Assembly: GCF_033115175.1 (NCBI RefSeq)
Contig: NC_084835.1
Location: 26,741,858-26,805,857 of the forward strand
Source: Lepus europaeus
Lineage: Eukaryota; Chordata; Mammalia; Lagomorpha; Leporidae
Length of the DNA stretch: 64,000 nt
Direction of reading: 5' to 3'
The notes beneath the pieces are model-generated. The model was not told where the DNA came from, did no database searches, and worked only from the letters and a program-made list of their open reading frames with translations. Made by a program: the position numbers and the translations under genes. Position 1 is the stretch's first letter, and every line of letters starts with the position of its first letter. Positions 1 to 64,000 of this stretch are shown piece after piece.

Positions 1-374
1 ACCCCTTTAATGGCGTTTATTTCTGCTGCCATTACACATATCTTTTATCCTATTATCCTAACAGGATACCTGAGTGATTATTAAAAAGGGCTTCTTCTGA
101 TGAAAGGATTACAGATCGGGTAGGTAGACTTTTTGTATCATTCTGAATGGTTTAAACATTCCTTTACCTATTTGTATTGCTTTTATTTCAAAATCTAGAA
201 AAGACAACCTTGTCTCGGGAAGTTAGGTTGATGCAGCAAAGCAGGACCGAGCACTTGTGTCATTCATCGCTGGACCTTGGGACAAGGAATGGAGGATGTC
301 GTGCTGGGGCAGGTGCACAGGAGCCCGTGACAGAATTCAGATGGATTCAAACGCTTCTGGAGGGGCCGTCTGGA

Positions 375-655
375 GGGGCCGGCGTTGTGGCACAGTGGGT
401 TTAGCTGCCTTTTGTAATGCAGACATCTAATGTCAGAGTGCAGGTTCAAGTCCTGGCTGCTCTGTTTCCGATCCAGATTTAGGCTAATGCACCTGGGAGG
501 GAGAAGATTGTCCAAGTACAAGGGTCCCTGCTGCTCGCGTGGGAGACGCGAATGGAGATTCTGGCTCCTGGCTTCCGCCTGACACAGTCTTGGCTGTTGT
601 GGGCATTTGAGTAGTGAACCCACAGATGGAACCTTTCTCTCTCTGCCTCTAAAAT
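375..655 (+). mobile_element. Lagomorph C-type SINE
   Basis: A GGCCGGCG-type tRNA-derived head with an internal B-box-like GGTTCAAGTCC is followed by the family's conserved middle (TGGCTCCTGGCTTCC) and a TCTCTCTCTGCCTCT block. The A-rich tail has become the adjoining TA/TG microsatellite. This SINE family marks the genome as lagomorph. Confidence 0.85.
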
Positions 656-715
656 ATATATATGTATATGTATATATGTATATATGTATATACATGTATG
701 TATGTATGTAAAGTA
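650..715. repeat. (TA/TG)n microsatellite
   Basis: Alternating TATATG/TGTATA units follow the pyrimidine block of the preceding SINE, so the microsatellite probably grew from its tail. Confidence 0.9.
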
Positions 716-1820
716 TAGCTCCTGTCCTCTTCATCTCCCTTCCTCTTTTCCTGGAATATTCTAGAGTCAAAAATCTTTTTTTTTTTTTAATTAAATAAAG
801 AAGAAATACTAAGAGAACTGCTCCAAGTATGATTTGAAAAGGGAGAACAAAACAGAGAAATTCACCCCTCTGTCCTGCCTTGTGAACGGGCCCCTGTGAG
901 ACAAGGCCCACTGGGCAGGGGAGGAAACGGAAAACCTGGGCCTTCTTCACGAGCGAGAGGAGAGCAGAGGAGTCAGCAGGGAGCAGTGAGCAGGGAGTCA
1001 CGCGGGACTGCTGCCTAGGAGCCAGTGCACCGGGGATGCTGGGCCCACGGTCAACAGGCTGGCTCCGGCTACTGTGCTGACAGCAGCCTGAACAGGCGAC
1101 GTGGCAGCAGGGAGACTGGTTAGAGAACACAATAGCCTCGGGCAGAAGGACCACAGAGCCGGCGAGGACGGAGGACAGGTCGGACGCACGTGGAGCTGAC
1201 TGTGGATGGGGTGCGAGGAGGCCAGAGCTCAGGCAGAGCGCGGACCGGCTGGCCTGGCCTAACCGCCGGGGCTTCTGCAGGATGACAGCTCACTTGGACG
1301 GGGCCTAGCAGGGCCACCACTCACCCCAAGGCCCAGTGGTGGCCAGGGGAGGGAGGCAGGCAGGCCTCCAGGGCAGCTCGGGCCCTGCTATCAGGTCTGG
1401 AACCAAAGGTTGGTGGTGCATCACCAGAGAGAGGCTCCCTTCCCCTGCCCAAAAGCAGTGGGCAGTGGCAGCAGAGCGACGGTTCCCAGTGCCACCTCCA
1501 ATGGCGCTTCTCCACAAACCGCCCCAGGGTCACACCACGTTTTATCTCTGGACACGGGCCACGGCACTTCCACCATCCATCCCTCCAACCTCCACCTCCC
1601 GGCGATGGGGTCTCCTGAAGACAGAAGTGCAGTGATGCCCTCCCCACTGCACTCAGAACTCCCCAACACAGACACTCGTCAGGCTTCACCCTGAGGATCT
1701 GTGTGCTGACCTGAGGTGCCGCACTCCGCCATCAAACCAGACGCCCAGCTCCACCCTGCCTCGGCACCGCGGGGTGTGCGGCACTGCTCTCCCATGTGGC
1801 CGACACCCTCTCTGCCTCGT

Positions 1821-2080
1821 TTTTTAGTTTTTCATTTTATGTGAAAGGAAGTGAACCAGAGAGCGAGAGCGATAGCGAGAGCGGTATAGCTATTGGATCA
1901 CCCACCAAATGTCCGCAACAGCCAGAGCTGGGCCAGGCTGAAGCCAGGAGCCTGGAATGCCATTCAGATCTCCTGCATGGCTGGCATGGATCCAGCGACT
2001 TGAGCCATCACCTGCTGCCTGCCAGGACACTGGCAGGAAGCTGGGCCGGGCTGCAGGCCTCCCAAGTGGCGGCTTATCTG
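1821..2080 (-). mobile_element. Lagomorph C-type SINE, diverged
   Basis: A reversed copy: T-rich tail complement, a GAGAGCGAGAGCGATAGC purine block, then the reversed middle (CCAGAGCTGGGCCAGGC, CTGAAGCCAGGAGCC). It is truncated before the head. Confidence 0.75.
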
Positions 2081-3654
2081 CTGCCCCAAACGTCCACCCT
2101 CCTTTTCACCCTTGTCTCAGCTCGCAGGCGGTCACCTCCTTGGAAGATCTGACGACCTCACCTACCGGTGTGCACGGCTCACCTGCCTGCACCTTGACCG
2201 CCTGTCCCACTTCTATTTCCTTCACGGCACCTTCTCCTTCTCGGAGATTCTTTTCTTTTCTTTGGCTACGGCCTTCTCCCCACTAGCAGGTCAGCTCTGT
2301 AAGACCAGGAACTTCTGCTCCTTTTACCCCTGCCTTCCTAGCACGGACAGGGAACTTGGCTCACGACAGGCGCACAGCGACAGCGGGGGACAAAGGAGTC
2401 CATTCTCTCTGTCCCCTAGGCCACGTGTCTACTTTAATTCAATGCGTTCCATGGATTTTCAGGTTGGGTTCTCCCAGAGGCTTAGCTGGCAACCCTGAGT
2501 CCTGCAACAGGACTGAGGCGCTCTGGCTGTGGACGGAGCAGGCTGCTGGGGAGACTGCCAGGGGACAGTCACCCGGCCTCTCTTCCTTCTCTTCCTGCCA
2601 AGGCAGGAGGAAGCGGCCCACCAGGGCCTCCCTTACCACGCCTGGCCCGGGGAGCAAGAACCAGGCCATCTGGGTTTGTAGCCAGTCTAAGGGCCCACGA
2701 AGCCCTGGCTCTCAGTCAGCCAGCACCAGCTTTCCTCTTCCCTCGTGAGCTTCGGCCAGCGGCTGAGAAACAATGACCAGAGAGGAAGAAAAAAAAAGGC
2801 TAAGCCGTCCAGGTCCAGCAAATAAATATGCTTCGATCTCTGAACACAGGCCTCGCTGAGGCCGCTGCTCCCCAGGGAGCGGGGCGTGGAGCCATCTGCT
2901 GAGGCTACGGAGCACAGCAGGCCTGGCGCGGCCCCGGGGGTCCTGCGGGAAGGAAGGAGTGTGGATATCGGATGAACCCAGTGGGAGATGTGCCGCCTTA
3001 GTAACACGGATTTGAAAGGTGCAAATGAGTCACAATTTCCACCCAGCTTAGCCAAGGGCATGAGGAAGCAGGCGCGCCTGGGGTGCTGGAGGTGGGTCTG
3101 CGGGCCTGGTCCCTAGGGCCGCCCAGCGCTGTGGAGGCAGAGATGCGACTCTGGGAGCCCCAGGGTGGGCACGAGCTGGAGGACGAGGACTGCAGGGTTT
3201 GAGGTTTGACCTCAGAGCCGAGGTGCTGACTCCCGTGTGAGCGTGAGCTCACCTGTGCTGATGGAGACCCAGAGTCAACGGGCTGTGCGTGCTGGACCCT
3301 CCCCTGCGAGCCAGCATCCCCAGGCAGCGGGGGACACTCAAGCTCCAGGGAACTCAGACGGGCTCCCTCCGTCCCTGCTCAGCATCTCACTGCCCTGCTG
3401 ACCTGTCCTCCCCAGACGGAATTTCATCCATGCTCACAGTGGACTGAGGGGTTGTGTGTGTGTCTTCCATTGACCCCCAGATCACATGAAAAGGGAAAAA
3501 CAGCAGCCGGCACCTGGGCAGCATCCACTGCAACCTTCGAGTTTTAGACCCTGGGACCCAGAAACCCCACTTCTAGAATTTTCCTCTTGCTACACACACA
3601 CAAATGCCCACAGGTCTGCAGCACCACCCGTAAGAGGGGAGGCTTCAAACCAGC

Positions 3655-3785
3655 TACACGCTCACCCACAGGGAAGGGGTTAAATTTAGGTTACCACATG
3701 ACAAAAGTGAGACTGTACACCCACAAGGGTGAATTTTATGGTACATACATTATACCTCAATAAAGCTGTTCAAAAGTGACGCAGA
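3655..3785 (+). mobile_element. Old LINE-like 3' end fragment
   Basis: The text GTGAATTTTATGGTACATACATTATACCTCAATAAAGCTG resembles the 3' ends of ancient mammalian LINE copies, including a relict AATAAA. The family assignment is from recall only. Confidence 0.35.
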
Positions 3786-4406
3786 TCCGTCTGTGTGGAA
3801 GAGGAAAAATGCCCGCGAGAGACGGAGGAAGCAAGTCACTGAAGAATCGACGGGCGGCGCGCACCTGCTAGCATCTGAACACAGCGATCTGTGCCGAAGC
3901 AAATCCCAGGCCTCCAGGATAAACCTCCCTGCGGGGAGTCCCTACGGGGCGCAATCACGTGAGCCTTCCCTCTCCATGCCGCTGAATTCCTATCGCTTCA
4001 GTTCTGTACAGTGAGCCTGTGTGACTTCTGCAGTGAGGGGAAAAAAAAAGGTCTCTGCTGCTAAAAATAATAATTTTTAAAAATGACTAAATGACCATTT
4101 TGCACATTAGTTAATTAATGCCCTTCCTCAGATCTAACTCATTTGGAGAACTCCCCTCTGAGAGAACAGCTTCCTGCAGACAGAGCTCACTGGAGACGGA
4201 AAGCAAGTCCCTCGGTGGGAGCCGAGGCTCTGGCACTGATGCGGCCCCGGGTGCGCAAAGCGGCCAGGGCTCCCGCCTACCAGGCCAGGGGCTCCCTCAC
4301 AAGTCCACGGTGTGGGATTCTCCAGTTCCACCACCTTTCAACAGTTAACCAACACAATCAGTCCCGATTGTGCTGCCTAAGGGGTGTTTGTCAAAAGCCT
4401 GCTTTC

Positions 4407-4463
4407 TTTTTATTTATTTATTTTTATTATTTTTTTTGACAGGCAGAGTTACACAGTGAGAGT

Positions 4464-4509
<46 letters not shown>

Positions 4510-4769
4510 TCTTCCTTTTTCCGTTGGTTCACCCCCCAAGTGGCCGCTACGGCTGGTGCGCTGAGCCGATCCGAAGCCAGGAGCTTCCTCCTGGTCTCCC
4601 GTGTGGGTGCAGGGCCCAAGGACCATCCACTGCCTTCCCGGGCCACAGCAGAAAAGCTGGACTGGAAGAGGAGCAACTGGGACAGAATCTGGTGCCCTGA
4701 CTGGGACTAGAACCCGGGGTACCGGTGCCGCAGGCGGAGGATTAGCCTAGTGAGCCAGGGCGCCGGCCC
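4407..4769 (-). mobile_element. Lagomorph C-type SINE, full length
   Basis: A reversed full-length copy with a (GA)n run at 4457-4505, ending at GCGCCGGCCC. It is flanked by a perfect 14-bp target-site duplication AAAAGCCTGCTTTC at 4393-4406 and 4770-4783, which proves retrotransposition. Confidence 0.93.
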
Positions 4770-5784
4770 AAAAGCCTGCTTTCATAAACGGACTGCCTTT
4801 CCTTGCAACATTGAGACCAGACTTGCAGGCAAACGTGCTGCTCCTGAGCCCGAGCTCCTCAGAAGGAACGCGCAGCTTCTGGCCACTGCCCCAGCTCACA
4901 AGTCGACCCCCAACCCAGCTGGCGTGGACACTGTTCTTCTGTGTACTATGGTCAGAGGGTACACCCGCTGGCCCCACTGCCCAGGGCTGAACTGCAAAAC
5001 GCAGGCTGGATTTCCACCCCTGTAACCCAGGGCTCCAACAGGTCCAGCAGAGAGTGGGGCCCCTCCCTACACCGTGGACGGGCTGGATTCCCCGCTGCCC
5101 TTGTACTACCTCCGGACCAGCTGAGCCTGCCTCTTCTGAAGCTCAGACCCCGAGACAGCATTACTGCAAGTCCAGAAAGGCCTCTAAAAGAGAACTAGCT
5201 CAGAAAACCTAAATGTAGACGGAAGAACAATTCCAGAACATTAGTCTACACAGAAGGTGGCTAACGTCCCTATCTGTAACACACACGCAGTCCAAAACAT
5301 CAAGGCTCACGGGAAGAAGTCGACTCCAGTCTTGATGCAGGTTCAACTGAGAATGCGTGGCCGCTGAAGTTCATTGGCACGGGGAAGAGGGCATGACAGG
5401 TCTTCTGGGGCAAGCCTTGCCTGCAGCTGCTCTTGCAACACCCTTAGTACAGCCCAGGCCCCCGGGCAACCCTATCTCTGCCTCTGCCAGCAGAAGGGGG
5501 AGGGGAGGAGAGCCCCAAGTTTCCCAAGAGTGGGCAACACCTTGCCACCATCACCATGTGCTCCAGTCACCTGTGCTGGCTGCAGCCCCCAGCTCCGGGC
5601 TCCGGAGCCATCTTGGCCAAGTGGCCATGTCAGTCGGGAAAGCTGGCTCATGGGTGGGCAGAGTTCCCTTTCTCAACAAGCTTCCTGAACAAGGCATGAG
5701 TGTAAGTAAGCATGTGCCGTAGCGGGGGCTGAGGGAGGCCCAGAAAGAGCAGCAGGTGTGGGGGCAGAGGGGTGAGGACAGACG

Positions 5785-6170
5785 CCCAGGACCCAGGATA
5801 CTTGGGTCTAGACCCAGCTCAGCCTCGGCCCTGCTGGGAAGTCTCAGGTGAGCCACTCAGTCCCTCCAGCTCCCTCTGTGTGCGGGGTCCTGGGTTATCC
5901 TATCCACATTTTCCCAGTTCTAACTGCTGATGCCAGGGTGATAATGTCCTGTTTCCCTAGGATCACGCACTGTGAGGGCCAGTCAGCCCTGGTGTGCACC
6001 AACCTGTGCTGTGTGCCTTATCTCGCTTAATCCCCGAGATAACATGAGGACAAGTTAACACCTTGCAACCACACAGCACTGCAAAAACCACCACTGTGTG
6101 GCAGGTCATGGAGGTCAGAGCTCAGTCCAGGCAGTATGATGCCGCAGTCCAGGTGTGTGGCCCCAGGCTG
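5785..6170 (+). mobile_element. MIR-like fragments (two)
   Basis: Around 5785-5935, TGGGTCTAGACCCAGCTC and the following text match the MIR core style. Around 5975-6170, GCCTTATCTCGCTTAATCCC and the following text read like a second MIR piece. Both are old and diverged. Confidence 0.35.
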
Positions 6171-6680
6171 CCCCATCTCCACCCCCTGGCCGAGGACCTC
6201 CACAGTCCTGTCTGTTCTACCTCTAGTCCCTGGCACAGAAGCCCTCTGCCCCTGGCTACCCCACCTCCATGTCCTGGGCTGGGAGCTCTCCCTTTGGACG
6301 ACAGGGACCTATCGTGCTCTTGGGTCCAGACCACAGCCAATAGAAGCACCCAGGCAGTCTTCCCAAGGGCACACACCCAAAGCCCAAAGGAATTGGTTAC
6401 AAAAAGCAACCCAAAGAAGCCAAGGACAGGTCCAAGTTCAGAAGACTCTACCCCAACTTCTCCATCGACAAGAGCCAATGTGACACCATCAACAGCACGG
6501 GCAGGGGGTGGGGTGGGTGGGTGACCAGGCTGCAGGGAGACTCCCACTGCTGTGCAAGGGAGGGGCACTGCAGGGGCATCTGCTGGCTTCCTGGAGCCAC
6601 TGCACAGGGCCCCAAGCAGACACCCATCCAGCGGGAACACCGGGCTTCACCTGGGAGTTTGGACTGAAGCGAATTAACAA

Positions 6681-6698
6681 GCCCCCCCCCCCCCCCGG
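6681..6698. repeat. Poly(C) run
   Basis: An uninterrupted run of cytosines lies in the STIMATE intron. The complementary strand is an uninterrupted G run that could form a quadruplex. Confidence 0.9.
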
Positions 6699-7074
6699 CA
6701 GCCCGATTAACGGCAGACAGCTCTTCTCACACTACGGTTACCAAATCACACCAAAGACCTTGCCGCGGCTCCTCAGCCCAGCACTGCTGGCACCCACAGG
6801 CGCCTCCTTTCAACGCCACCAGCTGAGTGACCGGCTGGCGTTGGGGTTTACCGCCTCAGCCCCCGGGCCTGGGAGTCGGGGGCGGCAGGCAGGGGAGCAC
6901 AGGGGTATGAACTGACAAGCCCTCACTGTGTATTTGTGGAGCACAATGTGATGTTTGGCTATGTAAGTACATCGTGCAATGATTAATGAGCACAGTCCTG
7001 ACTTCAGTTATCGCTTTTTGTGGTGAGATATTTGAAATTTATTCTTCTAGTTATGCTGAACTACAGACTATACA

Positions 7075-7575
7075 CTGTTTGAGAAGCTTGGAACCAGACG
7101 TATTTCAGATTTGGGAGTCTGTCAGATACGGAGTACCTGCATAAATTTTACTGTTGAGCACCCCTAATTCTAAGATCCAAAACATGTTGAGGGTCACATA
7201 GGTGCTCTAAAGTTTCAGATTTTAGGGCAAGAGCAGTAGCACAGCACCTCAAGCCACGGCCTGGGACACCCATATCCCACGTCTGAAGGCCTGGTTTGAG
7301 TCCCAGCGACTGCCTGCTTGCGATCCAGCTCCTGCTAATTTGCCCGGGAGGCAGCAGGTGACAGCCCGAGCACTTGGTCCCCTGCTACCCATGGGGCAGA
7401 CTCAGATTGAGTCTTTGGCTTGGCCTAGCCCTAGCTGTTGCAGCCATTTGGAAAGTAAACCAGCGGACAGAAGCTAACTCCCTCTCCCTGTCATTCTGCC
7501 ATTCAAATAAATAAATGAATATTTAAAGTTTTTTTTTTTCAGGTTTCAGATTCTCAAATTAAGGATGTTCATATG
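7075..7575. mobile_element. DNA-transposon-like (Tigger type) remnant
   Basis: The segments AGCTTGGAACCAGACGTATTTCAGATTTGGG at the left and GGTTTCAGATTCTCAAATTAAGGATG at the right look like the inverted ends of a Tigger-type element whose ends are rich in CAGATTT. It sits in an older L1 piece and is itself interrupted by a SINE. The family name is from memory. Confidence 0.4.
7222..7530 (+). mobile_element. Lagomorph C-type SINE inside a DNA transposon remnant
   Basis: Forward copy with a diverged head (AGAGCAGTAGCACAGCACC), middle GGCTTGGCCTAGCCC and AAATAAATAAATG tail. The near repeats GTTTCAGATTTTA and GGTTTCAGATTCT on its two sides fit an imperfect target duplication. Confidence 0.8.
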
Positions 7576-7685
7576 ACACATTATTACTGACTAAAATCAC
7601 CCTGCTACACACGTAGTCTCAAAACTTATTCCTCCTGTCTGCAACTTCATAGCCTTTCATCAACATCTCCCCACTCCGGGGCTCC

Positions 7686-8029
7686 TTTTTTTTTTTTTTT
7701 GGACAGGCAGAGTTAGACAGTGGGAGAGAGACAGAGACAGAAAGATCTTCCTTTTTCCGTTGGTTCACCCCCGAAGTGGCTGCTACGGCCAGCGCATTGT
7801 GGCCAGCATGCTGCACCAATCTGGAGCCAGGTGCTTCCTCCTGGTCTCCCATGCGGGTGCAGGACCCAAGAACCTGGGCCATCCTCCACTGCTTTCCTGG
7901 GCCACAGCAGCGAGCTGGCCTGGAAGAGGAGCAACCGGGACAGAATTGGGAGTCCCAACTGGGACTAGAACCCTGAGTGCCGGCGCCGCAGGCAGAGGAT
8001 TAGCCTAGTGAGCTGCGGCACCAGCCAGC
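7686..8029 (-). mobile_element. Lagomorph C-type SINE, full length
   Basis: Reversed copy: poly(T), GACAGGCAGAGTTAGACAG, CTTCCTTTTTCCGTTGG, ending near GGCACCAGCC. Short GCTCC repeats flank it, and L1-derived sequence lies on both sides. Confidence 0.9.
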
Positions 8030-8283
8030 TCCCTACTTTCTTAACGGTATATTTTGAAAGGTGGAAATTCTTAGTTTGGACAAAGTCTAATTTATCACTT
8101 TTTTATGTCTTAGTTTTCTGTGTCCTAAAAGGTTTTTGTCTACCCCCAAATCACAAAGCCATAATCCTATCTATGTTTTCTAGAAGTGTTACAGTTTTAC
8201 TTCTACATTTAGATCTGTGATTTATTCCTAGCCAATCTCTGTTTATGGCATGGTGACATTACGATATACATTTTGGGGAAGTT
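8030..8283 (-). mobile_element. L1 ORF2 remnant (antisense)
   Basis: The forward text (TTTTTATGTCTTAGTTTTC, AAAGGTTTTTGTCTACCC, ACATTTAGATCTGTGATTTA) is the familiar reverse complement of the L1 reverse-transcriptase region. This is therefore a minus-strand L1 fragment with many disabling changes. Confidence 0.65.
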
Positions 8284-8575
8284 CTTTAAATGGATGATTT
8301 ATTTGAGATACAGACAGAGAGCTCCCATCCACTGGTTCACTTCCCAAATATCTACAACAGCCAAGGCTGGGCCAGGAGGAAGCTGGGAGCCAAGAACTCA
8401 GAGTCACCCACATGGGTGGCAGAGACCCAGTGACCTGAGCCATCATCCATTGCTGCCAGTCCATCAGCAGGAAGCTGGCACCGGCAGCACAGTCAGAACT
8501 GAGCCCAGGCACTCTGATACGGTGTATGGACATCCCAAGTTGCATCTTAACTGCAAGGCCAAACTCACACCAATA
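8284..8575 (-). mobile_element. Lagomorph C-type SINE, diverged
   Basis: Reversed copy beginning with ATTTATTTGAGATACAGACAG, then CCAAGGCTGGGCCAGG, ending near CCAAACTCACACC. It lies directly against the L1 fragment on its left. Confidence 0.75.
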
Positions 8576-9649
8576 TATTCTGGCTACTGTCCACAGTTCC
8601 TGGCTTGTAACTCCCTCCCCAAGGCAGGCCATAGAAACCAGAATCTCTTTGCCCATAGGCAGAAAACAGAAACATTTCTAATCTTCATTTTTCTGTCTTG
8701 GAGATGACCAGAAAGAAATTCTGCAGCTACCCTGTGTGACAGGACTTGATAAGACTCCCACTTCAGAAGGGATCCTGTCCCTGCCCCATACCCCCGAGGA
8801 AGGCGGGCTGAACAGTCTGGACAGACAGGCCCAGCCGGGTCTCCCCACCCAGCCCAGCCCAACTGCACTGGATCAGACCCTCTCCATCCAATCACAGGTC
8901 TACATGGCTGTCCACGCTTCAGTCACGCCTGTGAAATGAAGTCTCCATAAACGACAGGGCCGAGGGAGCTTCCGGAACACGTGGAGGTTTCTGGAGGGTG
9001 GCCCCTTCCCCCATGCCTCGTCCCTCTTCATCTGCATAGGAAATATCCTTTATATTACTTAACATGCTAGTTAAAATGCAATATCCCTTGGAATAGCCAA
9101 CAAACCCGAGTGTTTCCTTGACTTCCGTGAGTCCCACGAGCAAATCACCTGAACCCCAGGAGGCGGCTGCACTCCCTGACCTGCAGCTGCTGGCAGCAGC
9201 CCAGGTGACAGCCTGGGGCTCGCAGCCCGCTCAAGGCGGACGGGGCAGTTTTGCACACTGAGCCCGTTAGCTGTGGGACATGGTGCTGTACGCAGCTAGA
9301 CAGTGTCAGAAGTGAGAGGACGCCAGCTGGTGTCCACGGTGTGTGGGGAGAACCCCGACATCTGGCAACAGAAGCCATCTGTGTTGTGACAGTGCGGCAG
9401 GAGACACCGAGTTTGTCAACACAAGTACCGGGCTTGCTTCTAAGCCGTGTCCCCCTCTCTGGAGCGGCAGAAGCTTAGGCACCCACTGAGTGCTCCCGGG
9501 GCTCCACTGGGGAGCACTCCAGGGTCTCACAGCGGCGGACGTGGCCGGCGCCTGGCTTCCCAGCAGCTGTCCTTGTTCTGCGGCGCCTGCGACACAGGCT
9601 TGTGAGGCCGGGAGGGCCTCATTTTTCTATCTTGGAGCTGGCCCTTGGG

Positions 9650-9835
9650 TCCTCCTTTTGCCACTTAGGGCTGTCACAGCCTCAGACAAACCCCTCTCTC
9701 AGGGCCTCAGTTTCCCCAGTGTAAAGTAAGATAACAAGAGCACTCCTCTCGTGGAGTTAAAATGAGCCAATGAGTTAACAACACAGAGCACTCACAACAG
9801 GACTCAACGCATAGTGCACCCTCTACAAATGGGAC
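9650..9835 (+). mobile_element. MIR fragment
   Basis: GGGCCTCAGTTTCCCCAGTG followed by AAAATGAGCCAATGAGTTAA reproduces the MIR 3' half (CTCAGTTTCC...TAAAATG...TGAG). Confidence 0.6.
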
Positions 9836-10525
9836 TCAGTGTCGCCGGACAGTCACCAGACCAAAGACCGGCCAGAGGGTCCTCACTTTATTTGTGGCTC
9901 TGACCTCCCAAGCAGAGCAGGCTTTACAGAGAACACGGAAAACAGATCCTGTATTTCTACAGCCTCAAAGTCTCCCTGAAAATCACTTCCTAATTACACA
10001 GGGGAAGACCGTAACCTCACGGTAGAGACACCTGCAGGAGCCATCCCAACAAAGCAGCCAGGTCAAAACCACGTAACCTGGACATGACCACGAGACGGCA
10101 TCACATGGAGCCCATCTGGGACGTACTGCAAAATCACCCGTCTGTCCTCTTCAGATGTGCCAAGGCTGGAGAAGACAGAGAAAGGCAGGGGACTGTTCCA
10201 GACTACGGGGGACTGAAGAGATGTGGCAAGGAGATGCCACAGGTGACCCTGGGCCAGGGAAAAATAGCTACGAGATCATGTGGCGACGGATGAAATCTAA
10301 ACAGGGAATGAGCACTGATAACAGGACTTCACTGTTAAGCGTCCTGAGTTTTGATCATTGCTCTATGGTTACATAAAAGATCACCTGTGTCCTCAGACCA
10401 CGCAGGCTCAGGTACTTAGTACCTCGTGCGGAATGGCACGGGCCCGGGGCCCCCACCGCCGAGCTCCCGCTGCTCAGGAGCAGGCTTGGACTGCAGCACT
10501 TCCTGCGAGCACCCCCACTTTCCAT

Positions 10526-10838
10526 TAAAGACAGCGTTGTGGCGCGGTGGCTCAAGCTGCTACACGAGACGCCTGCACCCATATCGCAGCGCTGGCTCGA
10601 GTCCCAGCTGCCCTGCTTCCTGCTAACGAACCTGGGAAGGTAACAGAAGATGGCCCAAGTCCTTGGGTCCCTGCCACCCATGTGGGAGACCCCGAAGGAG
10701 CTGCTGGCTCCTAGTTTTGGCCGGGCCCAGACCTGTCTGTGGTAGCCATTTGGGGAGTAAACCAGTGGATAGAGGACCTCTCTCCTGCTCCTTCCTCTGT
10801 CACTCTTTCGAATAAATGAATAAATCTTTAAAAAATGA
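10526..10838 (+). mobile_element. Lagomorph C-type SINE
   Basis: Forward copy: ACAGCGTTGTGGCGCGGTGG head, GGTAACAGAAGATGGCCC middle, and AATAAATGAATAAATC tail. Confidence 0.88.
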
Positions 10839-12952
10839 GATGGAATTAAAATGTTTCTTGGTGCAGAAAGTTTTGAAATCCATGCATACAAGGGGTATTC
10901 CAAAAAATTCACTAAAAATGCATATTATGAGAAAAATCTGAATGGAATTCAAAAATTTCCTGCACCAAATTAAATGCAATTCCACTTTTCCAAGAGATTT
11001 CTGATGCTCCCTTTTGTGTGGCAGCACAGGCCTGGCGGGCAGGAGCTGGGCAGCCCACAGACTCCAAGGCAGAAGAACCACCTGGCCCAAGGTCATCAGG
11101 GAGTCTTCTTGGAAGATGAACAGGCTACAGCTAGGTGGGGAGGCAGGAGAATGGGCTTGACAGGGTCAGGGAGCAGCAGCCCTGTTGGCAGTGTCCCCAG
11201 CACAGGAAGAGCTCAGAGGAGGAGAACGTAGGAGCCTGGCTGTGCCCCAAGTCCTGGGCTAAGAAGGACCCACCACCTAACCCAATGGCAGCTCTTGTGG
11301 TGAGGACGGGGAGCTCCCAGGCACGGGTCAGCAGTTCAAGGGGCACGGCTGTAGGCTGGCAAATGCCTTCAGACCATGCTGCCCCCTACACCCTACGCCT
11401 CAGTCACCCCAGCCCAAAATTCAGCCTGAGCTCCTGTCCACACTGGCCTGGTGTGAGGGCCTCTGCTTTGGGAGAACAAGAACTTGTCACAAAAGAGCCA
11501 CAGCCAGAGTAAGACCCACCCATGGCAGGTGACACTTGAACCCAGCTCTGTCAGAAACACCTCAGCACATCTGCTGGAGGCTTCCCTGAACATTATTTCC
11601 GATATCAATAAACTTAAATACACACTGAAAAAAAATCAATATGTAATCTGCAAACTGACTTTTTTTTTTTTTTTAAATTTTTGGCCAGTAACTGTTGGGA
11701 TTTGCTCCGGAGAAATCTGAGGACAGGCGGATGAAGCCAGGGATCCGAAGCCAGGGGTGCTAAGGAGTACAACAAATAAAGCAAGCACCTAAGTCTCCCC
11801 AGACTGCCTGAGGCCCCCGTGCTCACCCTCCCCTCAGGCCTGTCCCGTGCCTCCAGACTCCAGCCTCCTCCTAGGCTCCGACCCCTGGTGGGGCGGCCGT
11901 GTGAACGGCAGACTCGGAGTCCAGGGCTGGCCCCATCCATAACACACACACATTTAAGTCCCCACACACGTGACATACACACACACTCGGCACCGGAGCC
12001 CTGCTCTTGCTGTAACAACCTGCAAACACTGTAGCCCAAAACTCGCTACCCACGCAAAACACCTGCCCTTACGCCCTGACGATGCTCTGGCCAGGAGGAC
12101 GCGGGCTGCTGCAGGACGGCCTCTGGTGCCTGTGTCAGGTGCACCCCCTTCCGTCACTCACATCATCGAGTGTCTTCTAAGAACATGGGAAAGACTGTGA
12201 AGAGCACAGGTGAGCGCAGAGACCCTGCAGAGCCCACAGCCTGGAACAAGCACTCCGAGACAGATGAACACACCAATGCCCAGCGCCGGCCCTGGCTGTG
12301 TCCTAGGCTACTGTGCACACCACTCCACCCACGAGCAAGAACATAAAGGAAAAGTCAGAAAATTTTCAATGCTTGTCACAGGTCGGTGAAAGGAAAAGCC
12401 ACAAACACCCGAGGTCAAGTCCGGAAAAAACAGTGGTCCCAAGTCCCCAGCGTTCCCATATTCTTCTAGGACCCCCACCCCGCAACCCCCAAATAAAAAC
12501 ATGTCCTGGCTCCTGCTGAGCCGGGCAGCTCCTGCCTCCTCCTCTCCAGAGCGGCTGGGGGACGGCCAGCCTCGGTCACAGATGCCCTTTGGAGGGAAGA
12601 TGCTCTATGCTGAACCGGTGGCGGCGGTGGGGAGGGGCGTGCATGTGGTGGCAGGGCATGACCTCAAACCAAGGTTCTTGTTCTCATGGGCACAATGGCA
12701 GTTTCAGCGGGCAATGATCCTGCTGTGGTGGTGACAGGACTTCTAGAACATGCTGACTACTGGAGTTCTTGTGCACGACATTCCAGAGCAAAGCCCAAGC
12801 CGACTAAAGCCTGGGCCCACACTCAGAGTGGGCGACGGCAGCTCCAGCACGTGCCTGGCTGAGCCCGCTGCCTGCGGCCAGAACCGTACTGCAGCCTTGC
12901 CGTTTCCGTGTAGCCATCAGGTCATGCAGAGCAAGGCTGGATACGTAACCAG

Positions 12953-13276
12953 GGCTGGGGATTGGTGCTGTGGTGCAGTGGGTAAAGCCACTGCCTGCAG
13001 TGCCGTCATCCCATATGGGTGCTGGTTCCAGTCCTGACTACTCCACTTCTGATCCAGTTCTCCTCTATGGCCTGGGAAGCGGTAGAAGATGGCCCAAGTG
13101 CTTGGGCCCCTGCACCTGCATGGGAGACCCAGAAGAAGCTCCCGTCTCCTGGCTTTGGGTAGGCCCAGCTCTGGTCATTGTGGCCATGTGGGGAGTGAAC
13201 CAGTGGATGGAAGACCTCTTTCTCTCTCTCTGCCTCTCTGTAACTCTTTTAAATAAACAAAAAAATCTTAAGAAAC
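12953..13276 (+). mobile_element. Lagomorph C-type SINE, full length
   Basis: Forward copy: GGGGATTGGTGCTGTGGTGC head, CATCCCATATGGGTGC, then TTTCTCTCTCTCTGCCTCTC and an A-rich tail. Confidence 0.92.
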
Positions 13277-13384
13277 CAGGGCTGGGAGTGCTGCTACCGA
13301 CCCTGCACCCCAGTGGAAGGAGGGGACAGTCAATACCAGCTGCTTCCTTTATTACCCACAAGCAAGGTTTCCAGGGCCGCCCTG

Positions 13385-13485
13385 CCTGGTTCTGCCGCTC
13401 ACCAGCTGGGTGACCCTGGGTGGGTTACTTGACCCCTGTGGGACTCAATTTCCTTATCTAGAAAACAGAGGTACCATGGATAGCT
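13385..13485 (+). mobile_element. MIR fragment
   Basis: GGGTGACCCTGGGTGGGTTA followed by CTCAATTTCCTTATCTAGAA matches the MIR core and 3' half. Confidence 0.65.
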
Positions 13486-13696
13486 GCTTCCCAGAGCAGC
13501 TCTGGCTGGCACTGAGCAAACACATCACATCTGCCCCCGGCACTGCCCCAGCCGTGTCAGAGGCACTGCCAAGAGGACAGGGGGCTGGAAGGTCACTGGA
13601 CCCCCATTTCTTTCCACATACAGCATATGTGCCACAGGGGGGCCACAGGAGATGTAAAAGCGACATGGTGATAAAAGTGCTTTGAAAAGAACGCTG

Positions 13697-14022
13697 TTGG
13701 GGCTGGTGCTGCCGCGCAGCAGGTTAGACCACCCCTGTGACGCTGGCATCTCACATGGGTGCCAGTGTGAGTCCTGGCTGTTCCACTTCTGATCCAGCTT
13801 CCTGCTAATGCACACAGGAAAGCAGTGGAGGATGGCCCAAGTGCCTGGGCCCCTGCACCCATGTGGGAGACTTGGAGGCAGCTCCTGGCTCCTGGCTTTG
13901 GTCTGGCCTAGCCCCGGCCGTTGTGGCCCTTTGGAGAATAAACTAGTGGATGGAAGATCTTGCTCTCTGTGCAACTCTACCTTTCAAATAAATTTAAAAT
14001 AATTTTTTTTAAATAAAAAAAA
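13697..14022 (+). mobile_element. Lagomorph C-type SINE
   Basis: Forward copy: GGGGCTGGTGCTGCCGCGC head, CCTGGGCCCCTGCACCC middle, and a TTTCAAATAAATTTAAAA tail. Confidence 0.9.
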
Positions 14023-15009
14023 GCTTTCAAAGCATCAGTGCAAAAAGAGCACAAGGCTGGCTCTCTGGAGCCCCTCCATGCACCTGGTCTTTCCTGGGAC
14101 CCTCCAGCCCCAGAACTGACCACAGGCCCTTTTCTCCTCCACACAGCCTTCTGCTCTCACCACACCTCCGGGCTGTCAGCCCTGGCCTTTGCTCTGCCCC
14201 CAGCAGGTGCTCGGCAGGGGAACGCACCACCAAGGCCCCAGGAAGAATCGCTCATCCCCACCCCCCATGTAAGTTCCGCCTTCTACAAGCATCCTCCACA
14301 CTGAGCTGGGATGACCTGTCACACGCCTGCGGCCCACTCCAGCAGGGAGCACCCACACGCCTAACAAACCCTCCCAGGCCACTGAGCTCACGCTTTGGGG
14401 ACAGCATCCTGACCCACTGGCCTGTTCTAGAGCTGCTGGGGCTTTCCCGAGTGATGGCCAAGTTGTACTGGTGACACTGCACCCAGTAAACAGCTGGCAG
14501 CACCTGGAACGTCTAGGCTTACACACTGAGGGGTGCTAAGGAGCACAGAACGCACAGAACGGCCCCCACAACCAAGGACCATCTGGTCCAGAATGCCAAC
14601 AGGGCTGTGGGAAAGCTCAGGGCTGTTGGGGGGCCGCCTGGCAGGAAGCCACATCTGGGAGACTCACAGGTACCCCCAGTTCTGCAGACTGTTGGTGGCT
14701 CTGCTCACCGTCACACAGCACCAGGGAAACAAAGTCTGTGGAAGGCAGTGGGTAACCTGAAACCAGCGGTGCCGTGGCAATCCCATCCTCCGCACGCACA
14801 CCCCTCTCGGGCTGCCGGGAGCTCCACCCGACATGATACCACCCTCGGCCCAGCCACAGAGGTCTGCACAGACAACCCAGCCAGCAAGGCAAACCGAAGA
14901 TGCAACTCCCAGGCAAGGCCTTCAACAAGTTCACGGGCAACATATGCTATGGCAAACTATGCATGGAACTCAACATGCTCTCTAAAATGCTTGTGTATTC
15001 TTCCTACTT

Positions 15010-15100
15010 GAAAGTAACACACACACACACACACACACACACTCGACCTTCCGTCTGTTGGTTCACTCCCTAAATACCTGCAACAGCCAGGAGCCTTGGT
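15010..15100 (-). mobile_element. SINE 3' fragment with (AC)n
   Basis: An (AC)n run at about 15,015-15,044 is followed by CTTCCGTCTGTTGGTTCACT, the reversed end of a C-type SINE. The rest of the element is absent. Confidence 0.7.
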
Positions 15101-15164
15101 CTCAGTCCTTTCACAGGGGCCCAGGTGCACTCGGTGGAAAGAGGGTGGACAAAGCAAGCCAGGG

Positions 15165-15300
15165 GCACAGAAGCAGCGGGATTATCTGGCGGCCTGGGCC
15201 TGGGTTCCACTTCAGCTCTGCGCCTGCTCACCAGACCTTGCACAATGCCCTTCACCTGCTTGCCCTGCTTGTTTGCCAAATGAAAATAACTCCTGTGAGC
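15165..15300 (+). mobile_element. MIR-like fragment
   Basis: CCTGGGTTCCACTTCAGCTC, ACCAGACCTTGCACAATGCC and TTTGCCAAATGAAAATAAC follow the order of MIR landmarks but are quite diverged. Confidence 0.5.
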
Positions 15301-15401
15301 CAGAACACGGAGGACTTAAGAAAGAACAGCTGCCGGGGAGAAGCCGGCTCTAGTAGCCAATGCCACCACTGACGACTACCCGAGACCCCGGGCAAAAGAC
15401 A

Positions 15402-15712
15402 ACCAGGGGGACAGTGTGGTGGGTTCAGCTGCCACTTGGGACAACAGGATGCCAGTTCAAGTCCGGGTTGTTCCACTTCTGATCCAGCTTCTTGCTAATG
15501 TGCCGCTAAGGCAGCAGGTGATGGTTCAAGTACTCGGGTCACTGCTTCCCACGTCAAAGACCCAGATGGGCTGCTGACTCCTACCTGGTCCAGCCCCGGC
15601 TGTTGTCAGTATTTGGGGAGTGAACCAGTGAATGGAAGCTCTCTATGTCTCCGCCTCTTTCTGTTACTTTGCCTTTTGAATCAATCTTAAAAAAAAAAAA
15701 AAAAAAAAAGCC
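15402..15712 (+). mobile_element. Lagomorph C-type SINE
   Basis: Forward copy: CAGTGTGGTGGGTTCAGC head, GCCAGTTCAAGTCCGG B-box, and a CTTAAAAAAAAAA tail of about 20 A. Confidence 0.85.
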
Positions 15713-16198
15713 TTAAGAAAATAAAGACACCTGGAAGTTGTGCAGGTCCAGCCCACCCACTGGCCAGTCACAGCCCACGCGGCCCTCACCTCAGCAGGTG
15801 AAAACACAAGAAAGGGAGAGAGAGAGGAAGGCGACTGCAGTGTCTGCTCCAGCCTGCTCTGATGCACGCTGAGTCGGAATTCACACTGACCTTGCTGTTG
15901 GATTACAGTGCCTCCCGCCCCCCAATCCGCACTCTAGGAAGAAGGCCAAAGGTAGAGAGGGCAGTGTTTAACCCAGCCCAGAAAATGAGTAACTGAAGCT
16001 CCTGTGAAACGTCCTTCAACGGGACCCCCAAATGCAAATACTCTGATGGTGACAAGGACGACCTCGTCCCCAGCCACACCCACAGAGGGCCCAACACTGA
16101 CCTGGCTCCCTAAGAGGTACTGGGATCCCTACAGCCCCATGGAAGAGAAAGGATCACCCCACCACCCTGAGGGCCTGCTCAGACTCAATCTGGGACGT

Positions 16199-16213
16199 GG
16201 GGGGGGGGGGGGA
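16199..16213. repeat. Poly(G) run
   Basis: An uninterrupted G tract immediately precedes the reversed SINE at 16,226. It is length-unstable and could form a quadruplex. Confidence 0.9.
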
Positions 16214-16225
16214 GTGGGTCCTGCT

Positions 16226-16542
16226 ATTTTTTTTTTTTTAAGATTTTATTTATTTATTTATTTGAAAGACAGAGTTGCAGAGAGAGGTAGAGACAGAGAG
16301 AGAGGTCACTCCCCAGATGGCCGCAACAGCCAAAGCTGCACTAATCCGAAGCCAGAGCTCCTTCTGCGTTTCCCATGTGGGTGCCAGGGCCCAAAGACTT
16401 GGGCCATCCTCCACTGCTTTCCCGCACCATAGCAGAGAGCTGGATCAGAAGAGGAGCAGCCCGGACTAGAACTGGCGCCCAAATGGGATGCTGGCGCTTT
16501 AGGCTAGGGTGTTAACCTACTGTGCCACAGTGCCAGCCCCAA
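16226..16542 (-). mobile_element. Lagomorph C-type SINE, full length
   Basis: Reversed copy: TTTAAGATTTTATTTATTTA, GAAAGACAGAGTTGCAGAG, ending GTGCCACAGTGCCAGCCCC. It is nearly complete. Confidence 0.92.
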
Positions 16543-18475
16543 TCCTGCTATTTTTAACCACTTGTAAAAATCCTTCAACTCTGAACTTCTTCATGCAACT
16601 GTGACACCAACTGCCAGAGATTTTAAACGGATCATTAAAGCAGCAGAGGCTCCATGGGCCCCTACAGGGCCATGCTTGGCCAGCAGAGGTATTTAAGTCT
16701 GAGAAACCCATTTGGTGGAGTTACTCAGATCGTCCCCTAATTCAGACAGCTCTCTCCTGACGTGAAGTTTCAGCATCAATAAGATAGAGCATCATGATGG
16801 AGAAACGCTACCAAATATATCAGTGCTTAGAAACTCTGAAGAGCTTTCTAAAAACACAGACCCTGAACCAGTCTCACATGACCTGCACCTCTCTGGCCTG
16901 GGACAGAGAGGCGGCTCTCCCTTTGCCTGGGCTGGCCCTCTAGAGGAAGGAAAGGACACTGACAGGTGCTGGTGCATGTTGGGACAGGTGTCTTGATTCA
17001 CAAGCTCCATTTCCAACTGTGCCACCCCTGGATCTCGCTGTTTTACCAGGAGGGGCTGACCGCTGGGTGGCAGTTACTGGGCATCAGGGCATTCAGAGGA
17101 TCCTGAAGCACCACCACCCACTGCAGGGATCACTTACTGACTGTGGGAGGAAAACACACCCCTTTCAAGGGAGAGGTCCCCCTCCAACAGCGAGGACTCG
17201 CCCTTGTCACGGGCCTCCCAGTGGGATGCAACCCGAAACCCAGGGCGCTGCTTATGCACTATTCTTGCTGCAAAAAAAAAAAAAAAAAAAAAGGCTGTCT
17301 GACTCTGATTGCTCCAGCAGACCAAACACAGGAAACAGCTCAGATACCACAACAGGGAAACACCCAGACAACCCCGGGGCACGCGACAGGCTGCGGCACC
17401 AGCCGGGACGCCTCCAGTGTGCAGCTCGACTGGAGCACGGTGCTGAAAACCTCAGCCACAGAAGACTTAAGACCTCTGGGGACACGTGACTACGGACTGG
17501 ATATTAAATGCCGTTACAGATTGATTATTATTCATTTTCCTAGGTCTTCCTTGTCGAAGATGGTGCTTATGAGACTTAGCTGACAGGAAACATCACAGAA
17601 GCTCTTAACTGACGTTCAGATCCCATGGCTAGGTGCACTGGTTTGTGATTTTACTTTGGGCTACAGGAACAAAACTATCACTTCTCAGTGCCAGCATTGT
17701 TTCCGTAAAACACTGACCCATTTCTCCCAGCTGGCTGGTCCCCACAGCTGTGACATGAACATAGGCTGATTCACCCCAGCTTTCCACACACTTGCTCCTG
17801 TCTGCACCTGCGCCCAAAGCCCTGCTGTGCAGGGTGAAGGTGGCCTGACTTTGCTCTGCACTCACGTGTCCTGAGAGCAAACACCCTCCACTGCCAACAC
17901 ACACACACACACAGGCCCACGCTGGCCTGGGGCTCACGGCGGCGGCGACTGCACAGCTCCCCGGCTGTGTGGGGTGCTCCAGGCCCGCCCGGCCCTGCTC
18001 TGCCGCCACTCCAGTCTGTTCCCCGTGGGTCAGGACAGAGCCCCTGGACACACAGTGCTTCTCCAGACACCCGTGGGTCGCTTCTGTTGACTCCCCGGGG
18101 AGCCCAGGGTGGGAAGCACCTTTGCAAGATTGCTGTTTCTGCCTGCACAGGGAGGCCCCTCAGCCTCTGGGAAGCCCACTGGACTGACAGGGCGAGGCTG
18201 GCAGGGGGACATGCCTGGGGACCCAGGGCCTGTAGCGGGCTCATGGAGCTGAGAGAGGCCACATGGCTGGCCTCACGCACTACCACTCTCTGGCCTGAGC
18301 TAGCCTGTGGTCCCCCTCCCCGCCCCAAGGAAGACATCTACCAGAAACTGAAGGAGAAATCCTTGTGCAAACCAGATGCTCCTGAGACATCTTCCTCCAG
18401 GACAATCCGCCCCCATCTCGACAAACAAACAAAAACCCAAGCAACGGATAAGTTGGGGCTTCTGAACAGAAATAA

Positions 18476-18710
18476 GGGGGCCAGCACCTTGGCACATGGC
18501 CTAAACCACCGTTTGTGATGCTGGCCTCCCATATGCATCCCATGTTGGAGCACCGGCTTGAGTCCCGGCTGCTCTGCTTCGAACCCAGCTCCCTGCTAAT
18601 GCACCTGGCCAGGACGGGAGTGCTGGTGGCTGGCTCTGGCCTGGCCCAGCCCAGGCTGCTGCAGGAATCTGGGGAATGAACCAGTGGATGGACCGATCTC
18701 TCGTCTGTCC
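18476..18710 (+). mobile_element. Lagomorph C-type SINE, truncated
   Basis: Forward copy: GGGGGCCAGCACCTTGGCAC head and a GAATGAACCAGTGGATGG block. The pyrimidine run and A tail are lost. Confidence 0.75.
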
Positions 18711-20205
18711 CCGAGCAGTCCCCATCATCAGAACCAGGACGTTCCGAGTAAGCACTGAGTGCACGGCTCAGGGGACGCAGTCCTGGACCAGGACAACTGG
18801 GACCTCAGCGGGGACAGGCCTGGCACTTACTGACTGCCATCTCGAACTGCTGGAAGGAGACATCGGCGGGATTGGCGGAGGCGGCAGAGGCCTTATCTTC
18901 ACACACCATGAGCTCCCCTTCGAGGGCTTGTCAGGGAGCTGCTCCGTCCCACAGCCTGCCCTGTGCCCAGGGGACCGAAAACCAAGGACAGAGCCAAACG
19001 GCTCACAGATGGCTTCCCCTAGGCCACCTCCACCCCTCTCCTTTGTCCCAGCAAAGCCCATTCGAAGGTGCCAAGCAGCTCCCTAAAGATCCCCGTCTCT
19101 TCCCAGCAGTTCCAAAGGGAAAAGCCCACGGTTCCTGGTCGAGAGCACCAAGGAGTCTGGGGGGAAGAAAGGCACTTCCAGGATCCTCCTGTCCAGTCCC
19201 CGCAGTCCCGGCACCTCGGCCTGCTCTGTCCTCTTCCAGGTGGGCGGATGAAGCTCCCGCTCTCACCTCCAGCCCAGTACTGGGGCAGACACAGCGCCAG
19301 CATTCCCAGCTCTCGCCCTGTCACTCGCACCCCACGCCGTCCCAGGCCCTGCCAGCTGGTTCCACAAGTTCTGTCCGCACTGTGCACAGAAAATGCCACG
19401 GTGGGAGTGGCACTGGTGCTCACACTGAAGACCAAGTAAAGAAGCGAGCGAGCCCCTATAAACTCGCAGGGCCAGTGTCACCCCTTGGACACGGGTGGCT
19501 CGGCACACTCAGCCGGGAGCCCTGTCACAGTCACATTTCCCTCTCCAGTCACAGGGACACGCCAGGCCATCAGCAGAGCTTGGCTAAGAAATCCCAAGTT
19601 GAGAAACAAAATACAAGTTAAACCCACAGTTCCTTTGCAGAGAAAGGAAGGCTGGCTGTCCAGGGTGGAGAGGAGGGGGCGCGGAGAGGAGACCACTCAG
19701 AAGGCCTTGAACACCCCCACACACTCACACGAGTGACCAGCTATCACAGCTAAGCTGTCACAAACCCGTGCTGTGGGAACAAGTGGGTATTTGTTCAGAA
19801 AACAGCAAGGCGGGTAGGTGGTGGCTAACCTACACAGCTGTGCACTTACTGCGAGACTTATCAACGCCAGGGCCACCTCCAGCCCGAGAGAACTACAGAC
19901 AAGCACCGTGGCCCTGCGCAGGTGCGCAGCTGCCGGAGCTGCCGGGACCGCAGGAGCACACCTTCTGCAGGAACTCCTCACAGAGGCTTTGAGAACAAGT
20001 CATTTGTGGAATTAACGCTTCTGCACAGACAGCGATAACCTACCCTTCCCCCAAAAGGCAATCCCAGGGACACCCCCAGAGCCACACGGCACCCACCGTG
20101 TCCGTACCTTAATAGGGGAGGGGTGTGTGCGGGAAGAAAACAACCCGGCCACGTGCCCCATGGCACACACGACAGGGTGGGGCTCCTAGTATTCCAGAAA
20201 GGCCA

Positions 20206-20220
20206 CGGGGGGGGGGGGGC
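20206..20220. repeat. Poly(G) run
   Basis: An uninterrupted G tract in STIMATE intron 1, about 1 kb downstream of exon 1. Confidence 0.9.
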
Positions 20221-20819
20221 TTCCTTCGCCACAGAACTCCCAAGGGAGTGAACTGAACACCCTGGGGCCTCCCCAGATACTCTGAGCCTGGGTCTCCATT
20301 AAGCCACTCCGGAAAGGAGGGAAACTTTCAGTATCAATAATCGAAGTGGGCTGGGAAAGCGAACAGCGCGGGAAGCCGGGGATGCCTGCAGTCCATTAGG
20401 AGAGCTGACACAGGTGGGCCTGCCAGGGCAGACAGGCGAGGAAGGCACGGGATGTGGGAGACAGGGAAGCCCGGGCGGGTCTCGCTCCTACCAAAGGGAA
20501 AACAGAGCTGCGGGCGCGGGGAGCAGGGCCACAGGTGTGTGCGCAGGTGAGGGGCACCGCAAGCCGGACTGCAGGGCGCTGGGCTCCAGGGGCTGCGAGC
20601 GAGCGAGGCGAGGGAGCAGGACTTAACCCAGCTCGGAGGTGGCCAGTGCGTGCAGAGTGAAGGTGTGGAAAGCAGCCCAGCACCTGACTGGGGGCTTACA
20701 CAAGCGAGGGGACCCCTCGGGGGACACGGCTCCGGGCTGCAGGGGGGCTTCGCCTTAATTCGCGAGAACGAGGTGGGAGGGGCGAGTCCCAGGCAAGCAT
20801 CTCGGAGATAAAGAGCAGA

Positions 20820-21600
20820 GGGGCGCGGACCTCTTCGGTGGGTGCCGCAGCGACCCGACGAGCGGCTGAGGACCCCGGGGCCGGGGGTCGCCGCCTCCCA
20901 CCCCCCTACCCCCCCAGCTGGGAACGCCCAGGGGCTCGCGGGGCGAGGAAGGCGCCTCTGCCTGAGCGCCGGGGATCCCAGGCCCAAACTGTGCGGCCAG
21001 GAGGGTCCCCGCAGCTGGGCTGGGCGCAAGGCTCGCCGTGCAGGGCCTGCGGAGGGGCGGGGGTCCCGGACTCACGCATCAACGTGCTGAAGGCCACGAC
21101 GCCGAGCAGCCCCTGCAGGAAGATGCCGAAACTGTGCATGAGTGCGCCGCTCTCGCAGCGGCCCGCCCCGGCCGCCGCCGTGGAGGGCGGCCCGCCCGGC
21201 AGCCCGCGGCTCGCGTTCCCGAATGGGCCCTGCATGGCGGGCCTGGCGGCGGGGGCGCGGGGCGCCGCGGCCCGCCCGGCCTCGCTGCCTGCCGGGGCCG
21301 CGCCGCCGAGCCGAAGCCGGGAGCCCGAGCCGGGAGCCGGCACCTCCTCCCCGCGGCCGACTCGGCGCCGCGCGTAACCCGACGTCTGAGATCGCAGCGC
21401 CGGATTGGCCCGGCGCGGCGCGGGGGGCGGGCCCAGGCGTCCGAGTCTCTCCGAGGGGCGGGGCTCCGGCGCGGGCCCGGGGGCGGGGCCGCGAGTGAGT
21501 GCTCGCAGGTGCGACCGACCAGGTGAGCTGGGCCGCGCAGCAGGAACGAGAGCCGGAGGACCCGGAGCTGCGAATCGGGGGTTCGGGAGAAGGCACGGCG
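20820..21600. promoter_or_regulatory. STIMATE: STIMATE CpG-island promoter region
   Basis: CpG dinucleotides are dense here while neighbouring sequence is depleted. The island spans the first coding exon and about 350 bp upstream of it on the minus strand. GC-box-like sites (GGGGCGGGGC near 21,455 and GGGGGCGGGGCC near 21,480) lie upstream of the start codon. No TATA box is evident, as is usual for a broad housekeeping promoter. The transcription start cannot be fixed by reading. Confidence 0.8.
21076..21235 (-). CDS. STIMATE: STIMATE coding exon 1 (N-terminus, 53 residues)
   Basis: STIMATE (TMEM110) is a multi-pass endoplasmic-reticulum protein that supports STIM1 at ER-plasma membrane junctions and so promotes store-operated calcium entry. 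The exon encodes a Gly/Pro/Ala-rich N-terminus ([11 protein letters not shown]...) and then the start of the first membrane segment ([20 protein letters not shown]), as I remember the human protein. It ends in phase 1 at a C|GTGAGT donor, so the next codon is completed by exon 2, which lies left of the window. The start codon is the ATG at 21,233-21,235. NAS at residues 7-9 is an N-glycosylation motif. Only this exon of the gene is present. Confidence 0.92.
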
Positions 21601-21644
21601 CTGTGCGGCTCATGTTCCCTCCCATGCAGCTCCCTTAATACCGA

Positions 21645-21720
21645 TTGAGATTCCACCCTCGGAGATTCGGATTCAGTAGTTCTGGATGGAGCCCAGTCGG
21701 TTCTGAAACAGGTGGCCGCG
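21645..21720. mobile_element. MER5-like fragment
   Basis: GATTCAGTAGTTCTGGATGG resembles the internal part of MER5-type hAT elements. The fragment is short and the assignment weak. Confidence 0.3.
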
Positions 21721-22570
21721 CCGGACAATCCAGGACTGCGCGCAGGCACCTTGCTTCCGAGCAGACGCTTGGCGTCCGCGGACATCCGTGCCCAAGGCCC
21801 CTCTTAGATTCCTTCCTCAAAGTCCCGAGTCGCCCTTCCCCGACGCCCCCACCGCTGTCCCGCACCCTCACTTAAATGGTCCAATCGGTCCAATCGCTTC
21901 TGTTTAGACACGTAGCACACTTCGAACGTGATCCACAAAGGCTCGAGCGAGCGGCTGGCACCTGTGGGTCTCCAGCGTCCCCCTGCCCACCACTCACAGC
22001 CGCTCCCACCCTCACCACTGTGTGGAACCTGCCCTCTGCCTCCACCAGGGCTGCCAGCCCCCACTACACTTCGTGTAGGTGCTGCACGGCCCCTGACCAG
22101 AGAGTGGACACGTGGCACCACGCCGATGACACTGGGCTCCACCTGTTGAACAATAAATACCATCTCTAGGGAAAACTTTCCCACTAAGGCAACCCTAAGA
22201 AATTCCACCAGAGGGTCAGATGCCAGCCCCAAATGTTCTCAGTTAACACGGACAGGAACCTGACTATCGAGACCAAGGACGTAAGTCTGCAGCCTTGGCT
22301 CACACTTTGACCCCTGTGTACCTCCGCGCATGGGGGCTGCCCCGTGACCGCTGTGCGCGCTTCAGGGCCTACCTCGCGTCGATGTTCCCACATTCCCTGG
22401 CGGGTGCTGTTCCACTGGAACCTTTCACACTACCCAAGCAGACGGCCGTCCGGACACGCGTCCCCCTGCAGGCTGCGTGTGAGCTGCCCAAGGGCACAAA
22501 GTGATGATCTATGCTTGAATCCAAGAATCTTCTGACAAAGGGAACATGCAACAAGATATTTTGAAGTTTC
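21721..22570. other. Intergenic gap between STIMATE and SFMBT1
   Basis: Unique-looking sequence separates the STIMATE CpG island from the possible distal 3' end of SFMBT1. No coding exon, RNA gene or clear repeat is supported. If the distal poly(A) site is used, the two genes are only about 1.3 kb apart. Confidence 0.5.
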
Positions 22571-22578
22571 AATTGAAT

Positions 22579-22584
22579 TTTAAT
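22579..22584 (-). terminator. SFMBT1: Candidate distal poly(A) signal of SFMBT1
   Basis: On the minus strand ATTAAA lies at this position and is followed about 25-35 nt later by the U/G-rich text CTTGTTGCATGTTCC. It is the last plausible signal before the STIMATE promoter. A variant hexamer in A/T-rich DNA is weak evidence alone. Confidence 0.3.
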
Positions 22585-24337
22585 GTATAAAATTTAAAAC
22601 TCTTCACAAGTATTGACCGTGGCAAATACAGAAAATCAGGTTAGCCAACCGGCGAAGGAAAATTCTTTAATTGCTGTCTTTAAAAGCCTGAGGGCTCTGG
22701 GTGAGGAGAGCACGTTCACAAGGAACCGGCGGCATGCCAGGCTCCAGGAAGAGATGGCCGTGGCGGGCACAGAGGGCCACAGGCAGCTCCGAGGGTCGCC
22801 ACCAACACCGCGCTTCCGATTCCCTCAGGCCTGCAGAGGAACCAAATGCAGGATGCCCAACTCCAGCAGCAAGGCTGCTGGGGGAACTCCTGCCCTCCCC
22901 GCTGCTCTAAACCGGGATTAAAGGGCACCCAGACCCAGGGGGAAAGATGGCCAGAAAGGGGCTCAAACTCCGCATCTTCCAAAGACTGCATTCTGGCCAG
23001 CTGCCTGCTTCCTGTCCAGTCAGCAGAAATGAGGCTGAATGGAGCATAAGACCTGGTTTTTGGTTTCTCACAACCGCTTACAACTGCCATTATATACAGG
23101 TTTTCAATTTTAATTTACAAAACAAAAACAAAAACAAGAATTATTCTTCCTCCCGAATAATTTTCTTTAGTCCTTTAAAGTGATGCCGTTGAGCTTGATG
23201 GAAGTTATCTTCATGGGTTTTCCTGTGCCTCTGCCTCCTTGAGAGTACTCTATCTCCAGTGACTTGTGAAATTAAGGGGGAAACAGCAAGCAGGAAGGGG
23301 ACAATGCAATGAGCATTTCATTTGTTCCAAACAAGCATCTTAAAAAAAAAAAAAAAGGCAAAATACATTCAACAAAGTGCATCAATTCCAACAAGTTAGT
23401 GTTAGACAGAAGCCCTGGACTGTGTTGGAAGCCCTCCCCAGCAGGCCTCTGATTGTCTTGTTTTGAATATAGTTATGTTGAGCATACTGATTATCCAAGA
23501 ATATTCAACCAAAGAAAGGAGGAGAGGGGGGAAGGAACGGGCACTGCAGCATTCACATGGCCTCCCCCAGACTCGCACAACAACAAGGGCTGTCCAGCTG
23601 GACTCCGCCCCAGCCGTGGGGCATCTGCTCTGTGACTTGATTTGCCCCTAGAGCCAGAGCCTGCCCCTGGCCTTGCTGCACTACTGGACCTTTATTCTGC
23701 CAAGCCGGACGTGCAGTTGGATGGCATCAGGGCTGAGTCCCTGCACACCCTAAGCATAGGCACCCAACAGGCAACAGTGCCACACCAGTCAGAGAAGCAA
23801 CGGGAGCCCCTCGATCCCACGGCGCAGCTCCACTCTGCTGCTGGTGACGCCGCGGCTTCTTTCCTTCCAAAGCAGTCCTTCTGTGATTGACCCAACCAAA
23901 GCCCCAAGCGGACAGGGTTTGAGGCCGGCTTCTCCATCCCCAGACCCTCCTCTTGGTGTTGCTGGTTCTTGTGAACGTCAGACTTCTTGAACACAGGCCA
24001 TTACTACTGCCCCCATCACCACCACCACAAGGCTGCCGTTGTGGCCTGGAACATGCACTGGGCAAAACACCCCAAGGGACTGGGCTTACAGGGTAGGATT
24101 CTTGGGCCCAAACCCCAAGTCCCTTGTAGCTTATTTGGATAAGAAGGAATTTCCAAAGTACACCCACTCTCACATAAGGGATGAGAGTCATCAAAAGTTC
24201 GCAAGCAGAACATTTAGCGTGAATAGTCGGGAAGATGTGCCACTGCAGGAAGTTGACTTCTTTCTTGCAGTTTCTCAGCCAAAGCCATAGCCACAACTGT
24301 AAAGGGGGCCTAGGCCCAAAGGTTTTAAAAAAATGAG

Positions 24338-24628
24338 CACCTGGGGGCTGCCACCTGCAGTGCTGACATCCCATATGGGCGCTAGTTTGGGACCCAGCTG
24401 TTCCACTTCCTATCCAGCTCCCTGCTGTGGCCTGGGAAAGCAGCAGCAGATGGCCCAAGTCCCTGTGGGAGACCCAGAAAAAGCTCCTGGCTCCTGGTTT
24501 CAGCAGCTCCAGCTGTTGCAGCCAATTGAGGAGTGAACCAGCAGATGGAAGATCTCTCTCTCTCTCTCTCCTTTTCTCTCTCTGTAACTCTGACTTTAAA
24601 ATAATAAAATAAATCTTAAAAAAAAAAG
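24338..24628 (+). mobile_element. Lagomorph C-type SINE
   Basis: Forward copy lacking the extreme head (starts GGGGGCTGCCACCTGCAG), with (TC)n and AAATAAATC tail. GAGCACCTG occurs just before it and again after the next SINE, so the second SINE landed at its A-tail/target-duplication junction. Confidence 0.88.
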
Positions 24629-24998
24629 GAGCGGCTGGCGCCGCTGCTCACTGGGCTAATCCTCCGCCTTGCGGTGCCAGCACACCGGGGTCTAGTCCCG
24701 GTCGGGGCAATAGGTTCTGTCCCGGTTGCCCCTCTTCCAGGCCAGCTCTCTGCTATGGCCCAGGAGTGCAGTGGAGGATGGCCCAAGTGCTTGGGCCCTG
24801 CACCCCATGGGAGACCAGGAGAAGCACCTGGCTCCTGCCTTCAGATCAGCGCGATGCACTGGCTGCAGTGTGCTGGCTGCAGTGTGCCGGCCGCAGCAGC
24901 CATTGGAGGGTGAACCAACGGCAAAAAGAAGACCTTTCTCTCTGTCTCTCTCACTGTCCACTCTGCCTGTCAAAAAAATAAATTAAAAAAAAAGGAGC
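24629..24998 (+). mobile_element. Lagomorph C-type SINE stacked on the previous copy
   Basis: Forward copy: GGCTGGCGCCGCTGCTCAC head, CCTCCGCCTTGCGGTGCC, and a CACTGTCCACTCTGCCTGTC end with A tail. AAAAAAAGGAGC flanks it on both sides as a target-site duplication within the earlier element's tail. Confidence 0.92.
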
Positions 24999-26495
24999 AC
25001 CTGTTCTCCCACCAAGATTTGTTCCTTATTCCTATTAGTGATGCCTGCCTTCTCTACTTTCATAAGGCCAACACTCTTCCTACTGACAACACATGACAAA
25101 ATGGGTTTTGAACTTATTTACAGACACACACACAGCCCTGGAGCTCAAACCCAGGGTGTGCATGCACTCTTAGGCTAACCTCCTAACACCCTTCTCAGTG
25201 CTACCAAGGCAATCAGGCAAAGCAGTAAACGACATCTCAAATGTGTCTTTGGTGACAGGTGCCCAGTAAACAGGAGTGCCAGGGACAGTTTTCTGTGTCC
25301 CCAGCCAGGCTCCTTGATGTTCTCTGTGGTCCTTGGGAACATTTTTGGCTGGAGGAGACAGTGCGGCTGAGTCTCGTCTCACCTAAGGCCTCCCGGGACT
25401 CTCCAACGGTGTTTAGGTGCCACATCAGAGATAGAATCGGGACCAGGGATCATGTACAACGTGGCCACGTCCTCAGGAAGCTAGGCCCGATGCTTCCTCT
25501 CACAGTGAGAGTAATTTTACCTCCAGAAGACGACGCACAGGAGGGCAAGTTCTGGACTGCCTTCCGTGCCCGCCTCCAACACAGTCCGTCGGTGTTCACC
25601 TTTAAGGTCATCTTCTCTGGACGGCTCATGTGTTTGCAGCGGGGATGCTGGGCAGCACCTGCGCTGCTGAAGAAAGAGCAAGCCCAGGGATGCGGCCCCT
25701 GCACGAGCCCCTCAGACTCTGCGGCCGATGAAAAGGATGCAAAGTGGCACAGGCCCCAGAGCCTAGGAAGTACAGGCAGACCTGCAGATGCAGCTGAAGC
25801 CCTCCCCAGCACACTCACAGAAGCAGGAATATTCTAGGATCGGTCAACCCACTGCTAAGGCCCAGGAGGAAGAAGGGGTCCGTTAGCCTGTTTCTGCGTT
25901 GTCAATTCAGGGGGCGAAAATGGATCATGAGGAAGTTCCTGATCTGACAGGCTCAGGGGCCAACTGCAAGTGAAATCCAGAGGCATGCAGTTCCCTCGCC
26001 ATGCACCTGCCATCACCGGAAGAGGCTGGACTTTCTAGAAGGGTCCACACATGCCCCAGTGTGTGCCCAGACACAGTGAGCGGCTGTCAGCCGTCAGACA
26101 TTTCACCTGCAGCCAGGCACCAGCAGTGTTTGCTGTGCACATTCCCAACAGTTAGAGCTGGATCTCTGAGGAAATTTGAACACATTCACTTTTAGTTAAA
26201 TGAAGCTTCTTCCAGTTATGTCTAGTACTGCCCTAGACGCTTTAATAGCCGATGTGGCCGGGGGGTTCAGGGCGAGGGGCTCTCACCCAGGGAGGAGAAT
26301 CCAGACCACGGACATGCTTGCCAACGTCCACAAAAGGGAGGCAGGCAATGAACAAAGTCAGCCGGGTTGAACTTGGAATAGCATCACCTTGTATTTATAA
26401 GGTTGTTCAGAACGTACCCAGTTTGCAGTTCTAAAACATCTTCAAATAGTGAGAAGGAATGACTGGGTTATAAATTTGCAAGTGACTAGGATAAT

Positions 26496-26525
26496 CCAAA
26501 TAAATAAATAAATAAATAAATAAAC
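26496..26525. repeat. (AAAT)n microsatellite
   Basis: Seven AAAT units lie in the SFMBT1 3' region. Confidence 0.95.
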
Positions 26526-27417
26526 ACTCTGCAAAGCGAACTATCCCCAGGAGGCAGCCAGTTCGTGCCATCTTCGCTCTCCTGGGGGCCAGAGCAGGAC
26601 GGCCAGCGCCAGATTCCACACAGTCACAGGTGGGGCTTCGCCAGCCAGCCCAGAACAACACCAGGCTGTTACGCGGGAACCGTCAGGCCGCAGATTACAC
26701 TCAATGTAATTGAGGTTTGGCCAAAGGGAAGCATCAGTGGGCTCAGTAAAGAGGTTTCTAGAATGCTAAGTCAGCCCATCTTTACCCAGCCAGGGGGACC
26801 CCGTGACAGAAACTCCACGCGCTCCATCAGCCCGGAACTTCTCTCTGCTGTGCCTCCACACCATCTACCTGCAGGCACCCAGAAAGGTCGGGGGGCGGCT
26901 CTACAGCTTAACACGCTGCAATGAAACAGCAGACAAGCAACTAGAGAAAAGCAAACACAGAATGAAAGCCACTGATGTCCCTCTGAGAACCGAGAGAGAG
27001 ACAGAGAGTGAGCGAGAGAGAGAGCACGAGGGCCAGCAAGCGAGCAGGTAAACCGAAACACCAACACTTTTCACAAAGCTACCTGATGCAGGCAGCCCGA
27101 GCCGGGTCAAGATGGGCTGCAGCGACAGAAGTGTCCTGGCAGCAGGGCAGTTCCGCGACTCGAGCAAGCGCCCACAGAACGCCTCGGAGAAAGCAAGCAG
27201 CGTCTTTCTCGCCCCCTCCAACTTCTGTCATGGTTTTTGTATTCATGTAGCTTTAAAAAAAATGGCATCATACAAAAAACTCCATCCATGGCTGTCAGCT
27301 CAGTTATCAACAGAGGTAGTAAACCAAGAACTCTTCAGAATAGATTTTAAAATGGATCAAAGTGTGACCATACATTCAAAACCCTAGAGCCATGTAATCA
27401 TCCCCAAAATGAACAGT

Positions 27418-27423
27418 TTTAAT
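27418..27423 (-). terminator. SFMBT1: Candidate proximal poly(A) signal of SFMBT1
   Basis: ATTAAA on the minus strand lies about 440 nt after the stop codon, followed by GTTCATTTTGGGGATG. It would give a short 3' UTR free of SINEs. Confidence 0.3.
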
Positions 27424-27861
27424 TTAAAAAAGCTTAAAACCACAATGACAAGGAAGCACTGACGTGCCTGGGGCACAGTCCCAAATCAGTGCTGACTTAA
27501 AGCTACGTCCTCTCTTTCCGAGAGAGAAAGCAGAGAACAAGTCTGGCCTACGATGGGAAGGAACAGAATGAAAAAGAAAACCACCAAAGGGAGCTCTGGC
27601 AGCCGTGGGGCCGAGGGCCCAGGCTGCACCGCGGACATCTCGTTCTTCGCACACAAGTCTTTCCTCACGGCCTGCGTCGTTAAAAGCTCAATCTGCTGAG
27701 CAGGAGACGTCCACACTCCCACTGCAGGAGCTCTGGGCACAGTTCTTGCTTCCTCGGTGCGGTCCTCCTTCCCGGAAAGTGCAGAGAGCGCAGGCCCAGG
27801 GCCCGGCCCGGCCCGCGCTGCATTTGTGCTTCACAGATCCAGCTCGCTTTGGTTGTCCTGC

Positions 27862-28002
27862 TCAGTTGGCAAACTGCTCATAAAAAGCAAACTTGATCCT
27901 CTCTATGTGATGGCAAAGCTTGATGGCGGGGCCCAGCTTTAAGTCCATGCACTCCTGAACAGTGGGAAGAGTAAGGAGCAGCAGGGCCTGCCCATCAATT
28001 TC
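27862..28002 (-). CDS. SFMBT1: SFMBT1 terminal coding exon (C-terminal half of SAM, stop)
   Basis: Reads [13 protein letters not shown], then [31 protein letters not shown] and TGA at 27,862-27,864. This is helices 3-5 of the SAM domain, the polymerising or partner-binding module shared with Scm and polyhomeotic proteins. It enters in phase 0 after a TTCGCAG acceptor. Confidence 0.95.
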
Positions 28003-31000
28003 CTGCGAAGCAGAAAACACAAGCGCCTGTCACGTGCCAGGGAACGGTGGCTCGGGCACCACAGCCCCACTCACTGTCCCTGCGCGTCCCTCAAGTGGCT
28101 GTGGATCACAGGCCTCCCCCGCCAGCCCAGGGACCCTGCAGAATTGGTGAGGAGGTTTTACCAAGGCTAAGTGGCGACAGTGCCTAGGAAGCACCTTTTT
28201 AGAGGGGGATCCCTCTGAATCTGAAGTCAAAATGCCAACTCTCACCTCCCCGTTTTCCCACCTTGTAGCTCAGGAAACCTGACAACTCTGCACAAGCTCA
28301 GCTCTGAACCTGCAGCTGCACAGAAAATCCGCCTCCATGTTTACTTAAGGCCACCGACTATCTGGGTTTTGGTATACTTGCCTTAACACTGGTCAGCGTT
28401 CCAGGGCCAACTGTTTTACATGAGCAAATTTTTTTTTCCCAAATAATGATGGCGACAATTAAGCCTGGAATCCTTGATTTTAAGCCATTAGATATTTGGG
28501 GGATGGGATAAAATTCTCAGGAAAATGGGAACACCATGCTAATATGCTTCGACTAAGGAACAAGATAGACAGTATCTTCTCATCACCTTTCTGTTTCCAA
28601 AAGGGAAACGAAAACAGTGTTTTTCTTTCTGATCAGCACACTCTTCCTAAAGCTTGAGAGCAACTCTTGACTATTCCCCCACAGCTCTATGCCAGGGAGA
28701 CACACGGCCGTGCTCTACAGGTGCCGGGCTCACCTGGCGTGCCAGGGAGACACACGGCCGCGCGCTGCAGGTGCTGGGCTCACCTGGTCCAGGAAGATCC
28801 TTGCTAATGGTGCACAGTCGGTGGACCTGATGAACCGCACCACATCTGCCACACTCCACTGCAGGGGGTTGCTGTCCAGGTGCAGCCTCTCAGCGACTTC
28901 CATCCGTATCTCCTTCATTCCCCACCACAAAGCAAACCAAACAGCGTGAGGGCTACTCGTTCTAACAGTCTGTATATACTGATAACACTCCAAGACAGGA
29001 AGAAATGGCCATGTATATGTATCAACATACTAAACAAAATAGCTTACTCAGAATCAAAAGGATGAATAATTCATTTCTGTACCACGTGTATGATGAGAAG
29101 TATTTAAAAGGCAGTTTCACAGGGCAGGCATTGCAGCACAGCAGGCCTAGCCAGCCTGGGAGGCCCATAACTCCCGTATCCCTCACTGGAGTGCCCGGCA
29201 GTGAGTCCCAGCTCTGCTTCCAATCCAGCTTCCTCTTAACTCACTGGGAAGTGATGACCGATGGCCCCAGGACTTGCGTTTCTACTTCCCTAAGGGGGAC
29301 CTGGATGGAATTCCTGGCTCCAGGCCTCAGTCTGGCCCTGCCCCAGCTGTTACTGGTATTTGGGGGCTGAACCAGCAAATGCATGATCTTTCTCTTTCTA
29401 CATCTGTCTGTCTGTCTGTCTCTCTGTTACTCTGCCTTTCAAATAAATAAACAAGCAAAACTTAAAAAAAGTTAAAAGGCAGTTTTCCGTAAACTAAACG
29501 ACAGGCTACAAATAAGCCGTGAAGTTTGTTTTTTGTTTTGTTTTACTTAAACAACTATCCTGAGAAAGACTCTCCCCTTTGAGCTCGTCTCCAAATAACC
29601 CTGGACACATATGTGAGTCACTGCACTTGGAATCATTTCAAAGAGACCCTGGCAACCCTTGGTGAGCTGCCTGCAGGAAGCAGACATCAGCACCACTAGC
29701 CACGGAGCAGGAGGGCACAGGGGGCTGTGGGCTCACGTGGTACCTTTGGCGAGGGAGGCTTGTTCTCGTCGTCAGAAAACGAGGCAGAGCGTGGTGCCCT
29801 CCTTCTCGCCTGCCTGTCGGGAGGCAGCGACGCAGACACCTCGCTCTGGGTGGGGGACGAGGAGCAGGACTTTTTCTCTGACGTTTCTGACTCCTCCTGG
29901 AGCTCGTCCTGCTGTTCTGAGGTACTGCCCTCGCTCAGAGAGTCGTCATCCCCGTCATCCGGGTCGTCCTCTTCTTCACCCCCACTGCCCTGGAGGAGAA
30001 GAGGTGTCGTGCAAACTCAGGACAAAGCAGCCGCCAGGCCACAGAGTCATCCCCTAGTGGTGGGCCCCAGAACTGCTGGGACCTGCAGGTGTCCCTGCGG
30101 TACAGCCGCGGCCCCTGGGCTCCCCAGCCCCACGGAGCCCTACAGCCCGCACCTGGGGAGAGTCCCATACCTGGGGAGAGCCCCACACCTGGGGAGAGAG
30201 CCCCGCCCCTGGGCAGAGCCCCGTGCCTAGGGGGAGCCCCATACCTGGGGAGAGCCCACGGGAGTGTTATCGACAGATGCAGAGCAGCGTTTCTTCTTGT
30301 GAGCAAACACATTTTTCCGCCTCTTTCTTCTCTTACTGGCTTTTTTCAGGGCACAAGCTAAGTTACTATGCCCACCGGGTGGCCTCCCAATTCTTTTATT
30401 TTTCTTCTTTCCATAATAGTGTGCTAAAAAAGAAAAATGAAGTCACTTCATTATTTCTGTGTACCTCAAACCACAAGAGATTCTACCAGCACGGCAGAGC
30501 ACGGGAACACTAGTGCATCTCATTAAGGAGCAAATTCCATACAGTGGACTACATGGGTCTTAGGTGCAGTCTGATTAGTACTGACAAACGCAGCAACCCA
30601 ACCCTTCCGCATCAAGACACAGAATGCCTCCAGCAGCCCAGAGGGTTCCCAGGGCCCCTTCCCAGAAGCAATTCCGATCCTGATTCCCACCACTGCAGGG
30701 CGGAATCCACAGGAAGTGCACGGCTCCTCTCCCTGGGCCGAGGTTCTGAGTTTCCCGTAGGCCATCGTGTGTGAGCAGCTTACCCCTTCATGCTCAACAA
30801 CCACACACTGCTGGACTAATGCTCCGGGCCTTCCCCTTGCCTATCGGTTGGCTCTTGGTCTGCCTCCAGGTTGTTGTGTTTTGTTTTGTTTTTTTTTTTT
30901 TTTTTTTTTTTTTTTTTGACAGGCAGAGTGGACAGTGAGAGAAAGAGAGACAGAGAGAAAGGTCTTCCTTCCGTTGGTTCACTCCCCAAATGGCCTCCAC

Positions 31001-34000
31001 AGCCGGTGCTGCGCCGATCCGAAGCCAGGAGCCAGGTGCTTCTCCTGGTCTCCCATGCGGGTGCAGGGCCCAAAGACTTGGGCCATCCTCCGCTGCCTTC
31101 CCGGACCACAGCAGAGAGCTGGCCTGGAAGAGGAGAATTTGGCACCCCAACCGGGTCTAGAACCTGGGGTGCCAGTGCCGCAGACGGAGAATTAGCCAAG
31201 TGAGCCACAGCGCTGGCCCACCTCCAGGTTTTGACTATTATTAAGTTGCAATAAACATTATTGTATAAGGCCTTTATTTTAAAAAAATTTATCTATGTAT
31301 TTTTATTTATTTGAAAGGAAGATATAAAAAGACAGACAGACAGAGGTCTTCCATCCACTGATTCATTCCCTAAGTGCCCACAAAGCAGGGAGCAGACCAA
31401 GTCAAATCCAGGAGCTAGGAACTCAGTCCAGGTTTCCCATGTGGGTGTCGGGGAGGCAATTACTTGAGCCATCACCTGTTGCCTCCCAGGGTGAACAATA
31501 ACAGGAAACTGGATCAGAAGCAGAGCAGCTGGAGTAGGGGCAGTGTTGTGGTACAGAGGGTTATGCCACAGCATGCAGTACATGAGTCGTGACCGCTCCA
31601 TTACTGTTCTGATCCATCTCTCTGCTATGGCCTGGGAAAAACAGCAGAAGATGGCCCAAGTGCTTGGGCCCCTGCCCTCCACATGTGAGACCAGGATGGA
31701 GTTTCTGGCTCCTGGCATTGGCCTGGTCAAGCCCTGAGTATTGTGGCCATTTGAGGAATGAACCAGCAGATAGAAATTCAATCAATCAATCTCTCTCTCT
31801 CTCTCTCTAACTATGCCTTTCAAATAAATAAAAAAATCTTAAAAAAAAAAAGTACAGCTGGGACTTGAATGCACACTCTGATATGGGATGCTGGTATTGC
31901 AAGCAGTGACTTAACTCACTGTGCCACAACACCAGCCCCTGTATGAGGCTTTCACTGGGCATGTTTTCATTTTCTTGGATAAATACCTATGGATGCAAAT
32001 GCTGTATCACAAGGCAGATGTATAATTAACTTATACATTGGAAACTGCCTGTTTCCAGTGTGGACGTACAATACCACACTCCTGTCAGCAATGACTGAGA
32101 CATACAGTTACTCTGTATCTCTGCCAACACACAGTACTGTCCATCTCTTATTTCAGCCAGTCCAGTTGCTATGTAGTAACTTTTCACTGTAGTTTTGACC
32201 TGCATTGCCCTGATGACTAAGGACGCTGTCCATTTGTCTGGTACTTACTGGACATGTGAAATATTTCTTTCATGAAGTATATGCTCAAGTCTGTTATTCT
32301 TTTTTTTTTTTTTTTTTTTTGACAGGCAGAGTGGACAGTGAGAGAGAGACAGAGAGAAAGGTCTTCCTTTGCCGTTGGTTCACCCCCCAGTGGCCACCGT
32401 GGCCGGCACACCACGCTGATCCTAAGCCAGGAGCCAGGTGCTTATCCTGGTCTCCCATGTGGGTGCAGGGCACAAGCACCTGGGCCATCCTCCACTGCCT
32501 TCCTGGCCACAGCAGAGAGCTGGACTGGAAGAGGAGCAACCAGGACAGAATCCGGCGCCCCGACCGGGACTAGAAGCCGGTGTGCCGGCGCTGCAGGCGG
32601 AGGATTAGCCTATTGAGCCGCAGTGCCAGCCGAGTCTGTTATTCATTTTAAAAACTACTTTTTCTCCTTTGAAATTTTTTTTACTGAAGTACAAGCCAAA
32701 TAACATACAATTCAACATTTTAAAGTGTAGAACTCAGTGTTTTTTAATATAGTCCACTAATTCCATAGCATTTTGTTTCTTTTCACTTGAGGTGAAATTT
32801 ACATAACATATAATCAACCATTTTCAAGTACATAATTCAGTGCTATTTATTTATTTGAAAGGCAGAGAGACACAGACTGATATCTTCCAGCTACCAGTTC
32901 ATTCCCGAGTGTCTGTGATGGCCAAGGCTGGGCCAGGCCACAGCCAGGAGCCTAGGACTCAATCTAGGGCTCCCTCACAGGCAGCAGGCACCCAGCCATT
33001 GCAGCCACCACCTGCTGTCTCCTAGGACACACATCCGCAGGAAGCCAGAGCGAAGTGGCACTGGGACTTGAACCCAGGCACTCCAGTATGGGATGCGGGC
33101 GTCTTAGCACTGTATCCAGCATGCTCAAAACATCACACAGCTGCCAGCTGGCTCTGGTCTGCAAACTTCTCTTAATCACTATGCTGCGGAGGTGTCACTG
33201 CACCCTGGGGAGAGGTTCTTGGTTAGGAATCCTGTCTCCAACACTGTGCCTTGTCTTTTCCATTTTCAAAACTTACTGGTGATGCTTCATCTATTAATGT
33301 CTTCTGTGTGTTAATGCACTGGGTTCTCTGTGAAACCATAGACTAACACAGATCTTGATGGTACTCTGCTCACACTCTTCCAGAGGCGCTGTCAATTTGT
33401 TTTACATCACCTCTGCGATGGAGCTTACTTTCTGTATGTTACAAAGTAGCAGCCAGGGGTTCTGCTCCTGATTTTCCTATGTGGATATCCAGTTGTACCA
33501 GTTGTTACCCTAGTTGAAAATCATTTAACCATATAAACTTGATTTTATATTCTGACTCATCTTTATATTTGAGTATTCCTGAACAATACTCTCGGATGTT
33601 TTTATATTTATTTTACTTATTTGAAAGGCAGAGTGACATGGGGGGTTGTGGAGAAACAGAGAGATCTTCCACCTACAGGTTCACTCCTCAAATGACTGCA
33701 ACAGCCAGATATGGACCCAGAAGAAGCTGGCAACCAGGAACTCCATCCGGGTCTCCCCCGTGGGTGGCAGGGGCCCAAGTAGTTGGGCCATCTCATGCCT
33801 TCCCAGGTGTATCAGCAGGGAGCTAGGTCAGAACTGAGTGGCCAGGTCTTGAACTGGAACTCCAACATGAGACGCTGGCATTCCAAGTGGCGGCTTCATC
33901 CTTCCACCACAATGCCCGGCCCTAACCATACTCTTAATTACAATAGCTTTGTTGTTTGAAATAAACAAAATGGTAGAGTAAGGCCTCAAACTTCATTCTT

Positions 34001-37000
34001 TTTCAGGATGATTTTATCTTTTCTAGATCTTTTACATACTATGTAAGTTTTAGCACAGAGATAATGAAAAAAAAAATGAAACACATATTTTAGCTCTGAG
34101 TTAGGTATTAAAGAGATATAAAAATGTAATGTTTTGCAAAAATGATTTCATATATGCCAGGCATAAATCCATGTGATAACATTCAAATTACTAATTGGGA
34201 AAAATCACAGATTCTTCTAAAATCCAGGCTAATTTCAACTATGTCTTTGTGAAAGACAAATGCAGACAGGAAACAAAATCCACATTTCTTCCACAGGCTC
34301 CAAGCAGTATATTTTCATGTGTACTTATATGAACAGTATTTCTCATTTAGTTCCTAATAATTACAATTTCCTAAACAAGTATTGGCTTGATACAGTAAGA
34401 AGCTAAAATAAAAAAAGTCACAAGCCAATCAATATAGACTGAATCCAGGCGGGTGGACTCACAGGATTTTGTGACGAGAAAGCTCGCCATTCTGGGCCCG
34501 GGCCTTGGGACAGCTGCACCAGTGGCATCCAGAGCTGGCTGGAAATGCAGATGCTCAGGCCCTAGACAGCCCGGGCCCGGGAAGCCCAGAACCTCACCCT
34601 CAACAAGGTCCTCCGGTGATCTGCATTCACCATGAAGCTTAACAGGTGCAGGCTCCCGGTGTAAGCCTCTGAAACCTACTAAGGTAACACGCGCCTCCAC
34701 AGGGAGTCTCCTGGTGCTATGAGGACGGCAGGACTTAGCGAACGCCAGGACCCGAATTCTGACGTTTGAGGACAACGTCCTGATGCAGCTGCTCACTGTG
34801 GTGTTCCACAGGGGAGGAGCTGAGCGGGGAGAGGGACAGGCCTTGCCCTGTCCAAGTTCAGAGCAAGACCGCTCCTCTCCTGCTCTTTACGCCCGGCCAC
34901 CCTGGCTTCTCTGCTGCACTTCGCACACCCCGAGCCAGCTCCTGCCTCGAGCCAGTCTTCTGGTGCTGCCCACCCAGACCGTGCCCGGCATAATCCCCAG
35001 GCTGCTTCCTGTCCACCCAGCCCTGCCTCCTGTGCTGGCGTGCCCAGCTTCCTACCTGCACAGTGCTTTTCTCTCGGTACCTGCTCACTTGTTTGTCTTC
35101 TGCCTCTCACATCCAACCTCACCTCGGGAGGGACGGGAGCTTTGTATTACAGTGCGAGAAACAGTGGCAGCACACAGTAGGTATCAACTCTGCCTCTCAA
35201 ATGCATAAATAAATATTTCTAAACATGTCAACAGCATTTTTAGCTTGAGAGCATACTACAAGACAGGCTACGGATCACCCACTGACTGCCCATGCGCTGT
35301 TGCATATACCATGTGAGTATAAATTAGCTACTGCACCTACCAGGATACGCAATTCATCTACACCGACTGTAAGTACTGTGTGAACATGTCTACAAACGTT
35401 CCGCAAGGGCCAGATACGAAATAGTTTATGCTGTGGATGACATGATCTCTGCTACATATTATTGTGGGCATTGCCTAAAATCTCCATTACAATATGGCGC
35501 CTGGTGGATGTTTGAGGGGTGTGTCTGTGGCTGCTGCTGTTAAGCTACCTAAGATCAGACCACCGGCAGCGATAAGTCCGCTTTAGTTCCGGACACGTGG
35601 ACAGTGCATGGTCCCTATACTTTGCTTAAGATGCCCCTGTGCATGGTCCACCCACGCCTGCATGACTTTTTCGCCGATTGGCTCCCCTACTGCGCATGTC
35701 TTTTGTAAGCCTTATAAGCCTGTAGTTCCTGCTTCGACAGAACTCACAAGTGCTTGCTGCGGTGTGCCTGACCCATCGACCTTACCTTTCCCATTCGCCT
35801 TGTTGGGGAGTGCTTGTGCTGCCCCTGCTGGTCAGGGGCCAGGCTCAGGCTTAAGACCCCAGCATATTATTTTTCTCTTTTGTGGTACTTTCACTTTCAA
35901 GAATCCTTTTAGGCCAGCATTGTGGCTCAGTGGGTTAAGCTGCCAACTACAACCTGGCATCCACATGGGTGATGGTACAAGAGTCCTGCTGTTCCACTTC
36001 AAAGCCAGTTCCCTGCTAATGAGCCTGAGAAAGCAGCAAAAGATGGCCTCAAGTACTTGGGCCCCTGCCGTCCATGTGGGAGACCCGGATGAAGCTCCAG
36101 GTCTTTCTCTCTCTGTACCCACACCTCCCACCCCCGTCCCTGACTCTGCCTTTCAAATAAATAAATAAATAAATAAATAAATCTTCAAAAAGAAAAAAAG
36201 AATCCTTTTAGAAATGTAAGAACTGGGTGGGTATTTGGCACAACCATGAAGGACTGCCTGGGACACTGGCGACCAACATCAGAGTGTCTGCATTCAAGTC
36301 CTGGTTCTGCTCTCCATTCCAGCTTCCTGCTGGGTGCACCCTGGGCGGCAGTGCTCAGGGCTCAAGAGCTTGGGCCCGTCACCCAGGCGGGAGACCTGGG
36401 CGGAGTTCCTGGCTCCTGGCTCAGGCCTGGCTGCTAAAGGAATTTGGGGAGTAAACCACTAGAATGGATCTCTCTCTCTCGCTCTCTCTGCATTTCAAAT
36501 AAAATAAAAATTGTAACCTATAAGGTATAGTCATTTGGAAACCATGACTCACTGTATTTGGTCTTTGTGAGCACAGAGCAGTTTTCAGAACACTTATCTA
36601 GAACCATCCGTGGGCCAAAGAGGTTGGGACAGCACTCCAGTTTGATACAGGTTTGCCGGCAGAACTCAGTCACCCGGTCTGCTGTCTTCACTATTTCCAC
36701 AGTAGCACGATAGCTCTTTCCTTTGTATCTGCAGCGGGAGACACTAGAGGTCAGATTTTTAGGTGGATGAGTACCCAGATAAAAACCGATCACACTAATA
36801 CACTGGAAAACTGTGTTTGCTCCGTAGAATATTCTATGTCCTTCTGTAGTTTGAGGACTCCAAAGTAATAAAGAAGTTATACACATTACAAGTAACTTAA
36901 ATCTCGTAGGCTACGACCATGAAAAGCCAAGTGACTTAAAAAGAAAAAGAAAAGATTCTAAGTTAGCAAAACAAAGATCCTGCTTTCTGTTCCTGGGTTG

Positions 37001-40000
37001 ATGCTTTCAAAGAGTAATTTTAGCAACCTAGAAGAAGTGTCACTTTCATCAAGTCTCCCCAGCTGGGGCAGGAGTCCTACACCTGCCACTGCATGGCAGC
37101 TCGGGTCAGAGACAAGGCAACAGCTTGTGAACTTCCACAGGAATGTGAAAAAAGCCGTGTCTCTCTCGAACCTAGTAACAACTAAACGGGCTGCTCTTCT
37201 ATTTTTATGTCTGTGAAATTTCTTATTTCTTGTGAATCATTTTTACGATATTTTTAAACACATTGATCCATGACAGAACACAAACTGAAAACGAAATCCA
37301 GCCAGGCCCTTTGCCGCAAACCGCTGAAGCAGCACTGCTGCAGGCAACCCAGGGATCCCAGGCAGCCGCGGGGAGCTGGCTACTCACTTGGCCTTCAGGA
37401 CTTCCCCACATCCGTGCCACACGGAGTCTCTGTCCAGCTGGAGCTCCCGCAGGACACGGCTGGGTTTGTAGGCCGCGTTGATGAGCAAGGTGAGGACCTG
37501 AGCTCGGAGCCGGAGCACAGAGAGGGTTTGGGGAGGAGAGAAGCAGACCGTGAGGACCCCTCAGGAGGCCAACGCTAGTCCTAGTCATCACAAAGGCAGT
37601 GACGCCAGACAGGACGGCTGCCCAGACTGCACCTGAGAGCGACAGGATCCCTAAAGGTTCAAAACCGATGACTGGACAAAAAAAACCTGGGCACCATAAA
37701 CTTCACATTACTCTAGCACATGCTTCAGGATGCTTCCCCAGCTACGATACACACCTGTAGAGAGCAGGGCCATCATGGTGCTGACCATCGTCTGGCCCAG
37801 AAGCGCCAGCTTCCCCAGAGCCTGCCTCGCCCGGCCGAGGGCAGGAAGGTTCATGACGTCTTTGCACCTGCTGTGCATAGCATGGCGCCCTGGATGACAG
37901 CCCCGGCCTTCGGGCAAACACCTCACAGCCTCTCCATGGTTAGGGCTGCACGGTTCCCACTTGGTTTCCCATGAAAGCCCCGGAGGAGCAGCACTGCTTG
38001 GGAGCATGTCTCCTGGGAGCTGAAGTAAGCACATGCCCACTTCACTGTCCAATCCCAGTGTGCCCGCCACCCTCATCTACGGTTCCACGTGGTGAGTTTC
38101 AGTTCCCCATAGTCAGACACGGTTTGCAAACACTAAACGGTAAGTTCCAGAAATAAACAACTCCTAAGTGCTAAGTCACATGCCACTCTTGAGTGGCGTA
38201 CCAGCGTGCTCTGCCCTGCTCCTTCCACCCAGGAGGTCAATCATGTCTCTGCCCACCCAGCACTCTGTACACACGCCCCGCCCGTCAGTCACCTGCAGCC
38301 ATCTTGCTCTCCAGAGGGACATGGGGGCATCTCAGAATGCCCGTTTAAGTACCCCTTAAAGAAACCCAGCGCTATGTCACAGTGCCAATCATCCAGCTGT
38401 GTCTCATCACTGAGGCACTGGATCATCTCACGCCATCACGAGAAGGCATGAGAACAGGCCAGTAAGACGTTCTGAGCAAGGGAGAGACCACATTCACAGA
38501 ACTTTCCTAAGAGCCTCATGAGCAGTCTACTACCATTTATTAATCTCTTACTGTGCCCCATTTATAAATCAAGCTGTTATCACAGGTCTGCACACACAGG
38601 ATAAACCATATATATATAGTGTTTGGTACTGTCCATGGTCTCAGGCCTACACTAGGGTCCCAGAATATACCCCTCACAGGTGAGGGGGCACTGTCACACA
38701 TGAGAAAAGTTTGTGACTTTTGATAAAACCTGGAGTTACCATGCGCACGGCCTGAGTGCGCCTAGGCAGTGGCTGTGACATCTGAGAATTCCTCTTTGGC
38801 TCTGGGCAGCACCTTACCTCTCTGAGGACCAGAACACAGTTGCCGGGACCTACACATTGAGGCAGCTCGGCAATTCTCCCTTTGTTAAGGTACGGCCCTG
38901 AGAAGCAACGGTGGTTGAAGTATATCTTTGGACAGCAGTATTTCCCATTGAACATAACTGGGAAGAAAAGAAAAATGCGTTAGCCAAAAAAACATTGGCT
39001 GAAGTCATGTATAAAATACTAATGTCTTAATGTCTGTTCTCAGTAGTTATTAGAATGACTGGCAGTGCATCAAAAATCAGGAGTTGGGGCTGGCATTGTG
39101 GCACAGCAGGTTAAGTCTCCACCTGCAATGCCAGCATCCCTTATGGGTGCTGGTTCGAGACTCGGCTGCTCCACTGCTGATCCAGCTCCCTGCTAATGCA
39201 CCTGGGAAAGCACCATAAGATGGCCCAAGCACCTGGGGCCCTGCACCCATGTGGGAGACCCAAAGGAGGCTCCAGGCTCCTGGCTTTGGCTTGGCCCAGC
39301 CCTGGATTTCACGGCCATTTGGGAGTGAACCAGTGAACAGAAGATTCTTTCTCTCTCTCTGTAACTCAGCCTTTCAAATAAATAATAAATATTTGTTTAA
39401 AAATCAGGAGTTACACCACCCATGTTCTCTGCATATAAATGATGCAGGGAAAGGTGGTGGGTGGAGAGACAAATGCAGAGATTCTGAGCCTCAGGAACTT
39501 TATAACCTGCTTCCGACCCTTCCGCCTCCCTCAGCCTTGCCATCTTTCTTGGACATGCACCAAACGCCCTCTGAATGCGCATGCTCTGCTGGAATGCGCA
39601 CAGTGCGCGGGGGAAGGGCACTCCCCTCTGCAAGGCTGCAGGCGCCATACCTGAGTCTGCAGAGTTCAGCTCCTGACTCTTCAGGCCCTCGTGGACAGCC
39701 CTTGAGGACGGCACTCTGGCTCAGCAAAACACAGAAGACAGTGAGAGAGAAGCCCTACGATCAAGCACTAGGGGCAACAGTTAGTTTCCCTCAGATCTAG
39801 GCTGAGAGCAAACATGGCAGCTGTAAAACCTATTAATATACTTCCTTCATCACACTTTTTTTTAAACCAGGGACTGGTTTCCCAACTATGTATGGGACAG
39901 AGAGCCAATGGACAGCCTGCTGAGCGCGGTGCTGGCTCATGTTCAAATCCATGTTCTCCTCATTCAGGGGACCAAGAAGTTATAAAAGTTCTTTTTTGAT

Positions 40001-40831
40001 TCTCATACCACAGGTAATCTGTCCATTCCCCACCCCCACCCCCAACAGTTACAGGACAGAAATAAAGTTCCATTTTCTTTTTCTATTAGATTTGAAACTA
40101 AAGACAAATTCTGTTAATGGAAAAACCCAGGGACTTTTCAGCTATTAAAGTCAAGTATCTTCAGAATGCTTCCTAAGTTTTGGATTGGTCTTGACAACTA
40201 AGTTCAGGAAAAATCCAAGGTCAGTTTTTTGCTCATTGCTATCTACCGGGAAGGGAATTCTGTGGCCTTTCTACCCAAGTCTGTTGTCAGCTTTACTGCC
40301 CACATGTGACAAAGGTAGTTATCAGCTGTGTGCCAGACAGTCACAGAACCTGCTACAAGACAGACTGGCGTCCCACCAAATTTACATGCAGAAGCCTGGA
40401 CCCTCAACGGAACTGTATCTGGAGACAGAGCTTTGGGGAAGTAAGATCACGTGGTTATATGGGTACAGCTGTGATCTGACAGGGCCAGTGAGAGCCCTAT
40501 AAGAAGAAAAAGAAAGTGGCAGGCACAGTGGCAGAGTAGTTAAGCCACTACTTGGGACACCTGCAATCCATATCCCAGTGCCTGGATCTGAAACCTGCCT
40601 CAGCTTCCTAGTGGTAAGCAGCAGAGGATGGCCCTAGTACTTACGTCACTGTCACCCATGCAGGAGACCCAGGTGGCGTTCCTGGCTTCTGGCTTCAGCC
40701 TGGCTTAGCTCTGGCTGTTGAAGGCATACAGGGAGTGAAAAAGTAGATGGAAGATCTCTTTCTCTCTGTATCACACTGGCTCTCAAATAAATGAACTTTT
40801 GCAAAAATGGAAAAATAGTGTTTGGGGGGGG

Positions 40832-40879
<48 letters not shown>

Positions 40880-43800
40880 GCTCCCACCTCCTAATTCACT
40901 CCCCAAATGCCTGCAACAGCAGGGGCTGGGCTTAGGCCAAAGCCAGAAGCCAGGGACTCAAACCAGGCCTCGCACATGGTGTCAGAAACCAAATCCATCC
41001 CTGCTGCCTCCCAGGGTGTGAATCAGCAGGAAGCTGGAGCCAGGAGTGGAATGGGACCTTCAATCCCAGGCATTCTGATGAGGGACAGGACAAGGAATCT
41101 TAACTGGCGTCTTAACCACCAGGGCGAACACCTGGCCAAGACGGAGCTTTTCCTCCTGTGAAGACACAGCCAGAAGCGGCCGTGCTAGCCAGGGAGAGAA
41201 CCTTCCCCGGCAATGGAACCAGCCGGCACCCTGACCTCAGACTCTCAGCTCCAGAATGCGAGAAAACAAACTCCCATGGTATTCTTGTTATGATGGTCCA
41301 AGCAGAGTAATTCAGCACTCAAAACCCTACGACTAACAACACACACACACATCCACAGAAACCTCTGTATTCCCAAGTCTTAGTCACCAGACACCCTGCT
41401 CCTCAGGAGCTGTGTGTGCAAGGCTGGCACCCAGAGCTGCTCGGTGGGCACCAAGCCGAGCCTGACTGCCTTTTCCTGTAGAACTGCTGTCTTCTACCAT
41501 AAATGTGTTCCCTACTGGAACAGATCACAGCCTGATTTACAATTTTTGCCTTAGGGACCCGTTTTCTTTCTTTTATTCAAATGCCTTCATGCTCTGAACA
41601 CCAGAGACAACTCGGCGTGGGGATGTCTGGAGACCCACTTGTGCTCTCCGCACAGCGCCGCCCTAGAAGATGGCTGCAATACACTAGCGAGGACCATGTA
41701 CATCACCAAAAGCTGAACTGGAAGACTACCCTTGCACCTGAGAGATAACATATGGGAGATACAGTCTCCGCAGTAGTTACTTCTTTTTGTAGAAACTGAA
41801 ACATTCAAAAGTCAATCATTCAAACAAACTTACTGTTTCTCTGGTTGAACCACTGCAATTTTCCTCTGCTTATGTACTGTAAGAAGGAAACAAAAATATA
41901 AATGCCAAGGAAAATAAAAAAGACATTGGAAAATTATATACGCATCAAGCTTACATTAGCATATTTAAAGCCTAGCTCTGTGTATAAACCACTATCAAAG
42001 TACTAGAAGTGAGCGCTTAGGTGGCTGCATATGCAGACTCAGGTCCATTTCTGGGCAAGGGTCTTTAAAAGCAGCAAAAACCAAAGACACGTTCTCAAGG
42101 TTCCTTGCATGAGTCAGTTCCTATGAATATTTTCCCTTGTGGTCTGAATGACCTGGCTCCAAACTTATGCAGACATTTAAACCCCAAATCACTTATTAAT
42201 GGTACTAAGAGGGTAGAAACGTAACCCAATTACAGTGTTCAGGAGGCGGGCCTAGCGGGGGGCGCTCTGGGCAGGTGCTGCCCTGACAGGCTCAGTGACG
42301 ACAGCCTAAGGCCTGAGGCCCGAGGTGGGCCCATCCTCTGCGTCCTGGCTCTCCATGTGACCTGTCCTCTGCACACACTCTTTGGCCATCCACAGCCCTC
42401 ACCAGACGCCCAACCAACAGGGCTGCTCAGTCTCAGCACAAACCTTTAAAGGCTGTGAGCCGCACATCTCTGCCTCCTTCCCACGCAGCCTGGCTGGTGT
42501 CTCATCTGCAGTCACCAAAAAGCCAGCCAACACGATTTTCTAAGCAAAAGTCAGTTTTCAAAAGGAAAGCTGACTGACCAGCGTGCTAAGACCCCTCAGC
42601 GGGGAAAGGGCAGTCTTAAACAGTGCTGGGGAAAATGGACTAGCTACATGGATGAAGCTGGACCCTCACCCCACATCAGTATCAAAACAAACAAAATGAA
42701 TCAAAGACCTAATTGTAAGAGTCAAAACTAGAAAACTAAAAAAAAAAAAAAAAACCACCACAGGAGAAAATCTTCATGGCATTGGATTTGTCAGGGATTT
42801 CTTGGATATGATATCAAGAGTAGAGGCAACAAAAGAAAAAAATAGACAAATTGGACCCCAGCAAAATCTAAAACTTTTGTGCATTAAAAGGCACTATCCA
42901 GAGAGTGAAAAGGAAACCCACAAAACAGGAAAAAATACTTCATCATGTACGTGACAAGGGATTAATATTTGGAATATACACACAACTCCTAAAATTCAAT
43001 AATTAAAATATAATTAGGTGCCAGAGCTGTGGCGTAGCAGGCAAAACTGCCACATGCAATGTCAGCAGTTTCAAAGTCCTAGCTGCTCCACTTCCACTCC
43101 AGCTCCCTGCTATTGGACCTGGGAAAGCAGTGGAAGATGGACTAATTGCTTAGGTGCCTGCACCCACGTGAGAGACCAGAAAAAGTTCCTGGCTTCAGAT
43201 TGGCCCAGCTCCAGCCATTGCAGCCATTTGAGGAGTGAACCAGTGGATGGAAGATTTCTTTCTGTAATTCTGCCTCTCAAATAAATAAATAAATATTAAA
43301 AAAACAAACAAAAAGAAACAGAGCAATACCTCGTGCTCGGCGAGGAGCGCTAAGGGGGTGGCCGTTGGTTTCACACCAGCCCAGGGGGAATATATCCATG
43401 GATTCCACACTCACGATACACTCAGGAACGGGCTTCTTAGAACCTGTTTAGATTAAAAATTAAAACAATCACTTCTGGCCGGCGCCATGGCTCAGTAGGC
43501 TAATCCTCCGCCTTGCGGCGCCAGCACACCAGTTCTAGTCCCGGTCTGGGCACCGGATTCTGTCCCGGTTGCCCCTCTCTGCTATGGCCCGGGAATGCAG
43601 TGGAGGATGGCCCAAGTGCTTGGACCCTGCACCCGCATGGGAGACCAGGAGAAGCACCTAGCTCCTGGCTTTGGATCAGCGAGATGCGCCGGCCACAGCG
43701 GCCATTGGAGGGTGAACCAATGGCAAAAGGAAGACCTTTCTCTCTGTCTCTCTCTCTCTCACTGTCCACTCTGCCTGTCAAAACAAAACAAAACAAAACA

Positions 43801-46800
43801 AAAAACAAAACAATCACTTCTTTCAGACCATTAACTAACCTTCAACAGCTGTTTTCCAGACAGTACAGGTACAAGTCTCTTGAGCATATACCTTCTACTC
43901 AAACGTCACACTTTTGCAGGTGTGATAAACACCATGGAGAAAATGCAAACCACCCCTCATGCATAACCACACAGAGACCACAGCGACCCTCAGCTAGGGA
44001 ACAGCAAATAAGCCCCTGATTCTACCACAGTGCCAGGCAGAGGGCCAACATATACCACAGTCAAGTCTCTGAAGTGAACAGAAACCAGAAAGCAAAAGGG
44101 ATGGTTCTACACGATGAGAACCCGAGTTCTGGCCCTCTGGGAATCAGCCACAAAGTCAAACAGGGAAATCGAGTAAGGAAATGAACTGGCCAGCTGCCCA
44201 ACAGGGGTGCCTGTCCTTGACACTTGAATTAAAGGCCGACTCTGCAGATCAGGAACTGTGAGGGACCTTCTCAAGAGTTTGGGTCTTCAGTGCAGGATAA
44301 AGAAGAAAGCTGAGCCACACACAGTAACTGAGCACTGGATGCTCACACAGTGTCTTGGCCCACAAAGCTGTCCAACCAGCAAATATTACTTTAGTATAAT
44401 AAATAAGTTCTACCTTATATATCTTTTGGTTCTATTGGTTTGGGAGAACCAAAATAGAGCATCATCTCTCTGATAAGCTAGGTGTTAACACTCATCCTCA
44501 TTTGTTCTGCTCACATCAAAATATATGTTGGGGCCAGCACTGTGCCATAATGGGTAAAGCCACCACCCGCAGTGCTGGCATTCTATATGGGTACTGATTC
44601 GAGACCCAGCTGCTGCACCTCCTATCCAGCTCTCTGCTAGTGCAGCTGGGAAAGCAGGGGATGATAGCTCAAATGCTTGGGCCCCTGTACTCATATGGGA
44701 GACTTGGAAAAAGATCCTGGCTCCTGGCTTTGGATTGGGCCAGCTCCAGCCGTTGTAGCCAGTTGGGGAGTGATTCAGTGGATGAAAGGTCTCTATTTCT
44801 GTCTGTAACTGCCTTTCAAATAAATAAATAAATCTTTAAGTACTGGGGCCGGCACTGTGACTTAGTGGGTAAAGTCACCACCTGCAGTGCCGACATCCCA
44901 TATGGGTGTCAGTTCAAGTCCTGGCTGCTCCACGTCCAATCCAGCTCTCTGCGATGGCCTAGACACTTGGGCCCCTGCACTCATGTGGGAGACCCAGAAG
45001 AAGCTCCTGGCTCCTGGCTTTGGATCAGCTCAGCTCTGGGTGTTGCAGTCATTTGGGAATGAACCAGCAGAATGGAAGTCTGTCTCTCTCTCTTTCTGCC
45101 TCTCCTTCTCTCTCTGTGTAACTCTGACTTCAAATAAATAAATAAATCTTTAAAAAAATAAAGTGTGTGTGTGTGTATGTATATATATATATATACATAC
45201 ACACATACATCTATGTGCTATTTGACTTACATATTCTCCTTCAAGAAAACAGAGTTCTCTGCAGTAATTTTTTTTTTAATTTACATTCAATTATTAAAAT
45301 TTGAAAGCCAAGAACAGGAAAATGATATTTTGCAGCTTAGAATCTTGCATCTGAACAAGCCCCCGGAACTTCATGTTCGGGTTGACCAGCCACACCCAGG
45401 AGCAGTCGGGCAGTGCCCAGGAGGCCGCCGGCAACATCAGCGCTCACCCTCCAGCCGCAGCCACAGGTAGGAGCCTCGCACCGCAGTGATGGTGGCCACA
45501 CACACTTCTTCAGGAAGAAGAGGGTTCACTGCCTCGAGCTTCATGTTTTCCTTAAACTCATGGTCGGAAATGGTCTAGAAAAACAACAAAGCAAATCCAT
45601 GTATAGGATTCACACTCAGAATTAACCCAGGTGCTCAGCTCACTGCAAAGCTGTACATTCATTTCACTCTGTTCTTTCCATGAAGCCAAGGGGAAATGCC
45701 CGTCTCCCTTGGTGCGAAGGCTGGATGGTCCCGGAGGGCAGACACACTCTGTGCCACTGCCACGTGCATGAGCACACTTCGTTTCAGTTCCTCAACCCTC
45801 AGGGAAGCTGAAAACACTTGTTTTGTTAAATCAACGAAATAAGGTACCTGAGGCTCTGCGTGCTGAACCAAGTGGGCTCTTCCACACAACAGACTTCCTG
45901 GTTCGTGCTGTATGTGTGTCATGAAGAGTGCTTAGAACAAGGGAAAGGGTCATTTAAGATAGGTTTTAGGGGCTGCTGCTGTGGCGTAGCATAAGGCCAC
46001 CGCCTGCTGTGCCAGCATCCCATATGGGCGCCGGTATGAGTCCCAGCTGCTCCACTTCTGATCCAGCTCTCTGCTATGGCCTGGGAAAGCAGCTGAAGAC
46101 GGCCCAAGTGCTTGGGCCTCTGCACCTGCATGGGAGACCTGGAAGAAGCTCCTGGATCCTGGCTTCAGATGGGCCCAGCTCTGGCTGTTGTGGCCACTTG
46201 GGGAGTGAACTAGCGGATAGAAGACCTCTCTCTCTCTCTCTCTCTGTCTCTGCCTCTCTGTAACTCTGCTTTTCAAATAAATAAATAGGCACCGTGGCTC
46301 ACTAGGTTAATCCTCTGCCTGTGGCGCTGGCACTCCAGGTTCTAGTCCCGGTTGGGGCGCCGGATTCTGTCCCGGTTGCTCCTCTTCCAGTCCAGCTCTC
46401 TGCTGTGTCCCGGGAGGGCAGTGGAGAATGGCCCAGGTCCTTGGGCCCTGCACCTGCATGGAGACCAGGAGGAAGCACCTGGCTCCTGGCTTCGGATTGG
46501 CACAGTGCCGGCCGTAGTGGCCATTTGGGGGGGTGAACCAACGGAAGGAAGACCTTTTTCTCTGTCTTTCTCTCTCTCACTGTCTAAATCTGCCTGTCAA
46601 AAAATAAATAAATAAAATAAAATAAAATAAATAAATAAATAAATCATTTCTTTTAAAAGATAGGTTTTAGGAGGTCTGGTGCTGTGGTATGGCAGGTAAA
46701 GTCATCACCTGTGGCACTGGCACCCAACATGGGCACTGATTCATGCCCTGGCTGCTCCTCTTCCCATCCAGCTCTCTGCTGTGGCCTGGGAAAGCAGTGG

Positions 46801-49800
46801 AAGATGGCCCAAGTGCCTGGGCCCCTGTACCCATGTGGGAGACCTGGAAGAAAAGAAGCTCCAGGTTCCTGGCTTCAGATTGGCCTAGCTCTTGCCATAG
46901 CGGCCATTTGGGGAGTAAAATAGAGGATGGAAGACCTCTCTCTCTCTTTTTTTTTTTCTCTCTCTGTGTAACTCTTCCAAATAGATAAATAACTCTGGAA
47001 AAAAAAAGGTTTCAAAAACTTGCAGCTAATGGATCAAAATGGATGACTGAACATCTGCACTGGATTATTCTCTTTTCTGACAATCAACTAAAACTAACTT
47101 TTTTATTTGCTTGTTTTAAAGATTTATGTATTTATTTTGAAAGAGTTACAGAGAGAAAATGAAAGAGAAAGGGAAAGAAAGAGAGACAAGTGTCTTCCAT
47201 CCACTGGTTCACTCCCAAATGGCTGCAACGGCCAGGGCTGGGCCAGCCAAAGCCGGGAACCAGGAACTTCTTCCAGGTCTCCTGTGAGGGTGACAGGACC
47301 CCAAACACTTGGGCCAACTTCTGCTACTTTTCCCAGACCATTAGCAGGGAGCTGGATAGACATGAAGCAGCTGGGTCCTAAGCCGGCGTCTATCCGGGAG
47401 CCAACGCTGCAGGCAGTGACTGCCTGTTACGCCACAATGCTGGCCCCTATTTAAATCCTAATGTCATAAAGCTAATGTGATGTATATAATGAAAGAAAGC
47501 ATTGCATAAGCTACAATTTTATAAGAAATTTTATTTCTTACAAGAAATTTCATAAGAAATCTAATTTCTTGTAAAACTTAGTTTTGTAAGAATAGGGTCT
47601 AGAAACTGAGTCAGCATCTCAAAGACAGCTGACTCTGGGCTGGCAGAGGAGAAAGCCAAGAGCCAGCAGGAGCAGGCACCGAGCACCCAGAGGTGGAAGA
47701 GAAGCAGAGCCAGAGGAACTGCTGACTGCATCTGAGACGCACAGAGGCCAGGTCACAGCTCCCCGGCCCTCTGCCCACCCTGTGACAGGGACCGTTATCC
47801 TCTAGCCAGGACGCAGCCTGAGACCCCTGGGCAGAGCACGCAGTGTCAGCCCCAGCCCCGGCCTCCACCCACTATGCAGAGACCTGGGAGAGACTTCGCA
47901 TGGTAACGTGACAAGCCCAAGAAGAAACACGTACAGATGCAGAGTGAGGGACCCCCAACAATCGGCCGGCCACATTGCACCATGAGAGAGCTCAAGGCGG
48001 TGAGGCTCGTCCACGTGTTCAGAGTCCAGTCAGCCCTTGCCTGGAGTTGCTCATTCTAAAGCATACGCCACGGCCAAGAATTAGCAGTCACTTAAGGACA
48101 GGAAAGCTGGAGCCCAAATCAGTTAAGTAACTTGGAGTAAGTAAGCAGAGATTATGCAGAAGAAAGCTTCCCAAAGGCTGGGGGTGGTGTGGGACGGGGT
48201 GCTAATTAACATCCTCTGAGAGATGAAAAAAACTGTTATATCCTTAAAACAAGCACAGGATGCTCCTGTAAATAGAGAACTACTCAGAAAAGAGAACAGT
48301 TCCAGGAAACCAAAAACATGATGCCAAAGCCAAAAAATCCCAACGACGAAATTGAGGAAATCTTCCAAAAACACAGCAAGAAGACTATGAAACAGACAAC
48401 ACAAGACAAGATAAGCAGGAGTTTGGGCTTGAGAGCTGACGTCCAAATAAAAGGAACTCCAGGTTAGACATCTGGCCTGGTGACACAGACGCGCCTCTGA
48501 CTCCAGGCAGACTCTGAGAAGGCAGTGGTGGTGGCTCAAGTAATCAGGTTCCTATCGGTCACATGGGAGACCTAGATGGAGCTCCTGGATCCGAGCTTAG
48601 GCCCAGCCCAGCCCAGCCCAGCCCCAGCTGTCGAGGGCATTTGAGGAGTGAACCAATGGATGGGGGTTGTCTCTGCCTCTCAAATAAACAAACAAGTGAA
48701 AAAAAAAATCCCAGGGAGAACAGAGAAAATGGAAGGAAATCAAAGTGATTCGAGAAAATTTCCCAGCAGAGCAAGGTGTGAAAGCACCCACGAGGGGCCC
48801 AGCACAATGGATGAAAACAGCCACAAGTCAAGGCTCAGCACTGCGCAGAATGGTGACAGAAAGATTCTAGAACTTTCTGGGGAGAGCAAAAGATGCAGGT
48901 GTCATCTTCAAAAGATCAAGAATAAGAGCGGCTTTCAACTTCCCAACATCAGCACTTAGAAGACAACTCGCAGTTTTAAAAATTCTGAAGCAAACTAATT
49001 TCCAACCTAAATGGCTCAATTAAATGAATCAAGTTAGAAGAGTGAACACATCTTCAAGGATGCGGTATCCACAGAGACTCACCTTCCATGCATTCTTTCA
49101 AGAAGCTACTGAGACAAGCTCTGTCAAAGCAAGAAAAACGAGAAGAGGTGGCCATGAGTCACACAGGACAGGGGAACACGAGAGGGCAGTTCCTTGGGTA
49201 CCACCAAATAGCACCCACCTTCATTAAACCCCAAGGCGGGGCCAATGCTGCAGCGCAACAGGTAAAGCTGCAGCCTGTGGCACCAGCAACCCTTATGGGC
49301 ACTGGTTCGAATCCTGGCTGCTCCACTTCCAATCCAGCTCCCTGCTAATATGTCTGGGAAAGCAGTGGAAGATGCACTGCACCCACATGGGAGACCTGGA
49401 GGAAGTTTGTGGCTCCTTGGCTCCTGCTTGGCCTGGCCCCGGCCACTGCAGCCATCTGGGGCGTGAACCAGTTGATGGAAGATCTCTCTCCCTCTCTGTA
49501 ACTCTACCTTTCAAATAAATAAATTAAAAAAAAAGAACACACACACACACACACAAAACAACCTACATGGCAAGCTTTCAGAGCGAACCATCCTGGGAGA
49601 GAGAGGAGTTTGCCATGAAGGACGACTTCAGAAAAAAAGGAGGCATGACAGAGCTGACGTGAGGACTGCTGTCCTGAGAGGCTTTGGAGAGGTAGGGGAG
49701 AACCACACAGGATGAAGCAAATGGTAAGACAACCATTACTCATGGACAAACGAAACATGGAGCACTGCATGCTCAGCTGAGAACAGCATCTGCACAGCTG

Positions 49801-52800
49801 TGGGCAAACTCAGTTTGGATTTAACCAAAGCTTGTAACCCAACCCTAACGGGAAGAAGAGGTGGGTCAGACAGGGCAACGGGAACATAAAGAGCAGCAAG
49901 ATGGTGACAAGAGCAGGGAGTAGTGATTTCACACAGGGAGGGACAGGGCAGGGACGGCTCAGGAAGACACATGTATGTGTTATTTGATGGAATTATTTTA
50001 GAGGACCTTAAAATTTTTCTTCACAATATTAAAACTTTGTAAGATATTATTTTTAAACATTTATTTATTCATTTGAGAGGCAGAGGCAGGGAGAGAGAGA
50101 GGTCTTCCATCTGCTGGTTCACTCCCTAGATGGTTCCAATGGCCAAAGCTGGGCACATCAGAAGCCAGAAACATCTTCCGGGTCTCCCACACGGGTGCAA
50201 GGGCCCAAGCATTTGAGCCATCTTCTACTGCTATCCCAAGCCATAGCAGAGAGCTGGAGTGGAAGTGGAGCAGCTGGGATTTGAACCAGCATCCATATGG
50301 ACTGCTGGCACTGCAGGTGGAGGCTCAACCTACTACGCCACAGTGCTGGCCCATTTAATATTATTGAACCACCAAAAATAACTATGGGGAATGGACGTCT
50401 AGCCTAGTGGTTAGGTTGCCCACATCTCACGTCGGAGAACTTGGGTTCCATTCCTGGCTCTTGCTCCTGACTCCAGCTTCCTTCTGAATGCAGACTGTGG
50501 CTCAAGTAACTGAGTTCCTATGGGAGATCTGGATTGTGTCCCAGGCTCCTGGCTCTCGGCCTGGCACAGCCCCAGCTGCTGCAGCATCTGAAGAGTGAAC
50601 CAGTAGACTAAAGCTCTCTGTCTCTGTTTCTGCTTTTCAAACACACGTTTTGAAATTACAAAATGTCAAATTCATAATGATTTCTGTTAATAAGAAAAAC
50701 AAAACAAATAAGCCTGTAAAACTAACTTAGCCACTAGCAAATTAACTTCTGCATTAACTGCATTTATTTTCCTCTGGACCACTTTGGGACAATCAGCAAG
50801 GTGTTCATCTGGGCTGAGTGAAGTGATGGGATCAGGAGCAAGGGAGGCCCGGTGGGGGTCGCGCGGGGCTCTCACCGGGGGGAAGCACCTCTGCGGAGCA
50901 GCTTCAGCACCACACTGTTTGAGGTAGTCGGCCCAGTCAAAGTCCTGGCTCGGGTAGCCTGGGTGGGGACAAAAGCACAGTGATCACACCACACGCACCT
51001 GCCTGGGGTGCACGCATGACTGGCAGTGCTGCCAACGTGAGGCAACTCCCAGCCAGGGTTACGGCAGATGGCACGCAGGAAGTGAAGCCCTCTCACCAGC
51101 AGTTTGCTGGGGAACCATCTACACACCACCAGCCAACAATGAGACTTGCTGATACACAAAACCATAAAGAGTGACACTTTCCAGGTTAATTTACAAAATA
51201 TTTAAAACTTCAGGCAAGCCCAACTAAGTCATAACTACAAGCCCTGAGGAAAAGGTCAAAGAGTCTATTTTACGGCTGTAAACACCATGCAAGCCAGCAG
51301 CTGCTTCCTAACCAGGGCCTCTGTGTCCCACTTCCCTCTGAAGAGCGCCCCCCCACCCTGCCCTGGCAAGGCCGACACCTGAGATGACCAGGACTGCACC
51401 CTCCGGCTCCGGGTGGACGGCCTCTTCTCACAAGACAGCTCCCGTGCCCCCTGTGCCTGCAAGCCCCACCCGCACGCTGCGGTACAGACCCCCGGTGCTC
51501 ACGAAGGCATGGGTGTCAGAGCACAAGGAGGAACACCTTCTAGAGAAGGGCCGCAGCTTGACGGACAGCTCTGGAACATGCAACTACGCGGAGCCCGGAA
51601 GCATCAGACGTGCTGGGGCATCTGTCAGGGATGCGCCCCCCCAGGGAACAGCTCAAAGCAGTAGCAGTGCACACCCGGAGGGGGGATGATGTGGACCCCG
51701 TTCTTCAGACCCCACTGCACAGGAAAGATGCCGGGACTGTTGACGTGGCACACGAACGACCGCCGCACGTGCTCCTCCGGCCGCAAGTCGTCCATCTCCA
51801 CCAGAAAGTACTTGTCGTCGAACACCTGCGCGTGAGCAGACAAGACACATGGCTTCACATGCACGTATGCACACTCTGCCTGGAGCAAACACGCCACCAG
51901 AGTTCACAGTCACTGGGCGTTATCACGGCCGCTCAACTCAACGTTTGCGTGAGGAACGATTTTATTTTATGTATTTATTTTTAAAGATTTATTTTATTGT
52001 TTTCTCAGGCAGAGTTACAGAGACAGAAAGAAAGAGAAATCCTCCCTTGCTGGTTCACTCCTCAAATAGCTGCAATGGCCCAGGGCTGGGCTAGGGTGAA
52101 GCCAGGAGCCTGAACTCCATCCAGATCTCCCACGTGGATGGAAGGGGCGCAGGGACGTGGGCCATCTTCTGCTGCTTTTCCCAGGCGCCTTAGCAGGGAG
52201 CTGCATGCGAAGTGGAGCTGCTGGGACTTGAACCAGCACTCATATGGGAAGCCAGTGTCCCAGACAGCAGCTTAACCCACTGTACCACAATGCCAGCCCG
52301 AGGCATTATTTTCATTCCATGCTTTTCATCATGGGCATTTGGCACAGCAGCTTCTGTAGCTGCTTGGGATGCCACACCCCATGTGGGAGTGCCTGACTCA
52401 AAGCACGGCCACTCTGCTTTTGATCCAGCTTCCTGCTCGTGTGCAACCAGTGGATGCTGACTCAACTACCTGCGTCCCTGCCACATGGGAGACCCACATG
52501 GGAGTTCCAAACTCCTGGCTAATCTTATCAACTCCATTTCACAGATTCAAACCCAAGGAGCTCCAAAGAGAATTTAGTTTAAGCTTAGTAAAGAGTCAAC
52601 TATACCAGTTTAAGGGTACTTCAACACATTCAAGCAAAATGGGTTTAAAAGGTAAGTTTAGGGACCAGGGTTGCAGTGCAGCAGGTTAAGCCCTGGCCTG
52701 CAATGCTGGTGTCACATATCGGAGTGACAGTTTGAGTTCCCATTCCTCTGCTTCCAATTCAGCTTCCTACTAATGTGCCTGGGAAGGCAGAGGAAAAATG

Positions 52801-55800
52801 GCCCAAGTATCCTTGTGAGAGACCAGCATGGAGTCTCTGGCTCCTGGATTCAGTTTGGATCAGCCCCAGCTCTTGTAGCCATTTGAGGTGTGAACCAGTA
52901 GGTGGAGGATCTCACATGTGTGCTCTCACTCTCACTCTCGCGTTTCTTGTCACTCTGCCTTTCAAATAAATAAATCTTTTTTTTAAAAAAACTTTTGGTG
53001 AAAAAAAATTGAGATGCATACATACATTTTCTCATAATAAGCATTTTCCATGAACTGGCTAAAGATCCTGCATATGTATAATTTCAAGATTTTAAAAATA
53101 ATTAATTAATTAAAATTATTTCAGGGACAGAGAGAAAGAGAGTTCCCACCCACTGGTTTAACACCCAGATACTTTCAACAGCCAGGACTAGGCCAAGCCA
53201 CAGACAGACACTTGGATCTCCCACCTGAGTGGCAGGGACTCAACCACCTGAGCCATCACTTGATCCTCCCAGGGTGCACACCTGCAGGACGCCGAGACTC
53301 AAACCCAGGCACTCTGACAGGATGCAGGCAGCCCTACCAGCAGCTTAACCACCAGGCCAAACGCCCACCCCTGAGGTCAACAATTTTTAGAACCAAAATA
53401 AACTTATATTTTAATTCTATTTTTCATGAACTTGAAAGATGCTACTATATTAGTTTTTCATGTCCTAACCTAGTTTTTCTTCCTCAAAAAGAAGAGTTTA
53501 TAAGACTGATGCTATGGCACAGCAGGTTAAACCGTCACCTGCAATGCCAGTATCCCATACAGGTGCCAGTTTGAGTCCCAGCTGCTCTACTTCCTATCCA
53601 GCTCCCAGCTCATGCACCTGGGAAAGCAGCGAAAGACAACCCAAGTGTTTGGGACCCTGCCACCCATGTGAGAGACTCAGATGGAGCTCCAAGCTCCTGG
53701 CTTCAGCCTGACTCAGCCCTGGCTGTTGCTGCCATGAACCAGCAGATGGAAGATATATCTATCTCCCCCCCTCCCACACATCCCCCCTACCCCGCTTCCT
53801 CTCCCTCCTTCTCTTTTCCTCTCTCGTAATCTCCCACTCTCTCGCTATAACTCTACCTTTCAAAGAGTGAAATAAATCTTTAAAAAGAAGAAGAAGAGTT
53901 TATGAACCTCCCACAGTTCTCCAGACTCCAGATGGGGCCTTCAGACCCGACCTGCAGGGTCAGATGCCCTCTGCTCAGAGGATAATCTCCCACGACAAGG
54001 AAAACTTAAATCTCAACAGGTCACATGATGCAGCATTCAACTGACTATTTCTGTAGTCTTGTTCCATTCTGGGTTCCACTTTCAGGCAATGGGTTTCTCT
54101 CCCTTGGCTGTAGTTAATGATTAACTGTACCCTGCTAACCTGTTCAGTTCTTGTAGTTACTCAGAACAAGAGTCTTATTTTTGTCAGTCTCCCAAAGACT
54201 GGACTGCACAGCTGGAGCCCCCTACTTCCAGATCTTATGGCACTAACTGCCCCCTCCCCATGCACCCCCTCATTCCATCAACCCTGCACCCAGCTGGACA
54301 CCAACAACACTCCGTTCATCACAGACTCCATGGTCCCTCTAGAGAGGTGGCACATGTCTCTCTCATTTGTTAAGAAGCCACCTGGGATGTCCTCACTCCA
54401 GACCAGAGTGCCTGGGTTAGAGTCCCAGCTCTGCTCCCAATTCCTGCTTCCTGGAAAGCAGCTGGGGTGGCTCAGGTTCTTGGGTGATTGCCACCCACAT
54501 AGGAGACTTGAACGGAGTTCCTGGCACCTGCTTCAGCCTGTCCTACTCCTGGCTGTTGCAGGCATTTGGGAAGTGAACCAGGGGATGGGGTGCATGTCTG
54601 TCTTCCTTTCAAATAAAGTAAATAAAACTTTTTGAAACTCTCTCTAGTCATAAACATTAGGCCTTCCCTAAAGCATGTACGCCCACCTTTCTCGTGCCCA
54701 GGTCATGGTCTTGGGTTGGCTGGGACTAGCAGCTCTGAGGAAGGAATGGGTCACAGAGAACTGGACAATACAAACATAAAGCGTGCGCAGAGATACGCCA
54801 GGCTCACAACAACGCACCGGACTCAGAGCTGGAGGTCGAAACTCTACCAATTTTCCAAACCAGTCACCCAGACAGGGATCCTACCAACATTGTGGCTGCA
54901 TTTTACCTTAACAACGGTTGCAGGAGAGATCCCAAAAGGAGACCAGGGGTCCACAGCTTCCAATTTCATATTTACAGAGAATGTATGAACATCAATAATT
55001 GGTTTGTCCTGAATACAAACACCAAAAGAGAATAAAAATAATTTTTGTATCACTTTTATACTCACACACGGCTGAGTCCTACTCTAAGTACTCAAAGCAC
55101 TGGCGCTGCCCGGCAGCTGGCAAGCCCTGTAACTCCTCCCCCTGGAAGAACGGGACAGCGAATGTGGTCCTGCTATTCTGCACTCGGAACAGGGGACATC
55201 TGGAGAAAAAACAAACTGATTTTACCTCAACTTATTTTATAGTAGGACCACAAGAACGGAAAAGAAAGATCCAGACAGCTTTGAGAGAAGTGGGGAAGAA
55301 AGCCTGGCGCTGTTCACAGAAGGCCAGGGCGGCCGCGACTCTGGCCCCGCACCCTCCCAACTCCACGGGGCTCCATGTGCACCCCACGTCCCTACAGTGC
55401 TCTACTCAGCCGCTAAGACCCATCCTCACATGCTTCCACTGTCTACCTTAAACAGGTACGACGGCAGTGGCTCTTCTTCCTCCTCTTTCACTTTGGCCAA
55501 AATATCTCGCCATTCATCTTCATTTTTCAGATGTCTGATGGCTTCGGTGAGACAAGAAGACAAACTTCAGATGAACAGAAACCTGAGCACCCCCGTAAGC
55601 ATATTCCCCACATTCAGCTATTTCCATGGGGACCAGGACAGACTCGAGCCTTCCACTTCCGCCACATTCCCCCTCAGAGCTCGGCCTGTCCTGCTCAGGG
55701 CCCGGACAGTCAAGCTGTGCAGAAACACCGACAAGAGGTTCCCAGGACGGCCATAGGACGCCCACCGTCCCCACACGCCATGTGGGCACGTCACCATGAA

Positions 55801-58800
55801 CACAAACTCCTTTACACAGAGACTCACTTCAGTGTTCCTGGTATTTCTTTCCAATCAGCACCTGGCTGTGAACCCAAGTTGCCACACATACCTATCCGAT
55901 GCTGCCCAGAAGATTCTGACTTTATTTTGGTAAGAGGTAGCAGAGGTTGGGCCAAAATCTTTGAGGTATATCAATACGTGTGGGAAATTATAGAAGCAAT
56001 AAAATCAAAAGGAAAACAGGAGCTTAATTTAACAACTCCACATACACTTTTTGCAATAAATTATGTGAACGAACAAAAGCTTTCAGAATACAGAGCACAA
56101 TGCACTTCTCAGCCCCACAGATGTTAATAATGATACAGTGCTGCTGTACCAGCTACAAGAAAAGCATTACTCTTCACCTGATGGGGGCTGCAGCTCATAG
56201 CCCTGCTGAGCGGCCCAGCCAACATGATGAAGGAAGGGGTCCAGGTAATACAGCCAATGCTCAAAATCGCCAGAACCCTCCAGCCCCTCGTAGCGCAGCC
56301 TCAGCCTGCCCCCAATGTTCTCTGCCACAGTCACGATCCAGGTGCTGAGAGAGTCGCGGAAAGCCTGGCACTCCAGCCGGGACCCGGGGGCGATGAGATC
56401 TAGCGGGTTCCTGCCATTACGGAGCTGGGGTCAAACAGCAAAATGGAGAATTAAGATAAACATAATATTTTTTTAAAGTCAAGTCCTAAATGATCTCAAA
56501 CCAGCCTAGTTCTAAATGACCTCAAACTAACCTATCCAAAGCCAATGACATCGTTATATTCCTAAAGCTGTACCTACAAAATTTGTATTCATTAAATAAA
56601 AGCTTTCTAAAAACTAATAATAATTTTTTTTTTTTTCCACAGGCAGAGTGGACAGTGAGAGAGAGAGACAGAGAGAAAGGTCTTCCTTTTTCCGTTGGTT
56701 CACCCCCCAATGGCCGCTGCAGCCAGTGCACCGCGCTGATCCGAAGCCAGGAGCCTCTCCTGGTCTCCCATGGGGTGCAGGGCCCAAGCACTTGGGCCAT
56801 CCTCCACTGTACTCCCGGGCCATAGCAGAGAGCTGGACTGGAAGAGGAGCAACCAGGACAGAATCCGGCACCCCGATTGGGACTAGAACCCGGTGTGCCG
56901 CTGCCGCAGGCGGAGGATTAGTCTGTTGAGCTATGGCGGTGCTGGCCAAAAACTAATAATAATTTTAAAAAGCCAGTGACACTGAATTATCTCCTATTAT
57001 ACAATCTTCTCATAGCATTATTTATAAGTGACATTAAGATATTTATCTTACAGAAAATCTACCTTTACCTAACGCAATAAAATTATTCTAACAGCTTTTT
57101 ATCACCAGGACTATTTTAGCTCCATTTAGTAAGAAACTTTAAAATATCATCATTACTTTATCTCTGATTATAAAAGTAAATAAAATCAACCATAAAGAAA
57201 AAAATCAAACATGACAAAAGTCAGAGTTCCCCACATCCGCCGTGTAACAAAGAATCACAAAAACACGGAGCAGGCTCTCCCGCCAAGTCTACCTGCTCCA
57301 CCAGTCTGTCCCTCTGCTTCCCGCCCCTGTTTTTTTTGAAACTGAGAACGCTGTATACTGTTTTTCACTTGATACATCATCATTATCATGGCTCTCTTTC
57401 TATTACAGTCGATATAAATGCTCCTTGTCTTATAAACTGTTTCATGGTATCCTAGTGGAAATGGGAAATAATTTATCCACCTATCTACTGCTAGCATTTC
57501 AGTTTTTCTGTATTTTTTTTGTTTGTTTGTTTTTTACTCATTTCACAACAATGTTCTAATGAGCACAGTAAGAACTTCAGATTACACTGAAGGAAACTTC
57601 GTACTCTCACTGTCCGGGTAGATATTAAAAACCACAACACAGAATGAAAAAACAGTCACTCCACAGTTACCACTTAATCGTTTCTCATTACTCAACCTGA
57701 CGTGTTTTCCAGCAGAAGCTGTGCTGCGACACAGTCTCAGACGAAAAAAGAACATGAGACAAGTGGAGGCACGCGTCCCTGCTGAAGGCACCACCGCAGG
57801 GGTGCTGCAGAGCGGAGCGTCCAGTAACTGGTTCCGAGATGGTCCATCTATACTATCCTGAGTGTGGGGCATGTTCCAGGCCCCAGGGCCCAGCCAGGCC
57901 TTATGAAAAGAGATGGGCCGGCACTGTGGCGGAGCCGGTAAAGCCGCCACCTGCAGTGCCAGCATCCCATATGGGCGCTGGTTCGAGTCTTGGCTGCTCT
58001 ACTTTCAATCCAGCTCTCTGCTACAGCCTGGGAAGGCAGTACAAGATGGCCCAAGTCCTTGGGCCCCTGAACCCGCGTGGGAGACCCAGAAGAAGCTCCA
58101 GTTCCTGGCTCCGGATCAGCACAGCTCCGGCCGTTGCGGCCAACTGGGGAGTGAACCAGCGGATGGAAGACCTCTCTCTCTGCCTCTCCTTGTCTCTCTG
58201 TGTAACTCTTTCATTTAAATAATAAAACAAAATTAAAAGAAAAAGAAAAAATAAAGAACAGCTTGAAACAGACTGATTACCAACCACCAGTCAATACTTA
58301 CAAAGGGATGTGAATGGATCACAGAATTAAATGTAAGAGCTAAAACCATGAAGCCCTTAGAAGAAAATATAAGAGCTACTCCATCTTACCCTGGGTTAAG
58401 CAAAGCCTTCTTTTATATAATATCAAAAACACAAGCAACAAAAGAAAAAAAAAGATAAATTGAACTACATAAAAATAAAAAAAAAATCATGCTACAAATG
58501 ATAAAAAAGACAACCCATAGAATGAGAAGAAATATTTGCAAATCATAAATCTCATCTGTAATTATATCCAGAAAGCATAAATAACTCTTTTTTTGGGGGG
58601 GGGGTATCGTTTTAATTTAATTGGAAGATTCTCGAGAAAACCCCTGTGGATGAACTACAGCTCCCATTGGTCCATTTCTTGCTCTGACTTCATAAGGCAC
58701 CACTGTTAGGAAAGTTGTATTATTACACAGTCCCTGGCTGGGCTGTGATTGGTCCATTTCTTGCTCTGATCTCACAAGGCGCCATTCTGTGAGGTGAGCC

Positions 58801-61800
58801 CCCAAAAAGTATATATAGCCGCTGCAGGGGCCTAGATTTTTGTCCGCCTTACCCAGAGAGCACTCTTTTTGTGATCTGTGTAACTAGGACCGCAACTAGC
58901 CCTTTGCGCTCATTGCTGTTGCTTGTGCTTTTTCTTGGTTGTTTGTTTCTGGGTCTATTTGGTTTTTGCTTTTTCCCCATTTTGGTTAGTTTGTTGTTTT
59001 CCTCCTCGTTGTTGTTTTGCCCATTTGGCCTTTTTTTTGCAGTTTTCTTTATTTTGGCTTCCCCCACTCTAGTCAGCTAGCACACTCAGAGTATCAGCGT
59101 TCGAGGATTTAGTGGCTTTTCCTCTTTGTTGTTTTCTGCTTTATTGAGATAGAATTGCGGCTTTGCCTCTAGAGTAGTGAGAGTAGTTGGTGCTGTGTCT
59201 TAGTCAGCTGGGTAGTCAGTCCCCCGTGGTCCCTTTGTGTTGTAGGTAGTGCAGTGAGGGTCCGTGATTAGCTAGTGTGTGTCAAGCGAGTTAGGGAGTC
59301 GAGAGAGCGTAGTTAGGTGACGGGCATCATGGAAGGCCCCTTGGACTTCCATCCTCCTCTGGACGGGTTCCGCTTCGTGGACGTGCTCAGCCGGGGCGGC
59401 TTCGGCCTGGTGAAGCTGGCCCGGCACCTGGCGTCCGGCAAATACGTGGCCGTAAAGATCCTCCTGCAAGACGCCTCTCCCAGCAGCCCGCTGTCCGCGC
59501 ATGGGGAAGCGGCCATCCTGAGGAGCCTGCGGCACAAGAACATCGTGCGGCTGCTGGCGGAGCGGCACACCAGGACGCACCTGTTCCTGGTCATGGAGCT
59601 GGCGACCAAGGGCTCGCTGGAGAGCTACGTGCTTGAGCAGGGCGGCCTGGTCGAGGCCGAGGCCAGGACCCTGTTCGGCCAGGCGCTGGCCGCCGTGAGC
59701 TACTGCCATGGCCAGCGCGTGGCACACCGGGACCTCAAGCTGGGCAACCTGCTGCTGGATGCCCACCTGAACCTCAAGCTGGCGGACTTCGGCCTGAGCC
59801 TGCGGCTGGAGCAGGGCACGCTGGTAAGGGGCTTCTGGGGGACCCCCGAGTACTGCGCCCCCGAGCTTTTCCTCGGGGAGGCCTACGACCCCTTTAAGGC
59901 CGACCTGTGGAGCCTGGGGGTGGTGCTGTTTGCCATGCTGGCGGCCAAGCTGCCCTTCCGCGGCAAGGACACGGAGGAGCTGCAGGACACGGTGCTGTGT
60001 GGCTGCTACATGCTGCCGTGTGCCGTCAGCCTGGCCCTGCAGGAGCTGCTGGCCTGGCTGCTCACTGTCGACGCCTCGGGGAGGCCCAGTGCGGAGGATG
60101 CCAGGACCCACTGGTGGTTCGGCCCCGGCCGAGAAGCCGCCCAGGAGGACGAGGAGGACACTGTCACCCTGCTGCAGCCCCTGGGTGTTCCCCGGGACTC
60201 GGAGGCCAAGGAGTACCTGGTGGGCCTCGGCCTGCTGCCAGGCACGGGGACCGAGGGGACGCCAGGCCCTCAGCCCTGCGGCCCCGAGGCCTTGCCCGAG
60301 TCCTTACAGGGCGGGGAGCAGCACCCCATAGAGAAGGACCCCTTGTCTCTGGTGTCAGTGTCCTGTGACAGCATGTCCGTCGACGTTTCCTCCGCACGAA
60401 GCGACTCCTCCGAGGCCTCCAGTGAGTCTTGCCCTCCCCCCTGCCTCGGGGCCTCCAGCAGCTGAGCCCAAGGCCCCCTGAGGTGACCCCACTCTTGACT
60501 CTCTCCTACCAGGCCAGCCACAGCAGCAGTGGAACCCGGCTTCCAGCGCCGCCCCCGACTCCTCCCAGGCCTCCAGTGAGTTGCCCTCTCCCCACATCCC
60601 CTGCCACTTCGGGGCCTCCAGGAGCTGAGCCCAAGGTCCCCTGAGGTGACCCACACTTGACTCTCTCCTACCAGGCCAGCCACAGCAGCAGTGGAGCCCT
60701 GCTCCCAGCGCAGCCCCCGACTCCTTCCAGGCCTCCAGTGAGTCTTGCCTTCTCCTCACATCCCCTGCCACTTTGGGGCCTACAGGAGCTGAGCCCAAGG
60801 TCCCCTGAGGTGACCCACACTTGACTCTCTCCTACTAGGCCAGCCACAGCAGCAGTGGAGCCCTGCTCCCAGCGCAGCCCCCGACTCCTCCCAGGCCTCC
60901 AGTGAGTTGCCCTCTCCCCACATCCCCTGCCACTTTGGGGCCTATAGGAGCTGAACCCAAGGCCCCCTGAGGTGACCCACTCTTGACTCTCTCATACCAG
61001 GCCAGCCTCAGCAGCAGTGGAGTCCTGCTCCCAGCGCCACCCCTCAGCCAGCCTCCAAAGCGTCGCCCTCCAGCCCCAGTACCGGGAGCCGCATGGACCT
61101 CACAGAGCCAGAAGCCGCCGCAGCAGCCCATGAGCCCGAGGACTCTGGGACCGCAGCCACCGCTGACAGCACAGACACCAAGGCCAGCGCCCAGGGCAAG
61201 AGGCAGGGCCGGCGCGGGGTCGGCAGGAGGATCCTCCGGTTCCTGCTGAGGGCGTGCTGCATCCTGCCGTCCCGAGGGAGCAGCCCTGGCCGCTGCTGCA
61301 GAGTGGTCCCCAAGTAGCCTCGCTCAGCCCCAGCCACCAGGAGCAATCCGCGGGCTGAGCCCACTGAAAGTTTTTCTATTCTAAGCATTTGCAAATGCTT
61401 CCCATGAATAAACTTCACCATGTGTGCATGGCTTTGGTCCCGTGTGATGTTTGGGTCCCTGTGTGCACCTTGGGGAGGTGATGGAGGTGACGGGCGGGTG
61501 GCTCTCACAGAAAGACAAACGCTGGGCGATCTCCCTGTGTGGGGATCACAGAAGGGGTGACATCATAGAAGTAGAGCCTAGAGTGACGGATCCCTGAGCC
61601 TGGGCTGGGGGAGGAGGGAGGGAGAGTCAGAGCTTCCATAGTGGCACAGGCACACGGGGGTTGGGGTCTGATGAAAAGTTGACGAACCAGGAGAAGAAGA
61701 AAATGGATCTGAAGCGCTGATGCCTCCTGGACCCTGGGGTGAAGCTGAACTTGACGCTCTAGCCTGCCAGGGCTTTCCGGGGACAAGCCCATGAACTCCT

Positions 61801-61848
61801 TTTCTTTCTTTCTTTTTTTTTTATTTTTTGACAGGCAGAGTGGACAGT

Positions 61849-61880
<32 letters not shown>

Positions 61881-63502
61881 TCTTCCTTTGCCGTTGGTTC
61901 ACCCTCTAATGGCCGCCGCGCTGTTCCGATGGCAGGAGCCAGGTGCTTCTCCTGGTCTCCCATGGGGTGCAGAGCCCAAACACTTGGGCCATCCTCCACT
62001 GCACTCCCTGGCCACAGCAGAGAGCTGGCCTGGAAGAGGGGCAACCGGGACAGGATCGGTGCCCCGACCGGGACTAGAACCGGTGTGCCGGCGCCGCAAG
62101 GCGGAGGATTAGCCTGTTGAGCCACGGCACCGGCCCATGAACTCCTTTTCATTCTCTAAACCTGCTTGCGGGGAGCTTGTCTTATTTCCATCCAGAATGC
62201 TGAAACTCTTCCTGTCTTTGTAGCTGGGAAGTTTCATTTTCCAGGCCTGTATCGAAAAGGGCGTCGTGCATTGGCAAGTGCGTCTAATTGGTCGTTCCTG
62301 GGTTCGTGAGGGAACGCCCGGGCTCTCCGGCATTGTCTACAGGGCCTCCAGGTTGAGGCGTGTGCTGATGTGGTGTCTGCTTCCTGCTAACGTTGCTTGC
62401 CTGTGTGGCCATTGCTGGATTTTTGTGGGAGGTCGTGGATTTGAACTGAGCATCAAGCCAGTCACTGGGCTTAGGTCAGCATAACTAACTCTTAAAATTC
62501 AAATAAAAAGACAGTCCAACTTCACAATGGCAAAAGCAGGACCGGCACTGGGGCCCTCTTTATGCAGGCATCTCCTATCAGAGTGCCAGTCTACAGCTTC
62601 CGAGCCAGCTCCCTATTCATACGCCTGAGAAAACACTGGATGATGGCCCAAGGATCTGCCAAATGGGAGACTTAGATGGAGCTCCTGGCTCCAGCCTGGC
62701 ACAACCCTGGCCACTTCAGCCATCTGGGGAATGAAGCAGCTGGTGGAAGACTGGTCAATCTCCATGTCACTCTGCCTTTCCAGTAGATAATAAACCTTTT
62801 TAAAAAACAGGTAAAAGTATGTCTCCCAAAAATATACATGAGTGGCCAAAAAGCACATAAAAAGATGCCCACCATCATTAGCCGTTAGGAAAATTCAAAT
62901 CAGAATGAGGCATCACTTTGCACCCACTAGGACAAGCACTGGCAAGTATGCAGAGAAATGGGAACATTCATAGACCACATCTCATGTACACCACAAAGTA
63001 TGCTACTGATATGCGAGAAAGTCACAAGCAATATACAGAAATGTTGAAACCAGTAAATCCATTTCACAAAACCAAAACGTCCATATTCACTAACGAGCTC
63101 AAAAGCTGCACAAACCTCACAGGACTGCTGTGAGCAGGGCAGGTCCCACATCTTCCGAGCAAAAGCTCTCGAGTCAGCCGGGCTGAGCTCAGTTCTAGAG
63201 GGAAAGCCCCTAATGGCCTCAATTTCCAAACGGAAAACTGTCAGGCACTGAGCAAGCCCTCGGTCTGTAAGCACACAGGGCAAGTCCACCCCTCCCCAGT
63301 GCCTGTGCCTGCATCTCCGACAATAATGCTCATGTGCTTCCGCGTGGGCAATCAGCAGGCGCCCTCACACCCCCGGGGGAGCACACGGGCGTCCACAGGG
63401 AAACACTACTCACGCCGTCCAGCAGAGGTGCAGGAGGGCTGCGCGCCCCCGCCAGGGTCTGCCGCAGGAACTCGGCCCAGTCCGACACTTTGTCCCTGAT
63501 GC
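27862..63502 (-). CDS. SFMBT1: SFMBT1, four-MBT-domain Polycomb-related protein (17 coding exons, 5' end missing)
   Basis: SFMBT1 is a nuclear chromatin protein that uses MBT repeats to contact histone tails and takes part in transcriptional repression with Polycomb-type and LSD1/CoREST-type complexes. Seventeen exons with AG acceptors and GT donors join without any frame conflict into 744 codons plus TGA. Placed on the 866-residue human protein as I remember it, this is residues 123-866 with no gap, so only the N-terminus and first MBT repeat lie off the right edge. The order is MBT2, MBT3, MBT4, linker, SLED domain (about 530-640), a basic nuclear-localisation-like stretch (KRRKRRKN), an acidic Ser-rich region, and the SAM domain (about 790-860). 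The largest intron here holds an antisense kinase gene. No frameshift or internal stop is seen, so the gene looks functional. Confidence 0.95.
28691..28790. repeat. 50-bp tandem duplication across the SAM-exon 5' splice site
   Basis: Units 28,691-28,740 and 28,741-28,790 align without gaps at about 43 of 50 positions. The right unit contains the true donor (exon end 28,784). The left unit carries a second CCAG|GTGAGCC exactly 50 nt into the intron. Confidence 0.9.
28784..28912 (-). CDS. SFMBT1: SFMBT1 coding exon, N-terminal half of SAM domain
   Basis: Encodes 43 residues, [20 protein letters not shown] then [23 protein letters not shown] (about residues 778-820). WSVADVV and the following helix are the typical SAM start. 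Phase 0 on both sides. The donor is CCAG|GTGAGC, duplicated 50 nt downstream. Confidence 0.95.
29120..29470 (+). mobile_element. Lagomorph C-type SINE
   Basis: Forward copy: GGGCAGGCATTGCAGCACAG head, (TCTG)n-like CTGTCTGTCTGTCTGTC run and AAATAAATAAAC tail. The target duplication TTAAAAGGCAGTTT occurs on both sides. Confidence 0.9.
29744..29989 (-). CDS. SFMBT1: SFMBT1 coding exon, acidic Ser/Glu-rich linker
   Basis: Encodes 82 residues (about 696-777), starting [18 protein letters not shown] and ending [10 protein letters not shown]. The stretch is low-complexity and probably disordered. Several SP and acidic-flanked Ser sites look like casein-kinase-2 or proline-directed phosphorylation sites. 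A basic insert (RQARRRAPR) interrupts the acidity. Phase 0 on both sides. Confidence 0.93.
30245..30423 (-). CDS. SFMBT1: SFMBT1 coding exon, basic region after SLED
   Basis: Encodes [18 protein letters not shown] and then [17 protein letters not shown] (about residues 636-695). The IGRPPGG core flanked by lysine and arginine resembles an AT-hook, and the second cluster looks like a nuclear localisation signal; both are inferences. It enters in phase 1 and ends SPQ in phase 0 at AG|GTATGG. Confidence 0.94.
30873..31220 (-). mobile_element. Lagomorph C-type SINE, full length
   Basis: Reversed copy with about 35 T, then GACAGGCAGAGTGGACAG, ending CACAGCGCTGGCCCA. CCTCCAGGTT flanks it on both sides as a target duplication in an older L1 copy. 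Confidence 0.93.
31280..31938 (-). mobile_element. Lagomorph C-type SINE split by another SINE
   Basis: Reversed copy whose left part runs to GAGCAGCTGGAG (about 31,534) and resumes at CAGCTGGGACTTGAATGC (about 31,853), ending CACAACACCAGCCCC. CAGCTGG is repeated at the junctions as a short target duplication. Confidence 0.85.
31535..31852 (+). mobile_element. Lagomorph C-type SINE nested in an older SINE
   Basis: Forward copy: GGGGCAGTGTTGTGGTAC head, AAGTGCTTGGGCCCCTGCCC middle, (TC)n and A-rich tail. It interrupts the reversed SINE around it and so is younger. Confidence 0.88.
32299..32633 (-). mobile_element. Lagomorph C-type SINE with clear target duplication
   Basis: Reversed full-length copy, poly(T) then GACAGGCAGAGTGGACAGTG, ending GCAGTGCCAGCC. 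AGTCTGTTATTC on both sides (ending about 32,299 and starting about 32,634) is the target-site duplication within L1. Confidence 0.95.
32845..33115 (-). mobile_element. Lagomorph C-type SINE, diverged
   Basis: Reversed copy: TATTTATTTGAAAGGCAGAG, CCAAGGCTGGGCCAGGCC, GGGACTTGAACCCAGGC. The head has decayed. Confidence 0.8.
33600..33925 (-). mobile_element. Lagomorph C-type SINE
   Basis: Reversed copy: TTACTTATTTGAAAGGCAGAG at the left and CCACCACAATGCCCGGCCC at the right. It interrupts a minus-strand L1 copy whose sequence continues on both sides. Confidence 0.88.
34076..34525. other. SFMBT1 intron, nothing recognised
   Basis: A/T-rich intron sequence. I see no exon, RNA gene or repeat that I can name. 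Confidence 0.5.
34526..34690. mobile_element. MER5-like hAT fragment
   Basis: CTGGAAATGCAGATGCTCAG and later CAACAAGGTCCTCCGGTGAT follow the pattern of MER5-type elements (nonautonomous hAT-Charlie). Confidence 0.5.
34691..35456. other. SFMBT1 intron, nothing recognised
   Basis: Mixed-composition intron sequence. An open frame at 34,783-35,208 resembles no known protein and has no splice context. Confidence 0.5.
35457..35870 (+). mobile_element. Solo LTR of an endogenous retrovirus (class II type) with 6-bp target duplication
   Basis: The LTR is 35,463-35,864 (402 bp) and begins TGTGGGC and ends CCAGCA, the TG...CA ends required of an LTR. TATTAT at 35,457-35,462 and 35,865-35,870 is a perfect 6-bp target duplication. 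A CCAAT-type GATTGG lies at about 35,676, followed by CTGCGCATG and a TATA-like CTTATAA at 35,711. The 5' text TTACAATATGGCGCC resembles the start of rodent intracisternal-A-particle LTRs. No internal retroviral sequence is present, so this is a solo LTR left by recombination. No clear AATAAA is seen. Confidence 0.8.
35911..36198 (+). mobile_element. Lagomorph C-type SINE
   Basis: Forward copy: GGCCAGCATTGTGGCTCAG head and an (AAAT)n tail. AAGAATCCTTTTAG is repeated on both sides as target duplication. It lies 40 bp from the solo LTR. Confidence 0.92.
36225..36515 (+). mobile_element. C-type SINE, strongly diverged
   Basis: Forward copy recognisable from GTCTGCATTCAAGTCCTGG, CTTCCTGCTGGGTGCACC and TCTCTCTCGCTCTC before an A-rich end. 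The head is poorly preserved, so it is probably an older subfamily. Confidence 0.7.
36553..36728 (-). CDS. SFMBT1: SFMBT1 coding exon, SLED domain (C-terminal part)
   Basis: Encodes [13 protein letters not shown], then [19 protein letters not shown] and [12 protein letters not shown] (about residues 577-635). Six conserved cysteines are visible in the Scm-like embedded domain, a DNA-binding module. Phase 2 in, phase 1 out, donor A|GTGAGT. Confidence 0.95.
37388..37497 (-). CDS. SFMBT1: SFMBT1 coding exon, SLED domain (middle)
   Basis: Encodes [18 protein letters not shown] then [18 protein letters not shown] (about residues 541-577). It enters in phase 0 and ends after two bases of a Lys codon completed by the next exon. 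Confidence 0.95.
37498..38817. other. SFMBT1 intron, nothing recognised
   Basis: Unique-looking intron without recognised repeats apart from a short TATATATA at about 38,610. Confidence 0.5.
38818..38957 (-). CDS. SFMBT1: SFMBT1 coding exon, SLED domain (start)
   Basis: Encodes [18 protein letters not shown] then [20 protein letters not shown] and CVLVLRE (about residues 494-540). This is the conserved opening of the SLED domain with its CC and GPG landmarks. Phase 1 in, phase 0 out. Confidence 0.96.
39086..39402 (+). mobile_element. Lagomorph C-type SINE
   Basis: Forward copy: GGGGCTGGCATTGTGGCAC head. AAAAATCAGGAGTT occurs immediately before and after it as target duplication. Confidence 0.94.
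39651..39715 (-). CDS. SFMBT1: SFMBT1 coding exon, inter-domain linker
   Basis: A 65-nt exon encoding [19 protein letters not shown] then ADS (about residues 472-494) between MBT4 and SLED. Phase 2 in (CA|A), phase 1 out at AG|GTATGG. Confidence 0.92.
40514..40797 (+). mobile_element. Lagomorph C-type SINE, diverged
   Basis: Forward copy: GTGGCAGGCACAGTGGCAG head, CAGGAGACCCAGGTGGCG middle, CTCTCAAATAAATG tail. Confidence 0.82.
40835..41135 (-). mobile_element. Lagomorph C-type SINE with (GA)n
   Basis: Reversed copy beginning with a GA run of about 40 bp, then GGAGCTCCCACCTCC, CAGCAGGGGCTGGGC, ending near CAGGGCGAACACCTGGCC. Confidence 0.82.
41834..41876 (-). CDS. SFMBT1: SFMBT1 43-nt coding microexon
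   Basis: Encodes [15 protein letters not shown] (about residues 458-472), a basic link after MBT4. Phase 1 in and phase 2 out fit both neighbours exactly. The acceptor is TTCTTACAG and the donor is A|GTAAGT, which compensates for the small size. Confidence 0.92.
42610..43015 (+). mobile_element. L1 ORF2 3' fragment
   Basis: Forward text: AATGAATCAAAGACCTAATTG, GAAAATCTTCATGGCATTGG, TTGGACCCCAGCAAAATC, AAAACTTTTGTGCATTAAAAG. This is the familiar C-terminal ORF2 region of L1, with deletions and an inserted poly(A). Confidence 0.8.
43017..43312 (+). mobile_element. Lagomorph C-type SINE
   Basis: Forward copy: GTGCCAGAGCTGTGGCGTAG head and an (AAAT)n tail. It adjoins the L1 fragment on the left and ends 18 bp from an SFMBT1 exon. 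Confidence 0.88.
43330..43443 (-). CDS. SFMBT1: SFMBT1 coding exon, end of MBT4
   Basis: Encodes [19 protein letters not shown], then [18 protein letters not shown] (about residues 420-458). FPLGWC is the signature end of an MBT repeat. Phase 1 in, phase 1 out. Confidence 0.95.
43477..43806 (+). mobile_element. Lagomorph C-type SINE, full length and young-looking
   Basis: Forward copy: GGCCGGCGCCATGGCTCAG head and an (AAAAC)n tail. AAAACAATCACTTCT duplicates on both sides. It lies 34 bp upstream of the acceptor of the MBT4 exon on the gene's strand. Confidence 0.95.
44529..44842 (+). mobile_element. Lagomorph C-type SINE
   Basis: Forward copy: GGGGCCAGCACTGTGCCATAA head and TTTCAAATAAATAAATAAATC tail. 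Confidence 0.92.
44846..45162 (+). mobile_element. Lagomorph C-type SINE, stacked behind the previous copy
   Basis: Forward copy: GGGGCCGGCACTGTGACTTAG head directly after the tail of the preceding element, ending in AAATAAATAAATCTTTAAA. Confidence 0.92.
45162..45212. repeat. (GT)n(AT)n microsatellite
   Basis: GTGTGTGTGTGTATGTATAT, then ATAT and ACACATACAT follow the SINE tail. The alternating purine-pyrimidine tract could adopt Z-DNA or a cruciform. Confidence 0.9.
45448..45574 (-). CDS. SFMBT1: SFMBT1 coding exon, start of MBT4
   Basis: Encodes [19 protein letters not shown] then [20 protein letters not shown] (about residues 378-420). MKLEAV followed by VCVATI is the MBT core; the aromatic cage residues come with the next exon. 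Phase 0 in, phase 1 out. Confidence 0.96.
45575..45955. other. SFMBT1 intron, nothing recognised
   Basis: Unique-looking intron sequence upstream (gene sense) of the MBT4 start exon. No feature is supported. Confidence 0.5.
45967..46286 (+). mobile_element. Lagomorph C-type SINE
   Basis: Forward copy: GGGGCTGCTGCTGTGGCGTAG head, (TC)n and AAATAAATA tail. AAGATAGGTTTTAG precedes it and recurs at about 46,658, after the next SINE. Confidence 0.92.
46287..46650 (+). mobile_element. C-type SINE stacked in the tail of the previous copy
   Basis: Forward copy: GGCACCGTGGCTCACTAGG head follows the previous tail with no gap. It ends in a long AAATAAATAAAATAAAATAA tail, so it inserted into the A tail of the first SINE. 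Confidence 0.92.
46671..47006 (+). mobile_element. Third stacked C-type SINE
   Basis: Forward copy: GGAGGTCTGGTGCTGTGGTA head just after the recurring AAGATAGGTTTTAG, with TTTTTTTTTCTCTCTCTG and a short A tail. Confidence 0.9.
47112..47448 (-). mobile_element. Lagomorph C-type SINE
   Basis: Reversed copy: TTTAAAGATTTATGTATTTA, GAAAGAGTTACAGAGAG, ending CGCCACAATGCTGGCCCC. Confidence 0.92.
47449..48150. other. SFMBT1 intron, short internal repeats only
   Basis: At 47,515-47,590 TTTCTTACAAGAAATTTCAT and ATAAGAAATCTAATTTCTTG form short imperfect inverted repeats. The rest shows no recognised feature. Confidence 0.5.
48513..48710 (+). mobile_element. C-type SINE, 5'-truncated
   Basis: Forward copy starting in the middle (GGCAGTGGTGGTGGCTCAAG), with CCCAGCCCAGCCCAGCCCAG and a CTCAAATAAACAAAC tail. 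Confidence 0.75.
49236..49538 (+). mobile_element. Lagomorph C-type SINE
   Basis: Forward copy: GGGGCCAATGCTGCAGCGC head, internal deletion near GATGCACTGCACCC, and a tail followed by (AC)n at 49,540-49,556. Confidence 0.9.
50042..50355 (-). mobile_element. Lagomorph C-type SINE
   Basis: Reversed copy: AAACATTTATTTATTCATTT, GAGGCAGAGGCAGGGAGAG, ending CGCCACAGTGCTGGCCCA. Confidence 0.92.
50388..50650 (+). mobile_element. C-type SINE, older subfamily
   Basis: Forward copy with an unusual head (GGACGTCTAGCCTAGTGGTT) and tail CTTTTCAAACACACG. The head resembles a tRNA A-box more closely than the common copies do. Confidence 0.7.
50876..50958 (-). CDS. SFMBT1: SFMBT1 coding exon, MBT3-MBT4 junction
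   Basis: Encodes [20 protein letters not shown] then PQRCFPP (about residues 350-377). FDWADYL opens the MBT4 arm. Phase 1 in, phase 0 out. Confidence 0.95.
51675..51825 (-). CDS. SFMBT1: SFMBT1 coding exon, MBT3 core
   Basis: Encodes [38 protein letters not shown] and [12 protein letters not shown] (about residues 300-350). The C-H-x-x-S-P-G-I-F-P-V-x-W pattern is the end of an MBT repeat. Phase 0 in, phase 1 out. Confidence 0.96.
51975..52302 (-). mobile_element. Lagomorph C-type SINE
   Basis: Reversed copy: TTTAAAGATTTATTTTATTG, CAGGCAGAGTTACAGAGAC, ending CACAATGCCAGCCCG. Confidence 0.92.
52335..52525 (+). mobile_element. C-type SINE fragment, older
   Basis: Forward partial copy: GGCACAGCAGCTTCTGTAGC head and CACATGGGAGACCCACATGG middle. 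It stops before the pyrimidine block. Confidence 0.6.
52660..52988 (+). mobile_element. Lagomorph C-type SINE
   Basis: Forward copy: GGGACCAGGGTTGCAGTGC head, CTCTCACTCTCACTCTCGCG block and TTTCAAATAAATAAATC tail. Confidence 0.9.
53095..53375 (-). mobile_element. C-type SINE, diverged
   Basis: Reversed copy: AATTAATTAATTAAAATTATTT, CAGGGACAGAGAGAAAGAG, CTCAAACCCAGGCACTCTG. The head is weak. Confidence 0.75.
53500..53886 (+). mobile_element. Lagomorph C-type SINE with expanded pyrimidine tract
   Basis: Forward copy: GACTGATGCTATGGCACAGC head. The pyrimidine block at 53,755-53,850 is about 100 nt, roughly three times the usual length. Confidence 0.88.
54365..54630 (+). mobile_element. C-type SINE, 5'-diverged
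   Basis: Forward partial copy recognised from GTGCCTGGGTTAGAGTCCC, GTTCCTGGCACCTGCTTC and CCTTTCAAATAAAGTAAAT. Confidence 0.7.
54907..55008 (-). CDS. SFMBT1: SFMBT1 coding exon, MBT3 start
   Basis: Encodes [20 protein letters not shown] then [14 protein letters not shown] (about residues 266-299). FxxxMKLEAVD followed by an ATV strand is the opening of an MBT core. Phase 0 on both sides. Confidence 0.96.
55447..55541 (-). CDS. SFMBT1: SFMBT1 coding exon, MBT2-MBT3 linker
   Basis: Encodes [20 protein letters not shown] then [12 protein letters not shown] (about residues 234-265). The W and following helix begin the MBT3 arm after a Glu run. Phase 1 in, phase 0 out. Confidence 0.95.
56178..56424 (-). 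CDS. SFMBT1: SFMBT1 coding exon, MBT2 core
   Basis: Encodes [20 protein letters not shown], then [20 protein letters not shown] and [19 protein letters not shown] (about residues 152-233). The F-x-x-W-L-Y-Y-L-D-P and HHVGWA patterns contain the aromatic cage side of MBT2. Phase 0 in, phase 1 out. Confidence 0.96.
56628..56947 (-). mobile_element. Lagomorph C-type SINE with long target duplication
   Basis: Reversed copy: poly(T), CACAGGCAGAGTGGACAG, ending GCGGTGCTGGCC. The 19-bp AAAAACTAATAATAATTTT at 56,609-56,627 and 56,948-56,966 is a perfect target duplication. Confidence 0.96.
57911..58250 (+). mobile_element. Lagomorph C-type SINE, full length
   Basis: Forward copy: GGGCCGGCACTGTGGCGGAG head, GCATCCCATATGGGCGC and AATAATAAAACAAAATTAAA tail. 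Confidence 0.93.
58305..58585 (+). mobile_element. L1 ORF2 3' fragment
   Basis: Forward text: AGAGCTAAAACCATGAAGCC, AGAAGAAAATATAAGAGC, AACACAAGCAACAAAAGAAA, ACAACCCATAGAATGAGAAG. This is the L1 ORF2 C-terminal region, mutated, ending just before the kinase promoter. Confidence 0.8.
58630..58845 (+). promoter_or_regulatory. Kinase gene promoter: duplicated CCAAT module and TATA box
   Basis: A near-perfect direct repeat, ATTGGTCCATTTCTTGCTCT, occurs at about 58,667 and again at about 58,749. Each copy carries a reversed CCAAT box (ATTGG) and is followed by a CACAAGGCGCCA or CATAAGGCACCA element. About 60 bp after the second copy lies TATATATA at 58,810-58,817, so transcription should begin near 58,840. 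This layout is compact and TATA-driven, unlike the CpG island of STIMATE. It could be derived from a retroviral LTR, but I could not find LTR ends or a target duplication. Confidence 0.65.
58840..59316 (+). other. Kinase gene 5' UTR (T/G-rich)
   Basis: About 475 nt separate the TATA box from the start codon. The stretch 58,920-59,060 is very rich in T on the plus strand (TTTTTCTTGGTTGTTTGTTT, TTTGGTTTTTGCTTTTTCCC), unlike the GC-rich coding part. No donor/acceptor pair is obvious, so it may be a single leader exon. Confidence 0.5.
59317..60465 (+). CDS. Kinase, unspliced reading frame (382 residues)
   Basis: Without splicing the frame runs from the same ATG to the TGA at 60,463-60,465. The last 14 residues then come from intron 1 and form a Ser/Cys/Pro-rich end ([14 protein letters not shown]). 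This form keeps the whole kinase domain and lacks the repeats and basic tail. It would be the product if the first donor (A|GTGAGT at 60,422) is not used, and is what an intronless gene prediction would report. Either product is possible. The intact kinase domain, high GC of the coding part and absence of any frameshift argue against a pseudogene. Confidence 0.7.
   Translation: MTGIMEGPLDFHPPLDGFRFVDVLSRGGFGLVKLARHLASGKYVAVKILLQDASPSSPLSAHGEAAILRSLRHKNIVRLLAERHTRTHLFLVMELATKGSLESYVLEQGGLVEAEARTLFGQALAAVSYCHGQRVAHRDLKLGNLLLDAHLNLKLADFGLSLRLEQGTLVRGFWGTPEYCAPELFLGEAYDPFKADLWSLGVVLFAMLAAKLPFRGKDTEELQDTVLCGCYMLPCAVSLALQELLAWLLTVDASGRPSAEDARTHWWFGPGREAAQEDEEDTVTLLQPLGVPRDSEAKEYLVGLGLLPGTGTEGTPGPQPCGPEALPESLQGGEQHPIEKDPLSLVSVSCDSMSVDVSSARSDSSEASSESCPPPCLGASSS
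59317..61317 (+). CDS. Sperm-motility-kinase-like Ser/Thr protein kinase, spliced form (5 exons, 536 residues)
   Basis: Joining 59,317-60,421, 60,513-60,575, 60,675-60,737, 60,839-60,901 and 61,001-61,317 gives one open frame of 1,611 nt. A TAG five codons upstream in frame and a good start context (GGCATCATGG) fix the start. The kinase domain spans about residues 14-264. The ATP lysine is K43 (VAVK), the helix-C glutamate E60, the catalytic loop HRDLKLGN at 133-140, DFG 153-155, GTPEYCAPE 171-179, and DLWSLGV 192-198. The first glycine of the nucleotide loop is Ser21 (SRGGFGLV). The layout resembles AMPK-related SMOK kinases of rodents, which act in sperm. A region at about 285-300 ([16 protein letters not shown]) may be a degenerate UBA. 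The C-terminus is basic with several cysteines. It lies antisense inside an SFMBT1 intron. Kinase identity is certain; family and splicing are inferred. Confidence 0.72.
60513..60575 (+). CDS. Kinase repeat exon 1 (63 nt)
   Basis: Phase 1 on both sides. It encodes a 21-residue unit beginning [12 protein letters not shown] and ending PDSSQAS. Addition or skipping leaves the frame intact. Confidence 0.65.
60675..60737 (+). CDS. Kinase repeat exon 2 (63 nt)
   Basis: Phase 1 on both sides. It encodes [12 protein letters not shown] then PDSFQAS and differs from unit 1 at three residues or so. Confidence 0.65.
60839..60901 (+). CDS. Kinase repeat exon 3 (63 nt)
   Basis: Phase 1 on both sides. It encodes [12 protein letters not shown] then PDSSQAS. 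It is nearly identical to unit 2 (Ser in place of Phe), which points to recent duplication. Confidence 0.65.
61001..61317 (+). CDS. Kinase terminal exon (basic, Cys-rich tail)
   Basis: It starts like the repeat exons ([13 protein letters not shown]) and continues with an acidic/Ala-rich part ([19 protein letters not shown]) and a strongly basic end ([16 protein letters not shown], then RACCILPS and GRCCRVVPK), stop TAG at 61,315. The frame matches the repeat exons without adjustment and stays open for 105 codons, good evidence that this is real coding sequence. The basic-plus-cysteine end could be palmitoylated or otherwise membrane-directed (inference). Confidence 0.7.
61407..61412 (+). terminator. 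Kinase gene poly(A) signal
   Basis: AATAAA lies 90 nt after the stop of the spliced form and is followed within 15-40 nt by TGTGTGCATGG and CCGTGTGATGTTTGG, a typical U/G-rich downstream element. It serves the spliced form naturally and lies about 940 nt after the stop of the unspliced form. Confidence 0.8.
61805..62133 (-). mobile_element. Lagomorph C-type SINE, full length
   Basis: Reversed copy: T-rich start, GACAGGCAGAGTGGACAGTG, ending CACGGCACCGG. The 17-bp CCCATGAACTCCTTTTC at 61,788-61,804 and 62,134-62,150 is the target duplication. Confidence 0.96.
62538..62812 (+). mobile_element. C-type SINE, diverged
   Basis: Forward copy: GGACCGGCACTGGGGCCC head, GGAGACTTAGATGGAGCTCC middle, and a CTTTCCAGTAGATAATAAACC tail. 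Confidence 0.8.
62815..63075 (+). mobile_element. L1 ORF2 3' fragment
   Basis: Forward text: GAGTGGCCAAAAAGCACATA, AAAAGATGCCCACCATCATT, CACTTTGCACCCACTAGGAC, TATGCAGAGAAATGGGAAC. This is the familiar end of L1 ORF2. Confidence 0.8.
63414..63502 (-). CDS. SFMBT1: SFMBT1 coding exon, MBT1-MBT2 junction (most 5' exon seen)
   Basis: Encodes [18 protein letters not shown] then [11 protein letters not shown] (about residues 123-151). DWAEFL opens the arm of MBT2. It enters after one base of a Gly codon from an upstream exon outside the window and ends in phase 0 at GGC|GTGAGT. Confidence 0.95.
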
Positions 63503-64000
63503 CTGCGCCGGGGAGGGAACAAATGACAAATTAGGACAACGCCAGTCGCAGGCCCCAGAGAAACCAGGCAGCAGCAATGCTACGGAGGCGCACTCGCCAT
63601 GTGAGGATCTGAGAGCCCCAGGTATTGCTGCCCTGAGAGCCTGAAAAGGTCGAACAAAATAAAAACACCCTTCTCTATTTTCTAGTTAGTTTATTAAGAG
63701 TTGTGTACAAAAAAAAAAAAAAAGTGAAAAGGTCCAAATCTGTATCAGTATAATTTTATCCAAGAGGTCCCTAATTTCCTTTCTTTTAATGCAAATTTTA
63801 AAACATGCTTAAAAAGTAGAGACAATCATGTAATGAATACAATGTCAGCCACAGCCACCTCAGGGTCCATCTGGTCCGCCCAGCCCTGGAGATGACAAAC
63901 TACAACCTGTGTGCTCAACCTGGCCGATGCTGCTATAACACCCTCCGTGTGGACAGGGACCACAGGACACTCACCTGCTGGGCCCGGCTGATCATCCGCT
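63503..64000 (-). other. SFMBT1: SFMBT1 intron, right edge
   Basis: Intron sequence upstream (in the gene's sense) of the last exon seen. It contains a poly(A) run at about 63,710 and no exon matching MBT1. Confidence 0.7.

Follow-up and report, generated by a model that had tools for sequence, protein, structure and literature searches.

A European hare kinase gene with a predicted tail of repeated 63-nt exons, most likely housed in a LINE-1-made copy of antisense RNA

Retrogenes are expected to lose their introns and promoters and mostly die, and the standard processed retrogenes made by LINE-1 (L1) carry target-site duplications and an A-tail and have lost the introns of the template RNA. 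Dispersed copies that bear introns are normally classed as DNA duplications. Among the systems closest to the locus described here, PMCHL1 arose in primates through retroposition of an antisense PMCH mRNA, which is reported as one event, later remodelled and judged to be non-coding (PMC2621205). Minisatellites, in turn, are reported to alter how exons and introns are laid out in human paralogues, morpheus/NPIP among them; the repeats, lying inside exons or at the borders between exon and intron, differ from one paralogue to another, mostly in frame (PMC2812944).

In the window, the whole stretch of 64,000 nt of the European hare genome that was analysed, a kinase gene with a tail that splicing is predicted to assemble from repeated 63-nt exons lies, very probably, in a copy that L1 made of an antisense RNA (Table 1). 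The gene has relatives dispersed through the genome that likewise bear introns, and the family most likely goes back to antisense RNA. As in PMCHL1, RNA antisense to the gene would have been the retroposed template, and a spliced and polyadenylated antisense template, the mark of the PMCHL1 kind, can be read from the sequence of the copies alone. In contrast to PMCHL1, which was judged to be non-coding, the single hare genome contains a number of separate insertions, six of them with clear target-site duplications, and the copies keep coding frames, introns and a predicted promoter. The copies share with standard L1 retrogenes the target-site duplications, the A-tail and the loss of the introns of the template RNA, and differ from them in that the template is antisense, so that the gene's own introns stay. 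A conventional processed retrogene made from sense mRNA was considered and rejected, as the gene's own introns are present in the window and in all 10 other dispersed copies. The repeats resemble those reported for morpheus/NPIP and differ in that the hare unit of 162 bp comprises an entire exon and an entire intron and that the array is carried by retrocopies; in-frame change of copy number, the mark of a coding minisatellite, is found between hare copies. In the open-licence literature we found no report of the kinase family, of repeated antisense retroposition beyond PMCHL1, or of antisense retroposition combined with an exon-intron minisatellite, and the parts consulted of three further papers (PMC7692494, PMC3412815, PMC3032696) concern other matters. 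Antisense retroposition and structure-changing minisatellites are each known separately.

Table 1. Features of the kinase locus in the window and, in coordinates of the joined reference locus L016+L029, introns of the putative antisense RNA
Feature	Position	Strand	Remarks
Left target-site duplication AGCATAAATAACTCTT	58574..58589	.	within old L1 copy; 15/16 identical to 62478-62493
T-run then G-run, left edge	58588..58604	-	reads as A-run at 3' end of antisense RNA
Retro-inserted unit, probable antisense-RNA copy	58602..62476	-	holds whole + strand kinase gene
TATA-like box, predicted kinase promoter inside unit	58808..58820	+	TATATATAG core identical in 11/11 dispersed copies
Exon 1, coding part	59329..60421	+	protein kinase domain and linker
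Intron 1	60422..60512	+	91 nt, GTGAGT...CAG
Internal exon 1	60513..60575	+	63 nt, phase 1
Intron 2	60576..60674	+	99 nt
Internal exon 2	60675..60737	+	63 nt, phase 1
Intron 3	60738..60838	+	101 nt
Internal exon 3	60839..60901	+	63 nt, phase 1
Intron 4	60902..61000	+	99 nt
Last exon, coding part	61001..61317	+	317 nt, conserved C-terminus
AATAAA of kinase gene	61407..61412	+	
SINE, inserted in kinase unit after its arrival	~61810-62135		own target duplication ATGAACTCCTTTTC
Antisense-RNA segment	62247..62352	-	92% match to 11304-11406 of L016+L029
Antisense-RNA segment nearer its 5' end	62350..62476	-	98% match to 11591-11717 of L016+L029
Right target-site duplication AGCATAACTAACTCTT	62478..62493	.	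followed by AAAATTC
Antisense intron	10496>7397 (L016+L029)	-	spliced in L010
Antisense intron	10496>7652 (L016+L029)	-	spliced in L018
Antisense intron	7497>7420 (L016+L029)	-	spliced in L018
Antisense intron, 103 nt	7312>7208 (L016+L029)	-	spliced in L009, L010, L012, L014, L017, L018; kept in L011, L013
Antisense intron	2920>2306 (L016+L029)	-	spliced in L018; kept in L017

The first exon encodes a protein kinase domain (PF00069, 3.9e-57) that is nearest to MARK1-4 in the PDB; unlike the MARK kinases, the predicted product has no UBA or KA1 match in Pfam at E up to 1. SMOK are the sperm motility kinases of rodents, and among the best 120 of 1,221 matches obtained when the predicted product was searched against proteins, which come from rabbit, European hare and pika, some rabbit relatives carry the name sperm motility kinase. 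The tail sets the family apart from both MARK and SMOK, as a search with residues 265-532 returned at least 29 proteins, and 29 of 29 among the matches listed were from rabbit or hare. It is possible, though we consider it unlikely, that the gene model is right and the window copy itself is a recent relic, silent or catalytically weak. The Gly-loop (59386-59406) reads LSRGGFG, with the first glycine replaced in the window alone and kept in the 18 other parsed copies, and the window's own protein is absent from the best 120 of 1,221 matches. Against such a relic, the window copy retains the full frame, the splice sites and the TATA-like box, which lies about 519 nt from the ATG. Outside CpG columns the upstream segment of the copies diverges by 1.7% and the downstream segment by 5.2%, and the low upstream value is consistent with constraint on a promoter without being proof of it. 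The predicted promoter also contains two similar stretches of ~47 bp (58666-58710 and 58748-58794), and the two match each other in the 10 other dispersed copies as well.

The preliminary description had read this segment as an exon-intron array that stays in phase and adds 21-residue repeats to a kinase, on the strength of regularly spaced GTGAGT donors (154-164 bp apart), four acceptors sharing identical branch-point-like text, three internal phase-1 segments of 63 bp and a last segment open to a stop ahead of AATAAA. Every element was recovered: the donors begin at 60422, 60576, 60738 and 60902 (spacing 154, 162 and 164), the acceptor AGs end at 60512, 60674, 60838 and 61000, TTGACTCTCTC is present in 4/4 acceptors, the three internal segments have the stated length and phase, and 89 nt separate the stop codon from the AATAAA. 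Exon 1, the three 63-nt exons, the four introns and the last exon join into an open frame of 532 codons, or 1599 nt with the stop. If left unspliced, the frame ends at a TGA at 60463-60465, after 378 codons. The repeating unit of this minisatellite, 162 bp long, combines one in-phase exon with one intron (TRF: period 162, 3.6 copies, 93% matches), so that each unit gained or lost would lengthen or shorten the kinase tail by 21 residues.

A search for the same array in paralogues, proposed at the outset, gave at least 49 matches in the hare genome; 40 of 44 candidates were scored and 20 loci (the L labels) analysed, with the matches on C17 and C38 and two on C11 lying outside the analysed set. 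The parser required splice-site motifs and introns of 80-112 nt, leaving exon length free, and yielded 19 gene copies, comprising the window and hare loci, one of which holds an inverted pair counted as two; L021, L026 and L028 were dropped because the start was absent by the pattern used. All 55 internal exons in these copies measure 63 nt, with introns of 89-102 nt, and since the parser did not impose exon length this argues against chance. The frame is open to the same conserved C-terminus in 18 of the 19 copies, ending in L018 shortly past the conserved C-terminal motif; the broken one, L019, was counted for exons and frames and excluded from pN/pS. The number of internal exons runs from one (L027) to five (L010), bearing out between copies the expectation that length would change without frameshift. 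L010 and L014 look like one insertion that was copied locally afterwards: their first exons differ by 0.8%, yet they have five and four internal exons, and the first unit, single in L010, is present in L014 as three near-identical copies. The first array units are duplicated in L012, L014 and L016, and a pika protein, P0029, lacks internal repeats and resembles the C-terminus of the last exon (46% over 76 columns, E 3e-10, in a single comparison), a structure as expected for a two-exon ancestor. Both observations agree with the earlier proposal that the array grew by duplication of whole units. Between two rabbit proteins, P0013 and P0018 (named MARK2 isoform X1 and X3), length differs by 42 residues, or two repeats.

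Eleven of the parsed copies (the window and L009-L018) form a dispersed set on C3, C6, C11, C18, C20 and C23. The ten others match the window at 94-97% identity over the longest match with introns in place, and in all 11 the spliced frame is open. Indels among them are multiples of three in 6 of 6 cases in coding sequence, as opposed to 3 of 22 in flanking sequence and intron 1. Pooled pN/pS across the dispersed copies is 0.28 in the kinase domain, 0.58 in the linker, 0.74 in the last exon and 0.275 in the internal exons, from pairs that are non-independent and that include change in the source before copying. Between exon 1 of the window and six copies on C9, dN/dS is 0.72-1.20, a range in which constraint is barely visible. 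The tree of copies is star-like; support is weak at 6 of its 13 inner branches, and identity between the window and L016 is 98%. Such a tree would fit repeated copying from one source. At L022 (C9:101.23 Mb) two gene copies face each other ~2.4 kb apart with equal match statistics in both arms, which reflects either a recent palindrome or an assembly effect.

That the protein stops at the TGA ending at 60465, leaving the array as a minisatellite in the 3' UTR, is improbable. In its favour, the unspliced frame has 378 codons in the window and in 7 of the 10 other dispersed copies, and the hare RefSeq protein P0019 is the unspliced 378-aa reading of the sister copy L013. The fixed exon length across all 55 exons, the lack of any frame-breaking indel in the last exon of the 11 dispersed copies, the low pN/pS of the internal exons and the last-exon peptide held in common with pika speak against it. 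Three other hare RefSeq proteins (P0009, P0012 and P0015) equal the spliced predictions for L025, L024 and L023 at 100% and full length, while P0003, P0010, P0017 and P0021 fit L014, L017, L015 and L022 only with gaps; with P0019 unspliced and these four gapped, the RefSeq annotation of the family is not unanimous. In rabbit, the records P0022 and P0023 are on one contig and, compared with P0001, have the repeat tail largely in another frame; a second long open frame can cross the array because each exon is a multiple of three.

With its edges, the kinase insertion spans about 58574-62493 and interrupts an old L1 copy at the sequence TCTT/AA, which may be an L1-endonuclease-like target. When the flanks are joined, their alignment to L034 and L035 continues well beyond the junction, and that to L033 extends 20 nt beyond it (five L1 copies tested). 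At the left edge, the first two T of the T-run overlap the duplication and the last three G of the G-run overlap the unit. The target reads TTT/AA in L018 and is degenerate in the other copies. Nine insertions were tested for duplications, leaving out L014, which shares the insertion of L010, and the parent-like L016. Exact duplications measure 13 bp in L009, 17 in L010, 11 in L011, 15 in L013, 14 in L017 and 18 in L018, against a maximum of 11 bp, reached twice, in 72 control pairs of left and right windows from different loci. The window scores only 7 in this test, as its duplication needs one mismatch. When one mismatch is allowed in tight windows, with the right edges of the window and L010 set at the duplication, the score is 12 for the window and 13-18 for the five remaining clear cases, and the controls reach 11 once in 72 pairs. 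Clear duplications are thus present in six of the nine insertions (the window, L009, L010, L013, L017 and L018), and the same six have a T-run on the 5' side of the kinase, at the left edge. The duplication of L011 is weak, being at control level. At the edges of L012 and L015 none was found; a 17-bp one-mismatch pair at L012 lies ~90 and 210 nt outside the edges and was not counted, and the edges of L015 show no T-run either. The edges differ from one scattered copy to the next, and common ends of the transposon kind were not found among those read. One mobile element with shared boundaries at 58602 and 61809 was rejected on wider alignment, in which 61809 belongs to the later SINE and 58602 is a truncation private to the window.

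The template was most likely a spliced, polyadenylated antisense RNA that the L1 machinery reverse transcribed. L018 starts with T14, followed by a segment that reads, in reverse complement, as an RNA 3' end carrying AATAAA. Two stretches found in L016 and the C9 relatives are missing from L018; on the minus strand they start with GT and end with AG. The parent-like locus L016 (C20:26.33 Mb) was joined with the neighbouring stretch L029, and further segments of the same RNA occur to the right in L016+L029, in order and apart. Scanning of junctions showed canonical minus-strand introns of L016+L029 spliced in at least one copy at five of nine candidates, and such introns are gone from six copies (L009, L010, L012, L014, L017 and L018). 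By eye, the junction near 2131 is also canonical, its acceptor falling beyond the stretch covered by the scan. Two scanned junctions had no match, the donor after 11304 being mutated in L016 but used by copies; L016 may therefore be the closest relative to survive and not the parent. The window's join 11591>11406 lacks GT-AG ends and has CCT microhomology. The A-run at the RNA 3' end of L009, L010 and L013 is also genomic in the C9 relatives and L016, which makes internal priming and a true poly(A) end indistinguishable there. Antisense exon 1a sits in CpG-rich DNA (L029 601-1500; GC 0.72-0.76, CpG o/e 0.70-0.99). The kinase introns would have been kept in the copies because they are not introns on the antisense strand.

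Spread by segmental duplication of DNA, under which the keeping of introns would be trivial, is highly improbable for the family as a whole. L010 and L014 do resemble a local duplicate of one insertion, the left side of L016 is colinear with the C9 cluster and further matches cluster on C9, C17 and C38. At L015 the retroposition hallmarks are absent, so that an origin of this copy by antisense retroposition is unsupported. The private edges, duplications, T-runs and missing antisense introns of the scattered copies nevertheless make DNA duplication unlikely for most of them, and at L009, L010, L017 and L018 it is contradicted by duplications combined with absent antisense introns. Retroposition of an unspliced sense pre-mRNA, in which the introns would likewise stay, has scarcely any probability, as the A-tail is on the wrong side, no A-run was seen at the right edges read, and the removed introns, being GT-AG on the minus strand, already contradict it.

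Under antisense retroposition, a likely non-coding RNA would start at L016, in the CpG-rich DNA beyond the 3' end of the kinase, and traverse the kinase gene in antisense orientation; its own GT-AG introns would be spliced out and a poly(A) tail added. The L1 endonuclease and reverse transcriptase, to which the edges and target sites point, would prime at the A-rich 3' terminus of the RNA or at A-runs within it, and the cDNA would be inserted at new genomic sites. The kinase introns, which read CT-AC on the antisense RNA, would stay in, and each copy would land with a TATA-like promoter, introns, the repeat array and a poly(A) signal. We infer that every copy has an active sense promoter and is spliced and translated as the model predicts.

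On the minus strand of the interval 50840-63500, two MBT-repeat exons (1.8e-12 and 2.5e-19) lie to the left of the kinase, in a gene that is presumably SFMBT-like. If a possible further minus-strand exon near 63400-63500, seen by eye alone, belongs with them, the kinase would sit inside an intron and face the other way.

A broader proposal, which we hold with equal conviction and doubt, is that a long antisense RNA may act as a gene shuttle, with L1 retroposition seeding intron-bearing, self-promoted paralogues that would work immediately, after which the whole-exon minisatellite would tune the length of the tail. The hare family points to an L1 route that would have repeatedly moved an entire gene together with its introns, its predicted promoter and its poly(A) signal. 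The compact minisatellite of exon plus intron ties the length of the array to the length of the protein, and the kinase family offers a direct test of the share of antisense transcription in gene birth.
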